Shown one piece after another: positions 1 to 64,000 of a stretch of 64,000 nucleotides of DNA. Positions within the stretch are counted from its first letter, which is position 1. Each line of letters opens with the position of its first letter. The DNA is from Rubrobacter tropicus. GTDB lineage: Bacteria > Actinomycetota > Rubrobacteria > Rubrobacterales > Rubrobacteraceae. The stretch is from contig NZ_CP045119.1 in NCBI RefSeq assembly GCF_011492945.1, forward strand, positions 2,108,001-2,172,000, read 5' to 3'. The translations under genes and the position numbers were made by a program. The notes beneath the pieces are model-generated. The model worked only from the letters and a program-made list of their open reading frames with translations, ran no database searches and was not told the origin of the DNA.

Positions 1-208
1 GACGTTCCTCAAGGAGAACGAGGGCGTCCGCAACCGCGTCCTCGCCGACATCTACGACAAGCTCGGCTTCGACAACCCGAACGCCGGGGCGAACGCCGGG
101 GCGAACGCCGGGGCGAACGCCGACGGCGCTAACGGGTCCGCAGAGAGGGCCAACGGCGTCGCGGACCAGGACCTCGTCGCGGAGGCCCCGGCGGGTCGGC
201 CGGTCTAA
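1..208 (+). CDS. recA: RecA recombinase, C-terminal end (5' part outside window)
   Basis: This is the last 68 codons of RecA, the ATP-dependent strand-exchange protein that also triggers the SOS response. The frame opens with the conserved RecA C-terminal stretch TFLKENEGVRNRVLADI and ends at TAA 206-208. It is followed by the acidic, low-complexity tail usual for RecA. The tail contains a short amino-acid repeat (NAGA) built from a 12-base tandem repeat. The ATPase core lies upstream of the window. recX follows 12 bases later on the same strand, the standard recA-recX arrangement. Confidence 0.93.
   Translation, partial: TFLKENEGVRNRVLADIYDKLGFDNPNAGANAGANAGANADGANGSAERANGVADQDLVAEAPAGRPV
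80..121 (+). repeat. 12-base tandem repeat, 3.5 copies, in the recA tail
   Basis: The unit aacgccggggcg occurs three times in a row (80-91, 92-103, 104-115), followed by a half copy. It keeps the reading frame and encodes repeated Asn-Ala-Gly-Ala in the disordered RecA C-terminus. Copy number could vary by slippage without breaking the frame. Confidence 0.85.
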
Positions 209-220
209 GGGCGGTCCGGT

Positions 221-829
221 TTGCCCGAGATCACGGGCGCGAAGGAGCGGCGGAACCGGGTCAGGATCTCCGTGGACGGGGAGTTCTGGGCCGAGCTGGA
301 CGCCGCAGTCGCACGAGAACGCGGCCTCCGTGAGGGGGCCGCGTTCTCGTGCGAGGAGCTCGAGGAAGCCAGGGTGGCGGGGGAGAGGCCGCTCGCCATG
401 GGCCGGGCCCTGAACCTGCTCGGCTACCGCGCGCGGTCCGAGGGGGAGGTCCGAGAGAGGCTCGGGCGTTACGGGTACGCGTCAGGGACCATCGAGGTCG
501 TCGTTGCCCGCCTGTTCGAGCTCGGTTACCTGGACGACGAGGAGTTCGCCCGCCAGAAGGCGCGGGAGAAGGCGCAGCGATACGGGCCCAGGCGGGTCTC
601 CGCCGACCTGCTCAAGAGCGGGGTCGGGCGGGAGGTGGCAGCGGTGGCTGTCGAAGAAGAGTTCGCCGGTCGGTCCGAGCTCGAGGACGCTAGAAGTGCT
701 GTGGCGCGGCGGTATAATGGGGTGGGATCCGAGGCCGAGGCGCGCAGGGTCTACGGTTTTCTGGCGCGTCGCGGTTACTCGGCCGGGGTCTGCGCCGAGG
801 TCGCCGGGGAGCATCGGGGACGGGCGTAG
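221..829 (+). CDS. recX: RecX, regulator of RecA
   Basis: RecX binds RecA filaments and limits or remodels RecA activity. The 202-residue product shows the three-helix RecX repeats, with LLGYRARSEGEVRERL near residue 65, LGYLDDEEFARQKAREKAQ near residue 107 and a C-terminal repeat containing FLARRGYS. The start is TTG at 221, 12 bases after the recA stop; the preceding bases are a weak ribosome site, so translation may depend on recA. The coding sequence contains a 21-bp hairpin at 309-354 that could reduce recX expression relative to recA. Confidence 0.93.
   Translation: MPEITGAKERRNRVRISVDGEFWAELDAAVARERGLREGAAFSCEELEEARVAGERPLAMGRALNLLGYRARSEGEVRERLGRYGYASGTIEVVVARLFELGYLDDEEFARQKAREKAQRYGPRRVSADLLKSGVGREVAAVAVEEEFAGRSELEDARSAVARRYNGVGSEAEARRVYGFLARRGYSAGVCAEVAGEHRGRA
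309..354 (+). other. 21-bp hairpin with GTGA tetraloop inside recX
   Basis: Bases 309-326 are perfectly complementary to 337-354 (18 bp). The stem continues inward through three more pairs, one of them G-U, to a GTGA loop at 330-333. GUGA is a GNRA tetraloop, the class that caps very stable RNA hairpins. It lies about 90 bases into recX, in codons for residues 30-45, and no U-run follows. A role as attenuator, pause site or mRNA-processing site between recA and recX is inference. Confidence 0.8.
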
Positions 830-899
830 TCCCAACAAGGACTGTCCATTTAACTCGATGCCGGGCCTCGAAACAGGGGCCCGTTGAAGGAGACAACCC

Positions 900-2444
900 G
901 TGAATGTTCTGTTACTGGTCCTCGGGCTTGCCGTTGGCGCGATCGCCGGAACGGCGGTCGGCTACTTCGTCTGCAGATCTCGCATGCAGGCCAGCCAGAC
1001 CCAGGCCCGCTCCGACGCCCGCTCCATAGTAGAAGACGCCCGCCGCGAGGCCGAAGCCGCCCGTCGCGAGGCCGAGCTCGCCGCCAAGGAATCCGCGCTC
1101 AAGCTCAAAGACGACGCCGAGGCCGAGATCCGATCCCGCCGCGCCGAAGTCTCGCGCGTCGAGGAGCGCCTGGACAACCGCGACGCCGCCCTCGAACGCC
1201 GCGAGGGCGAGCTCGAAGCCCGCCGCAGGCGCCTGGGCGAAGACGAAGAGGCGCTCGCCCGCAGAAAGGAAGAGCTGCAGCAGAGAGAATCCGAGCAGCT
1301 CAGGATCCTCGAAGAGCTCTCCGGCCTCACGCGCGACGAGGCCGAGCGCCGCCTCTTCTCCGGCCTCGAATCCGAGCTCGAGACCGACCTCGGGAAGATG
1401 GTGAGGGACATGACCATCGAGGCCGAGGAGAAGGCCGACCAGGAGGCCCGCAGGCTCATCTCCACCACGATGGAGAGGGTTGCCTCGGACCTGACTTCGG
1501 AGTCGACGGTAAAGGCCGTCAGCCTTCCGTCGGACGACATGAAGGGCAGGGTCATAGGCCGCGAGGGCAGGAACATCCGGGCCTTCGAGGCCGCGACGGG
1601 CGTGGACGTCATAATCGACGACACGCCCGAGACGGTCGTGATCTCGTGCTTCGACCCCGTCCGCAGGGAGGTCGCCAGGGTTGCCATGGGCCGCCTGGTG
1701 CAGGACGGCCGCATCCACCCTGGGCGCATCGAGGGCATCGTCGCCAAGGCGAAGAAGGACGTCGAGAAGGAGATGAAGGCCGCCGGGCGCCAGGCGCTCT
1801 ACGACGCCAAGATCACGGGCAACATGCACAACGACCTGACCCGCCTGCTCGGCGCCCTGAAGTACCGCACCTCTTACGGCCAGAACGTTCTCGCCCACTC
1901 CGTGGAGGTGGCCAACATCTGCGGCATGATGGCCCAGGAACTCGGCGCCAACGCCAAGCTCGCCCGCAGGGCCGCCCTCCTCCACGACGTCGGCAAGGCT
2001 ATAGACCACGAGGTCGAGGGGACTCACGCCATCATCGGCGGGCGGTTCGCCAAGAAGTCCGGCGAGTCCGACGACGTGGTCAGGGCCATAAGCGCCCACC
2101 ACCACGAGATCGAGATGGAGACGGTCGAGGACGTGCTCGTCGCGACCGCCGACGCCGTCTCGGCGGCCCGCCCCGGCGCCCGCCGGGAGACGACGGAGAC
2201 CTACATCGAGCGCCTGCGCTCCCTGGAGGACATAGCGCAAGGGCACCGCGGCGTCGACAAGGCCTACGCGATCCAGGCCGGGCGCGAGATCCGGGTGATG
2301 GTCCAGCCCTCCGAAGTCGACGACCGTATAGCAGCCAAGCTCGCCTACGACATCTCCAAGCAGATAGAGACGGACCTCGAGTACCCGGGCCAGATCAAGG
2401 TGACCGTCATCCGCGAGAGCCGCGTCAGCGAGGTCGCGCGCTAG
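900..2444 (+). CDS. rny: Ribonuclease Y
   Basis: RNase Y is a membrane-anchored endoribonuclease that starts bulk mRNA decay. The 514-residue protein has an N-terminal membrane helix (residues 2-25), a long charged coiled coil to about residue 200, a KH RNA-binding domain with GRVIGREGRNIRAFE, and an HD phosphohydrolase domain with LLHDVGKAIDHE that supplies the metal ligands. The GTG start at 900 follows a good ribosome site (gaaggag). The length matches the family. The next gene begins 4 bases after the stop, so the two are probably cotranscribed. Confidence 0.97.
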   Translation: MNVLLLVLGLAVGAIAGTAVGYFVCRSRMQASQTQARSDARSIVEDARREAEAARREAELAAKESALKLKDDAEAEIRSRRAEVSRVEERLDNRDAALERREGELEARRRRLGEDEEALARRKEELQQRESEQLRILEELSGLTRDEAERRLFSGLESELETDLGKMVRDMTIEAEEKADQEARRLISTTMERVASDLTSESTVKAVSLPSDDMKGRVIGREGRNIRAFEAATGVDVIIDDTPETVVISCFDPVRREVARVAMGRLVQDGRIHPGRIEGIVAKAKKDVEKEMKAAGRQALYDAKITGNMHNDLTRLLGALKYRTSYGQNVLAHSVEVANICGMMAQELGANAKLARRAALLHDVGKAIDHEVEGTHAIIGGRFAKKSGESDDVVRAISAHHHEIEMETVEDVLVATADAVSAARPGARRETTETYIERLRSLEDIAQGHRGVDKAYAIQAGREIRVMVQPSEVDDRIAAKLAYDISKQIETDLEYPGQIKVTVIRESRVSEVAR

Positions 2445-2448
2445 CGCG

Positions 2449-3369
2449 ATGGAGGGACCCTACAGGGACCTCGGCTCCGGCTTCGCCCGCCTCACCGGCG
2501 TCGAAGGCGCCCGCCGGGGCCCCTCCCCGATAACCCACGTCGAGGACGCCCTCGTCGAACTCCTGCGCAACGCTCGCGACGCCGGCGCAGCCCGCGTCTT
2601 CGTCGCCTCGACCCTGACGGGCCGCCGCTTCCGCACCCTGACGGTAATTGACGACGGCACGGGCATCCCCGACGCCTACGCCCCGCTAATCTTCGAGCCC
2701 GGCGTTACCACCCGCCACCTTGCGCCAGTCCCGGACCCCGCCGCCCGCACGGGCTCCCACCACGGGGCGGGCCTCGCCCTCTACCACCTCAAACGGGCCG
2801 CGACCGCGGCCGAAGTCCTCTCCCCGTCACGGCCAACCGCCCTCAGGGCCACGTTCGACACCAGAACCCTCCCCGAACGCACCCTCCAGTCCGCCTCCCG
2901 CACCTCGAGAACGAACCTCCTCGCCATCGCCGAGTCCTTCGCCCGAGAATCGGCCAACGCCACCATCTACTACGATTCCCCCGCCAGCATCCTGGCAGCC
3001 CTGTTAAAAAACCACATAATACACACAGAAGAGAGCGTCGGTAGACTACGCGATAGGGCATCGGGTATCGGCCTTGACCTCTCGTCCCGGACGGTGCAGC
3101 GGGTGTTGAGGGGTGAGGTCCGGCCAGCCAGCGAGTTGACCGTAGACGAACCGGGAATTCGTCCGAAAGAGACGCGTCGAGGGAGAGGGACGGGGAGTGG
3201 GGGGGCCGTGTTGCCCTTCGGGGAGAAGGAAAAGGCCGAGATCGCGGCTATACTGGGACGGGCGGCCCGCGCCGGGTACGTGGAGGTGGACGACCTCAGG
3301 GTAGTGTCGCGCCCAGGTGAGATCCTCCTGAAAGCCCGCGTCTACGAACCGGAGGAAGAGTATGAGTGA
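2449..3369 (+). CDS. GHKL-type ATP-binding protein of unknown function
   Basis: This 306-residue protein carries the GHKL (HATPase) nucleotide fold. The N-box ELLRNARDAGA lies near residue 36, the G1 box DDGTGIP near 69, and a G2-like segment GSHHGAGLALYHL near 103. The N-box is closer to MutL/Hsp90-type ATPases than to sensor kinases, and there is no histidine-kinase dimerisation domain and no membrane segment. The remaining 170 residues hold helical, partly basic sequence, including TVQRVLRGEV, and an acidic C-terminus; I do not recognise them. It starts 4 bases after rny and its TGA overlaps the miaB GTG, so it is probably translationally coupled to miaB. I assign no function. Confidence 0.8.
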   Translation: MEGPYRDLGSGFARLTGVEGARRGPSPITHVEDALVELLRNARDAGAARVFVASTLTGRRFRTLTVIDDGTGIPDAYAPLIFEPGVTTRHLAPVPDPAARTGSHHGAGLALYHLKRAATAAEVLSPSRPTALRATFDTRTLPERTLQSASRTSRTNLLAIAESFARESANATIYYDSPASILAALLKNHIIHTEESVGRLRDRASGIGLDLSSRTVQRVLRGEVRPASELTVDEPGIRPKETRRGRGTGSGGAVLPFGEKEKAEIAAILGRAARAGYVEVDDLRVVSRPGEILLKARVYEPEEEYE

Positions 3370-4685
3370 GACCACCCCGTGCAACTCACCCGCAAGCCGA
3401 AGCCCGCCCCAAAACGGCACCAGGCGCGGGCAAGACGGCGTGCATAAGGACCTTCGGCTGCCAGATGAACGTGCACGACTCTGACAGGATGCGGCGCATG
3501 ATCCTGGACGCAGGGTACGCCGAGGTCCCGCGCTACGAGGACGCGGACATAGTCATCCTCAACACCTGCTACGTGCGCGAGAACGCCGTGGACCGCGTCC
3601 GCGGACACTTGGGCGAACTCACCCGCCTCAAGAGGTCCGGCCGCCTCAAAAAAGTGGCCCTCACCGGCTGCATAGGAGCCGCCGAAGAATCCGAAACCCT
3701 CCGCCGCCAATTCGGTATAGACCTCGTTTTGGGTACTCATAATACGTACGAGTTGGCCGAGTTCGTGGGGTTACCCACGATGGAAGAGACGTACACTCCC
3801 GAACTACCGGGGACGGAAGGCGGACACTCAGCTTTCGTCACGATAATGACCGGCTGCAACTACCGGTGCAGCTACTGCATAGTCCCGACCGTGAGGGGAA
3901 GGATGGTGTGCAGGTCGAAAGAGAGCATCCTCTCTGAGGTGGATCGGCTAGTGGAGGGCGGCACCGGGTACGTGACGCTGCTCGGGCAGACGGTGGACGC
4001 CTGGAGGCAGGACGGCGAGAGGTTCTGTGATCTGCTGGAGGCGGTCTCGGAGCGGGCGCCGAGGGTGTGGTTCACCACCAGCCACCCGTCCAACATGGAA
4101 GACAGGACTCTGCGGGCCATCGGCGAGAGGGAGACGATAGTAAAGCGGCTGCATTTGCCGGTCCAGTCCGGTTCGGATCGGATGCTGAAGATCATGCACC
4201 GCGGTTACAAGGCAGAGAGGTACAGGCGAAAGATAGAAGTCTTCCGGGAGGCCGCGCCGGGCGGGACCCTGAGCACGGACATCATAGTCGGGCATCCGGG
4301 GGAGACGGAGGAAGACCACGAGGCGACCTTGAAGCTCGTCGAAGACTGCCAGTTCGACTCCGCGTACGTCTTCAAGTTCTCGCCGAGGGATGGGACCGAG
4401 GCGGCTAACATCGGGGGTGTCGTTTCGCAGGAGGTGGCGCAGAAGAGGTTCGTCGAGGTGTTGCGGGCCGTCGAGGGCAACGCTTTCAGGCGGAACAGGG
4501 CAAAGATAGGGGCCGTCGAGGACGTGTACGTCCGTCACGGGGCCAACGAGGAAGGGCGCGCCATAGGCGAGACCTGGAGCGGGCACGCCGTCCACCTAAA
4601 GACGGGAGCGGTGCCCGGGTCGTACGTGAGGGCAAGGGTGGGATCGGCCGGCCCTCACGTGCTCTACGCGGAACCGATCCGCTAA
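3366..4685 (+). CDS. miaB: tRNA-2-methylthio-N6-dimethylallyladenosine synthase MiaB
   Basis: MiaB is a radical-SAM methylthiotransferase that converts i6A37 to ms2i6A37 in tRNA. The N-terminal UPF0004 domain supplies cysteines 32, 68 and 102 (FGCQMN, NTCYVREN, LTGCIG) for the auxiliary 4Fe-4S cluster. The radical-SAM motif CNYRCSYC holds cysteines 164, 168 and 171. A TRAM-like domain ends the 439-residue protein. The GTG start at 3366 overlaps the stop of the GHKL gene (GTGA). miaA, which makes its i6A substrate, follows directly. Confidence 0.97.
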   Translation: MRPPRATHPQAEARPKTAPGAGKTACIRTFGCQMNVHDSDRMRRMILDAGYAEVPRYEDADIVILNTCYVRENAVDRVRGHLGELTRLKRSGRLKKVALTGCIGAAEESETLRRQFGIDLVLGTHNTYELAEFVGLPTMEETYTPELPGTEGGHSAFVTIMTGCNYRCSYCIVPTVRGRMVCRSKESILSEVDRLVEGGTGYVTLLGQTVDAWRQDGERFCDLLEAVSERAPRVWFTTSHPSNMEDRTLRAIGERETIVKRLHLPVQSGSDRMLKIMHRGYKAERYRRKIEVFREAAPGGTLSTDIIVGHPGETEEDHEATLKLVEDCQFDSAYVFKFSPRDGTEAANIGGVVSQEVAQKRFVEVLRAVEGNAFRRNRAKIGAVEDVYVRHGANEEGRAIGETWSGHAVHLKTGAVPGSYVRARVGSAGPHVLYAEPIR

Positions 4686-4699
4686 AGGGAGCGGTCGGC

Positions 4700-5566
4700 A
4701 CGAAGAGGCAAAAAAAGAAGGTTCTCGCAGTCTGCGGTCCCACGGCCGCCGGCAAGAGTGACCTTTCGGACGCTCTCGCGGAACGTTTCTCCGGGGACTT
4801 TGGGGTCCACGTTCCGGTGATAGCCGTCGACTCGATGCAAGTCTATTCGGGGATAGAGAAGATCACGAACCAGTCGAGGAGAAGGCCGGCGGAGCTCGTC
4901 TGCGTGGTCCCCGTCACGGAGCGCTGGACGGTGGCCAGACACGCTGAGGAGGCGCTGGATATTATCTCGGGCTCAAAGAACGGGGTCGTGCTCGACGCCG
5001 GCACCGGGATGTACCTAAACGCCATCCTCCTGGACATACCGATGGCCCCGAAGGTGCCCGCGCTGGTTAGAGAAGCGGCGCAAAGGGCCACCGTAGACGA
5101 TGCGAACCCCCGCAGGGCCTCAAGGTCGGCCGAGCTGGAGATGTCCGGGGCCGACAAAAGGGGCTCCATCTGGTCCGGGGACTTGAGGTACGAAACGACG
5201 ATGCTCTACATAAGGCCGCAGAGGGACGTGCTGGATGCCTCGATCTCCGAAAGGTCGGAGAGGATCTGCGAAACCGGCCTGGGGGAGGCGCGGATGATCC
5301 AACGAATGCAGAAGGAGGGGCAGGAAATAAACCCCTCCGTCCTGGAAGCCGTCGGCGTCGCGGAGATGCTGCAACTGGCCGACGGGAGGATCACGGCGGA
5401 GCAGGCGAGAGACCGTATCTCCGCGAGAACGAGACGGCTCGCCAGAAAGCAGATGCGCTGGTTCGATAAGCTGGCGAGGACCATCGGGAATCGCGCGAGA
5501 ATCGTCACCGTGGGCGACCCCCAAGGCGGGGAATTGAATACCATGCATGATACAATGTGGGAATGA
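4700..5566 (+). CDS. miaA: tRNA dimethylallyltransferase MiaA, start codon apparently ACG
   Basis: MiaA transfers the dimethylallyl group from DMAPP to A37 of tRNA. Typical signatures are present: the P-loop GPTAAGKS at about residue 10, DSMQVY, and DAGTGMYL. The first ATG/GTG/TTG in frame is GTG 4817, but starting there would delete the P-loop. The open frame reaches back past the miaB stop with no standard start. ACG at 4700, 9 bases after aaaggga, would give a normal N-terminus (KRQKKKVLAVCGPTAAGKS). Either ACG is used or an ATG has been changed by mutation or sequencing error. The stop at 5564-5566 overlaps the hflX ATG. Confidence 0.88.
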   Translation, partial: TKRQKKKVLAVCGPTAAGKSDLSDALAERFSGDFGVHVPVIAVDSMQVYSGIEKITNQSRRRPAELVCVVPVTERWTVARHAEEALDIISGSKNGVVLDAGTGMYLNAILLDIPMAPKVPALVREAAQRATVDDANPRRASRSAELEMSGADKRGSIWSGDLRYETTMLYIRPQRDVLDASISERSERICETGLGEARMIQRMQKEGQEINPSVLEAVGVAEMLQLADGRITAEQARDRISARTRRLARKQMRWFDKLARTIGNRARIVTVGDPQGGELNTMHDTMWE

Positions 5567-6852
5567 TGGATCTCACGGAAGAAGGGAACGCTCGGGCCGT
5601 TTTGGTTGGGGCCGGGGAGCCCCGTCACATGGGGGAGTTGCGGAGGCTTGCGACGACGCTCGGGATGGAGGTCGTTGGTGTCGTGGAGCAGGCGAGGCGG
5701 GACAACGCCGGCTACATTGGCCTCGGCAAGCGCGAGGAGTTGCGCGGGGTCGTCGAGGAGGCTGACGCCGGGTTCGTGGTGACGGATGACGAGTTGACGG
5801 CCTCCCAGGCTAGGACCCTGGAGCGGGGATCCGGCGCCAACGTGGTCGACAGGACGGAGTTGATCATACGCATCTTCGAGGTCCACGCCGGGGATGCCGC
5901 GAGCAGGCTTGAGGTCGAGCTGGCGGACCTCCAGTACCGGCTGCCCAGGGTCAAGGGCCGCAACCCCGAGCTCAGCCGCCTCGGCGGCGGCAGGGGCGGG
6001 TCCGGCGGAGGGGCCAGGCGGGGCAGCGGCGAGCAGCAACTGGAGTACGATCGCCGCGTCATAAGGGGCCGCATAGACACGATAAACAGGAAGCTTCGCC
6101 GGGAGAAGGTGGGCCGCGAGGTCCGCGGGGCAAGGCTCAAGGAGGGGGCCACGCCCACCGTCGCGCTCGTCGGCTACACCAACGCCGGAAAGACCACGAT
6201 CCTGAACGCGATGAGCGGGGCCGGCAGATCCACCAAAGACCGGCTCTTCGAGACGCTCGAGACCACCACACGGACCGTACAGGGGACCGCCACGGCCAAT
6301 GGCTCCGAAGGCGCGCACCCAGACTTCGTGGTAACGGACACCGTCGGCTTCATAAGGAAGCTGCCGACCCAGCTCGTACACTCGTTTGCCTCGACGCTCG
6401 AGGCCGCCATCGACGCGGACGTCCGCGTCCTGTGCGCGGACGCCTCCAGCCCCGAGCTCCCCGACGAGATAGCCACCGTCGGCCGCACGCTCAGGGAGGG
6501 CCTCGTCGGCGGCGATAACGAAGAGCCCTGGGATATCCTGTGCCTGAACAAGATGGACCTCGTGGGCGAGGAGAGGGCGTGGGATTTGCGCGCCGAGTAC
6601 CCGGACGCCGTCTTCGTGAGCGCCACGGGGGGAGGCGTGGGGCCCCTGCTGGAGGCCGTGTACGGCGAGATCTCGGTCCGGCGGGAGAGGATCGAGGTCC
6701 TCATACCCCACGAGGATTACGCGCAGGCGAGCAGGCTTTACGGGCTGGCCGAGATCCACGACCAGAAGAGCACCGAAGAGGGCCTCTGGATGGACGTCAG
6801 CCTCCCGAGATCCGCCTCGGCCAGGTACTCCCGCTACAGGGTACCCGGTTAA
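5563..6852 (+). CDS. hflX: GTPase HflX
   Basis: HflX is a ribosome-associated GTPase that splits stalled or stressed 70S ribosomes. The N-terminal HflX domain includes NAGYIGLGKREEL and is followed by a Gly/Arg-rich linker (GGGRGGSGGGARRG). The G domain shows the P-loop GYTNAGKTT near residue 204, the Walker B region DTVGFIRKLP and the NKMD specificity motif. I chose ATG 5563 because it overlaps the miaA TGA (ATGA); an in-frame GTG lies at 5557. The miaA-hflX order is a widespread arrangement. Confidence 0.94.
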   Translation: MMDLTEEGNARAVLVGAGEPRHMGELRRLATTLGMEVVGVVEQARRDNAGYIGLGKREELRGVVEEADAGFVVTDDELTASQARTLERGSGANVVDRTELIIRIFEVHAGDAASRLEVELADLQYRLPRVKGRNPELSRLGGGRGGSGGGARRGSGEQQLEYDRRVIRGRIDTINRKLRREKVGREVRGARLKEGATPTVALVGYTNAGKTTILNAMSGAGRSTKDRLFETLETTTRTVQGTATANGSEGAHPDFVVTDTVGFIRKLPTQLVHSFASTLEAAIDADVRVLCADASSPELPDEIATVGRTLREGLVGGDNEEPWDILCLNKMDLVGEERAWDLRAEYPDAVFVSATGGGVGPLLEAVYGEISVRRERIEVLIPHEDYAQASRLYGLAEIHDQKSTEEGLWMDVSLPRSASARYSRYRVPG

Positions 6853-6865
6853 CGGGACCGCACCA

Positions 6866-7582
6866 ATGGGCGACCAGACGCCCCCAGGCGTCTACGACGA
6901 CCTGAGACTGCCCGCCCCCAAAGACCCCGCAAGGCCTTACGTCCTGGTGAACATGGTCTCCTCCGTTAACGGCGTGGCCTCCGTAGGCGGAAAAGCCGCC
7001 GGTATAGGGAAAAGCGCGGACCGGAAGGCAATGAGGGGGCTAAGGTCCGTCGTCGACGCCGTGATGGTCGGCGCCGGGACCCTCAGGGCGGAGAGGATGA
7101 GGCTCGGCCTGGATGACCCTTCCTTGCCGCAACCTTTGGCCGTTATCCTCTGCGGCCCCGAACCGCCGACCATCGGCGAGAGGCTGATCAGGGACCCCGC
7201 CCAGCGCGTGCTACTCGCGTTCCCCAAAGAAGCTTCTGGCGCGTACGAACACCCCACAAAAGGCATCGACCTGATGCCGACGCCGAGCCTTCCCGACGGC
7301 CGCGTGGACCTCAGAGCCGCCCTGCGCAAGCTTCGAACCGACCACGGCGTGGCGCGGCTCCTGGTCGAGGGCGGCCCGAAAACAAACGGCGCGCTCCTCG
7401 CGCAAGGCCTCGTGGACGAACTCTTCGTCACCATCTCGCCGCTACTACTCCCGACTACCGGCGGCCACATCGTCGACGTCGGCGCGGGCGCTTCGCGCGA
7501 ACTGAGACTCCACTCCACCAAAACATCCGGCGACGAAATCTTCCTGAGATACACCGTGCCAGGGGGCCAACCAGGCCCCTGA
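6866..7582 (+). CDS. RibD C-terminal-domain reductase (DHFR-like pyrimidine reductase family)
   Basis: The 238-residue protein matches the stand-alone RibD-C/DHFR-like fold that uses NADPH to reduce a ribosylamino-pyrimidine. Recognisable segments are VNMVSSVNGVASVGGK at the start, DAVMVGAGTLRAERM, and VEGGPKTNGALLAQGLVDEL near residue 165. There is no N-terminal deaminase domain, so it is not a complete RibD. Stand-alone members of this family occur widely in actinobacteria, and their substrate is often unproven. A GC hairpin spans its last codons. It starts 13 bases after hflX, so it probably shares that transcript. Confidence 0.8.
   Translation: MGDQTPPGVYDDLRLPAPKDPARPYVLVNMVSSVNGVASVGGKAAGIGKSADRKAMRGLRSVVDAVMVGAGTLRAERMRLGLDDPSLPQPLAVILCGPEPPTIGERLIRDPAQRVLLAFPKEASGAYEHPTKGIDLMPTPSLPDGRVDLRAALRKLRTDHGVARLLVEGGPKTNGALLAQGLVDELFVTISPLLLPTTGGHIVDVGAGASRELRLHSTKTSGDEIFLRYTVPGGQPGP
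7563..7579 (+). terminator. Short GC hairpin at the end of the reductase gene
   Basis: GGGGCC at 7563-7568 pairs with GGCCCC at 7574-7579 around a 5-base loop, just before the stop codon at 7580-7582. No clear T-run follows, although an A/T-rich stretch begins at 7590. It may end the hflX transcript ahead of the pyrophosphatase promoter. Confidence 0.4.
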
Positions 7583-7624
7583 CGGACGCAAAATTCAACT
7601 TCCGAGAATTACCGTTATGCGAAG

Positions 7625-7654
7625 TTGGAGCGCGAGGGGGGCGAAGGGTAGTAA
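7625..7654 (+). promoter_or_regulatory. Candidate promoter for inorganic pyrophosphatase
   Basis: TTGGAG at 7625-7630 and TAGTAA at 7649-7654 are separated by 18 bases, a reasonable -35/-10 pair. Transcription would begin about 40 bases before the chosen GTG start of ppa at 7704. Confidence 0.5.
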
Positions 7655-7703
7655 GCTGGGGCCTTCGATAACGTTTGGGAGACGCGAGTCAGGAGGCGGT
7701 GTT

Positions 7704-8213
7704 GTGGCTTTGGATCTTGAGGCCTTACCCCTTGGTGATGACGCCCCGCGGGTGGTCAACGCGGTCGTCGAGATACCGGTCGGAAGCCGCAACAAGTACG
7801 AGTGGTTCCCGGGGCTCGGGCTTATAGGTCGCGACAGGGTCTTGCCCGGGAACGTCCGTTACCCCGTCGAGTACGGCTTCCTTCCTTCGACGAATTATCA
7901 GGGAGATCCCTTCGACGTCCTGGTCGCCGCGTACGAGCCAACGTTCCCCGGCTGCGTCATCAAAGCCCGGCCCGTCGGCGCCATGCACCTGACGGATACC
8001 GAGGGCGAAGAGCACAAGATACTCGCGGTCCCGGACGACGATCCACGCTTCGACGCCATAGAAACCATCGACGACTTCCCCGAGCAGAACCTGCACGAGA
8101 TAGAACAGTTCTTAGAAGTCTACAAACGACTCGAAGGCGACGAACGCGCCGAGGTGCACGGATGGCTCTCGCTCGAAGAGACGTACGACCTGATACGCAA
8201 ACACGCCACATAG
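7704..8213 (+). CDS. ppa: Inorganic pyrophosphatase (family I)
   Basis: This cytoplasmic Mg-dependent enzyme hydrolyses pyrophosphate and so pulls biosynthetic reactions forward. Family motifs are VVEIPVGSRNKYEW, YPVEYGFLP, the active-site segment GDPFDVLV and a shortened C-terminal region. I place the start at GTG 7704, 7 bases after aggagg at 7691-7696. The open frame extends further upstream to 7617 but that part has no family sequence. The resulting 169 residues fit the family. It converges with the recombinase gene on the other strand. Confidence 0.94.
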   Translation: MALDLEALPLGDDAPRVVNAVVEIPVGSRNKYEWFPGLGLIGRDRVLPGNVRYPVEYGFLPSTNYQGDPFDVLVAAYEPTFPGCVIKARPVGAMHLTDTEGEEHKILAVPDDDPRFDAIETIDDFPEQNLHEIEQFLEVYKRLEGDERAEVHGWLSLEETYDLIRKHAT

Positions 8214-8236
8214 GTGTGCCCACCCACCGGGATCGC

Positions 8237-9186
8237 CTACATCGGCAATGTATTATATTGATATGCCTTGCTAGCGAGTTCTTCGGCTCGGCGGATGTAG
8301 CGCATGGTCGTCTTGGGGTCCGAGTGGCCGAGGAATTGCTGGATGACGAGTAGCGGGGCTTCGTTCACGGCCATGTTGGTGCCGACGGTGTGGCGGATGG
8401 AGTGCGGGCTTATGGGTTTCGTGATGCCGGCTGCGCGGACGTATTTCTTGACTATGTTCTGGACGGAGCGGGTCGTGAGGGGCTTGTCCTTGCCGACCCG
8501 GGAGCAAAAAAGCGGCTTGCGGGCGTCGGCGTGGGAGTTGAGGCTGCGGTCGGAGAGGAGGACGTAGCGCTGGATGAGGCGCCACAGCTCGGGAGATATC
8601 GGGACGTTGCGGATCTTGTCTCCTTTGCCGAGTACCCGTAGCAGGACCACGTCGTCTCCGGAGTCCTGGAAATCGGAGAGCTTGAGGCCAACGACCTCGG
8701 CCTCCCGCAAACCACACGCGGACATCACGGCCAGCATCACGTAGTTGCGGTAGTTGTCCGCCCGGGCGGCGTTCAACATCCGCCGCAGTTCGTCCTCCGT
8801 CAGCACGTTGTAGGCCGGGTCCTGGCGGACGCGCGGGCTCTTCGCGAAGAAGCGCAGGGCCTCGGGGTTGACGGTGGTCGCGCCGGTCATGAACGTGAAG
8901 ATCAAAAACCGCCGCAGCACAGCCAGCTTTTTCGCCGCCGTCGCCGGGGCGTAGTCGTTTATCAGGCGCTCCCTGTAGATCGACACGTCCTCAGCCGTCA
9001 GAGACGCGAGGTCCTTTCCCATCTCCCCCGCCATGTAGACCACGAACAGCCGTATCTCTGTATTATAGGTTTTTATCGTCTGGGGCTCGTGAGGGTGCGG
9101 AGGTAGAGGGTGATGAGGCGGTCGGTATCGGGCGGGAGGTTTGGGGCGGGGGTTGGGTTGTGGGCTGGGACGGGGAGGTCAGTCAT
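8237..9186 (-). CDS. Tyrosine recombinase (Xer/phage-integrase family), one suspected 1-base deletion
   Basis: The catalytic domain is intact: GLREAEVVGL carries the first Arg, HSIRHT the His-x-x-Arg pair, and LGHSDPKTTMRY the second His and the nucleophilic Tyr. The N-terminal SAM-like core-binding domain is split. ATG 9186 opens a 37-codon frame ending LITLYLRTLTSP, while the following TIKTYNTEIRLF is in another frame with no standard start. Adding one base to the GGGG run at 9082-9085 joins them into 316 residues, a normal Xer length. ATG 9186 overlaps the apt stop, so it is coupled to apt rather than sitting in a mobile element. Whether it acts in dimer resolution is not shown. Confidence 0.85.
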
Positions 9187-9738
9187 TTGGGGTGGCGTAG
9201 GTTATCAGGGAGACGACTTCGTAGGGTTTGAGGCGGGATCTCCCGTCCAGGTAGCCGAGTTCTATTAGAAAGGCGACGCCCGCCACGGTTCCTCCGGCGC
9301 TCTCGACGAGGTCGCACATGGCGCGGGCGGTGCCGCCGGTGGCGAGGAGGTCGTCGGCGACGAGGACCCTGGCGCCCTCCGAGACCGAGTCGGCGTGGGC
9401 TTCCAGGATATCGGTGCCATATTCGAGGTCGTAGGAGGCCGAGATCGTCTCGCGGGGGAGTTTATTCGGTTTGCGGGCCAGGATCAGGCCCTTCCGGGCC
9501 CGGTACGCGAGGGCCGTGCCGAAGACGAAGCCGCGGGCCTCGGCCGAGAGGATGCGGTCGTACTCCAGGTGCTTCGTGGCCCCGTGAAGGGCGTCCGTGG
9601 CGGCGTGGAGGGCGTCGCCATCCTCTATGAGGGGGGTTATGTCTTTGTAGGAGATGCCCGGCTTCGGGAAGTCTGGCACCGTGCGGATGCGGCGCTCGAC
9701 ACGATCGAGCGCGTTGTGGGGTCCCCGGTCAGCGTCAC
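9179..9738 (-). CDS. apt: Adenine phosphoribosyltransferase, suspected 1-base deletion near the 5' end
   Basis: APT salvages adenine plus PRPP to AMP. Evidence is VPDFPKPGISYKDITPLI near the N-terminus, the PRPP loop VLVADDLLATGGTA and LSAEARGFVFG. The first start in the main frame, GTG 9679, cuts off the expected leading helix, but the same frame continues upstream with LDRVERRIRT and no start codon. Adding one base in the GGGG-T-CCCC run at 9718-9726 connects GTG 9738, 4 bases after the previous stop, and gives 186 residues. The recombinase ATG overlaps its stop codon. Confidence 0.92.
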
Positions 9739-9742
9739 GGCG

Positions 9743-10654
9743 TCAGGGGGCGAAGGTGTCGATCACGTTCGCCATCATCAGCTCTTTCATGCGGGAGTCG
9801 ACCGAGGCGAGGTGGCGGGCCTTGTTCATGGCCTCGGCGACCCTGCCGTCGTCCCTGCTGCGGAGCTCCGGGTTGACCACCTGCTTGAAGAGGGCGGCCT
9901 CGCGGTCGACGGCGGCCATGATGCCGCGCAGGTGGCGCGGTTGGATCGAGTACTTCGCCATCTCCTGGGCGAGGCGCGCGATCTCCGCGTCGCGCTGGGT
10001 GAGCTCGCCGCTGCGGCCTATCACGCCCACGGTCACGAGCTCGTCCACGAAGCGCGAATCGGTCTCTAAAGTGTCGGCGAGCTCCTCGCGGGTGTAGGTC
10101 CTGTCTTCGAGGACCCGCGAGAGGTCACCGGCCGCGTCCCCCCCGCCCGCCGGGAAACCGCCCCCGCCCTCGATGCGCTTCTTAATGACCTTGAGCGGCA
10201 GGTACTCCTTGTCCTGGAGGGTGAGGATGTACTTCAGAAGCTCGATGTCCTGGCCGGAGAAGAGCCTGTAACCTCCGCGGGTGCGGGTGAGGTTGATCAG
10301 ACGCCTGCGCTCCAGGTACCGGATCTTGCTGACCGAGAGCGTCGGGAACTCGGGCCTCAGCCGCTCGACCACCTCGCCGATGGTGTAGCTGTCCTTGCCC
10401 CCACCGCGCCCCCGCGTCCCCTGGCCCAGCATGGGGTCTTCCCGGGAACGGTCCTGCGCGCCAGGATCCGGGTCCGGTGTCTCAGCCATCGGCGACTCAG
10501 CCAACGGCTGTTCCGCCAGGGGCTGTTCCCCGATCGGGTCCGCTTCGGGGCCGAGCACGTCTTCGCGCGCATCGTCGGCCCTGGGGTCTTCCCTCGGGGG
10601 GCTGGTCCACCTGCTCCTGTACGTGTCTCCGTTCTCCAAGAAGTTAGCTCCCAT
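9743..10654 (-). CDS. MerR-family transcriptional regulator (FtsR-like)
   Basis: The 303-residue protein has about 85 acidic, Pro-rich, probably disordered N-terminal residues. A MerR-type winged helix follows, with YTIGEVVERLRPEFP, SKIRYLERRRLI and GGYRLFSGQDIELL. The rest is a long C-terminal domain typical of the actinobacterial group that includes mycobacterial Rv1828 and corynebacterial FtsR. In mycobacteria that gene sits beside the FHA protein GarA (Rv1827); here too the next gene upstream encodes an FHA protein, which supports the assignment. Control of cell division genes is known for FtsR in Corynebacterium and is only inferred here. Confidence 0.85.
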   Translation of the reverse strand: MGANFLENGDTYRSRWTSPPREDPRADDAREDVLGPEADPIGEQPLAEQPLAESPMAETPDPDPGAQDRSREDPMLGQGTRGRGGGKDSYTIGEVVERLRPEFPTLSVSKIRYLERRRLINLTRTRGGYRLFSGQDIELLKYILTLQDKEYLPLKVIKKRIEGGGGFPAGGGDAAGDLSRVLEDRTYTREELADTLETDSRFVDELVTVGVIGRSGELTQRDAEIARLAQEMAKYSIQPRHLRGIMAAVDREAALFKQVVNPELRSRDDGRVAEAMNKARHLASVDSRMKELMMANVIDTFAP

Positions 10655-10697
10655 CCTCTACATCGGGTCTTCTTCGCGCCCGCCCCTGCTAGCTCCG

Positions 10698-11150
10698 CTA
10701 GGCGTACACGAACCTGAACCGGTACTTTCCTACCTGTATCTCGTCGCCGTTGCGCAGGTCGACCGAGTCGACCCTTACCCTGTTTACGTAGGTGCCGTTG
10801 AGGCTGCCGGCGTCCCGGATGAGGAAACCCCGGTCGCCGCGCACTATCTCCGCGTGCCTCCTCGAGACGGTGACGTCGTCGAGAAAGATGCTGCTGTCCT
10901 GGCCGCGGCCCACGGTCACCACCGAATCGTCTATGTCGTGCATCCTGCGCCCGGCCGTCCCCTCGACCTGGTCGAGCTCTATGAGAGACGCGCCGCCGGG
11001 CCCGCCGCCGGAGGGCGCGGGCGATTCGACCTCGTCGCCGAAGCTCGGGGCGAAGGAGACCGTGCTCTGGCCGGCGTCCAGCTTGGTCCCGCACTCGGCG
11101 CAGAACCTCATGCTGCGCGTGATCTCGGCCCCGCAGTTGGGGCAAACCAT
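10698..11150 (-). CDS. Zinc-ribbon FHA-domain protein (GarA/OdhI-like)
   Basis: The protein begins with a zinc ribbon (CPNCG and CAECG within the first 20 residues) and, after a Pro/Gly linker, ends with an FHA phosphothreonine-binding domain. The FHA signatures are VTVGRGQDSSIFLDD, SRRHAEI and LNGTYVNRVRVD. In mycobacteria and corynebacteria the related GarA/OdhI inhibits 2-oxoglutarate dehydrogenase when unphosphorylated, and its N-terminus carries a kinase-target ETTS-type motif. That motif is absent here and replaced by the zinc ribbon, so the regulatory input may differ. ATG 11150 overlaps the RsiG-like stop; GTG 11153 is an alternative. Confidence 0.88.
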   Translation of the reverse strand: MVCPNCGAEITRSMRFCAECGTKLDAGQSTVSFAPSFGDEVESPAPSGGGPGGASLIELDQVEGTAGRRMHDIDDSVVTVGRGQDSSIFLDDVTVSRRHAEIVRGDRGFLIRDAGSLNGTYVNRVRVDSVDLRNGDEIQVGKYRFRFVYA

Positions 11151-11407
11151 CACAGGTCCCCACCCCTCTCCCCCAAAAGAACCCTCGCCAGCTCCTCGGG
11201 CGGCAAAGACGCAACCCCCCGGTCCACGAGCTCGGCCCGGATCAAATCGACCCTGCCTCGCAAGACCTCGTGCCGGTAGGCCGCCGCCCGCTCCTCGACG
11301 GCGACCCGCGCCAACAGCTGGCGCAGTTCTCCTTCGGAGAGCGCCGTGAAGTCCTCGGCGGCCTCCCAGTCGAAGCCGCCGGACCGTGTGAACCCATCCT
11401 CAGACAT
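11150..11407 (-). CDS. RsiG-family small helical protein with degenerate c-di-GMP motif
   Basis: The 85-residue protein contains LSEGELRQLLARVAVEE followed by AAYRHEVLRGRVDLI. This resembles the antiparallel coiled-coil repeat of RsiG, the anti-sigma factor that holds sigma-WhiG when bound to c-di-GMP. The RsiG signature E-x3-S-x2-R-x3-Q-x3-D appears here as E, A, H, R, D: the first and last positions and the adjacent Tyr and Gly-Arg are kept, while the three middle ligands are changed. ATG 11407 lies 6 bases downstream of a TATACT box, so the mRNA is probably leaderless. It precedes the FHA and MerR genes. Confidence 0.65.
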   Translation of the reverse strand: MSEDGFTRSGGFDWEAAEDFTALSEGELRQLLARVAVEERAAAYRHEVLRGRVDLIRAELVDRGVASLPPEELARVLLGERGGDL

Positions 11408-11413
11408 GGACGC

Positions 11414-11443
11414 AGTATAGCGCGACCTCAACCTGAAGCGCAA
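11414..11443 (-). promoter_or_regulatory. Promoter giving a leaderless RsiG-like mRNA
   Basis: On the minus strand TTGCGC (11443-11438) and TATACT (11419-11414) are spaced by 18 bases. The ATG at 11407 starts 6 bases after the -10 box, about where transcription should begin. Leaderless transcripts are common in actinobacteria. Confidence 0.6.
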
Positions 11444-11468
11444 TCTCAGCTTGAGGCACCTGGACCCC

Positions 11469-13976
11469 TCAGGAAGGTTCGGCCGGGCCGTCTTCGATCA
11501 GGGACCGGACCAGTTCGACGTACTCGCCGGCGAGGGCGCGGGGGTCGGCGCCGTCTCCCGGCTCGGCGTAGACGTAGAAGACGGGGTTGTCGGGGTCGGG
11601 GAGCATGAGCACCCACCCGCCGTCCGCGTTCAGGCGCACGCCCTCCGTGAGGATGGCGTCGGGGTCGCCGCCGAACCGCTCCGCGAGGCCGCGCATGACG
11701 CGCCCCTTGGCGGTCCACGGGCATTCCAAACGCTCGCGGACCACGTTGCCGAACGAGTCGTCGAAGTTCTGGCGGACGGCCGAGAGCGGTTCGGCTCGGA
11801 AGGCCTCCAGGGCGCGGGCGAGCGTCATGAAGCAGTCGGGGGCCGGGAGGAAGGACGGGAAGATGTATCGGCCGTCGGCCAGGGAGGCGAGGTCCGCGCG
11901 GGCTTCCGCTGCTTTGATGGCGACGTTGCCTATGCCGGTGCGGCTGATCTCGACGGTCCCCCCGCCCTCTTCGGCGAGTTTTCTGTACCCGCTGCTCAGG
12001 TTTATCGGGAATACGGACCGGCGAGGACGGGTGGTCCGGATGAGGCACGCCAGCATCACGTCTGACGGGACGAGCCTGCCCTCGTCGTCGACGAACCGGA
12101 CCTGCTCGGCCTCGGGCCCGACCACGGCCCCGAAGACGGCCCCGACCGTTGGGACGATGCGGGCGACCCGCTCGATGCTCTCTTCGAGGTCGACGCCGGG
12201 GCCGGACCCGACGACGTTGGCGTTCGTGAACCCCTCCATAACTACGGCGCCTATGCCGAGGCGCGAGAAGACCCGGCTGGCGACGAGGCCGGCGACGCCG
12301 CCGTAGAAGTCGACGACTATCGTGGCGCCGGCCGTCTTGTCCCTGTCCACGACGCGCTCCAGGCGTTCGACGAACTGCTCGACCACGCGCCCCGGGTAGA
12401 TGAGCTCCCCTATGTCCTCCCCGTAGGCCCTGCGGTACTCCTCGCGCACGAAGGCCTTCTCCACGTCGCGCTGGTCGCCCTCGGTCATAGGGGTGGCGTC
12501 GGAGGAGAAAAAGAGGATCTCGACGTCGTCGGGGTCGGCGCCGGCCCTCACGTGCACGCCGGCGGACGAGCGGCCCGAGAGAACGTCGTGGCGCACCACG
12601 CCCGCGTGGGCCGCCCTCAGGTCCCTGATGTTTATGCCGGTCCCGAGGAGGGCCGCCGTCATGGCCCGCTTGGCGACCTGGGCGGAGCGCGAGGCGTCGC
12701 GGCCTAAAGTTACGACGGCGCCGGGGTCGAGCGTCGTGCCGAAGGAGGAGGCGAGGCGGGTGACGAACTCGGGGGTGAGGTTCACGTTGAACTTGCCCGT
12801 TACGACCCCGCCCTTGAAGACCGTGCGAAGGCCCATGGTCTCGTAGATCAAGGAGTGGGTGACGTTCGCGCCGGCCTCGATGGTCTTGTGCGGGTAGACC
12901 TTGACCTCGGGGGCTATCGTGGCGCCCTCGCCGACTATCACGTCGTCGCCGAGGGCGCTGCGCTCGAGGATCCTGGCCCTGGCCTGGACGTAGGAGTTGC
13001 GCCCGACGAGCGTGTCCTTGAGCTCGGCCCCGTCGCCTATGTAGGTCCCGTCCGCGATGACGCTCCGCTCGACGGAGGCGCCGGCGGAGACCACGACGTT
13101 GTCGGCTATGACACAGTAGGGGCCGATGGTGGCGGCCGGGTCTATGCGGGTGTTCTCCCCGATCACGACGGGCCCTTCGAGCTTCTCGTCTGCGACCTGG
13201 GCCCTGCGGCCGACGAAGATATTCTCCCGAAGCCGGGTTCCGGGAGGCCTGACGTCCCTGACCTTCCCGTCGAGCACGTCGCGCTGGGCCGAGGCGAACT
13301 GCTCTAGCGTCCCTATGTCCTCCCAGTAATCCTCCGTGACGTAACCGTACATGGGCCGGCCGGCTTCCAAGAGCTTCGGGAAGAGCTCCTTGGAGAAATC
13401 GTACTCGCCCTCTTCCGGTATCTCGTCCATCACCGAGGGTTCGAGCAGGTAGATGCCGGTGTTGACGGTGTCTGAGAAGACCTGGCCCCAGGCGGGCTTC
13501 TCCAGAAAACGCGAGACGCGCCCGTCCTCCTCCAGGATCACGATGCCGAAATCCAGGGGGTTCTCCACGCTTTTCAGGACCATCGTCGCCTCCGAGCCCT
13601 TCTCCTCGTGGAAGCGCAAAAGTCGCGTCAGGTCCGCGTCGGTGAGGGCGTCGCCGCTGATGATCAAAAGCCGCTCGCCCTCGAGGCCGAGTTGTTTTTC
13701 GGCCATCTTGACGGAGCCCGCGGTGCCGGCCGGGGCGTCCTCGACGGAGTAGCCGATGTTCACGCCCCAGTCAGAGCCGTCGCCGAAGTAGTCCCGGATC
13801 TCCTCGGGCATGAACTGCAGCGTCACGGCGATGTCCGTGAACCCGTGGCGTTTCAGGAGGCCGACTATGTGCTCCATGCAGGGCAGGTTGGCTATCGGGA
13901 TCATCGGTTTGGGCTGGTCGCTCGTGAGCGGCCTCAGACGCGTGCCCTGGCCGCCGGCCATTATGACGGCCTTCAT
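11469..13976 (-). CDS. Sugar-1-phosphate nucleotidyltransferase fused to a left-handed beta-helix and a phosphomannomutase-like domain
   Basis: Three domains are visible in 835 residues. Residues 1-235 form a nucleotidyltransferase with MAGGQGTRLRPLTSDQPKP. About 250-380 form a hexapeptide-repeat helix with GENTRIDPAATIGPYC. The rest resembles alpha-phosphohexomutase. The fusion is usually annotated as mannose-1-phosphate guanylyltransferase/phosphomannomutase. The mutase part lacks the TASHNP catalytic serine loop (the equivalent region reads VHVRAGADPDD) and the DGDGDR metal loop (GPEAEQVRFVDDEG), so it is probably not a working mutase. ATG 13976 follows gaggcattgcg; an upstream in-frame extension to 14024 is not family sequence. 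Confidence 0.88.
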   Translation of the reverse strand: MKAVIMAGGQGTRLRPLTSDQPKPMIPIANLPCMEHIVGLLKRHGFTDIAVTLQFMPEEIRDYFGDGSDWGVNIGYSVEDAPAGTAGSVKMAEKQLGLEGERLLIISGDALTDADLTRLLRFHEEKGSEATMVLKSVENPLDFGIVILEEDGRVSRFLEKPAWGQVFSDTVNTGIYLLEPSVMDEIPEEGEYDFSKELFPKLLEAGRPMYGYVTEDYWEDIGTLEQFASAQRDVLDGKVRDVRPPGTRLRENIFVGRRAQVADEKLEGPVVIGENTRIDPAATIGPYCVIADNVVVSAGASVERSVIADGTYIGDGAELKDTLVGRNSYVQARARILERSALGDDVIVGEGATIAPEVKVYPHKTIEAGANVTHSLIYETMGLRTVFKGGVVTGKFNVNLTPEFVTRLASSFGTTLDPGAVVTLGRDASRSAQVAKRAMTAALLGTGINIRDLRAAHAGVVRHDVLSGRSSAGVHVRAGADPDDVEILFFSSDATPMTEGDQRDVEKAFVREEYRRAYGEDIGELIYPGRVVEQFVERLERVVDRDKTAGATIVVDFYGGVAGLVASRVFSRLGIGAVVMEGFTNANVVGSGPGVDLEESIERVARIVPTVGAVFGAVVGPEAEQVRFVDDEGRLVPSDVMLACLIRTTRPRRSVFPINLSSGYRKLAEEGGGTVEISRTGIGNVAIKAAEARADLASLADGRYIFPSFLPAPDCFMTLARALEAFRAEPLSAVRQNFDDSFGNVVRERLECPWTAKGRVMRGLAERFGGDPDAILTEGVRLNADGGWVLMLPDPDNPVFYVYAEPGDGADPRALAGEYVELVRSLIEDGPAEPS

Positions 13977-14095
13977 CGCAATGCCTCGCGGAGGCCCGAA
14001 GCCCCCACCAAAATCACAGGCCAAGCTCGACGCATTCTCTCTCCCCTTCTAACCCGCCGGTAGACTTCCTTATCGTACCCGCCGCGCCGGGTGGG

Positions 14096-15400
14096 CTAAC
14101 GGCTGCTCCTGGCCTTTACGCCGACGGCGACGCCCCACAAATCGTAGCGCTCCCTGAGGGCGTTCTCGACGTAGCGGATGTAGTTGTCCGGCAGATCGTC
14201 CGGGCGGTTGGCGAAGAGCGTGAAGCGGGGCGGGGTGGTCCCCGTCTGCGTGGCGTACCGGATCTTGACGCCCCTCGGCGGGGCGTTGCGGTCGACCAGG
14301 GCGTTCACGAACTCCGCGATCTCGTGCGTGGGCACCCGCAGCCTGTATGCCGCCCTCACGCGGGATGCGAAGGGGAGCACGTCTTCCACACCGGCCCCGG
14401 TCAGGGCCGAGATCGGCAGCGAGTGGGGCTTGAGGTCGGTGAGACGGGCCGCGACGCCCTCCGCGACCTCGCGCAGACGGTCGGGCGAAACGAGGTCCCT
14501 CTTGTTGACGAGGACCCCGCAGGCCCGGCCCGACTCCTGGATCTCGCGCGCAACCCGCAAGTCCCCGGCAACGACGCCCTCGACCGCGTCGACCAGGAGC
14601 AGGGAGACGTCCGAGCGCCGGATCGCCCCCGAGGTCCGCAGGGAGGAGTAGTAGGGTACCCCGCTCGCCTTCCTGGCCGTCTTGCTCACCCCGGCCGTGT
14701 CCAGCAGGAGGTAACGCTCACGCCCGCCGGCCGTCTCGAACTCGACCTCGCCCGCGACGGCGTCGGTGGTGGTGCCGGCCACCTCTGAGACGACCGCCCG
14801 CTCGGCGCCGAGGAGCCGGTTCAGGAGCGTGCTCTTGCCGACGTTCGGCCTTCCCACTATGGCGAGCCGGGGGAGATCCGAGTCCTCCTCAGCCGGGGTC
14901 TCCGGCAGCAACGCGACGACGGCGTCCAGGAGATCGCCGACGCCGAGGCCATGTATGGCCGAGACGGCGTGGGGCTCTCCCTCGCCCAAAGAGTGGAAGC
15001 CGTGGCGTTCGGTGTCGTCGGCGGGGTTGTCCAGCTTGTTGACGGCGAGGACCACCTTGGCGGGGGAGCGGCGCAGTTCGCGGGCGATGGCCGCGTCGGC
15101 CTCCGTCGGGCCGAGCCTGGCGTCCGTGAGGTGCAGGATCACGTCCGCCTCCTCGACGGCGACCCGAGCCTGCAACGTAACGAGGGACTCGAGGCCGACC
15201 TTCGCCCTCGGCACCATGCCGCCCGTGTCCACAAGGTCGAACTCGGCGCCGGCCCAGTCGGCCCTGTTGTACGAGCGGTCGCGGGTCGTGCCCGGCTGGT
15301 CGGAGACGACGGCGTCCCTGCGGCGCAGGATCCTGTTTATAAGCGAGCTCTTGCCCACGTTCGGGGCGCCCACGACGGCAACAACGGGGAGACGGCTCAC
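14096..15400 (-). CDS. der: Ribosome assembly GTPase Der (EngA)
   Basis: Der has two consecutive GTPase domains and a KH-like domain and is needed for 50S subunit maturation. The first P-loop is GAPNVGKSSLINRIL at residue 11 with DTGG and NKLD. The second is GRPNVGKSTLLNRLL near residue 190 with DTAG and NKRD. The C-terminal KH-like part includes RYATQTGTTPPRFTLF. The length of 434 residues is normal. The GTG start at 15400 overlaps the plsC stop (GTGA), consistent with one operon running cmk-plsC-der. Confidence 0.97.
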   Translation of the reverse strand: MSRLPVVAVVGAPNVGKSSLINRILRRRDAVVSDQPGTTRDRSYNRADWAGAEFDLVDTGGMVPRAKVGLESLVTLQARVAVEEADVILHLTDARLGPTEADAAIARELRRSPAKVVLAVNKLDNPADDTERHGFHSLGEGEPHAVSAIHGLGVGDLLDAVVALLPETPAEEDSDLPRLAIVGRPNVGKSTLLNRLLGAERAVVSEVAGTTTDAVAGEVEFETAGGRERYLLLDTAGVSKTARKASGVPYYSSLRTSGAIRRSDVSLLLVDAVEGVVAGDLRVAREIQESGRACGVLVNKRDLVSPDRLREVAEGVAARLTDLKPHSLPISALTGAGVEDVLPFASRVRAAYRLRVPTHEIAEFVNALVDRNAPPRGVKIRYATQTGTTPPRFTLFANRPDDLPDNYIRYVENALRERYDLWGVAVGVKARSSR

Positions 15401-16041
15401 TTCTGTCCCTTCCGGTTCTGTTTCGGCAGCGAGTAGATGGTGCGCAACACGTCGTCAGCCGCCTCGCGGTACGCCTGGCCGCCGCGGAGTCCCGCGTCGA
15501 GCGTCATGGGATCCCCGACTATAAGGCGCAGGCGCCCGCCGCGCAGGCGTGCGCGGGGGCCGGGGATCTTGCCGACGAAGACGGGGAGCACCGGGGCCCC
15601 GCCCCTGATGGCGAGAAGAACGGCGCCGCTCTTTGCCTCCCTGGCCGTCCCGTCGTCCCTGTGCGTGCCCTCGGGGAAGATGCCGAGCGCCCACCCCTCT
15701 TTGAGGAAGGCGAGCGCGGCCCTGACACCCGCGCGTCCGCCGCCCTCGCGGTCGACAGGGAAGGAGCCGATGAACTCGAAGAACTTCTTGTACGGGGGTT
15801 CGAAGAGCTGCTTTTTCGCCATCCACTGCATCCTTCTCGGTACGGCCATGCAGACGAGGACGGGGTCCGGGTACTGGGTGTGGTTCGCCGCCACCACCAG
15901 GGGGCCGCCCTTTGGCACCTTCTCCATGCCTTCGATGGTCAGGCCGAAGAGGAGCCTGCAGAGGAGGATCATGAACCGCCTGAAGAGGTCGTAGCGGCGG
16001 GACATCCTGGTGGGCGTGCTCCGTCCCTCGAAGGCCGTCAA
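15397..16041 (-). CDS. plsC: 1-acyl-sn-glycerol-3-phosphate acyltransferase
   Basis: PlsC adds the second acyl chain to lysophosphatidic acid in phospholipid synthesis at the membrane. It shows the NHTQYPDP form of the His-x4-Asp catalytic motif, the FPEGTHRD substrate motif and a hydrophobic N-terminal segment (FMILLCRLLFGL). I favour TTG 16041, a few bases after gaggaa and 7 bases past the cmk stop; ATG 16005 is an alternative that also keeps the whole domain. The cmk-plsC-der order supports the call. Confidence 0.93.
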   Translation of the reverse strand: MTAFEGRSTPTRMSRRYDLFRRFMILLCRLLFGLTIEGMEKVPKGGPLVVAANHTQYPDPVLVCMAVPRRMQWMAKKQLFEPPYKKFFEFIGSFPVDREGGGRAGVRAALAFLKEGWALGIFPEGTHRDDGTAREAKSGAVLLAIRGGAPVLPVFVGKIPGPRARLRGGRLRLIVGDPMTLDAGLRGGQAYREAADDVLRTIYSLPKQNRKGQK

Positions 16042-16048
16042 GGGTTCC

Positions 16049-16714
16049 TCACCCTCCGCGCCGCAGGCCGTCCGCGAGGTCGAGGACTTGGGAGACGACC
16101 TCTTCCAAAGAGAGCGAGGTGGTGTCGAGGACAACCGCGTCGTCGGCCGGCTTCAGGGGCGAGACCTCGCGCTCTGAGTCCTGACGGTCGCGGCGTGAGA
16201 TCGCCTCCCGGATCCGGTCGAGCTCGCCCTCCCGCCCGGTCTGCTTCGCCCGCCTGCGCGCCCGCTCGTCCGGGTCCGCCTTCAGAAACACCTTGAGCTC
16301 CGCGTCAGGCAACACGACTGTCCCTATGTCCCTTCCCTCGACGACCGCCCCGCCACGTTCCCTCGCTTCCGACGCGGCGGCCCGCTGGACCGGCAAGAGG
16401 ACCTCCCGCAGCCCCGCGTTGACGGAGACTTTGGAGGCGGCGGCCGAGACCTCGGGCGAGCGGAGGTCGGGCTCGTCCACCCGCTCCCCGTCTATGCTGG
16501 CCCCGTCCGGGTCGAGGGAGACCCTGGAGGCGAGGGCGGCGAGCCTGGGCCCGTCGGAGAGGTCGGCTTTCTCGCGCAGGGCGAGCAGGGCAGCGGCCCT
16601 GTAGGCCGCGCCCGTGTTGAGGTTGACGACGCCGAGCCGCCCGGCTACCTGCCGCGCGACCGAACTCTTCCCGCTGCCCGCGGGACCGTCTATGGTTACC
16701 AGAATGCCCTTCAT
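16049..16714 (-). CDS. cmk: Cytidylate kinase
   Basis: Cmk phosphorylates CMP and dCMP. The 221-residue protein begins with ILVTIDGPAGSGKSSVA, the P-loop of the family, followed by LNTGAAYRAAALLAL and later GRDIGTVVLPDAELKVFL and the lid RDRQDSEREVSPL. The start is ATG 16714. It heads the block cmk-plsC-der; aroA ends 32 bases upstream on the same strand and may be part of the same transcript. Confidence 0.96.
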   Translation of the reverse strand: MKGILVTIDGPAGSGKSSVARQVAGRLGVVNLNTGAAYRAAALLALREKADLSDGPRLAALASRVSLDPDGASIDGERVDEPDLRSPEVSAAASKVSVNAGLREVLLPVQRAAASEARERGGAVVEGRDIGTVVLPDAELKVFLKADPDERARRRAKQTGREGELDRIREAISRRDRQDSEREVSPLKPADDAVVLDTTSLSLEEVVSQVLDLADGLRRGG

Positions 16715-16746
16715 CGACCCCGGAAGTATAGCCGAAAGACCGGCGG

Positions 16747-18087
16747 CTACCGCAGCGATTCGAGGGCGCCGAAGTACCCGGGGAAGGTCTTGGTGACGCA
16801 GCCGGGGTCCCTGATGGTCACGACGGGGTCGGGGGAGGCGAGACCTGCGACGGCGAAGGCCATCGCCACGCGGTGGTCGCCGTAGGTCTCGACGACGGCC
16901 GGACGCAAGGGGCCGGGTAAGATCTTTAGCCCGTCGGGCCGCTCCTCGACCGCGACCCCGAGCCGCCCGAGCTCCGCCGCCACGGCCGAGATCCTGTCCG
17001 TCTCCTGGTGCCTGGCGTGCCCGACGTTGGTGATGGTGGTCGGCGTGGAGGCGAACGGGGCTATCGCGGCGAGCGTCATCATGGTGTCGGAGAAGGCGTT
17101 CATGTCGACCTCGACACCCCGCAGTCGTTCCGTCCCCCGCACCTCTACGGCGTCCGCCTCGATCTCCACCTCACAACCCATCGTTTCGAGGACTTCGGCG
17201 AAACGGAGATCTCCCTGGGAGGAGCGGGATCCGAGCCCCGGCACCCGCACCCGTCCGCCCGTCACCGCGGCCAGCGCCATAAAGTAAGACGCGGCGGAGG
17301 CATCGGGCTCGACCTCGAAGGCCCGCGCCCGGTAGACGCCCGGCTCGACAGCGAGGCTCCTGAGGTCTTCGGATACGCCTACCTCGACGCCGAAACGGCG
17401 CATGACCTCTACCGTGATCCCAACGTAAGGCCACTTCTCCCTGCCCTGTACGTCGAGGTTCACGGTTCTCCTCGCGTAAGGGGCGGCCATCAGGAGCCCG
17501 CTGACGAACTGGCTGCTGCCGGCGCCTTGAACGGGGGTCGCGCCGCCCTCGAGGCCGCCGCCGCGGACGACCAGGGGGAAGCGGCCTTCATCTTCGGCGT
17601 AGTCGACGGCGGCGCCCAGCCGGCGCAGGGCGTCCACGAGGTCCCGGATCGGGCGCTCCCTCATCCTGGGCACGCCGTCTACGGTGTAGGGTCCCGGCCC
17701 GAGCGCGAGCGCGGGCGGCAGGAAGCGGGCCACAGTGCCGGCGTTTCCGACGAAGACTTCGACACCGCCCCGCGGTATCTCTCCGCCGAGCCCCCCGACC
17801 CGGACCTCGCCGGCCTCCCTGTCCGCCCCGACGTCGAAGCCGAGGCGGACCAGGGCGTCGAGCAGGTAGTAGGGATCGTCCGAGAAGAGCGGGTTGCGCA
17901 CGACGGAGACGCCGTCGGCCAGCGCCGCGACCAGCAGGGCCCGGTTCGTCACGCTCTTCGAACCCGGAACCCGGACCTCGGCGTCCACGGGGCGGCCGAG
18001 CGGGGAGATCTCCAACTCCTCCGGGAAGTCGCCCCTGACCTCGCGGATGCCGAAATCGATTCCTGGCACGCCTCTTACGGGCTTCAT
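16747..18087 (-). CDS. aroA: 3-phosphoshikimate 1-carboxyvinyltransferase (EPSP synthase)
   Basis: AroA joins shikimate-3-phosphate and PEP, the sixth step of the shikimate pathway. Evidence is VPGSKSVTNRALLVAALA near the start, FVGNAGTVARFLPP for the PEP site, and MRERPIRDLVDALRRLGA, with DTMMTLAAIAPFA towards the end. ATG 18087 overlaps the rluB stop as ATGA, which fixes the start; the open frame further upstream is the antisense of rluB. The other aro genes (aroC, aroK, aroB, aroQ) are at 31-34 kb. Confidence 0.96.
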   Translation of the reverse strand: MKPVRGVPGIDFGIREVRGDFPEELEISPLGRPVDAEVRVPGSKSVTNRALLVAALADGVSVVRNPLFSDDPYYLLDALVRLGFDVGADREAGEVRVGGLGGEIPRGGVEVFVGNAGTVARFLPPALALGPGPYTVDGVPRMRERPIRDLVDALRRLGAAVDYAEDEGRFPLVVRGGGLEGGATPVQGAGSSQFVSGLLMAAPYARRTVNLDVQGREKWPYVGITVEVMRRFGVEVGVSEDLRSLAVEPGVYRARAFEVEPDASAASYFMALAAVTGGRVRVPGLGSRSSQGDLRFAEVLETMGCEVEIEADAVEVRGTERLRGVEVDMNAFSDTMMTLAAIAPFASTPTTITNVGHARHQETDRISAVAAELGRLGVAVEERPDGLKILPGPLRPAVVETYGDHRVAMAFAVAGLASPDPVVTIRDPGCVTKTFPGYFGALESLR

Positions 18088-18785
18088 CGCAAACCTTCGA
18101 GTTCGGCTCCGGTCAGCGGGCGATGCCGTCCCTCGCACAGGCTGCCGAGTCGTACCGGGCCAAGACGCAGCCTTTGCAGGGAGAGGAGGTGCAGGCCAAC
18201 GGCGACGCACGCCCGTCGTATTATGCGGTTACGGCCCTCGTGGATGGTGAGGTGGACGGTTGTTTGGGCGCCCGATTTTTGGATGTGGGAGATGGTTGGC
18301 GGGGACATTCTGCCGTCTTCCAGGGTTGGGCCCGCGGCGAGGGCTTTGAGGGATCCCGGCGGGACGGGGTTTCTGAGGGTCAGGCGGTACTCCTTCTCTA
18401 TCTCGGAGGAGGGGTGGGTGATGCGGTGGGCGAGCGGGCCGTCGTTGGTGAGGATGAGAAGGCCCGTCGTGTCGGCGTCGAGGCGGCCCGCCGGGACGAG
18501 GCCGGGGATGGCGGGCATCAGGTCGGCGACCGTGGGGCGGTTTCTGTCTGGTTCGTCTTTGAGGGTGGTGAGGTAGCCGGCGGGTTTGTTCAGGGCCAGG
18601 TAGGCGTGTTCGGCCGGAAGGAGGACCCTGCGCCCGTCGAGGAGGATGGTCTCGTCGCCCGTGACGGAGAGGCCGAGGGCGGCGGTCTCGCCGTCGACGG
18701 TGAGGCGGCCCGCTTCGATCAGGGCCTCCGCCTTGCGCCTGGAGGGGGCGGCGCCCGCGCGGGCGAGGAAAGCCTGCAGGCGCAC
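18084..18785 (-). CDS. rluB: Ribosomal large-subunit pseudouridine synthase B-type (RsuA/RluB/E/F family)
   Basis: An S4 RNA-binding domain (residues 1-60, MRLQAFLARAGAAPSRRKAE) is followed by the pseudouridine synthase domain with the catalytic GRLDADTTGLLILTNDG. Other family markers are LNKPAGYLTTLKD and EKEYRLTLRN. At 233 residues it fits RluB/RsuA proteins; placement next to scpA-scpB is the classical neighbourhood of rluB. The GTG start at 18785 directly follows the scpB stop, and its own stop overlaps aroA. Confidence 0.92.
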   Translation of the reverse strand: MRLQAFLARAGAAPSRRKAEALIEAGRLTVDGETAALGLSVTGDETILLDGRRVLLPAEHAYLALNKPAGYLTTLKDEPDRNRPTVADLMPAIPGLVPAGRLDADTTGLLILTNDGPLAHRITHPSSEIEKEYRLTLRNPVPPGSLKALAAGPTLEDGRMSPPTISHIQKSGAQTTVHLTIHEGRNRIIRRACVAVGLHLLSLQRLRLGPVRLGSLCEGRHRPLTGAELEGLR

Positions 18786-19391
18786 TCAGGTAGCCTCGGG
18801 ACCGGCCTGGGCCGGGATCTCTTCCCGAGAGGTGAGGCGTTCGCGGACCCTGTCGAGCTCTTCCTGCGAGACGAGCGAGTCGAGCGGGGGGAAGTCGTCG
18901 CGGGAGGCGGCGTCGGTGGCCGCGAGGAACTCGTCCGTGACGGCGAGGAGGGCGGGAGCGCCCGGGGCTTCGCGGTCGGCGCCCACCTCCGCGAGGAGGT
19001 CGCGTTCGAGGAGGTTGCGGACTACTGCGTCCGAGTTGACGCCCCGGACGCGGGAGATGGCGCCGCGGGTCAGGGGGCCGAGGTAGAGCGCGCAGGCGAG
19101 CACCTCGTGGGCCGCACCGGAGAGCGGGGTCGGCCTCGCCTCCTCGCGGAAGCGCTCGACGGCGGCCGAGCAGGCCGGGTTCGTCGAGAACAGGTAACCG
19201 CCGGCGACGGCGCGCAGGACCACGCCCGAGTTTTCGGGCGAGTAGCGCTCGGACAGGGTGGCGAGGGCCGCCTCGACCTCGCCGGGGGTGAGATCCGTGG
19301 CCGAAGAGAGGTCGTCCGGCCCGACCGGGCGGGCGCTAACGAGCAGGACGGACTCTATGAGGTGCTCGGGGGCGGGGACGTTCTCGGTCAT
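18786..19391 (-). CDS. scpB: Segregation and condensation protein B
   Basis: ScpB is the winged-helix (kite) partner of the SMC-ScpA condensin. The 201-residue sequence contains LIESVLLVSARPVGPDDL at the N-terminus and the conserved ALYLGPLTRGAISRVRGVNSD and VRNLLERDLL around residues 100-130. ATG 19391 overlaps the scpA stop as ATGA, indicating coupled synthesis of the two subunits. Confidence 0.95.
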   Translation of the reverse strand: MTENVPAPEHLIESVLLVSARPVGPDDLSSATDLTPGEVEAALATLSERYSPENSGVVLRAVAGGYLFSTNPACSAAVERFREEARPTPLSGAAHEVLACALYLGPLTRGAISRVRGVNSDAVVRNLLERDLLAEVGADREAPGAPALLAVTDEFLAATDAASRDDFPPLDSLVSQEELDRVRERLTSREEIPAQAGPEAT

Positions 19392-20122
19392 CCGGGCGTC
19401 TCCAGGGGTTCCAGGGTCAGGGCGCCCAGGGGTTCGGGCTGGACGAGCTTGACCGAGCCCTCCTGGGCCAGGGAGAGGACGGCCGCGAAGGCGACGGCTG
19501 AGCGCAGGCGGTCCATGTTGCGGGTCAGTTCCTCGTAGGAGACCGGGCCGCGAAGGAGGGAGGTCCGGATCAGGCCCGCGAGCTCCTGAAGGGTCACGGT
19601 TATAGGGCCGAGGTGTCTTACGGGCGGCTCCAAAAGGCGGGAGAAGGCGCGCCTGGCCGCGAGCGTGACCCGGTCTTCGGCGACGCGCAGGCGACCCGGT
19701 TTCGGCGGCACGACGTGGGCCGACGGGTAGTGGCCCGCGGCGCGGGCGAACCTCGCGCGGAGGTCTTCCGAGGCGCGACGGATCTTGAGGTACTCCTGCA
19801 GGCGTTCGGCGAGTTCTTCCGGGGAGACGGCCACCGCGTCGTCGCCTTCGGCGTCAGGTTCTACCGCCGGCGATAGGGTGCGGCTCTTTAGCAGGATCAG
19901 GGCCGCCGCGGAGCCCGCGAAGTCCGTGTCGCGGTCGAGGGCGTTGGGGGCTTCCGGGTCGCGGGAGCCGGCGTAGAGGTCGACCAGCTCGCGCAGGGGG
20001 ACCTCGAAGATCTCGAGCTCGTCCTTGAGTATCAGGGCGAGCAGCCACTCGTAGGGCCCCGAGTAGACGTCGAGCTCTACGGTGAAGTCCGCGAGCGAGC
20101 GCCCAGCAGACTCGAAGGTCAC
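19388..20122 (-). CDS. scpA: Segregation and condensation protein A
   Basis: ScpA is the kleisin that bridges the SMC heads. The 244-residue product has the N-terminal FTVELDVYSGPYEWLLALIL, the acidic EELAERLQEYLKIR segment and a C-terminal winged helix ending SLAQEGSVKLVQ. The usual kleisin motif has FxGPLDLLL; here it is YSGPYEWLLAL, still recognisable. GTG 20122 overlaps the ald stop as GTGA; the longer open frame upstream is noise from the ald gene in another frame. Confidence 0.93.
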   Translation of the reverse strand: MTFESAGRSLADFTVELDVYSGPYEWLLALILKDELEIFEVPLRELVDLYAGSRDPEAPNALDRDTDFAGSAAALILLKSRTLSPAVEPDAEGDDAVAVSPEELAERLQEYLKIRRASEDLRARFARAAGHYPSAHVVPPKPGRLRVAEDRVTLAARRAFSRLLEPPVRHLGPITVTLQELAGLIRTSLLRGPVSYEELTRNMDRLRSAVAFAAVLSLAQEGSVKLVQPEPLGALTLEPLETPG

Positions 20123-21251
20123 CTGGCCTCCCTGTGGAGCGGCAGGACGGAGGAGAGCTGGCTGTGGTCCGCGCCGGTCGCCCTCGCGAGGACCGGGTCG
20201 ACGACCCTTCCCTCCGCTATGGCGACCCCGCGGCCGAGGCCCTCGTCGGCCTTGAGGGCGTCGGCGAGGCCGTGGCCGGCGAGGGCGCGGACGTACGGGA
20301 GCAGGGCGTTGCTCAGGGCGCGGGAGGCGGTCACGGGGACGGCGGCAGGCACGTTCTTCACGCAGTAGTGGATAACGCCTCCGTCCACGAAGACGGGGTC
20401 GTCGAGCGTTGTCGGACGGGAGGTCTCCACACAGCCGCCGTAGTCGACGTCGACGTCCACGATCACGGACCCGTCCTTCATCCCCTCGACCGTCTCCCGG
20501 TCGACGAGGGCCGGCGTGCGGGCGCCGACCACGTGGACGGCGCCTATGAGGAGGTCGGCCCGCAGCGCCGCGTCCTTGATGCCCAGGGCGCTCGCGGCCA
20601 GCGTCGTGACGCCGGGGATGCGGGCGAGTTCCAGGGTGCGCAGGCGGTCCACGTCGCGGTCGATCACGACCACCTGGGCACCGAGGCCGCTCGCCATCCT
20701 GGCCGCGCCCGAGCCGACGATGCCGCACCCGAGCACGACCACCCGGCCGGGCCTGACGCCCGTGGCGCCGCCGAGCAGGATGCCCGCCCGCCCGATTGGC
20801 GCAGGAGGTAGTGGGCGCCGATCTGGGGGGTGAGGCGGCCCGCGATCTCGCTCATCGGCGCCAGGATGGGCAGTCTTCCCGGGCCGTTCCTGACGGTCTC
20901 CATGGCGAACGCGATGCACCGGGAGTCGAGCAGCGCCCGCATGAGGCTCCGGTTCACGGGCAGGGAGAGGAACGAGAGCAGGATCAGGCCCTCCCGAAGG
21001 CGCGGCCATTCGTCTTCGATTGGCCCGTAGACCTTGACGACAAGCTCCGAGTCGTCCCACACCTTGCGGGCGTCGTCCACCACGCGGGCCCCGGCGTCCT
21101 TGTAGGCCTCGTCGGAGATTCCGGACGCCTCCCCCGCCCCGGCCTCCACGAGCACGCGGTGGCCGGCCCGGCTGAGCTCGTGCGCCGCGTGCGGGGCGAG
21201 CGCGACGCGCGTCTCGCAAGGCGTCCTTTCTTTGGGCACCCCGATCCTCAA
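20119..21251 (-). CDS. ald: Alanine dehydrogenase, one suspected 1-base deletion
   Basis: Ald interconverts alanine and pyruvate plus ammonia with NAD. The N-terminal half ([18 protein letters not shown] to GAHYLLRQ) and the C-terminal half ([43 protein letters not shown]) are in different frames. The break lies in the CCC-G-CCC-G-CCC stretch at 20783-20793; adding one base turns it into QSGGRGILLGG and restores a 377-residue protein, the normal length. The start is TTG 21251. Everything else is well conserved, so I regard it as functional and the shift as a probable assembly error. Confidence 0.93.
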
Positions 21252-21339
21252 AGCCCCGCTCCCCGGTCTGTCGTTGTACGCGCGTCCGTAGTCACATCCC
21301 CAAGACTAACCCGTAGCCGGTCGGCGATCCAGGCCGGCG

Positions 21340-21840
21340 TCACGACGGCTCCCAGAGCGCACTCTCCCGCAAAAAGCCCAGGAGCGCCTCCTCATCGCCG
21401 TGGACGCCGAGCGCGAGAACGTTCGAAGGGGCCGGCGTCCAGCAGGGCGAAAAGCGAACAGAAAAGCCGGCGCGCCAGAGGTCCAGGGCAAGCGCCTGCA
21501 AGGGCCCGGGCGGCGCGGGCCGCGGCCGGCGCTCCTTGAAGGACCGCATCTCGAGCACGGCCCCGGAGAGGGTCGCGGCGTTCGAGACCGAACGCATCAC
21601 GCGCTCCAGCCCGGCGCCGAGCCCGCGGTCGGTCGGGGCCAGGATGGTGCCGGTGATGCGCAGCAGCGTGCCGGCCGGGTCCAGGACCTCCTCCAGGTCG
21701 TGTTTGAAGAAAGGTTCGGGCGCGGGGAGGCAGGATCCCGGCCCGGCAGGAGCCTCGTCCCATTCCAGCGTCGCGTGAAACCTGATGAGGCCCGCGGTCC
21801 GCGTGGCGAGGGTGCCGGCCGCATCGCCGGTCACCAGCAC
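21340..21840 (-). CDS. Unknown 166-residue protein
   Basis: I do not recognise this gene. It lies 32 bases downstream of pyrG on the same strand and starts with GTG 21840. The sequence has no signal peptide or membrane segment. It contains an acidic N-terminal half with LIRFHATLEWDEAPAG and FFKHDLEEVLDPAG, then a run of RITGTILAPTDRGL and a C-terminal half with WRAGFSVRFSPCW. Codon use resembles its neighbours, and no better open frame exists in the segment, so it is probably real. Confidence 0.6.
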   Translation of the reverse strand: MLVTGDAAGTLATRTAGLIRFHATLEWDEAPAGPGSCLPAPEPFFKHDLEEVLDPAGTLLRITGTILAPTDRGLGAGLERVMRSVSNAATLSGAVLEMRSFKERRPRPAPPGPLQALALDLWRAGFSVRFSPCWTPAPSNVLALGVHGDEEALLGFLRESALWEPS

Positions 21841-21872
21841 GCCGAACCGGCCGGTCTCTGGGAGCGCGGCCC

Positions 21873-23576
<1,704 letters not shown>

Positions 23577-23790
23577 CTACCTCCTGAACAACCCGAAAAA
23601 TGAAGGGAAACCATCAACGCGCCGCCCGGCGCCGAGGAAAACCCGCAAATGCACGTTTCAACATCACGGAACACCATATTACCTCTCACGGGCCTGGAAT
23701 GGAACAGGGAGGGCTTATCTTTGCAAAATCGTCTGTAGAAACCGGTGGGGCCGCGGGCTCTTCTTCGCGTGCCGAGCATCTTTTGCGGGC

Positions 23791-23948
23791 GTGCTCCTAC
23801 CGGAAATGGGCCACGGATATTTCGTCTATACGGGCGATGTCAAGCACGACGGGCCAGGCGAACATGTCTTCAAGAAAACACCTACGAGGAGGTGGACCTG
23901 GAGAAAGAACGCCGAGAGAAATGCGCGGGTAGCTACGAAAGGAAATGA
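23791..23948 (+). CDS. Candidate small ORF, about 50 residues, with a suspected 1-base deletion
   Basis: This lies in the 700-base gap upstream of pyrG. From GTG 23791 (or ATG 23806) a frame reads GHGYFVYTGDVKHDGPGEHV. If one A is added to AAAA at 23875-23878 it continues as NTYEEVDLEKERREK and stops at TGA 23946-23948. The mixed acidic/basic composition looks protein-like, but there is no convincing ribosome site and the correction is an assumption. The stop overlaps an ATG of the next small ORF. I recognise no family. Confidence 0.3.
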
Positions 23949-23953
23949 GCAGC

Positions 23954-24085
23954 ATGGCTAAATTCACAAATATGGCCCCGGCCAGCAGGGACGGACGCGA
24001 AGACAGGAGGCGGAGGCGCAGGCGGCGTCACACCCACCGTCGCCGCCGCCACCGCCGCAACTCCCACGGCCCCAACCACCAGTAA
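23954..24085 (+). CDS. Candidate 43-residue Arg/His-rich small protein
   Basis: ATG 23954, about 8 bases after aaagga, opens a frame starting MAKFTNMAPASRDGRED followed by runs of Arg and His and ending NSHGPNHQ at TAA 24083-24085. ATG 23945 is an alternative in-frame start. An 18-base-distant 12-bp GC hairpin at 24104-24131 would be a fitting terminator. The A/T-rich start and the terminator argue for a gene, while Arg-rich frames also arise by chance in GC-rich DNA. Very basic short proteins usually bind nucleic acid; function here is unknown. Confidence 0.4.
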   Translation: MAKFTNMAPASRDGREDRRRRRRRRHTHRRRRHRRNSHGPNHQ

Positions 24086-24103
24086 CAAGAGAAGACCGAC
24101 GCT

Positions 24104-24131
24104 CGCGGCCCCGCCTGTGGGCGGGGCCGCG
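24104..24131 (+). terminator. 12-bp perfect GC hairpin
   Basis: CGCGGCCCCGCC at 24104-24115 pairs exactly with GGCGGGGCCGCG at 24120-24131 around a TGTG loop. No T-run follows, as is common for actinobacterial terminators. It separates the candidate small ORFs from the EamA transporter gene downstream. Confidence 0.7.
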
Positions 24132-24246
24132 GGCGAACCTGCTCGGGATGGCGTTGACGGGTCGGGCTCCAGGCTCTGCCTGCTCCGACGGTTGTTCACG
24201 AAGCTCCTGCTGGCCGGATCGGGCCGGAGTGGCTAGGCTATGGGCC

Positions 24247-25125
24247 ATGCCGGCCGATTCGAGATCCAACGGCCCACTCTTCGTCGTTTTGGCGTCGGCC
24301 CTGTGGGGAACGAGCGGCACGGCCCAGGCGTTCGCCCCGCAGTCCGCCGACCCGATCTCCGTCGGGGTCGTCAAGATCGGCGTGGGCGGGGCGGCCATGC
24401 TCCTGTTCGCGGCGCTTTCCGGAGCACTGGCGAAGGGTCCGGTGGCGTCGACGCGGTGGACGCCCCTGCCGGTGCTCGCGTGCGCGGTGCTGGTCGCCGC
24501 CTACCAGACGCTCTTCTTCACGGGCATCTCGCTCACGGGCGTGGCGCTCGGGACGATCTCGGCCATCGGCAGCCTCCCCGTGTGGGCGGGGCTCGCCGAC
24601 CTCTTCTATGGAAAGCGTCCCGACGCCCGCTGGCTCGGCGCCACCGCCCTCGCGGTCGCCGGCTGCGCGCTTCTCGTCGGCTCCGGCGGCCCCCTGTCGG
24701 CAGATCCCCTCGGGGTGCTGCTCTGCGTCTTTTCGGGCGGCGGGCTGGTCGCCTTCACCACGATCGCGAAAGGCATGCTCGAGGACCGGCCGCACGCGGT
24801 CGTGATGGGCGTAACGTTCACCCTGGGGGCCGTCGTGCTCTCGCCGGCCCTGTTCTTCTCCGACCCGTCCTGGGTCCTGTCTACCGCGGGCATCGCCGTC
24901 ACCCTCGAACTCGGCATCGGGGCGACGGCGCTGGCATACATCCTGTTCGCCAACGGCCTCTCGAAGGTCTCCGTCTCGACGGCGGCCACCCTCTCCCTCG
25001 CGGAACCTCTGACCGCCGGCCTGCTCGGCCTCATAATCCTGGGCGAGCGGATTTCCCCCATAGCCGTCTGGGGCATGGGCCTCCTCGTGCTAGGCCTTCT
25101 ACTCGCCACCGTGAAACGCGGATAA
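24247..25125 (+). CDS. EamA-family (DMT) transporter
   Basis: The 292-residue protein has ten predicted membrane helices in two EamA repeats, for example LFVVLASALWGTSGTAQAF and VAFTTIAKGMLE, and ends with LSLAEPLTAGLLGLIILGE and a Lys-Arg tail. This superfamily exports or imports small metabolites; the substrate cannot be told from sequence. ATG 24247 lies 7 bases after TAGGCT (24234-24239), so the transcript may be leaderless. The frame extends upstream to 24148 but without family sequence. The gene stands alone between a terminator-like hairpin and a convergent gene. Confidence 0.88.
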   Translation: MPADSRSNGPLFVVLASALWGTSGTAQAFAPQSADPISVGVVKIGVGGAAMLLFAALSGALAKGPVASTRWTPLPVLACAVLVAAYQTLFFTGISLTGVALGTISAIGSLPVWAGLADLFYGKRPDARWLGATALAVAGCALLVGSGGPLSADPLGVLLCVFSGGGLVAFTTIAKGMLEDRPHAVVMGVTFTLGAVVLSPALFFSDPSWVLSTAGIAVTLELGIGATALAYILFANGLSKVSVSTAATLSLAEPLTAGLLGLIILGERISPIAVWGMGLLVLGLLLATVKRG

Positions 25126-25260
25126 CGAACCCGGACATGGTTCAGCCCCCCATGCGGAAGACACCGGTCTACCATGCGGTTGGGGTTTCCTCTGGAGACG
25201 GCTTCTCGGAAAGGGGTTTCTCCTTACTTCGGGCGGTTAGGTTGGGCTAACTTCCTCGGA

Positions 25261-25683
25261 CTACTCTGGCGAGGGGACGACGCCGAGTTGCTGCATCATC
25301 TCCAGGTCGTTGGATTGTGCCCAGCGTTCTACTATCCTGCCCTCAACGATGCGTAGCACGTCTATGCCCTTGATCGTGACCCCATTGCCGGTAGGCGCTA
25401 TGCCCATCAGCTCGCCTTGGTGGGTGCCGCGTGCCGTCCAGCGGCTCACCACCTTATCCCCTTCCGAGAATATGTCCTCGGTGGTGACGTGCAGGTCGGG
25501 GAAGGCGTTGCGGAAGAGGGTGAGCTGATACTTGTGCCCCTCGCGACCGGACGGCTGGCCTGGGATGGCACCGTGGTCGACGACGTCCTCCGCGAACAAC
25601 TCCTCCAGAGCGGCTTCGTCCCCTTTGTCCCAGACCTCCTCGTTGAAGCGCCGAGCGATGATCTTGTTCTCTTTTTCGGCCAT
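25261..25683 (-). CDS. SnoaL-like / ester cyclase-family protein
   Basis: The 140-residue product fits the NTF2-like SnoaL fold. Marks are ARRFNEEVWDKGDEAALEEL, the DVVDHGAIPGQPSGREG loop, GDKVVSRWTARGTHQGELMG and the terminal WAQSNDLEMMQQLGVVP. Such proteins range from polyketide cyclases to uncharacterised hydrolase-like enzymes, and no biosynthetic cluster is nearby, so no substrate can be given. ATG 25683 has a strong ribosome site (aaggagg). It is a lone gene. Confidence 0.85.
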   Translation of the reverse strand: MAEKENKIIARRFNEEVWDKGDEAALEELFAEDVVDHGAIPGQPSGREGHKYQLTLFRNAFPDLHVTTEDIFSEGDKVVSRWTARGTHQGELMGIAPTGNGVTIKGIDVLRIVEGRIVERWAQSNDLEMMQQLGVVPSPE

Positions 25684-26010
25684 CACGCTCCTCCTTCCCG
25701 TCCCGCTTGCCCGGCAGGGCTACCCTTTGCCCGCAATTATGATACTAAAGACACAATTTCGACGGGTTCCCGACGAAGGAACATTCCCCGAACTCCGCAT
25801 ACGGGATCTCGCATAGGCTGGCTCCCTGGAGACCTCCGGATCCCTGCCACGACGCCGTGGGGCATAGAAGGCGACACAACATCTTGTGGGTCCGCATGTA
25901 GATGCACCGAACCGGATGGAACGATACGGTTTTCCCGGAATGGTAGCGCTACGCGAGAACGGCTTCGCGGCATCTGTATTATGTGTGTAAATACTGAAGG
26001 GGCTCTTAAG
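25684..26010. other. Intergenic stretch without a recognisable gene
   Basis: These 327 bases lie between the start of the SnoaL-like gene and the end of recN. The first 50 bases hold the SnoaL ribosome site. An A/T-rich patch at 25735-25760 may carry its promoter, but I cannot fit a clear -35/-10 pair. I see no tRNA, no strong hairpin and no credible ORF in the rest. Confidence 0.6.
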
Positions 26011-27675
26011 CTATTTGCGTACGAGGAGTTCTGAGGCGTGGGCGAGGGAGGCGTCGTCGATGCGGCCCGAGAGCATGCGGGCCATCTCCTTGAGGCGGTC
26101 TTCGCCGGTGACGCGGGTTATGCGGGTTATGGTGCGGCCCCTGGTCTCTTCCTTGGCCACGACGATGTGGGAGGCGGCTTCGGAGGCTATCTGGGGGAGG
26201 TGGGTTATGGTGAGCACCTGGTTCTTTTCGCCGAGCTGGCGGAGCTTGGCGCCGACGGCCGTCGCGGTCTCGCCGCCGATGCCAGCGTCCACCTCGTCGA
26301 AGACGTAGGTCGCGCCGGGTTCGACGCGTTCCTGGGCGAGGCGGATGGCGAGCATAATTCTCGAGAGCTCGCCGCCCGAGGCGTAGCGCCTGACGGGGAG
26401 CTCGGGCTCGCCGGGGTTTGGCCGGATCTCGAACTCCACCCGCTCCCTGCCTTTCGGCCCGGGCTCCGCCGGGACGAGCCCCGCCCTGAACTCGGTCCTC
26501 CCGAGGTTGAGACCGGCCAGGTTTTCCTGGACCTTTTTGGCGAGCCGCTTCGCGGCCTTCCGGCGGCCCTTTGAGAGGGTGGCTGCCAGTTCTTCGAGGC
26601 GCAGCTCCCCTTCGGCGAGCCGGGCTTCGAGGCCGGCCGTCTCCTCGTCGAGGTTCTCGAGACGCGAGAGCCTGGCGCGGGCGTCTTCGAGGTAGCCCTC
26701 GACGTCGCCGTACTTGCGCTCCAGGGCGCGCAGGGCCGCCATACGGTCCTCCACGGTCTCCAGGCGGGCCGGGTCGGCCTCCAGCTCCTCGACGTAGGAG
26801 CGAAGCTCGTAGAGCACGTCTTCGAGCTCGGCCGAGAGGCCGGCCAGGCGTTCGAGCAGGCCCGAGAGGCCCGGGTCGAAGCGGAGGGCCGTTTCGAGCT
26901 CGCCCTGCGCGCGGGCTACGGAGTCCACGGCGCCCCCACCCTCCTCGGAGGCGAGCGCCGCGGTCGCTGCGGCGGCGGCCTGTTGCAGGTCGGTGACGTT
27001 GCGCAACCGGTCGCGTTCGCGGGCGAGGTTATCCGCCTCTTCGGTGCTGTAATCCGCCGCTTCGAGCTCGCCGATCTGGAACCGCAAAAAGTCCGCCTCG
27101 CGCAGGCGGGCCTCGCCGGAGGCCCGGACCTCGGCGAGCTCGCGGCGGTCCCTCTCGACCGAGCGCCACAGTTCTTCGTGGTCCAGGCGGGCCTCGAGGG
27201 CTTCGCCGGTGAGGAAGTCGTCCAGGATCTCCAACTGCTCGGCGGGCTCGGTCAGACGGGCCTGCTCCCTCTGGCTGTGGTACGAGACCAGGCGCTCTCC
27301 CAGGGCCCCGAGCGCCCTGACCGGCACGGAGACGCCGCCGACGTAGCAGCGGGAGCGGCCCTCACCCGTGAGCGTGCGGCGCAGTACGAGGCCGTCCTCG
27401 GCGTCCACCTCCTCGGCGAGGTCCCCCAGGGCGTCGGCGAGCATTTCGGGGCCCGCGGCCTCGGGCAGCAGGAAGGTGCCCTCCACGGTCGCCCTCTCGG
27501 CGCCGGCGCGGACGGCCTCCGAGCGGGCCCGGCCGCCCAGGAGGAGTTGGAGGGCGGTTGCGAGGAGGGTCTTGCCAGCGCCAGTCTCGCCCGTGATGGC
27601 GTTCAGGCCCGGGGAGAGTTCTAGGGTTGCTTCTTCGATCAGGGCGACGTTCTCGACGGAGATCTCGAGCAGCAT
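26011..27675 (-). CDS. recN: DNA repair protein RecN
   Basis: RecN is an SMC-like ATPase for double-strand break repair. The 554-residue protein starts LEISVENVALIEEATLEL and has the P-loop GETGAGKTLLATAL, a long coiled coil and the C-terminal signature and Walker B region ASGGELSRIMLAIRLA and TYVFDEVDAGIGGETA. ATG 27675 overlaps the nadK TAA by one base (TAATG); the longer open frame upstream is nadK in another frame. The nadK-recN pair at the end of the ispA-tlyA block is a common arrangement. Confidence 0.97.
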   Translation of the reverse strand: MLLEISVENVALIEEATLELSPGLNAITGETGAGKTLLATALQLLLGGRARSEAVRAGAERATVEGTFLLPEAAGPEMLADALGDLAEEVDAEDGLVLRRTLTGEGRSRCYVGGVSVPVRALGALGERLVSYHSQREQARLTEPAEQLEILDDFLTGEALEARLDHEELWRSVERDRRELAEVRASGEARLREADFLRFQIGELEAADYSTEEADNLARERDRLRNVTDLQQAAAAATAALASEEGGGAVDSVARAQGELETALRFDPGLSGLLERLAGLSAELEDVLYELRSYVEELEADPARLETVEDRMAALRALERKYGDVEGYLEDARARLSRLENLDEETAGLEARLAEGELRLEELAATLSKGRRKAAKRLAKKVQENLAGLNLGRTEFRAGLVPAEPGPKGRERVEFEIRPNPGEPELPVRRYASGGELSRIMLAIRLAQERVEPGATYVFDEVDAGIGGETATAVGAKLRQLGEKNQVLTITHLPQIASEAASHIVVAKEETRGRTITRITRVTGEDRLKEMARMLSGRIDDASLAHASELLVRK

Positions 27676-28484
27676 TACAAGAACGTCCTCCTGACGGCCC
27701 GCCACCAGCTCCAGTCGTCGGTGCGCCCGATCCTGACGCTCCTGTCGGAGAGCCGGATCTCCACCTTCTCCCCCTGCGAAACCTCGCGCGGATCGTCCCC
27801 GTCCAGGGACAGAAGCGCCTCCCTGTCCACGATCTCGAGCTCCACCACCTGCTCCTCGCCGAGCACCAGCGGCCTGCTCACGAGCGCGTGGGGCGCTATG
27901 GGAACGAGCACGTAACACCCGGCGTCCCCGGAGATTATCGGCCCGCCGGCGGAGAGCGCGTAGGCCGTCGACCCGAGCGGCGTCGCCGCTATGAAACCGT
28001 CGCAACGGAACGCGAAGAGCTCCTCGCCGCCGACGGTAACGTCCACGGAGACGAGCTGGTGCGGCCTCTTCTTTATGAGGACGGCGTCGTTTGCCGCGAA
28101 CTCGGGCTCCGCGCCCTCCCGCCGGACCTCGAGCATCCTGTACTCCTGCACGGTGAGGCCGCCTTCGAGCACCTTCTCGACGCCCGCCTCCATCTCCTCC
28201 GGCAGCATCCCCGACATGAAGCCGACCTTGCCGAGGTTCACGCCGAGCAGGACGCGCCCCGGGTACATCCTGGCCGCCTTGAGCATCGTCCCGTCTCCGC
28301 CGAGCACGAAGACCAGGTCGGGGTCGACCACCCCGTCGGGCTGGCCCTGAGGTCTGATCTCCCCTACCTCTACCCCGCCGCGCTCGAGCGCGGCCACGAG
28401 CCGCTCGGAGTGGCCGTCGTCCACCTTCGGGTTCGCGACGATCGCGACCCGCCGCACCTCCCCCGCCCCGTTCTTTTCAGGCAC
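27675..28484 (-). CDS. nadK: NAD kinase
   Basis: NadK phosphorylates NAD to NADP. Residues include VAIVANPK at the N-terminus, FVLGGDGTMLKAAR, NLGKVGFM, the NDAVLIKK substrate segment and GFIAATPLGSTAYALSAGGP. GTG 28484, preceded by aaggtgg at good spacing, gives 269 residues and overlaps the end of tlyA by 8 bases. Upstream in-frame sequence is tlyA read out of frame and does not belong to the protein. Confidence 0.96.
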   Translation of the reverse strand: MPEKNGAGEVRRVAIVANPKVDDGHSERLVAALERGGVEVGEIRPQGQPDGVVDPDLVFVLGGDGTMLKAARMYPGRVLLGVNLGKVGFMSGMLPEEMEAGVEKVLEGGLTVQEYRMLEVRREGAEPEFAANDAVLIKKRPHQLVSVDVTVGGEELFAFRCDGFIAATPLGSTAYALSAGGPIISGDAGCYVLVPIAPHALVSRPLVLGEEQVVELEIVDREALLSLDGDDPREVSQGEKVEIRLSDRSVRIGRTDDWSWWRAVRRTFL

Positions 28485-29268
28485 CGGCAACCACCTTTCG
28501 GACCAGCGCCTCGTCCAGGGTCCCGGGCTCGTCCCTGAGCAGGTGCAGCGGGTACTCTTGGTTGCCTGACCGGCGCCCGGTAACCGCCGCCCGCGCCACG
28601 CCCACGGCGCCGAAGTCAAGCGCGGCGAAGTCGGAGATCGTGCCCAGGATAACGCCGGCCCGCACTTCCGGGTCGCGTACCAGCCCACCACGGCCGACGA
28701 GCTCCGGCCCGGCCTGGAACTGGGGCTTCACGAGGACCACGGCCTCCCGGAGCGAGGGTGTAGTCGAGAGAAGCATTCTGAGGGCCACGGTTAGCGAGAT
28801 GAACGAGAGGTCGGCGACGAGGAAGTCGGGGTCGAAAGGCAGGTCTTCGCCGCGCAGGTGCCTGACGTTCGTACGCTCCATGACCGTCACCCTCGGGTCG
28901 TTTCTCAAAGACCAGGCGAGTTGCCCGTAGCCCACGTCGGCCGAGATCACACGCCCGGCCCCCCGCTGCAGCAGGACGTCGGTGAACCCGCCCGTGGAGG
29001 CGCCCGCGTCCAGGCAGGACCGGCCCTGTAGGTCTATCCCGAAATCGTCCAGGGCGGCGTCGAGCTTCTCTCCGGCGCGGGAGACGAAGCGGTCGCCGCC
29101 GCTCACGGAGAGCGCCTGGTCGGAAAAGACGCGGGAGCCTGCTTTGGTGACCACTTCGTCGCCGACGCGGACGGCGCCCGACAGGATCAGGCCCTGCGCC
29201 CGGCTCCGGCTCTCGGCGAGGCCCCGCTCGACCATCAGGGCGTCCAACCGCTGCGGGGTCCCCTTCAT
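28477..29268 (-). CDS. tlyA: TlyA-family rRNA 2'-O-methyltransferase
   Basis: An S4 domain (residues 6-65, LDALMVERGLAESRSRAQG) precedes an FtsJ-like methyltransferase domain with CLDAGASTGGFTDVLLQ, the SAM site, and DLSFISLTVAL. TlyA proteins methylate cytidines in 16S and 23S rRNA, which in mycobacteria creates capreomycin sensitivity; the old name hemolysin is misleading. Length 263 is normal. ATG 29268 starts 9 bases after the ispA stop; the order ispA-tlyA-nadK-recN is conserved in many Gram-positive bacteria. Confidence 0.95.
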   Translation of the reverse strand: MKGTPQRLDALMVERGLAESRSRAQGLILSGAVRVGDEVVTKAGSRVFSDQALSVSGGDRFVSRAGEKLDAALDDFGIDLQGRSCLDAGASTGGFTDVLLQRGAGRVISADVGYGQLAWSLRNDPRVTVMERTNVRHLRGEDLPFDPDFLVADLSFISLTVALRMLLSTTPSLREAVVLVKPQFQAGPELVGRGGLVRDPEVRAGVILGTISDFAALDFGAVGVARAAVTGRRSGNQEYPLHLLRDEPGTLDEALVRKVVAGA

Positions 29269-29277
29269 GCCGCCCGG

Positions 29278-30177
29278 CTAGCTCCCCCGGTTGCGAACGA
29301 AGCGGGCCATCTCTTCGAGGCCGGAGGTGTCGCCGTCCACCCGGGCCAAAGCCGCGAGGGCCCGCTCCTCGGAGGCATCGGCCTGGCTTCTCGCGCCTTC
29401 GAGCCCGTAGACGCCGACGAAGGTGGCCTTGCCCTGCTCCGCGTCGCTGCCGGCGCTCTTGCCCAGCTCCTCTCGGGTGGCGGTCGCGTTCAGGACGTCG
29501 TCCACTATCTGGAAGCAGAGGCCGAGCTCGGCCGCGTACTCGCTCACGGCGGCCTGCTCCGCCTCGGAGGCGCCGGCAAGGATCGCGCCTATTCGGACGC
29601 TCGACTTGATCAGGGCGCCCGTCTTGTATTTGTGGATGAGGTTGAGGGTCTCGACGTCCGTCCCGTCACCCCTGCCGGTCTGCTCCATGTCGAGGATCTG
29701 CCCCCCGACCATCCCGTTTACCCCCGTCGAGCTGGCAAGCTCGCGCACGACCTCCAGGATCTGGCCGCACCCGGCTCTCTGGTGGACGGTGATCAGCGTC
29801 AAGGCCTCCCCGAAGAACGCGTCGCCGGAGAGTATCGCCATCGCCTCGCCGTACTTCTTGTGGGCGGTCGGCCTGCCCCGGCGGAAGTCGTCGTCGTCCA
29901 TGGCCGGGAGGTCGTCGTGGATCAGGGAATACGTGTGGATGAGCTCTATTGCGGCCGCGGAAGGGAGCACGCGCTCAGGCTCCCCACCGAAGATCCAGGC
30001 AGATTCCATGCACAGCGTCGGCCTGACCCGCTTGCCGCCGGCGAGCATGGAGTACCTCATCGCCTCTTCGAGGCTCGCCAGGCGCGGCTCTTCGGTAAAC
30101 CGCAGGCCCTTCAAGTACCCCTCGAACGTCCGCCGGTGGGACTCCCAGCGGAGCCCGGTCTTCAGCCTGCTAACCAT
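29278..30177 (-). CDS. ispA: Polyprenyl (farnesyl/geranylgeranyl) diphosphate synthase
   Basis: This trans-prenyltransferase condenses IPP with allylic diphosphates. The first Asp-rich motif is DDLPAMDDDD. The second reads DDVLN instead of the usual DDxxD, so the last metal ligand is Asn. GGKRVRP, the KYKTGALI helix and FQIVDDVLN are also typical. Chain length cannot be read safely. ATG 30177 overlaps the nusB TAG by 8 bases, which supports the start; upstream in-frame residues are nusB out of frame. It sits between nusB and tlyA as in many bacteria. Confidence 0.93.
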   Translation of the reverse strand: MVSRLKTGLRWESHRRTFEGYLKGLRFTEEPRLASLEEAMRYSMLAGGKRVRPTLCMESAWIFGGEPERVLPSAAAIELIHTYSLIHDDLPAMDDDDFRRGRPTAHKKYGEAMAILSGDAFFGEALTLITVHQRAGCGQILEVVRELASSTGVNGMVGGQILDMEQTGRGDGTDVETLNLIHKYKTGALIKSSVRIGAILAGASEAEQAAVSEYAAELGLCFQIVDDVLNATATREELGKSAGSDAEQGKATFVGVYGLEGARSQADASEERALAALARVDGDTSGLEEMARFVRNRGS

Positions 30178-30580
30178 GGGAGACCCCGCCGTGGACCCTT
30201 CCCTCCGCGCCGCGCAGGACGCCGCCGACGAAGGCGGGCGCCTCGTCGCCGGAGAAGCCCTTCGCGAGCTCGACGGCCTCACCGACGGCGACCTCCGGGG
30301 GAACGTCTTCCACGTGGAGCATCTCGTAGAGCCCGAGGCGCAGGATCGAGCGCTCCACCGCGCCCATCCTGTGGACCGGCCACCCCTCGGAGACTTCGGA
30401 GAGCAACCCGTCGAGCGACTCTTTCTCGGCCTCCACGCCGCGCAGAAGCCCGACGGCGTACTCGTCCATGCTCCCCCTGTACTCCCGCCACCGCGCCACG
30501 GTCGCCCCGAGGGGCCTCTCCGTCACGTCGCTCTGGTAGAGGGCCAGGAACGCCTGCTTGCGCGCGGTCCGCCGCCTCAA
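30170..30580 (-). CDS. nusB: Transcription antitermination factor NusB
   Basis: NusB binds boxA RNA with S10 in rRNA antitermination. The 136-residue helical sequence has RKQAFLALYQSDVTERPLG at the N-terminus and RLGLYEMLHVEDVPPEVAVGEAVELAKGF, the most conserved NusB stretch. In the sequence as given the start is TTG 30580. An ATG at 30600 with an upstream gaggg site would give a more natural MKARDLLRRR start if one base were added to the AAA run at 30579-30581. It lies between efp and ispA. Confidence 0.94.
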   Translation of the reverse strand: MRRRTARKQAFLALYQSDVTERPLGATVARWREYRGSMDEYAVGLLRGVEAEKESLDGLLSEVSEGWPVHRMGAVERSILRLGLYEMLHVEDVPPEVAVGEAVELAKGFSGDEAPAFVGGVLRGAEGRVHGGVSHG

Positions 30581-30602
30581 AGGTCTCTCGCTTTCATGGG
30601 CG

Positions 30603-31160
30603 CTAGACCCTCGTGAGGTACTCGTTGGAACGCGTGTCCACCCGAACCCTCTCGCCGGTGTTGACGAACAGGGGGACCTGCACGACGACGCCCGTCTCGA
30701 GCGTCGCGGGCTTGCTCCCGCCCGTCGCGGTGTCGCCCTTGAGCCCGGGGTCTGTCTGGGTGACTTCGAGGTCCACGTGAGGGGGCGGCTCGACGCTCAC
30801 GACCTCCCCGTCGGCGGAGAGGACGCTTACCGTCCCGCCTTCGACGATGTAGCCCGCCGCGTCCCCAACGGCCTCGGCGGGCACCGCCACCTGGTCGTAG
30901 GTGTCCGAGTCCATGAAGTGGAGCAGGTCGCCGTCCTTGTACAGGTAGGTCATCGGGCGCGATTCGGTCCTCACGCTCTCCAGCTTCTCCCCGGCGCGGA
31001 AGGTCTTCTCGATCTGGGCGCCCGTGTCTATGTTTCTCAGACGCGTCCTGACGAAGGCCCCGCCCTTGCCCGGCTTGACGTGCTGGAAATACAGGATCGT
31101 AAACCGCTTGCCGTCGACGCGGATGGCGGCGCCGTTCCTGAACTGGTTGGTGGATATCAT
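30603..31160 (-). CDS. efp: Translation elongation factor P
   Basis: EF-P rescues ribosomes at polyproline stretches. The 185-residue protein shows the three-beta-barrel layout with [16 protein letters not shown], the loop PGKGGAF whose Lys32 is the usual modification site, and the C-terminal signature [22 protein letters not shown] 31160 is the start; the open frame upstream is not conserved. The minus-strand order aroQ-efp-nusB is a classic neighbourhood. Confidence 0.97.
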
Positions 31161-31270
31161 CCCCGAAGTCCCCTTCGAGACGCTTCGTCTTCGTGGTGTG
31201 ACCAAGTGCCGCAAACCCGGCGCTCACGCCGCAATAGCGCCGCGATATTATCGCACAGATCCGGCCCGGG

Positions 31271-31699
31271 CTATCCCCGCCGGACCGCCCGAGCACGTAC
31301 CCCACGGCGGCCCTGTACCCCCACCCACCCATGCCCGCGACTACCGCGTCAACCGCCGGCGAGACCACGGACCGCCGCCGCCACTCCTCCCTCGCGTGAA
31401 CGTTCGAGAGGTGTACCTCTACTTTGGGTACATCTACGGCCTCCAGGGCGTCGTGCAGGGCGTACGAGTAGTGCGTCCATGCCCCGGGTTCACGACGAGC
31501 CCCGAGGATACGGCCGCCTCCCGCACCCAGCCCACCATCTCCCCTCGTAGTCGGTCTGCCTGAACTCGAAGTCGACCTTCGGGAAGGCTTCTCGCAAGCC
31601 CCTCTCTATGTCGTTCAGGGTTAGGGTGCCGTAAACCTCGGGACGGCGGGTCCCGAGGGAGCCGAGGTTGACGCCGTTCAGGACGTGGACGCTAGCCAA
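31271..31699 (-). CDS. aroQ: 3-dehydroquinate dehydratase type II, three suspected 1-base deletions
   Basis: Type II dehydroquinase removes water from dehydroquinate. The start (TTG 31699) reads LNGVNLGSLGTRRPEVYG with the catalytic loop, then TDYEG. Beyond that the frame breaks. Adding one base to CCCC 31541-31544 recovers EMVGWVREAA, one to CCCC 31482-31485 recovers NPGAWTHYSYALHDAL, and one to CCCC 31275-31278 gives a stop at 31271. The repaired protein is 143 residues, the standard length, and includes VEVHLSNVHAREEW. Three independent restorations in homopolymers favour assembly error over a pseudogene. Confidence 0.88.
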
Positions 31700-32766
31700 C
31701 GAGGGCGCCTAGCTCGCGGCGGGCCTCGTCGTCGCTTACGGGGACGCCGTAGACCGGGTCTCCGATGTCCCGGAGAAGCACGAAGCGGTGGCCGGTCTTG
31801 ATGGATCTCTTCTTATCGCGGGCCATGGCGGCGAGCGCGGCCTCCCCGTCCACGCCGGGGGCACCAAGGGGGAGGCCCGCGGAGCGGAGGAGGTCTTCGT
31901 GGAGTCCGGTAAGGTCGGTGGCGAAGCGCGAGCGCGAGAGGCGGGCGGCGGCGACCATGCCGGCCGAGATGGCCGAGCCGTGCGGGAGGGCGAAGGCTGC
32001 TGCGGCTTCGAGGGCGTGGCCGATGGTGTGGCCGTAGTTGAGGGTCGCGCGGCGGCCCCCTTCCAGCTCGTCCTCGCCGACGACGGCGGCCTTGAAGCCG
32101 ACGGAGTGACGGATCAAGGCGCGGAGAGCTTCCGCATCGCCCGCGCGGGCCGCGGGATCAGGGATAGGTCCTCGAAGAAATCTCCCCGCAGAGCAGGCCC
32201 ATCTTCACGACCTCGGCCAGGCCGTTGGAGATCTCGGCGTCCGGGAGTGTCGCGAGCCAGCGCGTATCCGCCAGGACGGCGCGCGGCCTGACGAAGGAGC
32301 CGACGAGGTTCTTGCCCTCCGGCAGATCCAGGCCCGTCTTGCCGCCGACGGCGCTGTCGACCATCGCGAGAAGCGACGTCGGCAGCATCACCAGGTCGAC
32401 GCCGCGCATGAAGGTTGCGGCCACGAACCCGCCGAGGTCCCCGACGACGCCGCCGCCGAGGGCGAAGACGGTCCCGTCACGCGTAAGACCGAGCCTGGCG
32501 AGGCGGCCGACGGCGTCGGCGTACGTGCCGATGTCCTTGGATGACTCCCCGGCGGGCACCTCGACCGCGCCGAGGACCCGCCAGCCCGCCTCTTCGAGGG
32601 ACCTTTGCAAAACCTCGGCGTGCAGGGGCCCGACGTTCGAGTCCGTCAGCACGACGCACGAACCCGGCCGCGACGCCTGCGAGATCGTCCCGGCGGGGTC
32701 GAGGTCGTCGCCGAGGAACACCGGGTAGGGAGAGGAAACCGGGACTTCTATAGTCTCGACAGGCAC
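31692..32766 (-). CDS. aroB: 3-dehydroquinate synthase, two suspected 1-base deletions
   Basis: AroB cyclises DAHP to dehydroquinate with NAD and a metal. Conserved parts are ALGGGVVGDLGGFVAATFMR, PTSLLAMVDSAVGGKTGLD, GLAEVVKMGLL and the metal ligands in NYGHTIGHALE. The frame is lost after LLCGE; adding one base at AAA 32178-32180 and one at GGG 32154-32156 restores FFEDLSLIP and then ARAGDAEALRALIRHS. The result is 358 residues, as expected. GTG 32766 lies inside the end of aroK (19-base overlap). Confidence 0.92.
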
Positions 32767-33251
32767 CGCTCTACCTCCTCGACTACTGCGGCGGCGCTGC
32801 GGCCGTCCGCGTCGACCTCGACGTCGGCGACTTCTTGATACAGGGGCAGTCTTTCGGCGTAGCGCCGGGCGAAGTCTTCCCTGGAGCCGCCCCTGAGGGG
32901 ACGGTTGGCGCCGCGGGTGCGGGCGTAGAGGACGTCGATGTCCTCGCGCAGAAAGACCGTCGGCGTGCCGCGCAGGGCGGCGCGGTTCTCCGGACGCAAG
33001 ACGGCGCCGCCGCCGCAGGAGACGACGCAATTCTCTTCCCTGGCGAGGGCTTCCAGGAGGGCTTCCCGTTCGATGTCTCTAAAGCGTTCCTCTCCGTGTT
33101 CGGCGAAGATCCCGGGTATCGAGACACCGGCCCTTCGCGAGACCTCCGCGTCGAGGTCGACGAAGGCGCGTCCGGTGTTTCGGGCGAGCAGGCGCCCCAC
33201 GGTCGTCTTGCCGCTACCCATGTAGCCGACGATGGCCACGTGTCCCGGCAA
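32748..33251 (-). CDS. aroK: Shikimate kinase
   Basis: AroK phosphorylates shikimate. The 167-residue P-loop kinase has VAIVGYMGSGKTTVGRLLA, the shikimate site FVDLDAEVSRRAG, FRDIEREALLEAL, CVVSCGGGAVLRPENR and the lid RPLRGGSREDF. The start is TTG 33251, 3 bases after the aroC stop. It is part of aroC-aroK-aroB-aroQ. Confidence 0.96.
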   Translation of the reverse strand: MPGHVAIVGYMGSGKTTVGRLLARNTGRAFVDLDAEVSRRAGVSIPGIFAEHGEERFRDIEREALLEALAREENCVVSCGGGAVLRPENRAALRGTPTVFLREDIDVLYARTRGANRPLRGGSREDFARRYAERLPLYQEVADVEVDADGRSAAAVVEEVERCLSRL

Positions 33252-33254
33252 GCC

Positions 33255-34421
33255 TCAGCGGGCCGCCACGCCCGCCTCTGCGAGGCGCCGGGCGTAGGAG
33301 TCGTGGGCGGCGCGGATGTCCGTCATGTTGTCCGCGCCGAACTTCTCGAGGAACGCCTCGGCGAGGACTACCGCCACCATCGACTCCCCGATAACGGCGG
33401 CGGCCGGCACGGCGCAGGAGTCGGCCCTCTCCTTGAAGGCCTTCGTCTCCTCGCCCGTGGAGATGTCCACCGTCCTGAGTTGTTTGGCTATCGTCGAGAT
33501 CGGCTTCATGGCGGCCGAGACCACGACGGGCTCGCCGTTGGTCATGCCGCCCTCGATGCCGCCGAGGCGGTTGCTCGCGCGGGCGAGGTGGCCGTTCTCG
33601 GCCAGGATCTCGTCCTGCACCTCGCTGGACCGTTTCGCGGCGAGCCCGAAGCCCATCCCGAACTCGACGCCCTTCATGGCGTTTATGGAGAGGATCGCCG
33701 CCGCGAGCCGGGCGTCGACCTTGTCGCGCCAGTCCACGTAGGAGCCGAGCCCCGGCGGGCAACCGTGGGCGACGACGACGAACTCGCCGCCGAGCGCGTC
33801 CCTGGCGTAGCGGGCCGCGTCGATCTCCTCTTTCATTCTTTCGGAGACCTCCGGGTCCGGGCAACGGACCTCGGACTCGTCGGCGCGGGCGGCGTCAACG
33901 ACGGCCCGTTCCTTGGGGTAGGCGACGGTACCTATGCGGTAGACGGCGCTGTGGATCTCGACCCCAAAGTCGGAGAGGAGCTTCTTGGCGACGCCGCCGG
34001 CGGCGACGCGGGCCGTCGTCTCGCGGGCGCTGGAGCGCTCCAGCACGTTGCGCAGGTCGTCGAAGGCGTACTTCTGCATACCGGCGAGGTCTGCGTGCCC
34101 GGGCCTCGGGAGGGTTATGGGATCCGGCGGGTCCTCGACCGGCGCCGGGGACATGCGGTGCTCCCAGTTGGCGTAGTCCCTGTTGCGCACGAGCATCGCC
34201 ACGGGAGACCCGAGCGTGTAACCGTGGCGCACCCCGCCCAAAAACTCGACCTTGTCTTTCTCTATCTTCTGCCGACCGCCCCGGCCGTAGCCCTGCTGCC
34301 TGCGGGCGAGGTCGCGGTCCACGTCCTCCGCCAACAGCCCGAGCCCGGCCGGAACCCCATGCACCAGGGTAACCTCACCCGGACCGTGCGACTCACCCGC
34401 GGTCGAAAAACCGAACCTCAA
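33255..34421 (-). CDS. aroC: Chorismate synthase
   Basis: AroC makes chorismate from EPSP with reduced FMN. The 388-residue protein shows TAGESHGPGEVTLVHG at the N-terminus, RRQQGYGRGGRQKIE, RSSARETTARVAAGGVAKKLL and RLGGIEGGMTNGEPVVVSAAMKPI (family motifs). The TTG start at 34421 has ggggg 5 bases upstream. It is the first gene of the aro block and lies 71 bases downstream of the TSP3 gene; an A/T-rich TATATT near 34469 may hold a weak promoter. Confidence 0.97.
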   Translation of the reverse strand: MRFGFSTAGESHGPGEVTLVHGVPAGLGLLAEDVDRDLARRQQGYGRGGRQKIEKDKVEFLGGVRHGYTLGSPVAMLVRNRDYANWEHRMSPAPVEDPPDPITLPRPGHADLAGMQKYAFDDLRNVLERSSARETTARVAAGGVAKKLLSDFGVEIHSAVYRIGTVAYPKERAVVDAARADESEVRCPDPEVSERMKEEIDAARYARDALGGEFVVVAHGCPPGLGSYVDWRDKVDARLAAAILSINAMKGVEFGMGFGLAAKRSSEVQDEILAENGHLARASNRLGGIEGGMTNGEPVVVSAAMKPISTIAKQLRTVDISTGEETKAFKERADSCAVPAAAVIGESMVAVVLAEAFLEKFGADNMTDIRAAHDSYARRLAEAGVAAR

Positions 34422-34492
34422 TCGTGCCCCCGAACTAGAAACGGTGTCCTACGCATCCCCGCTAATATAAACCACGCCGCCCGAGTCTTCCG

Positions 34493-35242
34493 CTACCCGG
34501 GGTAAAGTGTTCCCCCGCTGTCGAAGAGCTCGTCGTCGGCTCCGCTCCCGCCGCCGGCTCCGCCTCCCCTCCGCCGCCGTTGCCCCCGGCCCCGCCTCCA
34601 CCGGCACCACCCCGCCGCCGCCGGCGTTGTTGCCGCCCTGGCCGTCGGGACGCCGTCGTCGTTCGAGTCGTCCGCGCCGTCCTGTATCCCGTCGCCGTCG
34701 GTGTCCGGGTCGCGCGGGTCCTGGCCGAGCCTCTCCTCCTGCCGGTTCGTCAGCCCGTCGCCGTCCGAATCCCTCCTGGAGCGCTGTCCATCGCCGTTTT
34801 CACCGGTCCCGCTACCGGTTCCGTCACCGGTTCCGCCGCCCCCGTTGCCCGTGGTGGTCTCGTTCGGGGTGGTGGTCTCATCGTTGGTAGTTTCGCCGGT
34901 GCCCGTCTGGTCCGTCGTGTTTTCCTGGGAGGTATCGTCGGTGGTCGACTCGGCCGGGGCGAAGAGCCGGCGGAAGGGGTCCTTGTTGCGGTACGCGGCG
35001 TAGGAGTCCGCGTCGCGGTCTTCGGCTTGCGGGGCGACGGGCGTGTCCCCTGACGGTTCCCTGGACTGCACCAGGTCGGCGTCGCCGGTCGAGTTGTTAT
35101 CGCCGGACTCGTCCACGAAGACGCCAGCCACCACCCAGGCGAAGAGCAGGATGGCGAAGAGGGCGATCACGGGCGGCAGGACCCTGTTCTCCCGCACGAA
35201 GGCGTCGAAGAACGTACCCCAGAGTTCCCTTAGCCTATCCAC
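34493..35242 (-). CDS. Single-pass membrane protein with thrombospondin type-3-like calcium repeats, in the pil operon
   Basis: The GTG start at 35242 overlaps the pilO stop by 8 bases. Residues 22-45 form one membrane helix (LPPVIALFAILLFAWVVAG). A Thr/Asn/Gly-rich linker follows, then DSDGDGLTNRQEERLG and DPDTDGDGIQDGADD, typical calcium-binding TSP3-like repeats. The Gly-rich tail appears shifted: adding one base at GGG 34647-34649, CCCC 34610-34613 and CCCC 34566-34569 yields a continuous Gly-rich tail ending DDELFDSGGTLYPG. Its position suggests a PilP-like role, as the fourth gene after pilM-pilN-pilO, but it shares no visible similarity with PilP. Confidence 0.75.
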   Translation of the reverse strand: MDRLRELWGTFFDAFVRENRVLPPVIALFAILLFAWVVAGVFVDESGDNNSTGDADLVQSREPSGDTPVAPQAEDRDADSYAAYRNKDPFRRLFAPAESTTDDTSQENTTDQTGTGETTNDETTTPNETTTGNGGGGTGDGTGSGTGENGDGQRSRRDSDGDGLTNRQEERLGQDPRDPDTDGDGIQDGADDSNDDGVPTARAATTPAAAGWCRWRRGRGQRRRRGGGAGGGSGADDELFDSGGTLYPG

Positions 35243-35888
35243 CGTCGGTAGCCTCCGCCGGCGCGGAGCCCGTGGTCGACTCGGGGGCGCCGGGCGCCAC
35301 GGGCGCGGTCCCGTCGGACACGCCGGTGGGCTGATAGTAGACCTCGGCCTCTATCTGTACGAGAAGGAGCTGTTCGATCTCAGGTGCCGCTGTCGTGCCT
35401 TCCTCCGCGATCTCGTAATTCACTTCGTTTATGGTCACCAGCCGGACCAGCGCATCGGCCCGGGTAAGGAAGTCCTGCAACTCCTCGTAGGTGCCTTCAA
35501 AAGACATTGTAATCGGTTGAACGGTAAAGTCGCCACCGCCCTCGGGCGGCTCGGGGTCGCCGCGCACCACCTCCGTCTGGGTTACTTCGGCGGCCTCCGC
35601 TATCTCCTCTATCTGGAAGGTCAGCGTATCGACCTCCGGTTGGCTCGGGATGCGTTTGCTGAGCTCGAGCAACTGGCGCTGGAGCTCAGGAGAATTACGC
35701 CGTACCTCCTCGAGCTGCGCCACCTCGGCTTCGAGTTGCTGGAGTTGCGCCTGGCGGTCCTCTCGCGCCTGGACCTGCTCCTCTAGGTTGGTGAGAAGCG
35801 GCCCGAGGAAGAGAAAGTAGAAGGCGACACCCAGGGCGATGATGCCGAGGACGCCGAGCAGGATCAGGTTCCGCTGACGGGTATCCAT
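35235..35888 (-). CDS. pilO: Type IV pilus assembly protein PilO
   Basis: PilO forms a heterodimer with PilN in the inner-membrane alignment subcomplex of type IV pili. The 217-residue protein has an N-terminal membrane helix (residues 8-30, LILLGVLGIIALGVAFYFLF), a coiled coil rich in Glu/Gln to about residue 85, and a ferredoxin-like periplasmic domain with PITMSFEGTYEELQDFL, a strongly conserved PilO segment. ATG 35888 overlaps the pilN stop (TGATG). Confidence 0.9.
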   Translation of the reverse strand: MDTRQRNLILLGVLGIIALGVAFYFLFLGPLLTNLEEQVQAREDRQAQLQQLEAEVAQLEEVRRNSPELQRQLLELSKRIPSQPEVDTLTFQIEEIAEAAEVTQTEVVRGDPEPPEGGGDFTVQPITMSFEGTYEELQDFLTRADALVRLVTINEVNYEIAEEGTTAAPEIEQLLLVQIEAEVYYQPTGVSDGTAPVAPGAPESTTGSAPAEATDGG

Positions 35889-36622
35889 CAGGGAGACGCC
35901 TCCCCCGCGTACTGGTCTTCCGACACGGAGCCCGACCGCGCGACTTCGATGGGCTCGGGCGCCTCGGCCACCTCGGCCGGGCTGCCGCCCTCTATGCGGA
36001 CCTCCGTGCCCCGCTCGCCCGAGACCGTCACGAGTTCGGAGGCGACCTCGAACGCTATGGCGGGCTCGGCAAAGCTCTCCCTGTCGAGCTCGGCGGAGTT
36101 GAGTTGCGCGTTGGAGAGGTGCTCTAGGTTGTTCATCCTGATGACGAAGTCCGCGACGTTCTCGTACTCGGGCAGGGCGACCCCCGTGAAGGTCACCGCG
36201 CCGGGGGGATCAAGGGGCTGCTCGGCCGGGGCCTCGACGTCCACCGGCGCGGCCTCGCCCGTGAGGGTCTGGAGCGCGGTCGTCTCGGGCACTACGAAGG
36301 CGAGGCCCTGAAAGAAGTCGTCCCAGGGGAAGCGGGTCCTGAAAATACCGTCGGCCACGGGGCGCTTCTCGTCCAGACGCTCGCGCAGGTCCCGATACGG
36401 GGAGAGCTCGGCCAGGCGGCTGTTTTGCTCTGAGATCCTGCCGTCCAGCTCCGCGACCTGGCTCTCTACGTTGTTGAGCCTGAGCAAGAAAACGAAGTAG
36501 ATGCCGACAAAGAGCAGTATTAACGCGGCCCCCGCGACGAGCAGCAGGCCCGCGGTGCCGCCCGGCAGCCCTTCCACCCGGCCCCTGCGGTCCTCCGGCG
36601 GGATGAGGTTGACGCGCCTCAA
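35888..36622 (-). CDS. pilN: Type IV pilus assembly protein PilN
   Basis: PilN links cytoplasmic PilM to PilO. The start VNLIPPEDRRG is the conserved short cytoplasmic tail that binds PilM. A membrane helix follows (GLLLVAGAALILLFVGIYF), then a coiled coil and a domain with VTFTGVALPEYENVADF, which is typical. TTG 36622 overlaps the pilM stop and has ggagg upstream. The product has 244 residues; the longer open frame is pilM in another frame. Confidence 0.9.
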   Translation of the reverse strand: MRRVNLIPPEDRRGRVEGLPGGTAGLLLVAGAALILLFVGIYFVFLLRLNNVESQVAELDGRISEQNSRLAELSPYRDLRERLDEKRPVADGIFRTRFPWDDFFQGLAFVVPETTALQTLTGEAAPVDVEAPAEQPLDPPGAVTFTGVALPEYENVADFVIRMNNLEHLSNAQLNSAELDRESFAEPAIAFEVASELVTVSGERGTEVRIEGGSPAEVAEAPEPIEVARSGSVSEDQYAGEASP

Positions 36623-37743
36623 GCTTCCTCCATCGCGAGGCCCATCGCCACTGCGAGCACGGGTTCCATGGCGCTGAGTTGCTCGTCGGAGACGTTGGAG
36701 CGGTTGGCGGAGAGCCTCTCGGCCGGCCTGGCCCGCTCCGCCGGCAGGCCGAGACGCTCCCCGAGGAACGTGTCGAGGCCGGAGATCAGGGCCCCCTCGC
36801 CGGAGATCACGACGCGGGAGACTTCCCTGGCGCCGGGCTGGGCGTGGTGGTGGTCGACGGACCTCTGCACCTCCTCGGCCAGCTCCCCGGCCGCGGCCTC
36901 GAGCCCCCGCCGCGCGTCGTAGGCGAGCGCCGGGTCCCACGCCTCGTCCCCGACGACTTCGGTCTCGGGCTCCCCGTACTCCGGCTCGTCGCCGAGGCCG
37001 GTGCGGGGGTCGAGGGCCCGCCTCTCGGCCTCGTCGTCGGGCAGGTCGGCGGCCTCCGCGACGGCGGCGACGAAATCCGAGAGGCCGATGGGACGAAGCG
37101 AGCCATGACCGGCATCTCCCCCTCGGCGACGACGAGGTTCGAGATCTCACCCCCACGTCGAGCAGGACCGCGGCCCCCCATCCTCGAAGAAGGTGCTCGG
37201 CGCCGCGGAGCGGGTAAGCGCGAGCGCCTTGACGTCCACGCCCACGGGCCGCAGCCCGCCGGCCCGCACGGCGTCGGTGTAGCGCTTCACCATCTCCCTC
37301 TGGGCGGCCACGACCAGCACGCGGTCGCCCTCTCCCGGCTCCCCCCGCGGGCCGAGGACCACGTGGTCGAGCACGGCCTCGTCGGGCGGCATCGGTATGT
37401 GCTCGGCCGCCTCGAACTCTATGGCGCCCTTGAGGTCCTCGGCGGACATCGGCGGGAACTCCAGCATCCTGACCACGACCTTCTGGTTGGAGAGCCCGAG
37501 GAAGACGGACTTTCCGCCGAAAGCGTGGGCGTCCCAGAACTCGGTGAGCTCCTCGGCCAGCAGCTGGTCGTCGGCGACCTCCCCGTCCACGATGGTCCCG
37601 GGCGGCAGCCTGTGATACCCGACGTGCTTGAGGGTGTACGCCCCACCCCGGTAAGAGACCTGGACGGCTTTGATCGCCCCCCGGTCTATGTCCAAACCGA
37701 TCGCCGCGGACTTTACCCTCGCCAAACTCTTTATGCGCTCCAA
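36619..37743 (-). CDS. pilM: Type IV pilus assembly protein PilM, three suspected 1-base deletions
   Basis: PilM is an actin-like cytoplasmic ATPase on the inner face of the pilus machine. Recognisable parts are AIGLDIDRGAIKAVQVSY, VFLGLSNQKVVVRMLEFPPM, EFEAAEHIPMPPDEAVLDH and the C-terminal VVISGEGALISGLDTFLGE. The middle is broken: single bases added at CCCCCC 37174-37179, CCCCC 37150-37154 and GGG 37090-37092 link the three pieces (AAVLLDVG, GEISNLVVAEGEMPVMARF, IGLSDFVAAVAEAADLPDD) into 375 residues. The start is TTG 37743. Confidence 0.88.
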
Positions 37744-37818
37744 GCCGCTACCGCCCCCGAAAGACCGGCGGCAAACGCCCGCCCGAGAGGATATCGGGAC
37801 CAGGTTCGAACACCCGGC

Positions 37819-38433
37819 TCAAGCCCCCTCCCTACCCACGTGCCGCTGCCCTTCGACCTCGGCCCCGGGCCCGACCTCCGCCTTGCGCCCGACGCTCGCG
37901 TTCGGCCCGAGCACCGCCCGCGCGCCGACCCGCGCCCCCGGACCGACCACGCAACCGGCGGAGACCCACACCCCGGCCCCGACCTCGGAGTCCCTGTCCA
38001 CGGCGGCCCCCGGGCCGACGAAGCAGTGGCTGCCGACGGCGGCGTCTGGGTGGACGACGGCACCCGCCGCGAGCACGCACCCACCCCCGACGGTGGCCGC
38101 GTCCGAGACGTAGGCGAGGGGATGGACCGCCGTGAAGAACTGGCCGCCGAGGCGCCGCAGGGCGTTGGCGATGTTCAGCCGGGCCGCGTTGTCCGTAATC
38201 GCGACGACCACGTGCGCGGGCTCCACGGAGAGCATGCTCTTGAGCATCTCCACGTCCCCCAGCACGGGATACCCCCTGACCCTCGCGGCAAGCGCCGCGT
38301 GAGCGTCGTCGTAGAAACCGAGCACCCGCTCCCCAAAGCCGCCGGCCAGAAGCACGTCCAGGGCGATCCGCCCGAAGCCCCCCGCCCCGACGATCACAAC
38401 CCTCATCTCTTCTTCGAGGCCTATTTCCTGCAC
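37819..38433 (-). CDS. NeuD/PglD-type sugar O- or N-acyltransferase
   Basis: The N-terminal Rossmann part reads VVIVGAGGFGRIALDVLLA. It is followed by a left-handed beta-helix of hexapeptide repeats (VGGGCVLAAGAVVHPDAAVG). This two-part layout matches PglD/NeuD acetyltransferases, which modify amino-sugar nucleotides or sialic acids. Its place before pilM hints at modification of pilin or of a surface glycan, but that is inference. GTG 38433 is favoured because ggagg lies 5 bases upstream; ATG 38406 is an alternative. A 173-base gap separates it from fmt. Confidence 0.82.
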   Translation of the reverse strand: MQEIGLEEEMRVVIVGAGGFGRIALDVLLAGGFGERVLGFYDDAHAALAARVRGYPVLGDVEMLKSMLSVEPAHVVVAITDNAARLNIANALRRLGGQFFTAVHPLAYVSDAATVGGGCVLAAGAVVHPDAAVGSHCFVGPGAAVDRDSEVGAGVWVSAGCVVGPGARVGARAVLGPNASVGRKAEVGPGAEVEGQRHVGREGA

Positions 38434-38606
38434 CTCGACCTCCGGTTGAGGTGTGTTGATGGCGGTTTCGGGCTCTCTGATCTCGGCCTCCTCCCCGTAG
38501 CGTGGGCCCAGCGTAACCGTCGCAGTTTAGCACCGCCGCTGGCATCTTGCTCCGATCCCATCATCCTGACGGCGGCCCCCGCCACCCCGGCCAAGCCCCG
38601 GAAGTC

Positions 38607-39526
38607 TCAGGCCTCGAATGCCCCTTCCAGGCGACGACCGAGCAAGAAATCCCTTGCGCTGACACGTCTTCCTCCAGGCGTCTGCAACTGGAGCACTTCG
38701 AGCGCCCCGACCCCGCATTCCACGAGCATACGCTGGTTTTCCGCGTGTATGCGGCCCGGCTCCGTCCCAGAGCGCTCCCCATCCGCTACCGCGGAGCGCC
38801 AGATCTTCAGGGGTCCGTCGACATCCGGATGGAAGGCCCGCGCCCCGATCCCGGGCGCCAGCGCCCGCACGAGATCGTGCACCTCCCCCGCGCTCCTCTC
38901 CCACCTGATAGTCTTATCCTCGTCCGTAAGTTTAGAAGCGTACGTTGCAAAAAGACTGTCCTGCACGGTCAGGGTTAGCCCGCTGTCCTCGATGCTGGCC
39001 AGAACCTCGATCACAGCTTCAGCCCCTATGCTCGCGAGCGCGTCGGTAAGTTCGCCACCTGTTGTGTCGGGGCCTATGGGGGCGGGTCGTTGGAGGGCCA
39101 CGGGTCCCGTGTCGAGGCCTTCGTCCATCTGCATGATGGAGACGCCGGTCTCCCTTTCGCCGGCCATGATCGCGCGTTCTATCGGGGCGGCGCCGCGGTA
39201 TTTCGGGAGGAGGGACGCGTGGACGTTCCAGGCGCCATTGGGGCGGCGTTCAGGGTGCCGGCGCGCAGGATCTGGCCGTAGGCGGCCACCACGAGGGCGT
39301 CGTTCTCGGAGATCTCGGCGGCCGCGTCGCCTATTCGGGGGGGCTGCAGGAGCGGGAGTCCCCTCTCTCGGGCGAGGGCCGAGACGGGGGTCTGGGTAGT
39401 TTTGCGTCCGCGCCCGCGGCGGGGGTCGGGCTGGGAGATCACGAGCCCCACCTCGTGGGGTGAGGCGTCTAGGCCGCGGAGGATGGTCGCGGCGAACTCC
39501 GGGGTTCCGGCGAAGGCTACCTTCAA
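38607..39526 (-). CDS. fmt: Methionyl-tRNA formyltransferase, one suspected 1-base deletion
   Basis: Fmt formylates initiator Met-tRNA. The N-terminal part (VAFAGTPEFAATILRGL, VISQPDPRRGRG) is in one frame. HASLLPKYRGAAPIERAI, the 10-formyl-THF and catalytic region, with GVSIMQMDEGLDTGP, is in another. Adding one base to GGGG at 39240-39243 joins them as APNGAWNVHASLLP and gives 306 residues. The C-terminal tRNA-binding domain is present. It starts 7 bases after def, the usual def-fmt pair. Confidence 0.94.
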
Positions 39527-39533
39527 GCGGCCC

Positions 39534-40031
39534 TCAGGCGTTCTGGGCGAGCAGGCGTTCGCGCCACTCGCGCAGCGCGGCCTTGCGCGACTCGCGGTCC
39601 GTGCGGTCCAGGATCAGGACGCCGTCCAGGTGGTCTATCTCGTGCTGGATGACCCTGGCGAGGAGGTCGGTGGCCTCCAGCCTGATGGGGTTGCCCGAAG
39701 GGTCCTGGCCCGAGACCGTTACCGCGGTGGGCCGCTCGACGTCGACCATGATACCGGGAATGGAGAGGCACCCTTCGCCGCCGACCTCGGTCTCTTCCGA
39801 GGAGGACTCGATCTTCGGGTTCACGAGGGCGTACTCCTCGTCCTCCACGACGGCCACCAGCACGCGCCTGAGCCGCCCGACCTGGTTGGCGGCGAGGCCC
39901 ACGCCCTCGTGCTCGCGCATCGTCTCCAGCATATCTTCCGTCAGGCGCTGGAGGGTCTCGTCGAACTCGCGGACAGGGGCGGCCCTGGTCTTGAGGACGG
40001 GATCTCCGAACGTCTTGATCTCCAAAGCCAC
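39534..40031 (-). CDS. def: Peptide deformylase
   Basis: Def removes the formyl group from nascent proteins. The three motifs are all present in the 165-residue product: GVGLAANQVG, EGCLSIPG with the metal-binding Cys, and QHEIDHLDG with the His-Glu-x-x-His. The GTG start at 40031 lies 5 bases after priA. The order priA-def-fmt is widespread in bacteria. Confidence 0.97.
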   Translation of the reverse strand: MALEIKTFGDPVLKTRAAPVREFDETLQRLTEDMLETMREHEGVGLAANQVGRLRRVLVAVVEDEEYALVNPKIESSSEETEVGGEGCLSIPGIMVDVERPTAVTVSGQDPSGNPIRLEATDLLARVIQHEIDHLDGVLILDRTDRESRKAALREWRERLLAQNA

Positions 40032-40036
40032 GCTCT

Positions 40037-42235
40037 CTATACCTCCTCTGGGTCGACCTCAACGCGCACCCGCAGCCCGTGCGTCCCGGCCGCCAGCCTG
40101 GCCGCGCCGGCCGCGGCCCTGGCGACCGCGCCGAGTTCCCGTCCCCGGAGCAAGACCCGCCAGAAAGGCGGCCCACCGGCGCGCGAGACGACCACGGGCT
40201 CCGAGGCCTCGACCCCCGGCGCGAGGCCCGGACGCAACCGGGATTCTACCGCACCCAGCACCTTTTCCTCGGGCCCGTACAGGCTCACGACGGCCAGGTG
40301 GGCGAAGGGCGGGTAGCCCGACGCGCGCAGTCTTGGGACCTCCTCGGCCGCGAGGGCCTCGTAATCTCCGCGGGCCGCCGCGAGCAGCGCGCTGTGCTCG
40401 GGAACGCGGGTCTGGATCAGGAGTAGGTCGGTGGCGGTCTCCGCGGCGCGGTAGATCAGCCGAAACGAGCGCTCCGTGGCGCCGAGGCCGCTCGCCCGCA
40501 GCGAGGAATCTATGTCCGGGATCAGGACGGCGTCCCATTCCTCGCGCAAGACGCACCTGGCCGTTCCGACCACGACAGGCGAGTCGTCTTGCTCGCGGCG
40601 GCCGGCCGTGATCAGGCCCACCGGCTCCCCGAGCGCCCCCGAAATCTCGTCGCGAACCCTTTCCACCGCGAGGCCGGTCGGGCTCAGGCGATCCGACCCG
40701 CACTCCGCGCACCGCTCCCCACCCGGCCCGCGACGCCCGCACCGCGAGCAAGACGGCAGGCGCGACCCATCCCGTGAGGAGAGTGGAACGTCGCACCCGG
40801 GGCAACGCGCGACGGCCCCGCAATTGTTGCAGGTGACCACGGCCGCATAGCCCAACCGGTCGACTATGACCCCGACGCGTCGCTCGCCCGCGAACCGCCG
40901 GCAGGCGTCGAGCAGCACGGAGCTCAGTACGGAGCCGGAACCCCGCATGTCCACCACGCGCACAGAAGGCCAGCCCGCCGGCTGCCGGGGTGGCAGCTCC
41001 CTCACCCTCGACCGGCCCCTCCCACCCGCGGCGAACAGCCTGAGGGAGGGCACCGGCGAGAGGCAGACCACGGCGGCCCCTTCTGCCCGCCCACGGACGA
41101 CGGCGACGTCCCTGGTGTGGACCGCCAGCCCCTCGTACCCGGCCTCGGCGCGGTGCGACCCGTCCGGCTCGTCCACTACGCAAAAGGCCCCGGGCCGGGC
41201 GAGCGGCAACAGCGCGGCGGCGCGGGTGCCGACCACGACGTCCACCTCGCCCGCCCGCGCCGCCGCGTGGACGGCGGCCCGGTCCCGTCCGAGGCCCCCA
41301 TGGTAAGCGGCGACGGCGTGGCCTTCGGGGAGCGCGCGGCGAAGGCGGCGGACCAGGCCGTCCACCGTCTCCCGCTCGGGCGCGAGAAGCAGGGCTTGCT
41401 CCCCCTCGTCCACCACGGCCCGCGCCACGGCGGCGACCGCGTCGGCCTGCCCGGCCGTGGGCACCCGCCACACGAACGCGCCCCCGCGTCCGACGGCCCT
41501 TGCCGCGTCCCGGCGAAACGGCTCTACCCCGGCCTCATCGCCGCCGGACGTCCCGAAGAGCGGGGCGGGCTCGGGCCGCCGCGTTAGCGTGATGGCCCCG
41601 CGCCGCGCGAGCTCCCGCAGCACGTTCCGGCCCGCCCCCGTCCCGGACAAAAGGGCGACCGAAGGCAGTTCGCCGCCGCCCTCCTTCAGGGCCTCGAAGA
41701 CCCCGCGCTGCCGCGGGGCGCGGGCGAGGTCCGGTTCGGCGCCCCCGCGGACCACCGACCACTCCACGGTCTTCCGTTCCGGCAGGGCGGGTGAGAGCGA
41801 GATCACGCCCCCGGCCTCCGCGGCGCGGAGCCCGTCCGCGCCCAGGGCTTTCTTGATCTCCGCGCGCGAAACGATGGTCCCGGGCTCCCAGGGTGATCCC
41901 CCGTCCGAACGGGCGACGAGGAAGCGGCCCGTGTCGAGCCCCGGGGGGAAGGTAGACCGCAAGACGGTTGGCAGCGGGATGGCGTAAGACTCAGAGATCC
42001 GCAAACACGTTTCGAGCAGGTCGGGCGGCAGGGACAACGCCTGCTGAACGGAGCAGACCTCCTCGCTCGCGCGCCCCGGCTCGGGGTCCGGCCCGAGAAC
42101 GACGCCGAGCCGGGAACGGCCTGAGAGCGGCGCGACGACGACGGTTCCGGGAAGGACGGCGTCCCTCAGGCGGGCGGGGACGACGTAGCTCAACGGAGGA
42201 AGCGCGTGGGTCGGGATGAGCAGGGCCACCCTCAC
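40037..42235 (-). CDS. priA: Replication restart protein PriA, helicase motifs degenerate
   Basis: PriA rebuilds the replisome at stalled forks. The N-terminal DNA-binding domain (VALLIPTHALPPLSYVVP) and the two zinc-binding Cys clusters (CNNCGAVARCPGCD and CSRCGRRGPGGERCAEC) are intact. The Walker A GSGKT is replaced by a sequence around RVPTAGQADA, and the DEEH box reads VVDEPDGSH, so ATPase activity is unlikely. Actinobacterial PriA proteins are known to lack helicase motifs. I choose GTG 42235 (VRVALLIP); the frame is open to TTG 42289, directly after metK. Confidence 0.93.
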   Translation of the reverse strand: MRVALLIPTHALPPLSYVVPARLRDAVLPGTVVVAPLSGRSRLGVVLGPDPEPGRASEEVCSVQQALSLPPDLLETCLRISESYAIPLPTVLRSTFPPGLDTGRFLVARSDGGSPWEPGTIVSRAEIKKALGADGLRAAEAGGVISLSPALPERKTVEWSVVRGGAEPDLARAPRQRGVFEALKEGGGELPSVALLSGTGAGRNVLRELARRGAITLTRRPEPAPLFGTSGGDEAGVEPFRRDAARAVGRGGAFVWRVPTAGQADAVAAVARAVVDEGEQALLLAPERETVDGLVRRLRRALPEGHAVAAYHGGLGRDRAAVHAAARAGEVDVVVGTRAAALLPLARPGAFCVVDEPDGSHRAEAGYEGLAVHTRDVAVVRGRAEGAAVVCLSPVPSLRLFAAGGRGRSRVRELPPRQPAGWPSVRVVDMRGSGSVLSSVLLDACRRFAGERRVGVIVDRLGYAAVVTCNNCGAVARCPGCDVPLSSRDGSRLPSCSRCGRRGPGGERCAECGSDRLSPTGLAVERVRDEISGALGEPVGLITAGRREQDDSPVVVGTARCVLREEWDAVLIPDIDSSLRASGLGATERSFRLIYRAAETATDLLLIQTRVPEHSALLAAARGDYEALAAEEVPRLRASGYPPFAHLAVVSLYGPEEKVLGAVESRLRPGLAPGVEASEPVVVSRAGGPPFWRVLLRGRELGAVARAAAGAARLAAGTHGLRVRVEVDPEEV

Positions 42236-42289
42236 GCGCTCTTGCCCGCGGGCCGCGCGGCCGGTTCTCTGCCCGGTGGCGCGGACCAA

Positions 42290-43528
42290 CTACAGCCCGG
42301 CGGAGCGGCGAAGCGCGTCGGCCCGGGTCGTCTCCTCCCAGGTAAAGCCGGGCTCGCGGCGGCCGAAGTGGCCGTAGGCGGCCGTCTGCCCGAAGACGGG
42401 GTTGCGAAGCTCGAGGTCCCGGATGATGGCGCCGGGCCTCAGGTCGAAGTGCTCCATCACGAGGCTGCCCAGGGTGGCCGGGTCGACCTTCGCCGTGCCG
42501 AAAGTCTCGACCATCACGCTAACCGGCTGCGCCACCCCGATGGCGTAGGCGACCTGGACCAGGCAACGGCCCGCGATGCCGGCCGCGACCAGGTTCTTGG
42601 CGACCCAGCGGGCCGCGTACGAGGCCGAGCGGTCGACCTTCGTCGCGTCCTTGCCGGAGAAGGCGCCGCCGCCGTGGGGGGCCGAACCGCCGTAGGTGTC
42701 CACTATGATCTTGCGCCCGGTAAGGCCCGTGTCGCCCTGCGGGCCGCCCGTCACGAAGCGCCCGGTCGGGTTCACGAGGACGTCTACCGTGTTCTCGTCA
42801 AAGAACTCCTCCGGCATCACCGGCCGTATAACGGCCTCCAGGAGATCCTCCTTGATGCGCTTCTCCACCCCGTCGCGGTGCTGGGCGGAGATCAGGACCT
42901 TCTCCACGCCTACCGGCGTATCGCCCTCGTAACGCACCGTTACCTGGCTCTTGCCGTCCGGGCGCAAATAGTCGAGCATCCCGGTCTTGCGGACCTCGGA
43001 GAGCCGGCGGGTCAGGGCGTGGGCGAGGGTGATCGGGAGCGGCATAAGCTCGGGGGTCTCCTCGCAGGCGTAGCCGAACATCATGCCCTGGTCGCCCGCG
43101 CCTATCTCGTCGAGGGCCTGCTCGTCTTCGCGGATCTCGAGCGCCCGGTCCACCCCTTGCGCGATGTCCGAGGACTGGGGGTCTATCGTGGTTATGATCC
43201 CGCAGGTCTCGGCGTCGAAGCCGAACTTGGCGCGCGTGTAGCCGATACCAGCGACCTTCTCCCTGACCAACGTCGGGATGTCGACGTAGGTCGTGGTCGT
43301 GATCTCTCCGGCCACGATGACCAGACCCGTCGTGACGAGCGTCTCGCACGCGACGCGGCTGGCCGGGTCGTCGGTTAGGGCGGCGTCGAGTATGGCGTCC
43401 GAGATCTGGTCGGCTATCTTGTCCGGGTGGCCCTCGGTGACGGATTCCGAGGTAAAAAGGTGCGAAGCCTTGAGCCTCTGATCGTCCGCAACGTTCATGG
43501 TGGTAGTTCCGGCCGTGCGCTCCGCCAT
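42290..43528 (-). CDS. metK: S-adenosylmethionine synthetase
   Basis: MetK makes SAM from methionine and ATP. The 412-residue enzyme has [31 protein letters not shown], the [19 protein letters not shown] loop and the C-terminal [10 protein letters not shown] region. ATG 43528 follows coaBC by 2 bases, so there is no room for a SAM riboswitch and the gene is read from an upstream promoter. It sits in the actinobacterial order coaBC-metK-priA. Confidence 0.98.
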
Positions 43529-43530
43529 CG

Positions 43531-44622
43531 CTATCTCTCCTCTTCCAACCCTGCCAGGACGTCTTTCAGGATCTCACGCGCGACCTCCGTCTTCGAGGTC
43601 TTTGGCACGAATCGTTCGCCCCCGCGCGTAACCACGTGTACTTCGTTATCCTCGGAACCGAACCCGAGACCCTCGCGCGAGATGTCGTTGCCGACCACGA
43701 TATCGGCGCCTTTTTTCTGGAGCTTCTCGCGGGCGTCGGCGACGGGGTCCCCGTGCGTCGCCGCGAATCCTACCACAAAGAGGCCCGGATTCTGTTCCCT
43801 GACCGCCTCCAGGATGTCGGGCGTCGGCTTCAAATCTATGCTCCGAACCCCGTGGCTGCGCCGGATCTTCTCCCCCACCGGCGAGGCCGGCGTGAAGTCC
43901 GATACCGCGGCCGCCATGACGAGCGCGTCGACGCCCCCGGACCGCGCGAGCACCTCGTCGCGCAACTGCTCGACGGTCTCGACTTCCGACCACCCGACCC
44001 CCGGCTCCCGCGCGGCCACGTTCGCCGCGACCACGTGAACCCCGGCCCCGAGCCTCATCGCCTCCCGCGCCAGCGCGAGGCCCATTTTCCCCGACGACCT
44101 GTTCCCTATAAAGCGCACGCTGTCCAACGGTTCGTGCGTCCCGCCGGCCGTGACGAGCACCCGGAGCCCGGCCATCGGACCACCCATCCCCCCCAACACG
44201 CGCGAGGTTACCTCCCCGGCACCCGCCATCCCTCCCCCATCACCGACCACGACGCGCCTGCCGTCTTCGCGCAAAACCGCCAGGTTCACCTCGACGGCTG
44301 GATTCCGGGCGGTTTCGGGGTCGAGGTCTGGCGCCACGAAGACGGGAACCCCGCCACGGAGAACGCCGTCGGGCACGACGTCCAGGCCGCGGGCCAGGCG
44401 CGCCAGGGTACCGGCCGTGGCCGGCGCGAATAGGATCGCCTCGGGCACGTCGAAAGGCGCCTCCGCCACCCGTACCGGGGTGGCGAAGGCGCCTGGGCCA
44501 ACGAAATGCTCGGTTCGCGGTTCGAGGATTACCCCGACCTCGTGGCCGGCCGCCGCCAGTTCGCGGGCTATGGCCGGGGCTAGAAGGGCGCCGGCCGTTG
44601 GGCCGACGGAAACCAGGATCAA
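43531..44622 (-). CDS. coaBC: CoaBC-like protein: phosphopantothenoylcysteine synthetase with a degenerate CoaC domain
   Basis: The C-terminal CoaB half is well conserved, with [52 protein letters not shown] and [15 protein letters not shown], and should make 4'-phosphopantothenoylcysteine. The N-terminal CoaC half keeps the flavodoxin-like outline ([15 protein letters not shown]) but lacks the catalytic His, the PAMN motif Asn (here [12 protein letters not shown]) and the ACG motif Cys (here [10 protein letters not shown]). Decarboxylase activity is therefore doubtful. The start is TTG 44622. Gene order rpoZ-coaBC-metK is normal. Confidence 0.88.
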
Positions 44623-44633
44623 GGCCGCCGTCT

Positions 44634-45011
44634 CTAGGCCGCGCCCGCGCCCTCCTGCTCGTCGTCGGCCGGGGCACCGGAGTCCACGGAAGTGGCCTCG
44701 GGCGAGCCGGCGCCGCCGGGGGGGCTCACGAAGTCGTCGCCGCCTGCGGCCCCGACCTGGTCCTCGACCTCCTCTGGCTGCTGCTTGAAGACCACGTCGA
44801 GCTTGTCCTGGCGGAGTTCCTCGATGGCGATCGTGAGCGGGTGCTGGGATCGGGTGTGGACCTGCGGGCCGGGGATGCCGAGGGCGTCGTTCAGGCCCAG
44901 GGTCGAGGTGTACTCGTTGATCTGGCGCGCCCGCTTGGCGCTGGAGACGACCAGGCCGTAGCGCGAGTCCACCTTGCTCAAAAGCTCGTCTATCTTAAGA
45001 TCGTTCAGCAT
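44634..45011 (-). CDS. rpoZ: RNA polymerase omega subunit
   Basis: Omega helps assemble RNA polymerase. The short conserved domain comprises KIDELLSKVDSRYGLVVSSA, KRARQINEY and HPLTIAIEELRQDKLD, followed by an acidic, Gly/Ala-rich tail of about 45 residues that is not conserved. I use ATG 45011, which overlaps the end of gmk by 17 bases; an in-frame GTG lies at 45023. gmk-rpoZ-coaBC is the usual order. Confidence 0.94.
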   Translation of the reverse strand: MLNDLKIDELLSKVDSRYGLVVSSAKRARQINEYTSTLGLNDALGIPGPQVHTRSQHPLTIAIEELRQDKLDVVFKQQPEEVEDQVGAAGGDDFVSPPGGAGSPEATSVDSGAPADDEQEGAGAA

Positions 45012-45576
45012 CGCTACCTCCACCGATTATGGTTTCCATCAGTTCTATCATGTCTTTGCGGGCCTGCTCCCTGTCCCCGTTTACGACCTCGAAGTCGAAC
45101 TCGTCCCGCGCGGCGACCTCGCCGACGGCCGTGGCGAGCCGGGTCTCGACCGCCTCGGCCGTCTCCGTCGCCCTGCCGGAGAGCCTCCTGCGCGTCTCTT
45201 CCAGCGACGGGGCGCGGACGAAGACCATCACGGCGTCGGGCCTCTTACGCCGCACCTGGCGGGCGCCCTGGAGCTCTATCTCCAGGATCACGGACCGCCC
45301 CGCCTCCAATAGCTCCTCGACCTTCGCCTCGGGCGTCCCGTAGAGGTTTCCGGAGTACTCGGCGCATTCGAGGAACTCTCCCTCCCCGATCCAGCGCTCG
45401 AACTCCTCGCGGGAGAGAAAGACGTAGTGCTCGCCGTGGACCTCCCCGGGCCTCGGCGCCCTCGTCGTGGCCGAGACCGAGTATGCCAGTTCGGGCACCG
45501 CATCCAAAGCTTCCCGGATCAGGGTAGATTTGCCCGCTCCGGAGGGCCCGGAGACGACGATCAGGCGTCCTCGCAC
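44995..45576 (-). CDS. gmk: Guanylate kinase
   Basis: Gmk converts GMP to GDP. The 193-residue enzyme has IVVSGPSGAGKSTLI (P-loop), YSVSATTRAPRPGEVHGEHY (GMP site) and the adjacent lid FLECAEYSGNLYGTP, with VILEIELQGARQVRRK. GTG 45576 overlaps the mihF stop by 16 bases. It forms mihF-gmk-rpoZ, a conserved actinobacterial unit. Confidence 0.97.
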   Translation of the reverse strand: MRGRLIVVSGPSGAGKSTLIREALDAVPELAYSVSATTRAPRPGEVHGEHYVFLSREEFERWIGEGEFLECAEYSGNLYGTPEAKVEELLEAGRSVILEIELQGARQVRRKRPDAVMVFVRAPSLEETRRRLSGRATETAEAVETRLATAVGEVAARDEFDFEVVNGDREQARKDMIELMETIIGGGSDAERS

Positions 45577-45884
45577 CCGAGCGCCCCGAGTAGCCGGTCC
45601 CGCTGCCCGTGCGTGAGGCCGACGAGGGTCTTCGAACGGCTTATCCCTGCCTCCCTCAGCACGCGCGTGACCTTGATCCTGCCCATACCTTTCATAGCGA
45701 GGAGCATCTCTTCGACTTTGGCGCCGCGCAGTTCCTCGGACGGGTCCATGAGCAGGTCGTAGATGTCCAGCTCCCCGCTCTTGAGGTCCCGTTTGGCGGC
45801 GGCCCTGGCGAACCGCACCCTGTTGGCCTCTTCGAGCGCGTTCTTGCGCTCGTCGACCGTCCGTTCTGGTGCCCGCCTCAGCAT
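45561..45884 (-). CDS. mihF: Actinobacterial integration host factor mIHF
   Basis: mIHF is the small nucleoid DNA-binding protein of actinobacteria, unrelated to HU/IHF. The 107-residue protein shows the family core: MDPSEELRGAKVEEMLLAM, GMGRIKVTRVLREAGISRS (helix-two-turn-helix) and VGLTHGQRDRLLGAL. ATG 45884 lies 9 bases downstream of a TATACT box, so the 5' leader is only a few bases. It stands directly before gmk, its typical position. Confidence 0.96.
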   Translation of the reverse strand: MLRRAPERTVDERKNALEEANRVRFARAAAKRDLKSGELDIYDLLMDPSEELRGAKVEEMLLAMKGMGRIKVTRVLREAGISRSKTLVGLTHGQRDRLLGALGCEDA

Positions 45885-45893
45885 CAGCGCGCT

Positions 45894-45923
45894 AGTATAC
45901 CATCGGCGCCTCCGCCCCGTCAG
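45894..45923 (-). promoter_or_regulatory. Promoter of the mihF-gmk-rpoZ run
   Basis: On the minus strand CTGACG (45923-45918) and TATACT (45899-45894) are spaced by 18 bases. Transcription would begin within a few bases of the mihF ATG at 45884. It is the most upstream promoter I can see for the long minus-strand run that ends with recN. Confidence 0.6.
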
Positions 45924-46035
45924 GGCCCCTCCCGTCCACGCCCGGAGAATACCAGCCTGCAATTTGCCGCCGTCGCAGTAGGCGAAGGCTGATAAGGATG
46001 TCTATACCGGGTTGCATGATGAATGAACCTGGAGG

Positions 46036-46170
46036 TTCGGGAGGTTTTGAGGTCTTGAGGCATAGAGGTTTTGAGGGGTGCGTCTCGGAACCCCGGGGAA
46101 GCCCCGACCCTCCGCCCCTGAAAGCCTAAAAGCCTTGGAACCTCGAAACCCCCGCAACTCGTGGCCCGTT
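46036..46170. repeat. AGG-TTTT-rich imperfect inverted repeat region
   Basis: The left half repeats gaggttttgagg-like units (about 46036-46080). The right half (about 46115-46155) carries the rough complement cctaaaagccttggaacctc. The two can fold into a long imperfect hairpin. It lies between the end of the SDR gene and the mihF promoter. The rest of the 45924-46271 gap holds no gene I can support. A transcription-ending role for the SDR operon is possible. Confidence 0.5.
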
Positions 46171-46271
46171 CGCGATGGGCTACATCATTCCGCAAACCGC
46201 TGTAATTGGTCGTGAAGTCGGGCCTCTTTACGAGTCAAGGAGTACGGTCCGAGGGTCGGTAGGGGTGGGGA

Positions 46272-46901
46272 TCACCGCCCTACTTCGAGATCCTTCAGCG
46301 TGCGTACTATCGTCTTGGAGCACTCCTCGGGGTCGCGAGCCTGCCGGGCGTCTAGCCTGACCTCGGCGGCGCGGATGCCGTCGGAGGAGAGTTCGCCGGA
46401 AAGCTCCGCGAGGATCGTGCTCACCGCGGACCGCCAGGCGCGCAAGAGCGGGTCCGGCACCCCACCGGCGTCGTCGGTGCCGACCACGACCACGCGTCCA
46501 TCTCCTCGCTCGCGCATGGCGGGCAGGGCTGCGGCGAGACAGTAGATGAAGCCCCTGAGGTTCACGTCCAGGGAACGCTCCCAGGCGTCGACGTCGAGGC
46601 TGCTGAAGGGCGGGGCGGCGGCGGAAGCCATGAACAGTAGGGCGTCGAGACCGCCGAAAGCCTCCACCGCGGCCTCCACCAGGTGGGCCGGGTGGTGGCG
46701 CTTGGCGAGGTCCAGGCCGAGGACGAGCGCCTCGCCGCCGCGCGCCCGGACCTCCGCTTCCAGTTCCTCCAGCCTCTGCCGGTCTCGCCCCCCGAGGGCA
46801 ACGTTGGCGCCCTCACGCCCGAGCGCCCTCGCCGCGGCGCCACCGTAGGCGCTGGAGCCGCCCAGCACCATCACGGTCTTGCCGGACAACGTCCCGCTCA
46901 T
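46272..46901 (-). CDS. Short-chain dehydrogenase/reductase-like protein without the usual YxxxK
   Basis: The Rossmann start KTVMVLGGSSAYGGAAARALG and the LDVNLRGFIYCLAAALPAM helix identify an SDR fold of 209 residues. The expected catalytic Tyr-x-x-x-Lys after the third strand is missing; the region reads GGVPDPLLRAWRSAVSTI. The normal Ser is also not apparent in VVVVGTDDAGG. It may bind a nucleotide without oxidoreductase activity, or use other residues. ATG 46901 overlaps the VKOR stop (ATGA), so it is translated together with the disulfide-bond genes. Confidence 0.82.
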   Translation of the reverse strand: MSGTLSGKTVMVLGGSSAYGGAAARALGREGANVALGGRDRQRLEELEAEVRARGGEALVLGLDLAKRHHPAHLVEAAVEAFGGLDALLFMASAAAPPFSSLDVDAWERSLDVNLRGFIYCLAAALPAMRERGDGRVVVVGTDDAGGVPDPLLRAWRSAVSTILAELSGELSSDGIRAAEVRLDARQARDPEECSKTIVRTLKDLEVGR

Positions 46902-47350
46902 CGCCCGCCCGCCGTCTCCCGGACGGGCGTACCCGTGTCGCGAAAGCGTAGGGCGCCGAGGGCGAGGCAGGCGACCACGATCCCGGCGTTCGCCACGCAC
47001 CACTGGCAGACCGCCCGGATCACGAGGAACTCGAGGTAGGTGAGGTAGGCGCTGAAGAGGGTGCCGACCAGGGCGATAAAGAGACCGAGGAGTGCCGCGG
47101 TCTCGCCCTTGAACACGGCCGAAAGCAGCAACCCGGCGTAGGCGACCAGACCGAGGGCGGCGACGGGGACGCCAAGGATCTCGGAGTAGCGGCTTGCCTG
47201 GACCGCCTCGCAGCCGCCCGACCCGCCGACGCAGACCGGGGCCGTGCCGCCGAGGTGGGACCAGGTGAGGTAGGCGCTGATCGCGACCCCGCCGGCGGCG
47301 AGCAGGGCGAGCCCGACGCGAAGGCCCGGATGCCCCCCGCGGGCGCCCAC
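46898..47350 (-). CDS. Vitamin K epoxide reductase (VKOR) family protein
   Basis: Bacterial VKOR reoxidises a DsbA-like partner and passes electrons to quinone, replacing DsbB in many actinobacteria. The 150-residue protein has four membrane helices, the first Cys pair in CVGGSGGC and the active CQWC near residue 118 followed by VANAGIVVACLALG. GTG 47350 overlaps the stop of the dsbA-like gene by one base (TAGTG). The pairing with a thioredoxin-fold gene strongly supports the role. Confidence 0.92.
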   Translation of the reverse strand: MGARGGHPGLRVGLALLAAGGVAISAYLTWSHLGGTAPVCVGGSGGCEAVQASRYSEILGVPVAALGLVAYAGLLLSAVFKGETAALLGLFIALVGTLFSAYLTYLEFLVIRAVCQWCVANAGIVVACLALGALRFRDTGTPVRETAGGR

Positions 47351-48062
47351 TACCCTCCCACCTCTTCCACCGCCCGGTCGACTTCCTCTATCGGCACCGC
47401 GCCGCGCAGTATCGTCTCGCCTTCCGGTCCCGAGACCACCAGGGTAGGCGTGCTGTTCACGCCGGCCTCGTTTGCCCTCTGCCGGACGGCCCCGAGCTCT
47501 TCTTCGATGGACGCGTCGTCCCGCGCCTCCCGCCACCGCGCGACGTCGAGCCCCTCCGTCTCCTGCGCCAGGCCGATGAGGAACTCGTCGGTGACGTAGC
47601 CGCTGTTCTCGGCGCCCTGGTTCTCGAAGAGCAGGCCGGCGTACTGCCAGTAGAGGTCCTGCTCCCCGCGGCGAGGGCGGCCCGCGCGGCGGGGACCGAG
47701 TCCGGCCCCAGGAAGGCGAGCGTCTCGGAGACCAGCTTCGCATCCCCCGGTCTCACGTAGCGGTCCACGACCCCCGGCAGCGTCTCGCGGGCGAACTGGC
47801 CGCACGCCGGGCACTGGAAGTCCTCGTAGAGCCGTATCGTGACCGGGGCGTCAGCGTTGCCGAGCGTGGTCCCGTTCTGCGGTATGGCGCCGAGGTCCTC
47901 CTGTTGGCCCTCGCCGAGCGCGCTCAGCGCCACGAGGAGCCCGGCCACCAGGACCGCGCCGATCCCCAGCATGACGAGCAGCCGCGTGTTGTTCTGCCTT
48001 CCGCCTTCGTTCCCGGGCCTTCCGGGCCTCTTTCGGGCCCCGTCCTGTCGTTCTTTCCGCAT
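47350..48062 (-). CDS. Membrane-anchored DsbA-like thiol oxidase, one suspected 1-base deletion
   Basis: A membrane anchor (LLVMLGIGAVLVAGLLVAL) precedes a thioredoxin domain with LYEDFQCPACGQFARETLPG, where CPAC is the redox site. The second half (LYWQYAGLLFENQGAEN, GVNSTPTLVVSG with the cis-Pro) lies in another frame. One base added to CCCC 47664-47667 joins them as AALAAGEQDLYWQYA, giving 237 residues. It resembles DsbA/DsbG-type proteins of the oxidative folding pathway and is coupled to VKOR. Confidence 0.88.
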
Positions 48063-48121
48063 GTCCCGTCCGCACCTTTCTCCCGTTCCTTGAGCCGTAC
48101 CGGTCAGGCGGGGTCTGAAAG

Positions 48122-48141
48122 CCCCGCCCCTACGGGCGGGG
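48122..48141 (-). terminator. GC hairpin after the small membrane protein gene
   Basis: CCCCGCCC at 48122-48129 pairs with GGGCGGGG at 48134-48141 around a 4-base loop and overlaps the stop of the upstream gene at 48130. It lies 60 bases before the start of the dsbA-like gene and may separate the two transcripts. Confidence 0.55.
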
Positions 48142-48480
48142 AGGCTCAGGCTCGAGATCGGCGTAGACCTGGGCGGGCCTCCGGTCGGAGGCGGGCCGCG
48201 GGCCGAAGGACCGGACCAGGGGCGGCGCGGCGACCGCGGCGACCGCGGCGAGCGTGGCCGAGGGCAGCTCGGCGGAGGCCGGGGCGTGCGACTGGAGGAA
48301 GTGGGGGCAGCCGGCCTCGCCGCAGAGGCCGGCCGCGTCCAGGTAAGGGTAGAAGAGGGCGAAAGCAAGCAGGACCGCCGCCAGGATAAACGGTCGCGGG
48401 AGTGGGGTCGCGGGCCGCTGTCGCGTAACCGTGCAAGTTTGGATCAAGGTGGCCCATCCCCCATGCTCGTGCTCCTTCAT
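48130..48480 (-). CDS. Small single-pass membrane protein of unknown function
   Basis: The 116-residue frame starts at ATG 48480, 1 base after the stop of the gene upstream. It has one membrane helix (FILAAVLLAFALFYPYL), then an extracytoplasmic CGEAGCPHFLQS with two Cys that could form a disulfide, and an Ala-rich and Pro-rich end. It precedes the dsbA/VKOR genes on the same strand, so it may be a substrate of that system. I do not recognise the family. Confidence 0.6.
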   Translation of the reverse strand: MKEHEHGGWATLIQTCTVTRQRPATPLPRPFILAAVLLAFALFYPYLDAAGLCGEAGCPHFLQSHAPASAELPSATLAAVAAVAAPPLVRSFGPRPASDRRPAQVYADLEPEPPRP

Positions 48481-48481
48481 T

Positions 48482-49006
48482 CTACTCCGCGGGGGTCCTC
48501 GTCGCGCCCCCGGAGGTGCCGACCGGCCCCCTCTCCCACTCGCCAAGCGCCCCGCCGAAAAAGCCCCCGATCAGGTTCAGAACGAGAAGCGCAAGGCTGG
48601 CGAGCAGGGCACCGCCGGCGAACCCGAGCGTCACGGAGGGGAGCGGTATCCCACCCTCTACAAGCACTATACCGGCGGTGGCGAGGAGGATGGCCGAGAC
48701 CACCGCGACGGCGACGACCACGAAGACGAAGCCGAGTATCGCGACCATCGCGCCGTGCAGCCCGCCCGAGACCCGGGCTTTTCTGCCGGCCACGTACCCG
48801 CCGGCGAAGTGGGCCAGAAAGCCGGAGACGAGCGAGATCGCGACGACCCCCGTCGTGGGGCTCGCGGCGCTCAAAGCCTCTCCGCCGAACAGGAAGACGT
48901 GGGCCGCCTCGAACACGAGGTTGAGCGCGATGCCGGCCGCGATCGCGACGGCCCAGCCCACGACCACGGCCCTCCAGTTCGTCCTCTCCCGGATGCGTCG
49001 GAACAC
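48482..49006 (-). CDS. Integral membrane protein, small four-helix type
   Basis: This 174-residue protein has about four membrane helices, including AVVVGWAVAIAAGIALNLVF and GVVAISLVSGFLAHFAGGYV. The Gly-rich GGYVAGRKARVSGGLHGAMV is typical of TIGR04086/YrzE-like membrane proteins of unknown function. The start is GTG 49006, just downstream of narI. Whether it belongs to the nar operon or heads the following genes is unclear; the gap to narI is 18 bases. Confidence 0.7.
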   Translation of the reverse strand: MFRRIRERTNWRAVVVGWAVAIAAGIALNLVFEAAHVFLFGGEALSAASPTTGVVAISLVSGFLAHFAGGYVAGRKARVSGGLHGAMVAILGFVFVVVAVAVVSAILLATAGIVLVEGGIPLPSVTLGFAGGALLASLALLVLNLIGGFFGGALGEWERGPVGTSGGATRTPAE

Positions 49007-49024
49007 GCGCCTACCCCCGGGCCC

Positions 49025-49804
49025 TCACTCGACGCGCCGGCTCTGCTCGACGCCGGCGGGCTTCTTGCCCGACTTGTTGGCCCTCTCGCGCGCCAGGGTG
49101 GCCCGCGGGTTGGAGCTGCGGTACTGGACGTGGCCGCGGCGCAGGTAGCCCAGCGGCACGCTGAAGACGTGAACCAGGCTCGAGAACGGCCACAGCGCGA
49201 ACAAAACGAAGGCCGAGATAGCGTGAAGCTGGAATATGAGGGGCACCCCGACCATGAGGCCGGCTTCGGGCCGGAACAAAAAGAGGTTGCGGAACCACGC
49301 GCCCACGGTGTCCCTGTACTCGAACTCCCCCTGCAGCTCGTACTGGCTGGCGTAGACGCGGTAGCCGATGGTCGCCGCGAGGCCGAGCAAGACCACCACC
49401 AGGAGCAACCCGTCCGTCACGAACCTCATCGTCTCGGTGTTGTTCCGGATGCGGGGTATGAACCAGCGGCGGATGTTCAACAGGAGGATGCCGGCCATCG
49501 CGACGATCCCGACCGGGGCGCCCACCCACAGGGAGAGCAGGTGGTAGTTGTGGTCCGAGACCCCGATCGCGCGGTAGACCCCGATCGGCACGAGCAGCCC
49601 CATCACGTGCCCCCCGAGGACGAACAGGAACCCCCAGTGAAAGAGCAAAACGCCCCACATGAGCAGCCTCCGCTCCAGTAGCTGGCTCGACTTCGGCGTC
49701 CAGCCGTACTGGTCGTAGACGTACCGGTAGACGTGCCCGAGTACGAACGTGACGAGGGCCAGGTAAGGGAAGATCACCCACAAGAACTGGCTCCAGAGGC
49801 TCAT
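49025..49804 (-). CDS. narI: Respiratory nitrate reductase gamma subunit (cytochrome b)
   Basis: NarI is the membrane diheme cytochrome b that takes electrons from quinol and hands them to NarH. The 259-residue protein has five membrane helices with the heme-ligand His residues in FVLGHVYRYVYD, LFHWGFLFVLGGHVMG and LIFQLHAISAFVLFALWPFS, followed by LVHVFSVPLGYL. ATG 49804 overlaps the narJ TGA. It is the last structural gene of narGHJI. Confidence 0.97.
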   Translation of the reverse strand: MSLWSQFLWVIFPYLALVTFVLGHVYRYVYDQYGWTPKSSQLLERRLLMWGVLLFHWGFLFVLGGHVMGLLVPIGVYRAIGVSDHNYHLLSLWVGAPVGIVAMAGILLLNIRRWFIPRIRNNTETMRFVTDGLLLVVVLLGLAATIGYRVYASQYELQGEFEYRDTVGAWFRNLFLFRPEAGLMVGVPLIFQLHAISAFVLFALWPFSSLVHVFSVPLGYLRRGHVQYRSSNPRATLARERANKSGKKPAGVEQSRRVE

Positions 49805-50468
49805 CGTTTCCTCCCGTGAAAGACGACGTTGCCGATCGGAGCAACGCCACCCAAAGCGCCGTCGTCGCCGAAGGGCTCTCCGGGCGCCGCGTCGGCCGAG
49901 TAGGGCTCGAGCCCCACGCTCTCCTGCGGCGGCCCTGCACTATGAGCTTCCTCATCTCCGCGACGGTCCCCTCGTCGAGCGCGGGCAGGAAGAAGTCGAG
50001 CGCGTCGGCGAGATGGGCGTAAGGGCTCCTGTCGTGGACGAGGGAGCGCCGGATGACCTCTATGGCCGCCCGGTTCCCGGCGAGCATCGCCAGCCCCTCC
50101 TCCGGGGCTTCCGAGGCAAACTCCAGCAGGAGCGGGAGGTAGTCCGGCAGCTCGGTCGTGTCGAGCGGGTACCCTGCCCGGGAGTACGCCTCTTTCATGT
50201 CGGCGAGGGCCCGGCCGCGGGAGCGGGCGTCGCCGTGACGGTAGTAGCTGAGGTACAGGCAGCCCCGTCGTTTGAAGTCGAAGACTTCGGCGTAGGTCGC
50301 CTGCAGGCGCGACGGGGGCTCTTCTTCCCAGTAGGCCAGGAACGGTAGGATGGCGTCCTTCGCGGGCGACGGCGGGAGGTCGTGGGCGGCGGCTGAGATC
50401 TCCTGGCGATAAGCCAGCACCTCGTCGTCCGGGTAGCGGAGCAGGATGGAGAGGAGCTTGAAGATCAC
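49801..50468 (-). CDS. narJ: Nitrate reductase assembly chaperone NarJ, one suspected 1-base deletion
   Basis: NarJ inserts molybdenum cofactor into NarG and is not in the final enzyme. It reads LLSILLRYPDDEVLAYRQEI at the N-terminus and contains YVEVF-like YAEVFDFKRRGCLYLSYY and GDARSRGRALADMKEAYSRA. After MRKLIVQG the frame is lost; adding a base to CCC 49933-49935 restores a tail ending NVVFHGRKR and a TGA overlapping the narI ATG, for 222 residues. GTG 50468 overlaps the narH stop (GTGA). Confidence 0.93.
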
Positions 50469-52195
50469 GCGCCCGCCCCCTTCGGCCCGCGCCCCTTGAG
50501 GTGGAACGCCTCGAAGTCCTTCTTGCTCGTAAAGAGCCGCACGTTTGGCGCCCGCACCTTCCCGCCCAGCTCCCTGGCCTTCTTCTCCAGCTCGTCCTTC
50601 ATGGCGTAGAAACCCTCGTTGCGCGTCCCGCCAAATGCGCCGGCTTCGGCCGAAGAGGAGCAGCTACCAGGTCCGCCGGCGAAGTCCAGGCTGCAGGAGG
50701 AGTAGGCGTCGTTGCGGTGTCCGCCGTCGGAGGCGGCGGCCGGGCCGCCGGCGAACTGGAGGCCGGCCGTGCCGCGCTGCTCGTAGAGCTCCGCGGCGAG
50801 CTCCTTGTGGGCGGGCGGGATGACGTAGCGGTCCTCGTACTTTGCGATGGCGAGCAGGCGGTACATGTCTTCGATCTCCTGCGGCCCCATCCCGACCGCC
50901 GATGCGACCTCGGCGTCCCCGAGACCGGAGAGGTTCTTCTCCCGCATGTAGCCCCGCATCGCCGCCAGGCGTTTCAGCACCCTCCTGACCACCTCCTCGT
51001 CGCCGGCCGAGAGGAGGTTGGCCAGGTACTGGATCGGTATCCTGAGCTCGTCTATGGCCGGAAAGACGTCGTCGGGGTCGGCCTCGGCGCCGTTCCCTTC
51101 CACAAAACCCATGACCGGCGAGAGCGGGGGAACGTACCAGACCATGGGCATCGTGCGGTACTCCGGGTGGAGCGGCAGGGCGATGCCCCACTCTATGGCG
51201 AGGCGGTAGATCGGGGACCGCTGCGCCGCCGCGACCCAGTCGTCCGGAATCCCGTCGAACCGCGCCTGCTCGACGACCCCGGGGTCGTTCGGGTCCAGAA
51301 ACACGCCGCGCTGGGCCTCCAGCAGGTCCTTCTCGTCGGGCACCGAAGCGGCCCCCTCCACCGCGTCGGCGTCGTAGAGGACGAGACCTATGTAGCGCAG
51401 GCGACCGACGCAGGTCTCCGAGCAGATCGTCGGCTGCCCCGTCTCTATGCGCGGGTAGCAAAGCGTACATTTCTCCGCTTTGCCCGAATCCCAGTTGAAG
51501 TAGACCTTCTTGTAGGGGCAGCCGGAGACGCAGTAGCGCCAGCCGCGGCACTGCTCCTGGTCTACCAGCACGATCCCGTCCTCCTCGCGCTTGTACATCG
51601 CGCCGGAAGGGCACGACGCGACGCACGAGGGGTTCAGGCAGTGCTCGCAGATGCGCGGCAGGTACATCATGAAGACCTTCTCGTACTCGAAGCGCACCGA
51701 CTCCTCAAGCTCGCCCCGGATGTTCGGGTCGAGCGAGGCGGTCTCGGGGGCGCCCGCGAGGTCGTCGTCCCAGTTCGGCCCCCACTCCAAGTCTATGGGA
51801 TCGCCGGAGAGCTGCGAGATGGGCCTTGCCACGGGCTGATGCTCGCTCTGTTTCGCGTTCGTGAGCGTCTCGTAATCGTAGGTCCAGGGCTCGTAGAAGT
51901 CGTCTATGGACGGCATGTCCGGGTTGAAGAAGATGTTGGCGAGCTTGCGGAGCTTGCCGCCGGCCTTGAGCTCGAGCTTGCCGTTCTTGCCTAGAGTCCA
52001 GCCGCCCTTCCAGCGTTCCTGGTCCTCGTAGAGCTTCGGGTAGCCGACGCCCGGTTTGGTCTCGACGTTGTTCCACCACTGGTATTCCGTGCCCTCGCGG
52101 CTCGTCCAGACGTTCTTGCAGGTAACCGAGCAGGTGTGGCAGCCGATACATTTATCCAGGTTCATCACCATCGCCACCTGGGCTTTGACGCGCAC
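50465..52195 (-). CDS. narH: Respiratory nitrate reductase beta subunit
   Basis: NarH carries one 3Fe-4S and three 4Fe-4S clusters between NarI and NarG. The 576-residue protein has CIGCHTCSVTCKNVW near the start, CEHCLNPSCVASCPSGA, and CRGWRYCVSGCPYKKVYF, in which Trp replaces one Cys as in other NarH 3Fe-4S sites, and CTLCYPRIETGQPTIC. GTG 52195 overlaps the narG TAG by one base. The long open frame further upstream is narG in another frame. Confidence 0.97.
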   Translation of the reverse strand: MRVKAQVAMVMNLDKCIGCHTCSVTCKNVWTSREGTEYQWWNNVETKPGVGYPKLYEDQERWKGGWTLGKNGKLELKAGGKLRKLANIFFNPDMPSIDDFYEPWTYDYETLTNAKQSEHQPVARPISQLSGDPIDLEWGPNWDDDLAGAPETASLDPNIRGELEESVRFEYEKVFMMYLPRICEHCLNPSCVASCPSGAMYKREEDGIVLVDQEQCRGWRYCVSGCPYKKVYFNWDSGKAEKCTLCYPRIETGQPTICSETCVGRLRYIGLVLYDADAVEGAASVPDEKDLLEAQRGVFLDPNDPGVVEQARFDGIPDDWVAAAQRSPIYRLAIEWGIALPLHPEYRTMPMVWYVPPLSPVMGFVEGNGAEADPDDVFPAIDELRIPIQYLANLLSAGDEEVVRRVLKRLAAMRGYMREKNLSGLGDAEVASAVGMGPQEIEDMYRLLAIAKYEDRYVIPPAHKELAAELYEQRGTAGLQFAGGPAAASDGGHRNDAYSSCSLDFAGGPGSCSSSAEAGAFGGTRNEGFYAMKDELEKKARELGGKVRAPNVRLFTSKKDFEAFHLKGRGPKGAGA

Positions 52196-55100
52196 TAGTA
52201 GACCACCTCGCTCTCGCGCTTGCGGATCACCGTCAGCTCGTCGCGCTGGGAGCCCGTCGGGCCGTAGTAGTTGAAGAAGTACGAGAGCTGGGCGTAGCCC
52301 CCGATCATGTGCGTCGGCTTGACGTAGATCTTGGTCAATGAGTTCTCCGTGCCGCCGCGGGTGCCGGAGACCTCGCTTATGGGCACGTTCAGGTGACGGT
52401 CCTGGGAGTGGTACATGATCGTGGTCCCCTCGGGGATGCGGTGGGAGACGACGGCCCGCGCCGCGACCACCCCGTTGCGGTTGTACGCCTCCACCCAGTC
52501 GTTGTCCTTCACGCCCATCTTCGCGGCGTCCCTGTCGCTGATCCACATCGTCGGCCCGCCCCGAAAGAGCGTGAGCATGGTCAGGTTGTCCTGGAACTCG
52601 GAGTGTATGGACCATTTGGAATGCGGCGTCAGGTACTTGAGCACGACCTCCGCCTTGCCGTTTCCCTCCCTGATGTCCCCCAGGTGTTTGGCCATCCGCA
52701 TCGGTGGTCTGTAGGCGGGTAGGCCCTCGCCGTACTCGAGCATCCACTCGTGGTCGACGTAGAACTGCTGGCGGCCCGTGAGGGTTCGCCAGGGGATGGA
52801 GCGGTCGACGTTTATGGTGAAAGGCGAGTAGCGGCGGGTGCGGCTCTCGGTGCCGGACCATTCGGGGGAGACGATCACCTTGCGCGGCTGGGAGACTATG
52901 TCGGCGAAGGTTATGAGCTCCTCGCCCCGCTCCTCGGCCAGGTCCGCGAGCTTCATCCCCGTCCGTTCCTCCATCTGCCCGAAACCCTCTACCGCCATGC
53001 GGCCGTTCGTGGTGCCCGAGAGGGCGAGTATCGCCTCGCACACCTGGTCGGCCCTCTTGATCTCGGGCCTCCCTGCGCCGACGCCGCGGCGCACGGTCCC
53101 GTTGCGTCCCTTTAAATACTCGATCTCCTGGTGCGGCTTCCAGAGGTTGCCCTTGGCCCCGATCCCGACGTTCTCGACCGCGGGCCCTATTGCGGTCATC
53201 TTCTCCGCGACCGCACCATAATCCCGCTCGACTACGACGAGCTTGGGCATGGTCTTGCCCGGGATGGGCTCGCACTCGCCCTTCTTCCAGTCGAGGACCT
53301 TCCCTGACGGCTGGGCCAGCTCGTCCGGCGTGTCGTGGAGCAGGGGGGCGGCTATCAGGTCCCTTCTAATCCCCAGGTGCTTCTTGCCGAGTCTGGAGAA
53401 CGCTTCGGCGACGTAGTTGAAGATGTCCCAATCGCTCTTCGCCTCCCACGGCGGCGTTATGGCCGGGTTGAACGGGTGAACGAACGGGTGCATGTCGGTC
53501 GAGGAGATGTCGTGCTTCTCGTACCAGGTCGCCGTCGGCAGCACGATGTCCGAGTACAGAGACGAGCCGTTCTTGCGGAAGTCTATGGTCGTCAGAAGGT
53601 CGATCTTACCCTCGGGCGAATCCCGCCAGACCACCTCCTCCGGGCGCATCTCCTGAGGCGTCTCCTCGCTCCGGACGGCCGCGTCTGGAACGCCGAGCAG
53701 GTGCTTCAAGAAGAACTCGTGGCCCTTGCTGGAAGAGCCGAACAGGTTGCAGCGCCACAGGGTAAGGACGCGCGGGAAATTCTCCGGCGCGTCGGGGTCC
53801 TCGGCGGCGAACCGGAGGCGCCCCTCCTTGAGCTCGCGCACCACGTACTCCTTCGGGTCCATGCCCTCGGCTTCGGCCTCGTCTACGAGATCGAGCGGGT
53901 TCCGGTTGAAGCTCGGGTAGGAGGGCAGCCAGCCGAGGCGGGCGGAGAGGGCGACGCAGTCGGCCATGTGCTTGCCGGCCAGCTTCCCCTTTCCGAGCGG
54001 GGTGGCGAACTCGTCGGCCTTGAAGGTGTCGTAGCGCCACTGGCTGCTCGCCAGGTACCAGAGGGCCGTGCCGGCCATGTGGCGCGTGGGCCTCGCCCAG
54101 TCGAAGGCGAAGGCGAGGGTCGACCAGCCCGTGATGGGGCGGACCTTCTCCTGGCCGACGTAGTGGGCCCAGCCGCCGCCGTTTCTGCCCTGGCAGCCGC
54201 ACAGGACGACGAGGGCGAGCATGGAGCGGTAGATCTGGTCCGAGTGATACCAGTGGTTGGTGCCCGCGCCCATCAGGATCATGGACCGGCCCTCGCTCCT
54301 CTCGGCGTTGCGGGCGAACTCGCGGGCTATCCGGGCGCAGCGCCCGGCGTCAACGCCCGTGATCTCCTCCTGCCACGCCGGCGTGTAGGGCTCGGGATCG
54401 TCGTAGCCTTCCGGCCACTCACCCGGCAAACCCTCGCGCCCCACCCCGTACTGGGCCAGCAGCAAATCGTAGACGGTCGTGACCAGGTGCCCGCCGACGC
54501 GCCGGACCGGCACGCCGCGGCGCATCACGGTCCCGCCCTCGTCGTCGCCGGCGTCGAAGCGGGGCAGGTCTATCTCGACGAGTTCTTCGTGGCGGCCCAG
54601 AAGCGTGAGCGCGGGGTCGGCTTCGCCGAGCTCCAGGTTCCATTTGCCCATCCCCTCGGCGCCGTAGCGGTCACCCATCGAGCCGTTCGGCACCACGGGC
54701 TCCCCGTTCCTCGCGTCGACGAAGACGGTCTTCCACTCGGCGTTCTCCGAAGTCTCGCCCAGGTCTTTGGCGTGCAAGAAGCGGTCCGCGACGGGGGCGC
54801 CGCCCTCGCGCTCCCTGAGGGTCACGAGCATTGGGAGGTCGGTGTATTTCCTGGCGTAGTCCTGGAAGTACGGGACCTGGCGGTCCACGTAGAACTCCTT
54901 GAGCATCACGTGGCCCATCGCCATGGCGAGGGCGCCGTCGGTGCCGGGCTGGACGGGGAGCCAGTGGTCGGCGAACTTGGTGTGGTCGGAGTAGTCGGGG
55001 CTGACGACCACCGTCTTCTGGCCCTTGTAGCGGGCCTCGGTCATGAAGTGGGCGTCGGGGGCGCGGGTTATGGGGACGTTCGAGCCCCACATCATGAGGT

Positions 55101-55854
55101 AGGAGGCGTTCCACCAGTCGGCGGACTCCGGGACGTCCGTCTGGTCGCCCCAGATCTGGGGCGAGGAAGGCGGGAGGTCAGCGTACCAGTCGTAGAAGCT
55201 CGGGATGGTGCCCCCGATCAGGGACATGAACCGCGACCCGCCCGCGTAGGAGGCCATGCTCATGGCGGGTATCGGGGAGAAGCCGATGACCCTGTCGGGG
55301 CCGTACTTCTTTATCGTGTACACGTGCGCGGCGGCCATGATCTCCGCGACCTCGGGCCACGCGGAACGGACGAGCCCGCCCTTGCCCCTGGCCACCTTGT
55401 AAGCCCTGGCCTTCTCCGGGTCCTCGACGATCGAGGCCCAGGCCGCTACCGCGTCCCCGGTACGGGCTTTCGCCTCGCGGTACATCTCGACGAGAACGCC
55501 GCGGACGTAGGGGTACTTTATGCGGATCGGGGAGTAGGTGTACCAGGAGAAAGAGGCGCCCCTGGGGCAGCCGCGGGGCTCGTACTCGGGCATGTCTGGG
55601 CCATTCGAGGGATAGTCGGTCTGTTGACTCTCCCAGGTGATGATCCCGTCCTTGACGTAGACCTTCCAGGAGCACGAGCCGGTGCAGTTCACGCCGTGGG
55701 TGGAGCGCACGATCTTGTCGTGCTGCCACCGCTGGCGGTAGGCGTGCTCCCACTCCCGGTCCCGCGCGTTCAACTCGGAGTGCTCGCCCGGCCGCTTCTC
55801 GCCCCTCCTGAAATACTGCAGGTTCCTGAGCAGGGGGTTGGTGGTCTTCGCCAC
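52195..55854 (-). CDS. narG: Respiratory nitrate reductase alpha subunit
   Basis: NarG is the molybdenum bis-MGD catalytic subunit that reduces nitrate to nitrite. The 1219-residue protein has the FS0 cluster ligands His53, Cys57, Cys61 and Cys96 (HGVNCTGSC, YEPRGCPRG), YPSNGPDMPEYEP, and molybdopterin-binding regions such as MMWGSNVPITRAPDAHF. GTG 55854 overlaps the narK TAG. A functional periplasmic export signal is not apparent, which fits a cytoplasm-facing NarG. Confidence 0.98.
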   Translation of the reverse strand: MAKTTNPLLRNLQYFRRGEKRPGEHSELNARDREWEHAYRQRWQHDKIVRSTHGVNCTGSCSWKVYVKDGIITWESQQTDYPSNGPDMPEYEPRGCPRGASFSWYTYSPIRIKYPYVRGVLVEMYREAKARTGDAVAAWASIVEDPEKARAYKVARGKGGLVRSAWPEVAEIMAAAHVYTIKKYGPDRVIGFSPIPAMSMASYAGGSRFMSLIGGTIPSFYDWYADLPPSSPQIWGDQTDVPESADWWNASYLMMWGSNVPITRAPDAHFMTEARYKGQKTVVVSPDYSDHTKFADHWLPVQPGTDGALAMAMGHVMLKEFYVDRQVPYFQDYARKYTDLPMLVTLREREGGAPVADRFLHAKDLGETSENAEWKTVFVDARNGEPVVPNGSMGDRYGAEGMGKWNLELGEADPALTLLGRHEELVEIDLPRFDAGDDEGGTVMRRGVPVRRVGGHLVTTVYDLLLAQYGVGREGLPGEWPEGYDDPEPYTPAWQEEITGVDAGRCARIAREFARNAERSEGRSMILMGAGTNHWYHSDQIYRSMLALVVLCGCQGRNGGGWAHYVGQEKVRPITGWSTLAFAFDWARPTRHMAGTALWYLASSQWRYDTFKADEFATPLGKGKLAGKHMADCVALSARLGWLPSYPSFNRNPLDLVDEAEAEGMDPKEYVVRELKEGRLRFAAEDPDAPENFPRVLTLWRCNLFGSSSKGHEFFLKHLLGVPDAAVRSEETPQEMRPEEVVWRDSPEGKIDLLTTIDFRKNGSSLYSDIVLPTATWYEKHDISSTDMHPFVHPFNPAITPPWEAKSDWDIFNYVAEAFSRLGKKHLGIRRDLIAAPLLHDTPDELAQPSGKVLDWKKGECEPIPGKTMPKLVVVERDYGAVAEKMTAIGPAVENVGIGAKGNLWKPHQEIEYLKGRNGTVRRGVGAGRPEIKRADQVCEAILALSGTTNGRMAVEGFGQMEERTGMKLADLAEERGEELITFADIVSQPRKVIVSPEWSGTESRTRRYSPFTINVDRSIPWRTLTGRQQFYVDHEWMLEYGEGLPAYRPPMRMAKHLGDIREGNGKAEVVLKYLTPHSKWSIHSEFQDNLTMLTLFRGGPTMWISDRDAAKMGVKDNDWVEAYNRNGVVAARAVVSHRIPEGTTIMYHSQDRHLNVPISEVSGTRGGTENSLTKIYVKPTHMIGGYAQLSYFFNYYGPTGSQRDELTVIRKRESEVVY

Positions 55855-57068
55855 TACCTCACCCTTCCTTCCGTGGCCGCGCCGGCACCCGACGGACGTT
55901 TACGAACGAACATGGCGTTGACGATCAGGCACCCGATAGCGAAGATCGCCAGAAAGATGAACCCGAGGGTGTAAGCCCCGGTGGCGTCCCGCACGATGCC
56001 GAGCACGAGCGGCGGGAAGAACCCGCCGAGCCCGCCGGCCGCCCCGACGACGCCGGTCACGGCGCCCGTCTTGCCGGGGTAGTACTCGGCGACGAGCTTG
56101 AAGACCGCGCCGTTGCCGAGCCCGAAGAGCACCGCGCTCGCGAGGGCGCCTATGGTGAAGAGGAAGATCCCGGGCTCGAAGCTGAGGATGATCGCCGTTA
56201 CCGGCAGCCCCGCGAAGACGAGCATGAGCGTCCCGCCCCCCCCTACCCGGTCCGCGAGCCAGCCTCCGATCGGGCGGGAGAGCGTCGCGAGCACCACGAA
56301 CCCGGCCGCCCTGAGGCCAGCCCCGGTCTGCGTGAAGCCGAACAGGTCGACGAGCAGCTTGGGCAGGTAGATACCCAGGGCCACGAAACCGCCGAAGGTC
56401 AGGAAGTAGAAGAGGCTGAGGACCCAGGGCATTACCTCCTGGCGGAAGAGCGAGATCCCGGCCGTCACGGAAGGCCGCGGCCCGGTGCTCGGCGCGTCCC
56501 GCCCGAGGGCGTAGAAGATCACGGCCATCGCCACAAGCGGCACCACGAAGACCCAGAACGCCAGCCGCCAGCCGTAGAAAGCGGCGATGGCGGGGGCGGT
56601 GTAGGCGGCGATCGCCGTCCCGATGTTGCCCATGCCGTAGACGCCGAGGGCGAGCCCCTGCATGTGCGGCGGGAACCACTTGTTCACGAAGGGAACCCCG
56701 ACGGCGAACGAGGCCCCAGCGAGCCCCAGGAAGAACCCCAGAAGAGCAAACCCCGAAAGAGCCCCGAGAAGCCCGATAAAGACCACGGGCACGATGAGGA
56801 CGAGCATCAACGCGGAGAAGACGATCCTGCCGCCGAACCTGTCCGTGATCAGGCCGAGCGGGATCCGAAACAGCGAACCCAGAATAACCGGCGTCGCGAT
56901 TACGACGCTGATCTGGAAGCTGGAGAGCCGGTACAGCTCCTGAAACTGCGGCGCGAGCGGCGCTATCAGCCCCCACACCGAGAAACACAACGCGAACGCC
57001 AGCGTCGCCAAAACCAACGCCCGGTACGCCCCGGCCTGCGGCCTGCCGGCCGAACTACCCGCGCTCAT
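55854..57068 (-). CDS. narK: Nitrate/nitrite transporter of the NarK family (MFS)
   Basis: The 404-residue protein has twelve membrane helices. NarK family signs are LGSLFRIPLGLITDRFGGR and the nitrate signature region GNIGTAIAAYTAPAIAAFYGW, with GLGNGAVFKLVAEYYPGKTGAVTG in the second half. It transports nitrate in and/or nitrite out. ATG 57068 follows aggaggtggggg. It heads the operon narK-narG-narH-narJ-narI and has about 170 bases of 5' leader from a promoter that overlaps a palindrome. Confidence 0.95.
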   Translation of the reverse strand: MSAGSSAGRPQAGAYRALVLATLAFALCFSVWGLIAPLAPQFQELYRLSSFQISVVIATPVILGSLFRIPLGLITDRFGGRIVFSALMLVLIVPVVFIGLLGALSGFALLGFFLGLAGASFAVGVPFVNKWFPPHMQGLALGVYGMGNIGTAIAAYTAPAIAAFYGWRLAFWVFVVPLVAMAVIFYALGRDAPSTGPRPSVTAGISLFRQEVMPWVLSLFYFLTFGGFVALGIYLPKLLVDLFGFTQTGAGLRAAGFVVLATLSRPIGGWLADRVGGGGTLMLVFAGLPVTAIILSFEPGIFLFTIGALASAVLFGLGNGAVFKLVAEYYPGKTGAVTGVVGAAGGLGGFFPPLVLGIVRDATGAYTLGFIFLAIFAIGCLIVNAMFVRKRPSGAGAATEGRVR

Positions 57069-57225
57069 CCCCCACCTCCTCTAATGGGAAGAAGTCCTCC
57101 ACAACCGAACCCCATGTTGGCCCCTCCCCCGAGCCGCGTCCTGAGAAGATTTGCCCAACCCTCTGGTCCAAACAGACCAATACCGACGGAGAGATCCCCC
57201 AACATCCAACCCAGACACCTCCTAT

Positions 57226-57248
57226 ACTATGACTAATATAGTGATAGT
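57226..57248. promoter_or_regulatory. Palindromic operator at the narK promoter
   Basis: ACTATGAC at 57226-57233 and GTGATAGT at 57241-57248 form an inverted repeat (7 of 8 positions) with a 7-base centre. On the minus strand it covers the -10 box and the likely start of transcription of narK. The half-site ACTATGAC recurs as GTCATAGT at 57873-57880 in the rrf2/cupin intergenic region. I infer a binding site for the nearby Rrf2 regulator. Confidence 0.6.
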
Positions 57249-57273
57249 AAATGCGGCCGGGCCGCGGCGTCAA
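57244..57273 (-). promoter_or_regulatory. narK operon promoter
   Basis: TTGACG (57273-57268, minus strand) and TACTAT (57249-57244) are spaced by 18 bases. The start of transcription should fall near 57237, leaving a leader of about 170 bases before narK. The -10 box lies inside the palindrome at 57226-57248. Confidence 0.6.
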
Positions 57274-57342
57274 GAGCGGGAGTAAGGTTTTGGGTGGCGG
57301 CTGATAGCTCTACAAACAGTTCCACCCTCTTTGCAAGCCACA

Positions 57343-57768
57343 CTAGTGGAAGTGCGGGGCCTGGGATGAGAAATCGGCGAGGGTCTTTGTGCCGAGTTCC
57401 TGGAGGATGGCGTTCTGGCCTTCGGTCCAGGCGTCGTGGAGGGCGCAGGGGCGGCCGTGGCCGCAGGGTCGTTGTTGCATGATGCAGTGGGTGATCTCGA
57501 ACGGGCCCTCCACGGCCTCCACGGCGTCGCGGAGGCTGACCTTGTCGGGTGGCAGGGCGAGGTGCGACCCTCCCCCCCTCCCCTCGATGCTCTCCACCAG
57601 GCCGGCGCGCACGAGCTTCGCCATCACGCGGGCGAGCAGACGCCGGGGCACGACCGCCTCGGCCGAGATCCTGTCGGCCGTTACCAGATCTCCCCGGTCC
57701 GCAACTCGCGCCAGATACACCAGCGCCCGCAGCGCGTAGCGCCCCTCGCTCGATAACTCGAGCTTCAT
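57343..57768 (-). CDS. Rrf2-family Fe-S transcriptional regulator
   Basis: The 141-residue protein starts MKLELSSEGRYALRALVYLA, the classical Rrf2 winged helix. It carries VVPRRLLARVMAKLVRAGLVES and GGSHLALPPDKVSLRDAVEAVEG. Three cysteines in HCIMQQRPCGHGRPCALH (C-x6-C-x5-C) are placed like the cluster ligands of NsrR and IscR. I infer an Fe-S sensor of NO, O2 or redox state that controls the nar genes. ATG 57768 is chosen; the frame is open to 57798. It is upstream of narK on the same strand and divergent from the cupin gene. Confidence 0.9.
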   Translation of the reverse strand: MKLELSSEGRYALRALVYLARVADRGDLVTADRISAEAVVPRRLLARVMAKLVRAGLVESIEGRGGGSHLALPPDKVSLRDAVEAVEGPFEITHCIMQQRPCGHGRPCALHDAWTEGQNAILQELGTKTLADFSSQAPHFH

Positions 57769-57857
57769 TAGCCCGGTTCTCCGCTTCCCATCTCCCAAAG
57801 ATACACCGCCGCGCCACCCTCCACCCGGGTGAAAGCGTTCGCCCGCGCACCCTCCAT

Positions 57858-57880
57858 ACTGACACTTATTATGTCATAGT
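57858..57880. promoter_or_regulatory. Related palindrome between the rrf2 and cupin genes
   Basis: ACTGACAC at 57858-57865 and GTCATAGT at 57873-57880 flank a 7-base centre; inside it TGACA and TGTCA are perfectly inverted. The right half is identical to the reverse complement of the left half of the narK site, with the same 8-7-8 geometry. It lies between the divergent starts at 57768 and 57916, fitting autoregulation plus control of the cupin gene. Confidence 0.55.
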
Positions 57881-57915
57881 TAGGGGTGATCGCCGTAGAC
57901 CGAGAGGAGATAAAG

Positions 57916-58299
57916 ATGTCGAGCAGGCCGCAGCCCGGGTCCGGGCGTCCGTTGAGCGGGCCGTTGCAGAGCTTCGATTTGGGGGAGGAGGTCGCCAGGT
58001 TGCGCGGGGAGGAGGCTTTCAGGGAAGGAAGGCGGAACTCGATCACGCTTCGCAAGGGCGGCGGGATGAGCGTGGTGTTGCTGGTGATGAGGGCGGGGGA
58101 CCATCTGGAAGAGCACGCGGCGCCGGGTCCGATCTCTCTGGCCGTGAGGGAGGGACGCGTCCGCTTCTCGACGCCCGGCGCCAAGGTAGAGGCCGGACCC
58201 GAGACGCTGCTCGCCTGCGACGCCGGCGAGCGGCACGCGGTCGAGGCTCTGGAAGACTCCGTCTGCGTGGTTACCATCGCGCGCGGCGGGGAGCGCTGA
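57916..58299 (+). CDS. Cupin-domain protein next to the nar regulator
   Basis: The 127-residue protein has a single cupin fold: LVMRAGDHLEEHAAPGPISLAVREG is the first cupin motif with the metal-type His/Glu pattern, and AGERHAVEALEDSVCVVTIA the second. ATG 57916 is preceded by gaggag at good spacing; the frame opens earlier at GTG 57886. It is divergent from the Rrf2 gene and shares the palindrome between them. Small cupins of this sort occur near denitrification and stress genes but their reaction is not established. Confidence 0.82.
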   Translation: MSSRPQPGSGRPLSGPLQSFDLGEEVARLRGEEAFREGRRNSITLRKGGGMSVVLLVMRAGDHLEEHAAPGPISLAVREGRVRFSTPGAKVEAGPETLLACDAGERHAVEALEDSVCVVTIARGGER

Positions 58300-58338
58300 T
58301 ACCGTCCATCGCACCGCCGGACGGCTCCACCGACGTTC

Positions 58339-59235
58339 TTATTCGAGGGCTCCGGTCAGGTTTGCGGCGGCCGTTCCGGCTTCGCGCAGGTAGTCGGAGA
58401 ACTCGGCAAGGATCTCGGCCGGATCGCGGACGAAGCTGGCGGTCCCGACCTGAACCACGGTCGCCCCAGCGAGCATGAACTCGGCCACGTCCACGCCGCT
58501 CGTAACCCCCCCGCCCCCGAGGATGGGCACTTCAACGGTCCTGGCCACGTCGTACACGGCCTTGAGCGCGACGGGCTTGACGGCCGGCCCAGAGAGGCCG
58601 CCCCGCACCAGAATCGACCGTTTCTTCGCGTCTATGGTGAGGGCGGGTATGGTGTTCATGACCGTCAGCGCGTCCGCGCCGGCACCTTCGGCCGCGCGGG
58701 CGTTCCCGACCACCCCCTCGTGGGTGAGCTTGGCGAAGAGCGGCTTCGTTGGCGCCGCGGCGCGGCAGGCGCCGACCACCTCCTCGACCGCGGCCGGTCC
58801 GGCGCAGAAGGTTAGCCCGCCGTGCTCCACGTTCGGGCAGGAGAGGTTCAGCTCGATGGCGGCGACTCGATCGTCCCCGGCTACCCGTTCGCAGAGGTCC
58901 GCGAAGTCGCGGACGGTCTCGCCCGCCACCGAGACGAAGATCGGGACGCCGAGGTCGAAGGCGTCGAGGTCCTCCATGAACCGCTCGACGCCCGGGTTTT
59001 GAAGCCCTATCGAGTTGACCATCCCGGCCGGCGTCTCGGCCACGCGCGGCGGCGGGTTGCCGGCCCTGGCACGAGGGGTCGTGGTCTTGGGCAGGATCGC
59101 GCCGTAGACACCCTCAGCCTCCCCGAGCGCCTCCTTCGCAAGCGTCCCCGAGGCGGGCACGAGGGGCGTGTTCAGGGTCATCCCGCAAAGCTCGACCGTG
59201 AGGTCCACTTCCGTCGCCCGCTCCCGAACTACCAC
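58339..59235 (-). CDS. pyrD: Dihydroorotate dehydrogenase B, catalytic subunit
   Basis: PyrD oxidises dihydroorotate to orotate with FMN. The 298-residue protein shows VELCGMTLNTPLVPASGTLA, GAILPKTTTPRARAGNPPPR, NSIGLQNPG, ELNLSCPNVEHGG and GGGGVTSGVDVAEFMLAGA. Pairing with pyrK marks it as the NAD-linked class 1B enzyme. GTG 59235 overlaps the pyrK stop by 7 bases. It ends the operon carA-carB-pyrK-pyrD. Confidence 0.95.
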   Translation of the reverse strand: MVVRERATEVDLTVELCGMTLNTPLVPASGTLAKEALGEAEGVYGAILPKTTTPRARAGNPPPRVAETPAGMVNSIGLQNPGVERFMEDLDAFDLGVPIFVSVAGETVRDFADLCERVAGDDRVAAIELNLSCPNVEHGGLTFCAGPAAVEEVVGACRAAAPTKPLFAKLTHEGVVGNARAAEGAGADALTVMNTIPALTIDAKKRSILVRGGLSGPAVKPVALKAVYDVARTVEVPILGGGGVTSGVDVAEFMLAGATVVQVGTASFVRDPAEILAEFSDYLREAGTAAANLTGALE

Positions 59236-59963
59236 GCCAGCACCTCCGCCCGGAAGACGGGACCTTCGACGCAAGACCTGACGTATCCCCCGTCGACGGG
59301 CACCACGCACCCGTTGCAAGACCCGTTCCCGCAACCCATCCGCTCCTCGACCGAGAGCTGCCGCAATCCATCCTGCCCCGCGGCACCCTTCACCGCCGCC
59401 AGCATGGCGTTTGGGCCGCAGGCGTAGACGGCGGGGTAACCCAGGAGATCCGGCGCGGCATCGAGAACCGTGCCACGGGTTCCGGCCGACCCGTCCATGG
59501 TGGCCACGGAAGCACCAGGGAAATCGTCGGCGACGGCGGCCGTCTTCGCGTCAAGGAACCCCAGAAACACGTCGTGGTCGATCCCACGGGACGCGAGCTC
59601 TCTGCCGAGTATCTTGAGTGGGGCGACGCCGATACCCCCGCCGAGCAGTGCGGCCCTGCCGGTCGACGCGTCGATCTCGAAGCCCTTGCCGAGCGGGGCC
59701 GTCACCTCTATCGTCTCCCTGGCCCGGTCGAGCAGCGCCGTTCCCCGGCCCCTGACCTCGAAGAGCAGGCTCGCCACCCCGCCCTCGAAATCGTAGAACG
59801 AGAAAGGACGGGCCAGAAAAGGGTCGAGGGTTACGGGGTAGCCGGCAGCCCGGGCCATCACGAAGCGACCCGCTTCGATCCCATCCCCGGGCCAGCGGTA
59901 GCTGAGGAGCGTATAGGCGCCGAGCCGGCGGCGCGCTTCTATCTCCACGGTGTAGAACTTCAC
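59229..59963 (-). CDS. pyrK: Dihydroorotate dehydrogenase electron transfer subunit
   Basis: PyrK carries FAD and a 2Fe-2S cluster and moves electrons from PyrD to NAD. The FAD motif is RPFSFYDF, the NAD domain has [18 protein letters not shown], and the cluster ligands are [18 protein letters not shown] plus a further Cys in RSCVEGPVF. The GTG start at 59963 overlaps the carB stop (GTGA); the frame is open much further upstream within carB but without family sequence. Length is 244 residues. Confidence 0.95.
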
Positions 59964-62900
59964 GCGCGCGCCGCGTAGAGGCCCTGGAGGCTGTTCACGC
60001 GGCGGGTTCCGCCACGAATGCGGGCCTCGATCCCCTGGATGGCGGCGGCGGAGCCGGCCAGGGTGGTGATGCAGGGGACGCCGTGCATGAGCGCGCCGCG
60101 GCGGATCAGGTACCCGTCCGTCCTGGCCCCGCGGCCCCAGGGGGTGTTGACGATCAGGTCGACCCCACCCTCCTCTATTAGCGAGAGCACGTCTCCCCCG
60201 GCCTCGCCTATCTTCGGCACCACCACGACCGGCAGCCCGTTGCTCTTGAGAACCTCCGCGGTCCCCTCGCTCGCCGAGATCTCGAACCCAAGATCGGCGA
60301 AGGCCCGCGCTATGAGCACCACGGACCGCTTGTCCCTGTTGGAGACGGAGATGTAGACCCGCCCCGACACCGGCAGCGTTTGCCCGGCCGCGATCAACGC
60401 CTTCGCGAACGCCCCCCCAAACGTCCTGTCTATCCCCATCGCCTCCCCCGTAGAACGCATCTCGGGCCCCAGCAACGGGTCGACGTCCGCGAACCGGTCG
60501 AACGGGAAGACCGGGGCCTTTACGGAGAAGTGTCCGTTTGTGGACGAACGGGGTTGAATATCTCTCAGTTTCTCGCCGAGCGAGACCCTCGTGGCCAGCT
60601 TCGCCAGTGGCACGCCGGTCGCCTTGGAGATAAAGGGCACCGTGCGGGAGGCGCGGGGGTTGCACTCGATCACCATTATGTCCTCGCCCCGGACCACGAA
60701 CTGGACGTTCATGAGGCCGACGACGCCGACGGCGAGGGCGAGGCGGCGGGTGTAGTCCTCTATCCTCTCGACGAGGGCGCTGTGGAGCGTGATCGGGGGC
60801 GTGACGCACGAAGAGTCGCCGGAGTGGACCCCCGCCTCCTCGATGTGCTCCATTATCCCGCCCACAAAGACATCCTCCCCGTCGCACACGGCGTCGACGT
60901 CGACCTCCACGTAATCTTCCATGAACTCGTCCACCAGGGTGGGGTGCGTCGGGCTCGCCCCCGCGCCCGTTCTCAAGTACAGATCCAGGTCGTCGTCGCT
61001 GTAAACGATCTCCATCCTGCGCCCGCCGAGCACGTAAGATGGCCGCACGACCACGGGGTATCCGAGTTCGCCCGCCACGGCGCGGGCTTCGGCCGGGGTC
61101 GTGGCCGTGCCGAACCGCGGGTGCGGAATGCCGAGGTCTTCGAGCAGCCGCCCGAAGCGGGAACGGTCCTCGGCCAGGTCTATGGCGTCCGGGGAAGTGC
61201 CGACTATGTGCACTCCCTCCTTCTCGAGCTCGCGGGCGAGCTTCAGGGGGCTCTGGCCGCCGAACTGGAGGATGACGCCGTGGGGGTTTTCGCGCCGGAT
61301 CACCTCCAAGACGTGCTCCGCCGTGAGCGGCTCGAAGTACAGGCGCGTGGAGGCATCGTAGTCCGTCGAGACCGTCTCGGGGTTGGAGTTGACCATGACC
61401 GAGTCGTAGCCCGCGTCTTTCAGGGCGTAGCTCGCGTGGACGCAGGCGTAATCGAACTCCACACCCTGCCCGATCCTGTTCGGCCCGCTCCCGAGCACGA
61501 CCACCGACGGGTTCTCCCCGCGTTCCACCTCGTCTTCGTCCTCGTAGGTCGAGTAGTAGTAAGGCGTCTGGGCGGGGAACTCCCCGGCGCAGGTGTCGAC
61601 GGACTTGTAGGTGGGCGAGACGCCCAAAGCGCGGCGCACGCCGCGCACGACCTCCGTCGAAGTGCCCGAAGCGGAGGCGATGGTCTCGTCCGTCAGGCCG
61701 ATCCGTTTAAGCTCCCGCAACTCCTCGGCGTCGAGGGGGACCGAGATCGCGCCTTCGGCGGCCACGATGCGGGCTATGGACGCAATAAAGAACGGGTCGA
61801 TGCTGGTGCGGTGGTGGATCTCGCGTATGTCGAGCCCCGCCCGTAACGCGTCGAAGATGGCGAAGACCCTGTAAGGCCCAGGCTCGTCGAGCCCGGCCTT
61901 GATGTCCTGCGGATCCACCTCGAGCGACGCCATCGCCTTTCCCAGGCTCTCCGTGAACGTCCGGCCTATCGCCATGACCTCGCCCACCGAGTGCATCCTC
62001 GTCGTCAGCCGCGGGGATGCCCCCGGAAATTTCTCGAAGGCGAAGCGCGGGATCTTGGTAACCACGTAGTCGAGCGCGGGCTCGAACGAGGCCGGCGTCG
62101 CCCGCGTTATGTCGTTCGGGATCTCATCCAGCGAATACCCGACAGCGAGCTTCGCGGCTATCTTCGCGATAGGGAACCCCGTGGCCTTGCTCGCGAGCGC
62201 GCTCGACCGGCTCACCCGCGGGTTCATCTCGATCACGTAGAAGTCGTCGCTCTCGGGATCCACCGCGAACTGTATGTTCGACCCCCCGGTGCTCACGCCA
62301 ATTTCACGTATTATGCGTAAAGAGGCGGAGCGGAGGGTCTGGTACTGGCGGTCTGAGAGGGTCTGGGCCGGGGCTACCGTGATCGAGTCTCCGGTGTGGA
62401 CGCCCATGGGGTCCACGTTCTCAATGGAGCAGATGACCACCACGTTGTCGTCGAGGTCGCGCATGACTTCTAGCTCGAACTCTTTCCAGCCGGCTACGCT
62501 CTTTTCGACGAGGACGGAGCCTACGGGGCTCGCTTCGAGGCCGTCCGAGACGGCGCGGCGGAGTTCGGCGTGGTCGTTTGCCGTGGCGCCGCCCTTGCCG
62601 CCCAGGGTGAAGCTCGGGCGGATGATGAGGGGGTAGCCGATCCTGCCGGCCAGCTCCTCCGCCCCCGCGAAGCTCTTGACGGTGCGGCTCGGTGGAACCT
62701 TCATGCCGATCCTCGTCATGGCGTCGTGGAAGAGTTGGCGGTCTTCGGCCTTCTGGATGGAGTCGATGGAAGCGCCGAGAAGCTCGACGCCGAGGTCTTC
62801 GAGCACCCCCGCCTCGTGCAGCTCGATGGAGAGGTTCAGGGCGGTCTGCCCGCCGAGGGTCGGGAGCAGCGCGTCGGGGCGCTCCTTGCGCAGGACCTCC

Positions 62901-63124
62901 GCGACGGCCTCGACCGTGAGCGGCTCGACGTAGGTGACGTCCGCGACCTCTGGGTCCGTCATGATGGTCGCGGGGTTCGAGTTGACGAGGACCACGCGGT
63001 AGCCCTCGTCGCGCAAGGCGCGGCAGGCCTGGGTGCCCGAGTAGTCAAACTCGGCGGCCTGCCCGATCACGATCGGACCCGACCCGATTATGAGGACCTT
63101 CTCGATGTCGTCGCGCCTTGGCAT
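59960..63124 (-). CDS. carB: Carbamoyl phosphate synthase large subunit
   Basis: CarB makes carbamoyl phosphate from bicarbonate, ammonia from CarA, and two ATP. The 1054-residue protein has two ATP-grasp halves: [20 protein letters not shown] starts the first and [19 protein letters not shown] the second, followed by a C-terminal MGS-like allosteric domain with [16 protein letters not shown]. It starts at ATG 63124 next to the carA stop. Slightly shorter than the enteric enzyme but complete. Confidence 0.97.
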
Positions 63125-64000
63125 CTAGCCGACCACCGCCTTCGGCGAGACCGTCTCGATAAACCCGTCGAAGAGGTAGCCGGAGTCGCGCGGCCCGGGG
63201 CTCGATTCAGGATGGTACTGGACGCTCCAGGCGCGGAGACCCGGCGCCGAGATACCCTCTACGGTTCCGTCGTAGAGGTTTCGGTGGGTAAGCTCTACCC
63301 CTTCTGGAAGCGAGCTTTCGAGGACGGCGAAGCCGTGGTTCTGGCTGGTTATCTCGATCCGGTTGTTCTCCAGGTTCCTCACCGGGTGGTTGGCCCCATG
63401 ATGCCCGAACGGCATCTTGTAGGTCTGGCAACCGAGCGCGAGCCCGAGGAGTTGATGACCCAGGCAGATACCGAAGACCGGCACCTCCCCCAACGCGGGC
63501 CGCAGCGCGTTGACGGCCCGGTCCAGGGCCGCAGGGTCGCCCGGACCGTTGGAGAGAAAGAGCCCGTCGGGGTTCGAGTCGAGGATGGCCTCGGGCTCGG
63601 CCGAACCCGGCATCGCGAGCACGGTGGCGCCCCGGCTGCGGAGTTCTTTGTAGATCGAGCCCTTCACCCCGTAATCCAGCGCGACGATCCGGCACCGCTC
63701 CTCGCCGAATGCCGGCATGAGGGTCGGTTCGGCAAGGTCAGACCCCGAGGAAGCCAGGTCCCGGCCAACCATCGAAGGGTGGGCGTTCGCCTTCTCTTGC
63801 AGCACGTTCGGGTCTCTCTCTACAGTCGAGATGAAGCCCCGCATCGCGCCCCTGTCCCTTATTCGCCGGGTGAGGGCGCGGGTGTCCATGCCTTCGATGC
63901 CGAGGACGCCCGCCTCGTCGAGGGTCGCGGCGAGGGATTTCTCGCTGGCCCAGTTGCTGTGGTAGGGGGTGTACTCGCGGACGAGGACGGCGGCGGCCTG
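63125..64000 (-). CDS. carA: Carbamoyl phosphate synthase small subunit (N-terminus outside window)
   Basis: CarA is the glutaminase that feeds ammonia to CarB. The frame is open to the window edge, so the first third is missing. Visible are EYTPYHSNWASEKSLAATL, GIEGMDTRALTRRIRDRGAM, VALDYGVKGSIYKEL, LSNGPGDP, the nucleophile FGICLGHQLLGLALG and the catalytic His-Glu in YHPESSPGP. It is the first gene in the window of the carA-carB-pyrK-pyrD operon; any attenuator lies beyond 64000. Confidence 0.96.
   Translation of the reverse strand, partial: QAAAVLVREYTPYHSNWASEKSLAATLDEAGVLGIEGMDTRALTRRIRDRGAMRGFISTVERDPNVLQEKANAHPSMVGRDLASSGSDLAEPTLMPAFGEERCRIVALDYGVKGSIYKELRSRGATVLAMPGSAEPEAILDSNPDGLFLSNGPGDPAALDRAVNALRPALGEVPVFGICLGHQLLGLALGCQTYKMPFGHHGANHPVRNLENNRIEITSQNHGFAVLESSLPEGVELTHRNLYDGTVEGISAPGLRAWSVQYHPESSPGPRDSGYLFDGFIETVSPKAVVG

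Follow-up and report, generated by a model that had tools for sequence, protein, structure and literature searches.

In the genome of Rubrobacter tropicus, a gene for an Rrf2-family regulator stands beside a nitrate respiration operon with one palindrome on either side of it, which raises the question of whether these palindromes are operators, which protein would bind them, and to what signal it would respond. A literature search found no paper on an Rrf2 regulator in Rubrobacter. We analyzed a window of 64,000 nucleotides (the whole stretch of DNA under study, whose numbering is used below unless a contig or locus is named) from the 4.58-Mb genome that contains it, G000, together with genomes of relatives. 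Sequence comparison shows that the two palindromes, O1 and O2, are real and conserved. They are most likely binding sites for the Rrf2 regulator whose gene separates them, within a wider predicted regulon of nitrate respiration and NO-damage repair in Rubrobacter and its relatives.

Two 23-bp palindromes at the nar and rrf2-cupin promoters

The operon narKGHJI lies on the minus strand; rrf2 is upstream of it in the same orientation, and a small cupin gene is transcribed away from rrf2. narK (55854..57068) encodes a nitrate/nitrite transporter of the MFS type (TIGR00886, E=5.8e-65, below the curated cut-off; PF07690 above cut-off) and is overlapped by one base by narG (52195..55854; TIGR01580, 1803.7 bits), which encodes the nitrate reductase alpha subunit. 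The called gene at 50465..52195, with its start taken as GTG 52195 and a Cys-rich ferredoxin-like sequence, is one we take to be narH, encoding the beta subunit; it is followed by narJ and by a called gene at 49025..49804 that presumably encodes a narI-like membrane subunit. The Rrf2 gene spans 57343..57768 on the minus strand, its start taken as ATG 57768, and the gene for the cupin-like protein spans 57916..58299 on the plus strand, where we chose ATG 57916 behind GAGAGGAG over the less likely GTG 57886. This small protein has no Pfam or NCBIfam match of its own and is named after its same-start paralog, L041:9292-9663, which matches Cupin_2 just under the cut-off.

Neither palindrome has a strand. 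O1 (57226..57248; ACTATGACTAATATAGTGATAGT in full) reads ACTATGAC-N7-GTGATAGT upstream of narKGHJI, and O2 (57858..57880; ACTGACACTTATTATGTCATAGT) reads ACTGACAC-N7-GTCATAGT in the region from which rrf2 and the cupin gene diverge, 36-58 bp ahead of the likely cupin ATG and 90-112 bp ahead of the rrf2 ATG. As an earlier note on this DNA had described, both are 23 bp long with 8-7-8 spacing and share an identical half-site, ACTATGAC being the exact reverse complement of GTCATAGT. The arms of O1 agree at 7/8 positions and those of O2, one of which is identical to an arm of O1, at only 5/8, and O2 is clearly the weaker operator of the two. The claim that O1 covers the -10 box of a narK promoter holds by consensus, since a consensus scan places a predicted -10 hexamer TACTAT (57244..57249, minus strand) over O1 and a predicted -35 hexamer TTGACG (57268..57273, minus strand) beyond an 18-bp spacer. 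Most operator sites cover -10-like hexamers in such a scan, and TTG shows a slight excess 19-30 bp ahead of them, though on small numbers. We do not take the -10 overlap as strong evidence, because AT-rich operators easily match TANNNT and the overlap is partly a matter of composition.

A further palindrome of Crp/Fnr-type geometry, TTGGTC-N6-GACCAG, lies between O1 and narK (57163..57180, no strand), and a similar element is found upstream of most narK genes of the family. The pattern TTGRTC-N6-GAYCAA occurs 80-210 bp ahead of narK in 7/8 loci at <=3 mismatches, 6 of them clearly beating shuffles; copies upstream of narK include L041:6034, L055:6797 and L096:4703, and others in L045 and L095. 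Because this palindrome accompanies the operator, narK is probably under two controls, the additional element likely serving a second regulator.

Both sites are recovered by a matrix trained outside the window

Promoters are locally AT-rich within this high-GC genome, so O1 and O2 could in principle be chance AT-rich palindromes, a reading that we consider extremely improbable. The window holds 5 motif matches at <=2 mismatches against 0.58 expected, a number reached in 0/100 shuffles. A weight matrix was trained on 22 sites, all outside the window; these had been picked by their likeness to the motif of the earlier note, so that the matrix owes nothing to the window sequence but does depend on the motif idea. 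Scanned over all window positions, it ranked O1 first (36.8 bits) and O2 second (19.8 bits), with the next unrelated position at 5.2 bits; when the window was shuffled 40 times with its local composition kept, the best score was 15.8. When the spacers were shuffled, the observed score was reached in 0/20000 cases for O1 at narK and in 1/20000 for O2 between rrf2 and the cupin gene. Together with operator conservation across genera and in a second phylum, these results led us to reject a chance origin for the operator set. The main weight of the argument is carried by conservation of the predicted operator near orthologs rather than by matrix statistics.

The operator recurs at nitrate respiration and iron-centre repair genes

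Whole genomes were scanned with mismatch patterns, not with the weight matrix. In G000, ACTATGAC-N7-GTCATAGT at <=3 mismatches matched 11 places, and its reversed control matched 2. Of the 11, 4 are grouped at 3.945-3.963 Mb, the location of a second Rrf2 gene (67% identity). The refined pattern AMTATTAC-N7-GTAATAKT matched 9 places against 1 in the control, with all but one of the 9 (8/9) at the window locus or at 3.932-3.963 Mb. Matches with GC-rich centres, e.g. G000:C1:2080414 (GCGATGACCTACCCGGTCATAGT), were set aside as unlike the conserved sites. Among the genes of the second region are another narKGH, those for cupins, hemerythrins, a ferredoxin and a Rieske protein, Crp/Fnr-type genes, and a Repair-of-Iron-Centres (RIC) gene that stands by an operator and scores above the TIGR03652 cut-off. 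Viewed as a locus, G000:C1:3938000-3963000 (L041, L042) contains, besides this second narKGH, an Rrf2 paralog of its own, Crp/Fnr genes, a pair of RIC genes, cupins and hemerythrins. That the two Rrf2 copies arose by recent duplication within the genome is not supported: the window copy groups with that of G011 (95/90), not with copy 2.

Across the Rubrobacteraceae loci, operator sites precede narK, RIC genes, norB, ferredoxin, Rieske, cupin and hemerythrin genes, a DUF4149 gene and Crp/Fnr regulators, at site-to-gene distances of 7 to about 290 bp. The genome scan that the earlier note had proposed as a check thus finds refined-consensus sites at both nar loci of G000, the one in the window and the second, ahead of N-oxide, Fe-S and associated genes; the regulon of narK and one cupin envisaged there is included and proves too narrow, as RIC, norB, ferredoxin, Rieske and hemerythrin genes also carry sites. 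No isc or suf operon was seen among the sites and loci examined, and a FeS_assembly_P gene and a ferredoxin gene adjoin one site.

The Rrf2 clade is present in 14/39 family genomes at 64-72% identity, with the next Rrf2 proteins near 30%, and in the wider phylum the Rrf2 scores show a gap from 245 to 108 bits. Comparison with related genomes, also suggested beforehand, finds the operator kept beside orthologous Rrf2 genes of other Rubrobacteraceae: sites of 19-47 bits adjoin the gene in G038, G011, G016, G005, G024 and G000 copy 2, and the window gene also has an operator nearby, so that both G000 copies have an adjoining site. Most of the remaining clade genomes have operator sites by targets. 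The idea of an autoregulated repressor of nitrate respiration and of the cupin agrees with the conserved sites at narK, cupin and rrf2 genes, but its autoregulatory part is not universal in the family, because no recognisable operator lies by rrf2 in G014 and G015, and those in G025-G027 are weak. RIC-gene sites score 40-42 bits in G000, G014 and G015 and a weaker 16-22 bits in G025-G027. A DUF4149 protein is a recurrent target in most genomes, as are cupins or cupin-hemerythrin pairs and narK; norB is a target in G005 (split norB) and Crp/Fnr genes are in G000 and G015.

The operator also tracks its regulator. Sites with <=1 mismatch number 17 in the 14 regulator-bearing genomes against 3 in the 25 without it, and full-length narG co-occurs with the regulator, which is present in 11 of the 12 genomes that have narG (Fisher p=2e-6, with no correction for kinship). 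The genome with narG and no regulator, G001, has no operator at its narK/narG loci, where the best score is 0.6 or lower. Binding by the Rrf2 clade protein is what we infer, because regulator and operator co-occur and sit side by side. In a Chloroflexia MAG, an Rrf2 gene of 56% identity (from 6001) is preceded at ~60 bp by a perfect operator (L111:5918-5940), the only strong site in that genome, which suggests either transfer of the regulator with its operator or mis-binning. No such operator was found near the Rrf2 genes of Acidimicrobiia and more distant relatives.

Several further sites are recorded as observations. Operator-like sites of 30-31 bits occur at L097:6114 (G033, 83% complete) and L099:5319 (G035), where the Rrf2 clade was not found. 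A strong operator of 38.8 bits at L093:7921-7943 (G012) lies 236 bp ahead of a gene for a 329-aa protein without a Pfam match. A small membrane protein gene (L092:4523; L045:9550) is divergent from a Rieske or DUF4149 gene with the operator between them, and the L092 copy has no Pfam match.

An Fe-S-type Rrf2 protein with a predicted Cys3-His ligand set

The description of the gene between the palindromes as an Fe-S-type Rrf2 gene is borne out by its winged-helix domain (PF02082, E=2e-35, 122.3 bits vs a cut-off of 30; TIGR00738, 103.9 vs 73.3) and by the three cysteines of the cluster loop that mark the Fe-S subgroup, C95, C102 and C108, found in 14/14 sequences. E87, C95, C102, C108 and H111 are among the residues invariant across the 14 clade sequences, giving the arrangement C95-x6-C102-x5-C108-x2-H111. 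Aligned to ScNsrR, the three cysteines pair with Cys93, 99 and 105, H111 faces an Arg, and the invariant Arg10, read back from the alignment start, falls at Asp8, so the NsrR-type fourth cluster ligand is absent. Acidimicrobiia relatives (L113, L114) have TDLALR at the Asp8 region and the same C-x6-C-x5-C-x2-H set.

Both equivalog models score the protein below cut-off, NsrR (NF008240) at 56.5 vs 182 bits and IscR (TIGR02010) far below, at 75.2 vs 207.55 bits. With Cys3-His present, H111 being invariant within C108-x2-H111, and Asp8 replaced by Arg, the ligand set resembles that of IscR and the target set that of NsrR, with sites at RIC, norB, nar and rrf2 genes and autoregulatory sites in part of the genomes. 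We therefore rejected a plain NsrR or IscR label on ligands, operator and model scores. NO sensing cannot be carried over from NsrR, because the Asp8 ligand is absent.

Proposed mechanism and alternatives

We consider it probable that the Rrf2 protein and its paralog use O1 and O2 as operators, acting as Fe-S repressors released by NO or Fe-S damage. The protein would be a homodimeric Fe-S-cluster repressor that, with its cluster intact, binds the 23-bp palindrome over the -10/start region and blocks RNA polymerase at rrf2, its own gene, as well as at narKGHJI and the cupin gene. During nitrate respiration, NO or other Fe-S damage would destroy or alter the cluster. The protein would then dissociate from the operator, allowing induction of genes for nitrate/NO respiration, Fe-centre repair and iron-binding proteins. 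Points that count against this account are the weakness of O2, the clade genomes with weak sites or none by rrf2, the good sites in G033 and G035, where the regulator was not found, and the missing Asp8 ligand.

The main uncertainty of this mechanism concerns its presumed signal and cluster type. A less likely though serious reading accepts operator and regulator and replaces NO by Fe-S cluster supply or the iron/redox state, with an IscR/RisR-like Cys3-His [2Fe-2S] sensor lifting repression of the Fe-S-rich genes for nitrate respiration and repair once clusters run short or become oxidised. The invariant C-x6-C-x5-C-x2-H favours it, as IscR ligates its cluster by Cys92, Cys98, Cys104 and His107 (PMC5411485), and so do the Arg at the Asp8 position of NsrR and an operator core, GAC/TAC-N7-GTC/GTA, with the geometry of the Myxococcus xanthus RisR site GAC-N7-GTC (PMC9973013). 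The targets seen, however, are genes for NO reductase, RIC and nitrate respiration, none of the sites examined being at an isc/suf operon, and the IscR equivalog score (75 vs 207.55) speaks against it.

Who binds the sites and in which sense is less in question. Further Rrf2 genes exist in these genomes and Crp/Fnr genes lie within the second locus, but binding by another Rrf2 protein or a nearby-encoded Crp-family regulator is quite improbable: site abundance tracks the clade and not the other Rrf2 genes, which are present in nearly all genomes, the single strong site of the Chloroflexia genome precedes a clade Rrf2 gene, and narK carries a separate Crp-geometry palindrome. IscR and NsrR can activate as well as repress, and activation of some targets would fit the spread of site-to-gene distances (7 to about 290 bp) and the second element at narK; since most sites lie over -10-like hexamers, the usual repression position, we regard it as unlikely.

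Returning to the NO-responsive repressor, the predicted operator code lets the regulon be read across genomes of the family, and it ties genes of unknown role, namely those for the small cupins, DUF4149 proteins and a small membrane protein, to nitrate respiration or to defence against NO in bacteria of desert soil and in thermophiles. With Asp changed to Arg beside an invariant His, these proteins offer a clean test of how cluster type and signal are chosen in Rrf2 proteins, with the Acidimicrobiia relatives (L113, L114) as a natural comparison on the Asp/His ligand question. Somewhat short of an even chance, in our estimate, is the broader proposal that the clade is a separate Fe-S sensor, which controls a nitrate/NO regulon through an operator code of its own and has an IscR-like Cys3-His set. 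Such a sensor, built differently from NsrR, would do the same job; it would have lost or never possessed the Asp ligand found in its Acidimicrobiia relatives, and would have spread with its operator to Chloroflexia.

Comparison with known systems

IscR of E. coli has a GRYA-type N-terminus, as here, and its type 1 sites have a core of GAC-N7-GTC geometry, like the present operator. It also combines three cysteines with a His two residues beyond the third Cys; it differs in controlling isc/suf where nitrate/NO genes are found here, in its unlike outer half-site, and in the failed model score. RisR of M. xanthus is likewise an Rrf2 Fe-S repressor, whose T(t/g)GAC-N7-GTCC site has AT-rich DNA on either side and shares its geometry with the inner core of our operator, [T/G]AC-N7-GT[A/C], but it controls the isc and suf operons (PMC9973013). 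RsrR of Streptomyces venezuelae differs by its 11-3-11 repeat, NAD(P)H and glutamate targets and redox-switched [2Fe-2S] cluster (PMC5015018). It resembles our protein as an actinobacterial Rrf2 Fe-S regulator, and 6hsd and 6y45 are among the best PDB matches. ArnR of corynebacteria is, to our knowledge, not a member of the Rrf2 family. It has been described as a novel regulator, and as an Fe-S regulator of narKGHJI in an actinobacterium it resembles the system studied here (PMC12343034).

The likeness to NsrR, of the E. coli/B. subtilis type and ScNsrR, extends to the Rrf2 fold, the aligned cysteines (Cys93/99/105), a conserved Glu at ScNsrR Glu85, a 23-bp inverted-repeat operator, autoregulation, and NO-related targets including RIC/YtfE-type and narK-like genes (PMC1274295, PMC4432287). 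The half-site, AMTATTAC here vs gATGyAT in NsrR, is unlike the published consensus, as the earlier note had recognised (PMC1274295), and AMTATTAC-N7-GTAATAKT agrees with gATGyAT-N5-ATrCATc in symmetry and overall length, not in bases. Since published NsrR sites (PMC1274295) do not share the present bases and ScNsrR is known to deviate once more (PMC4432287), operator divergence is usual within the family. At the loci read, no operator was seen by an hmp gene, hmp being no specific search target. Arg replaces the Asp8 ligand of ScNsrR, C-x6-C its C-x5-C, and an extra invariant His is present. The regulator may thus work like NsrR, yet its half-site, the Asp8 to Arg change and the Cys3-His set argue that it should not simply be classed there.
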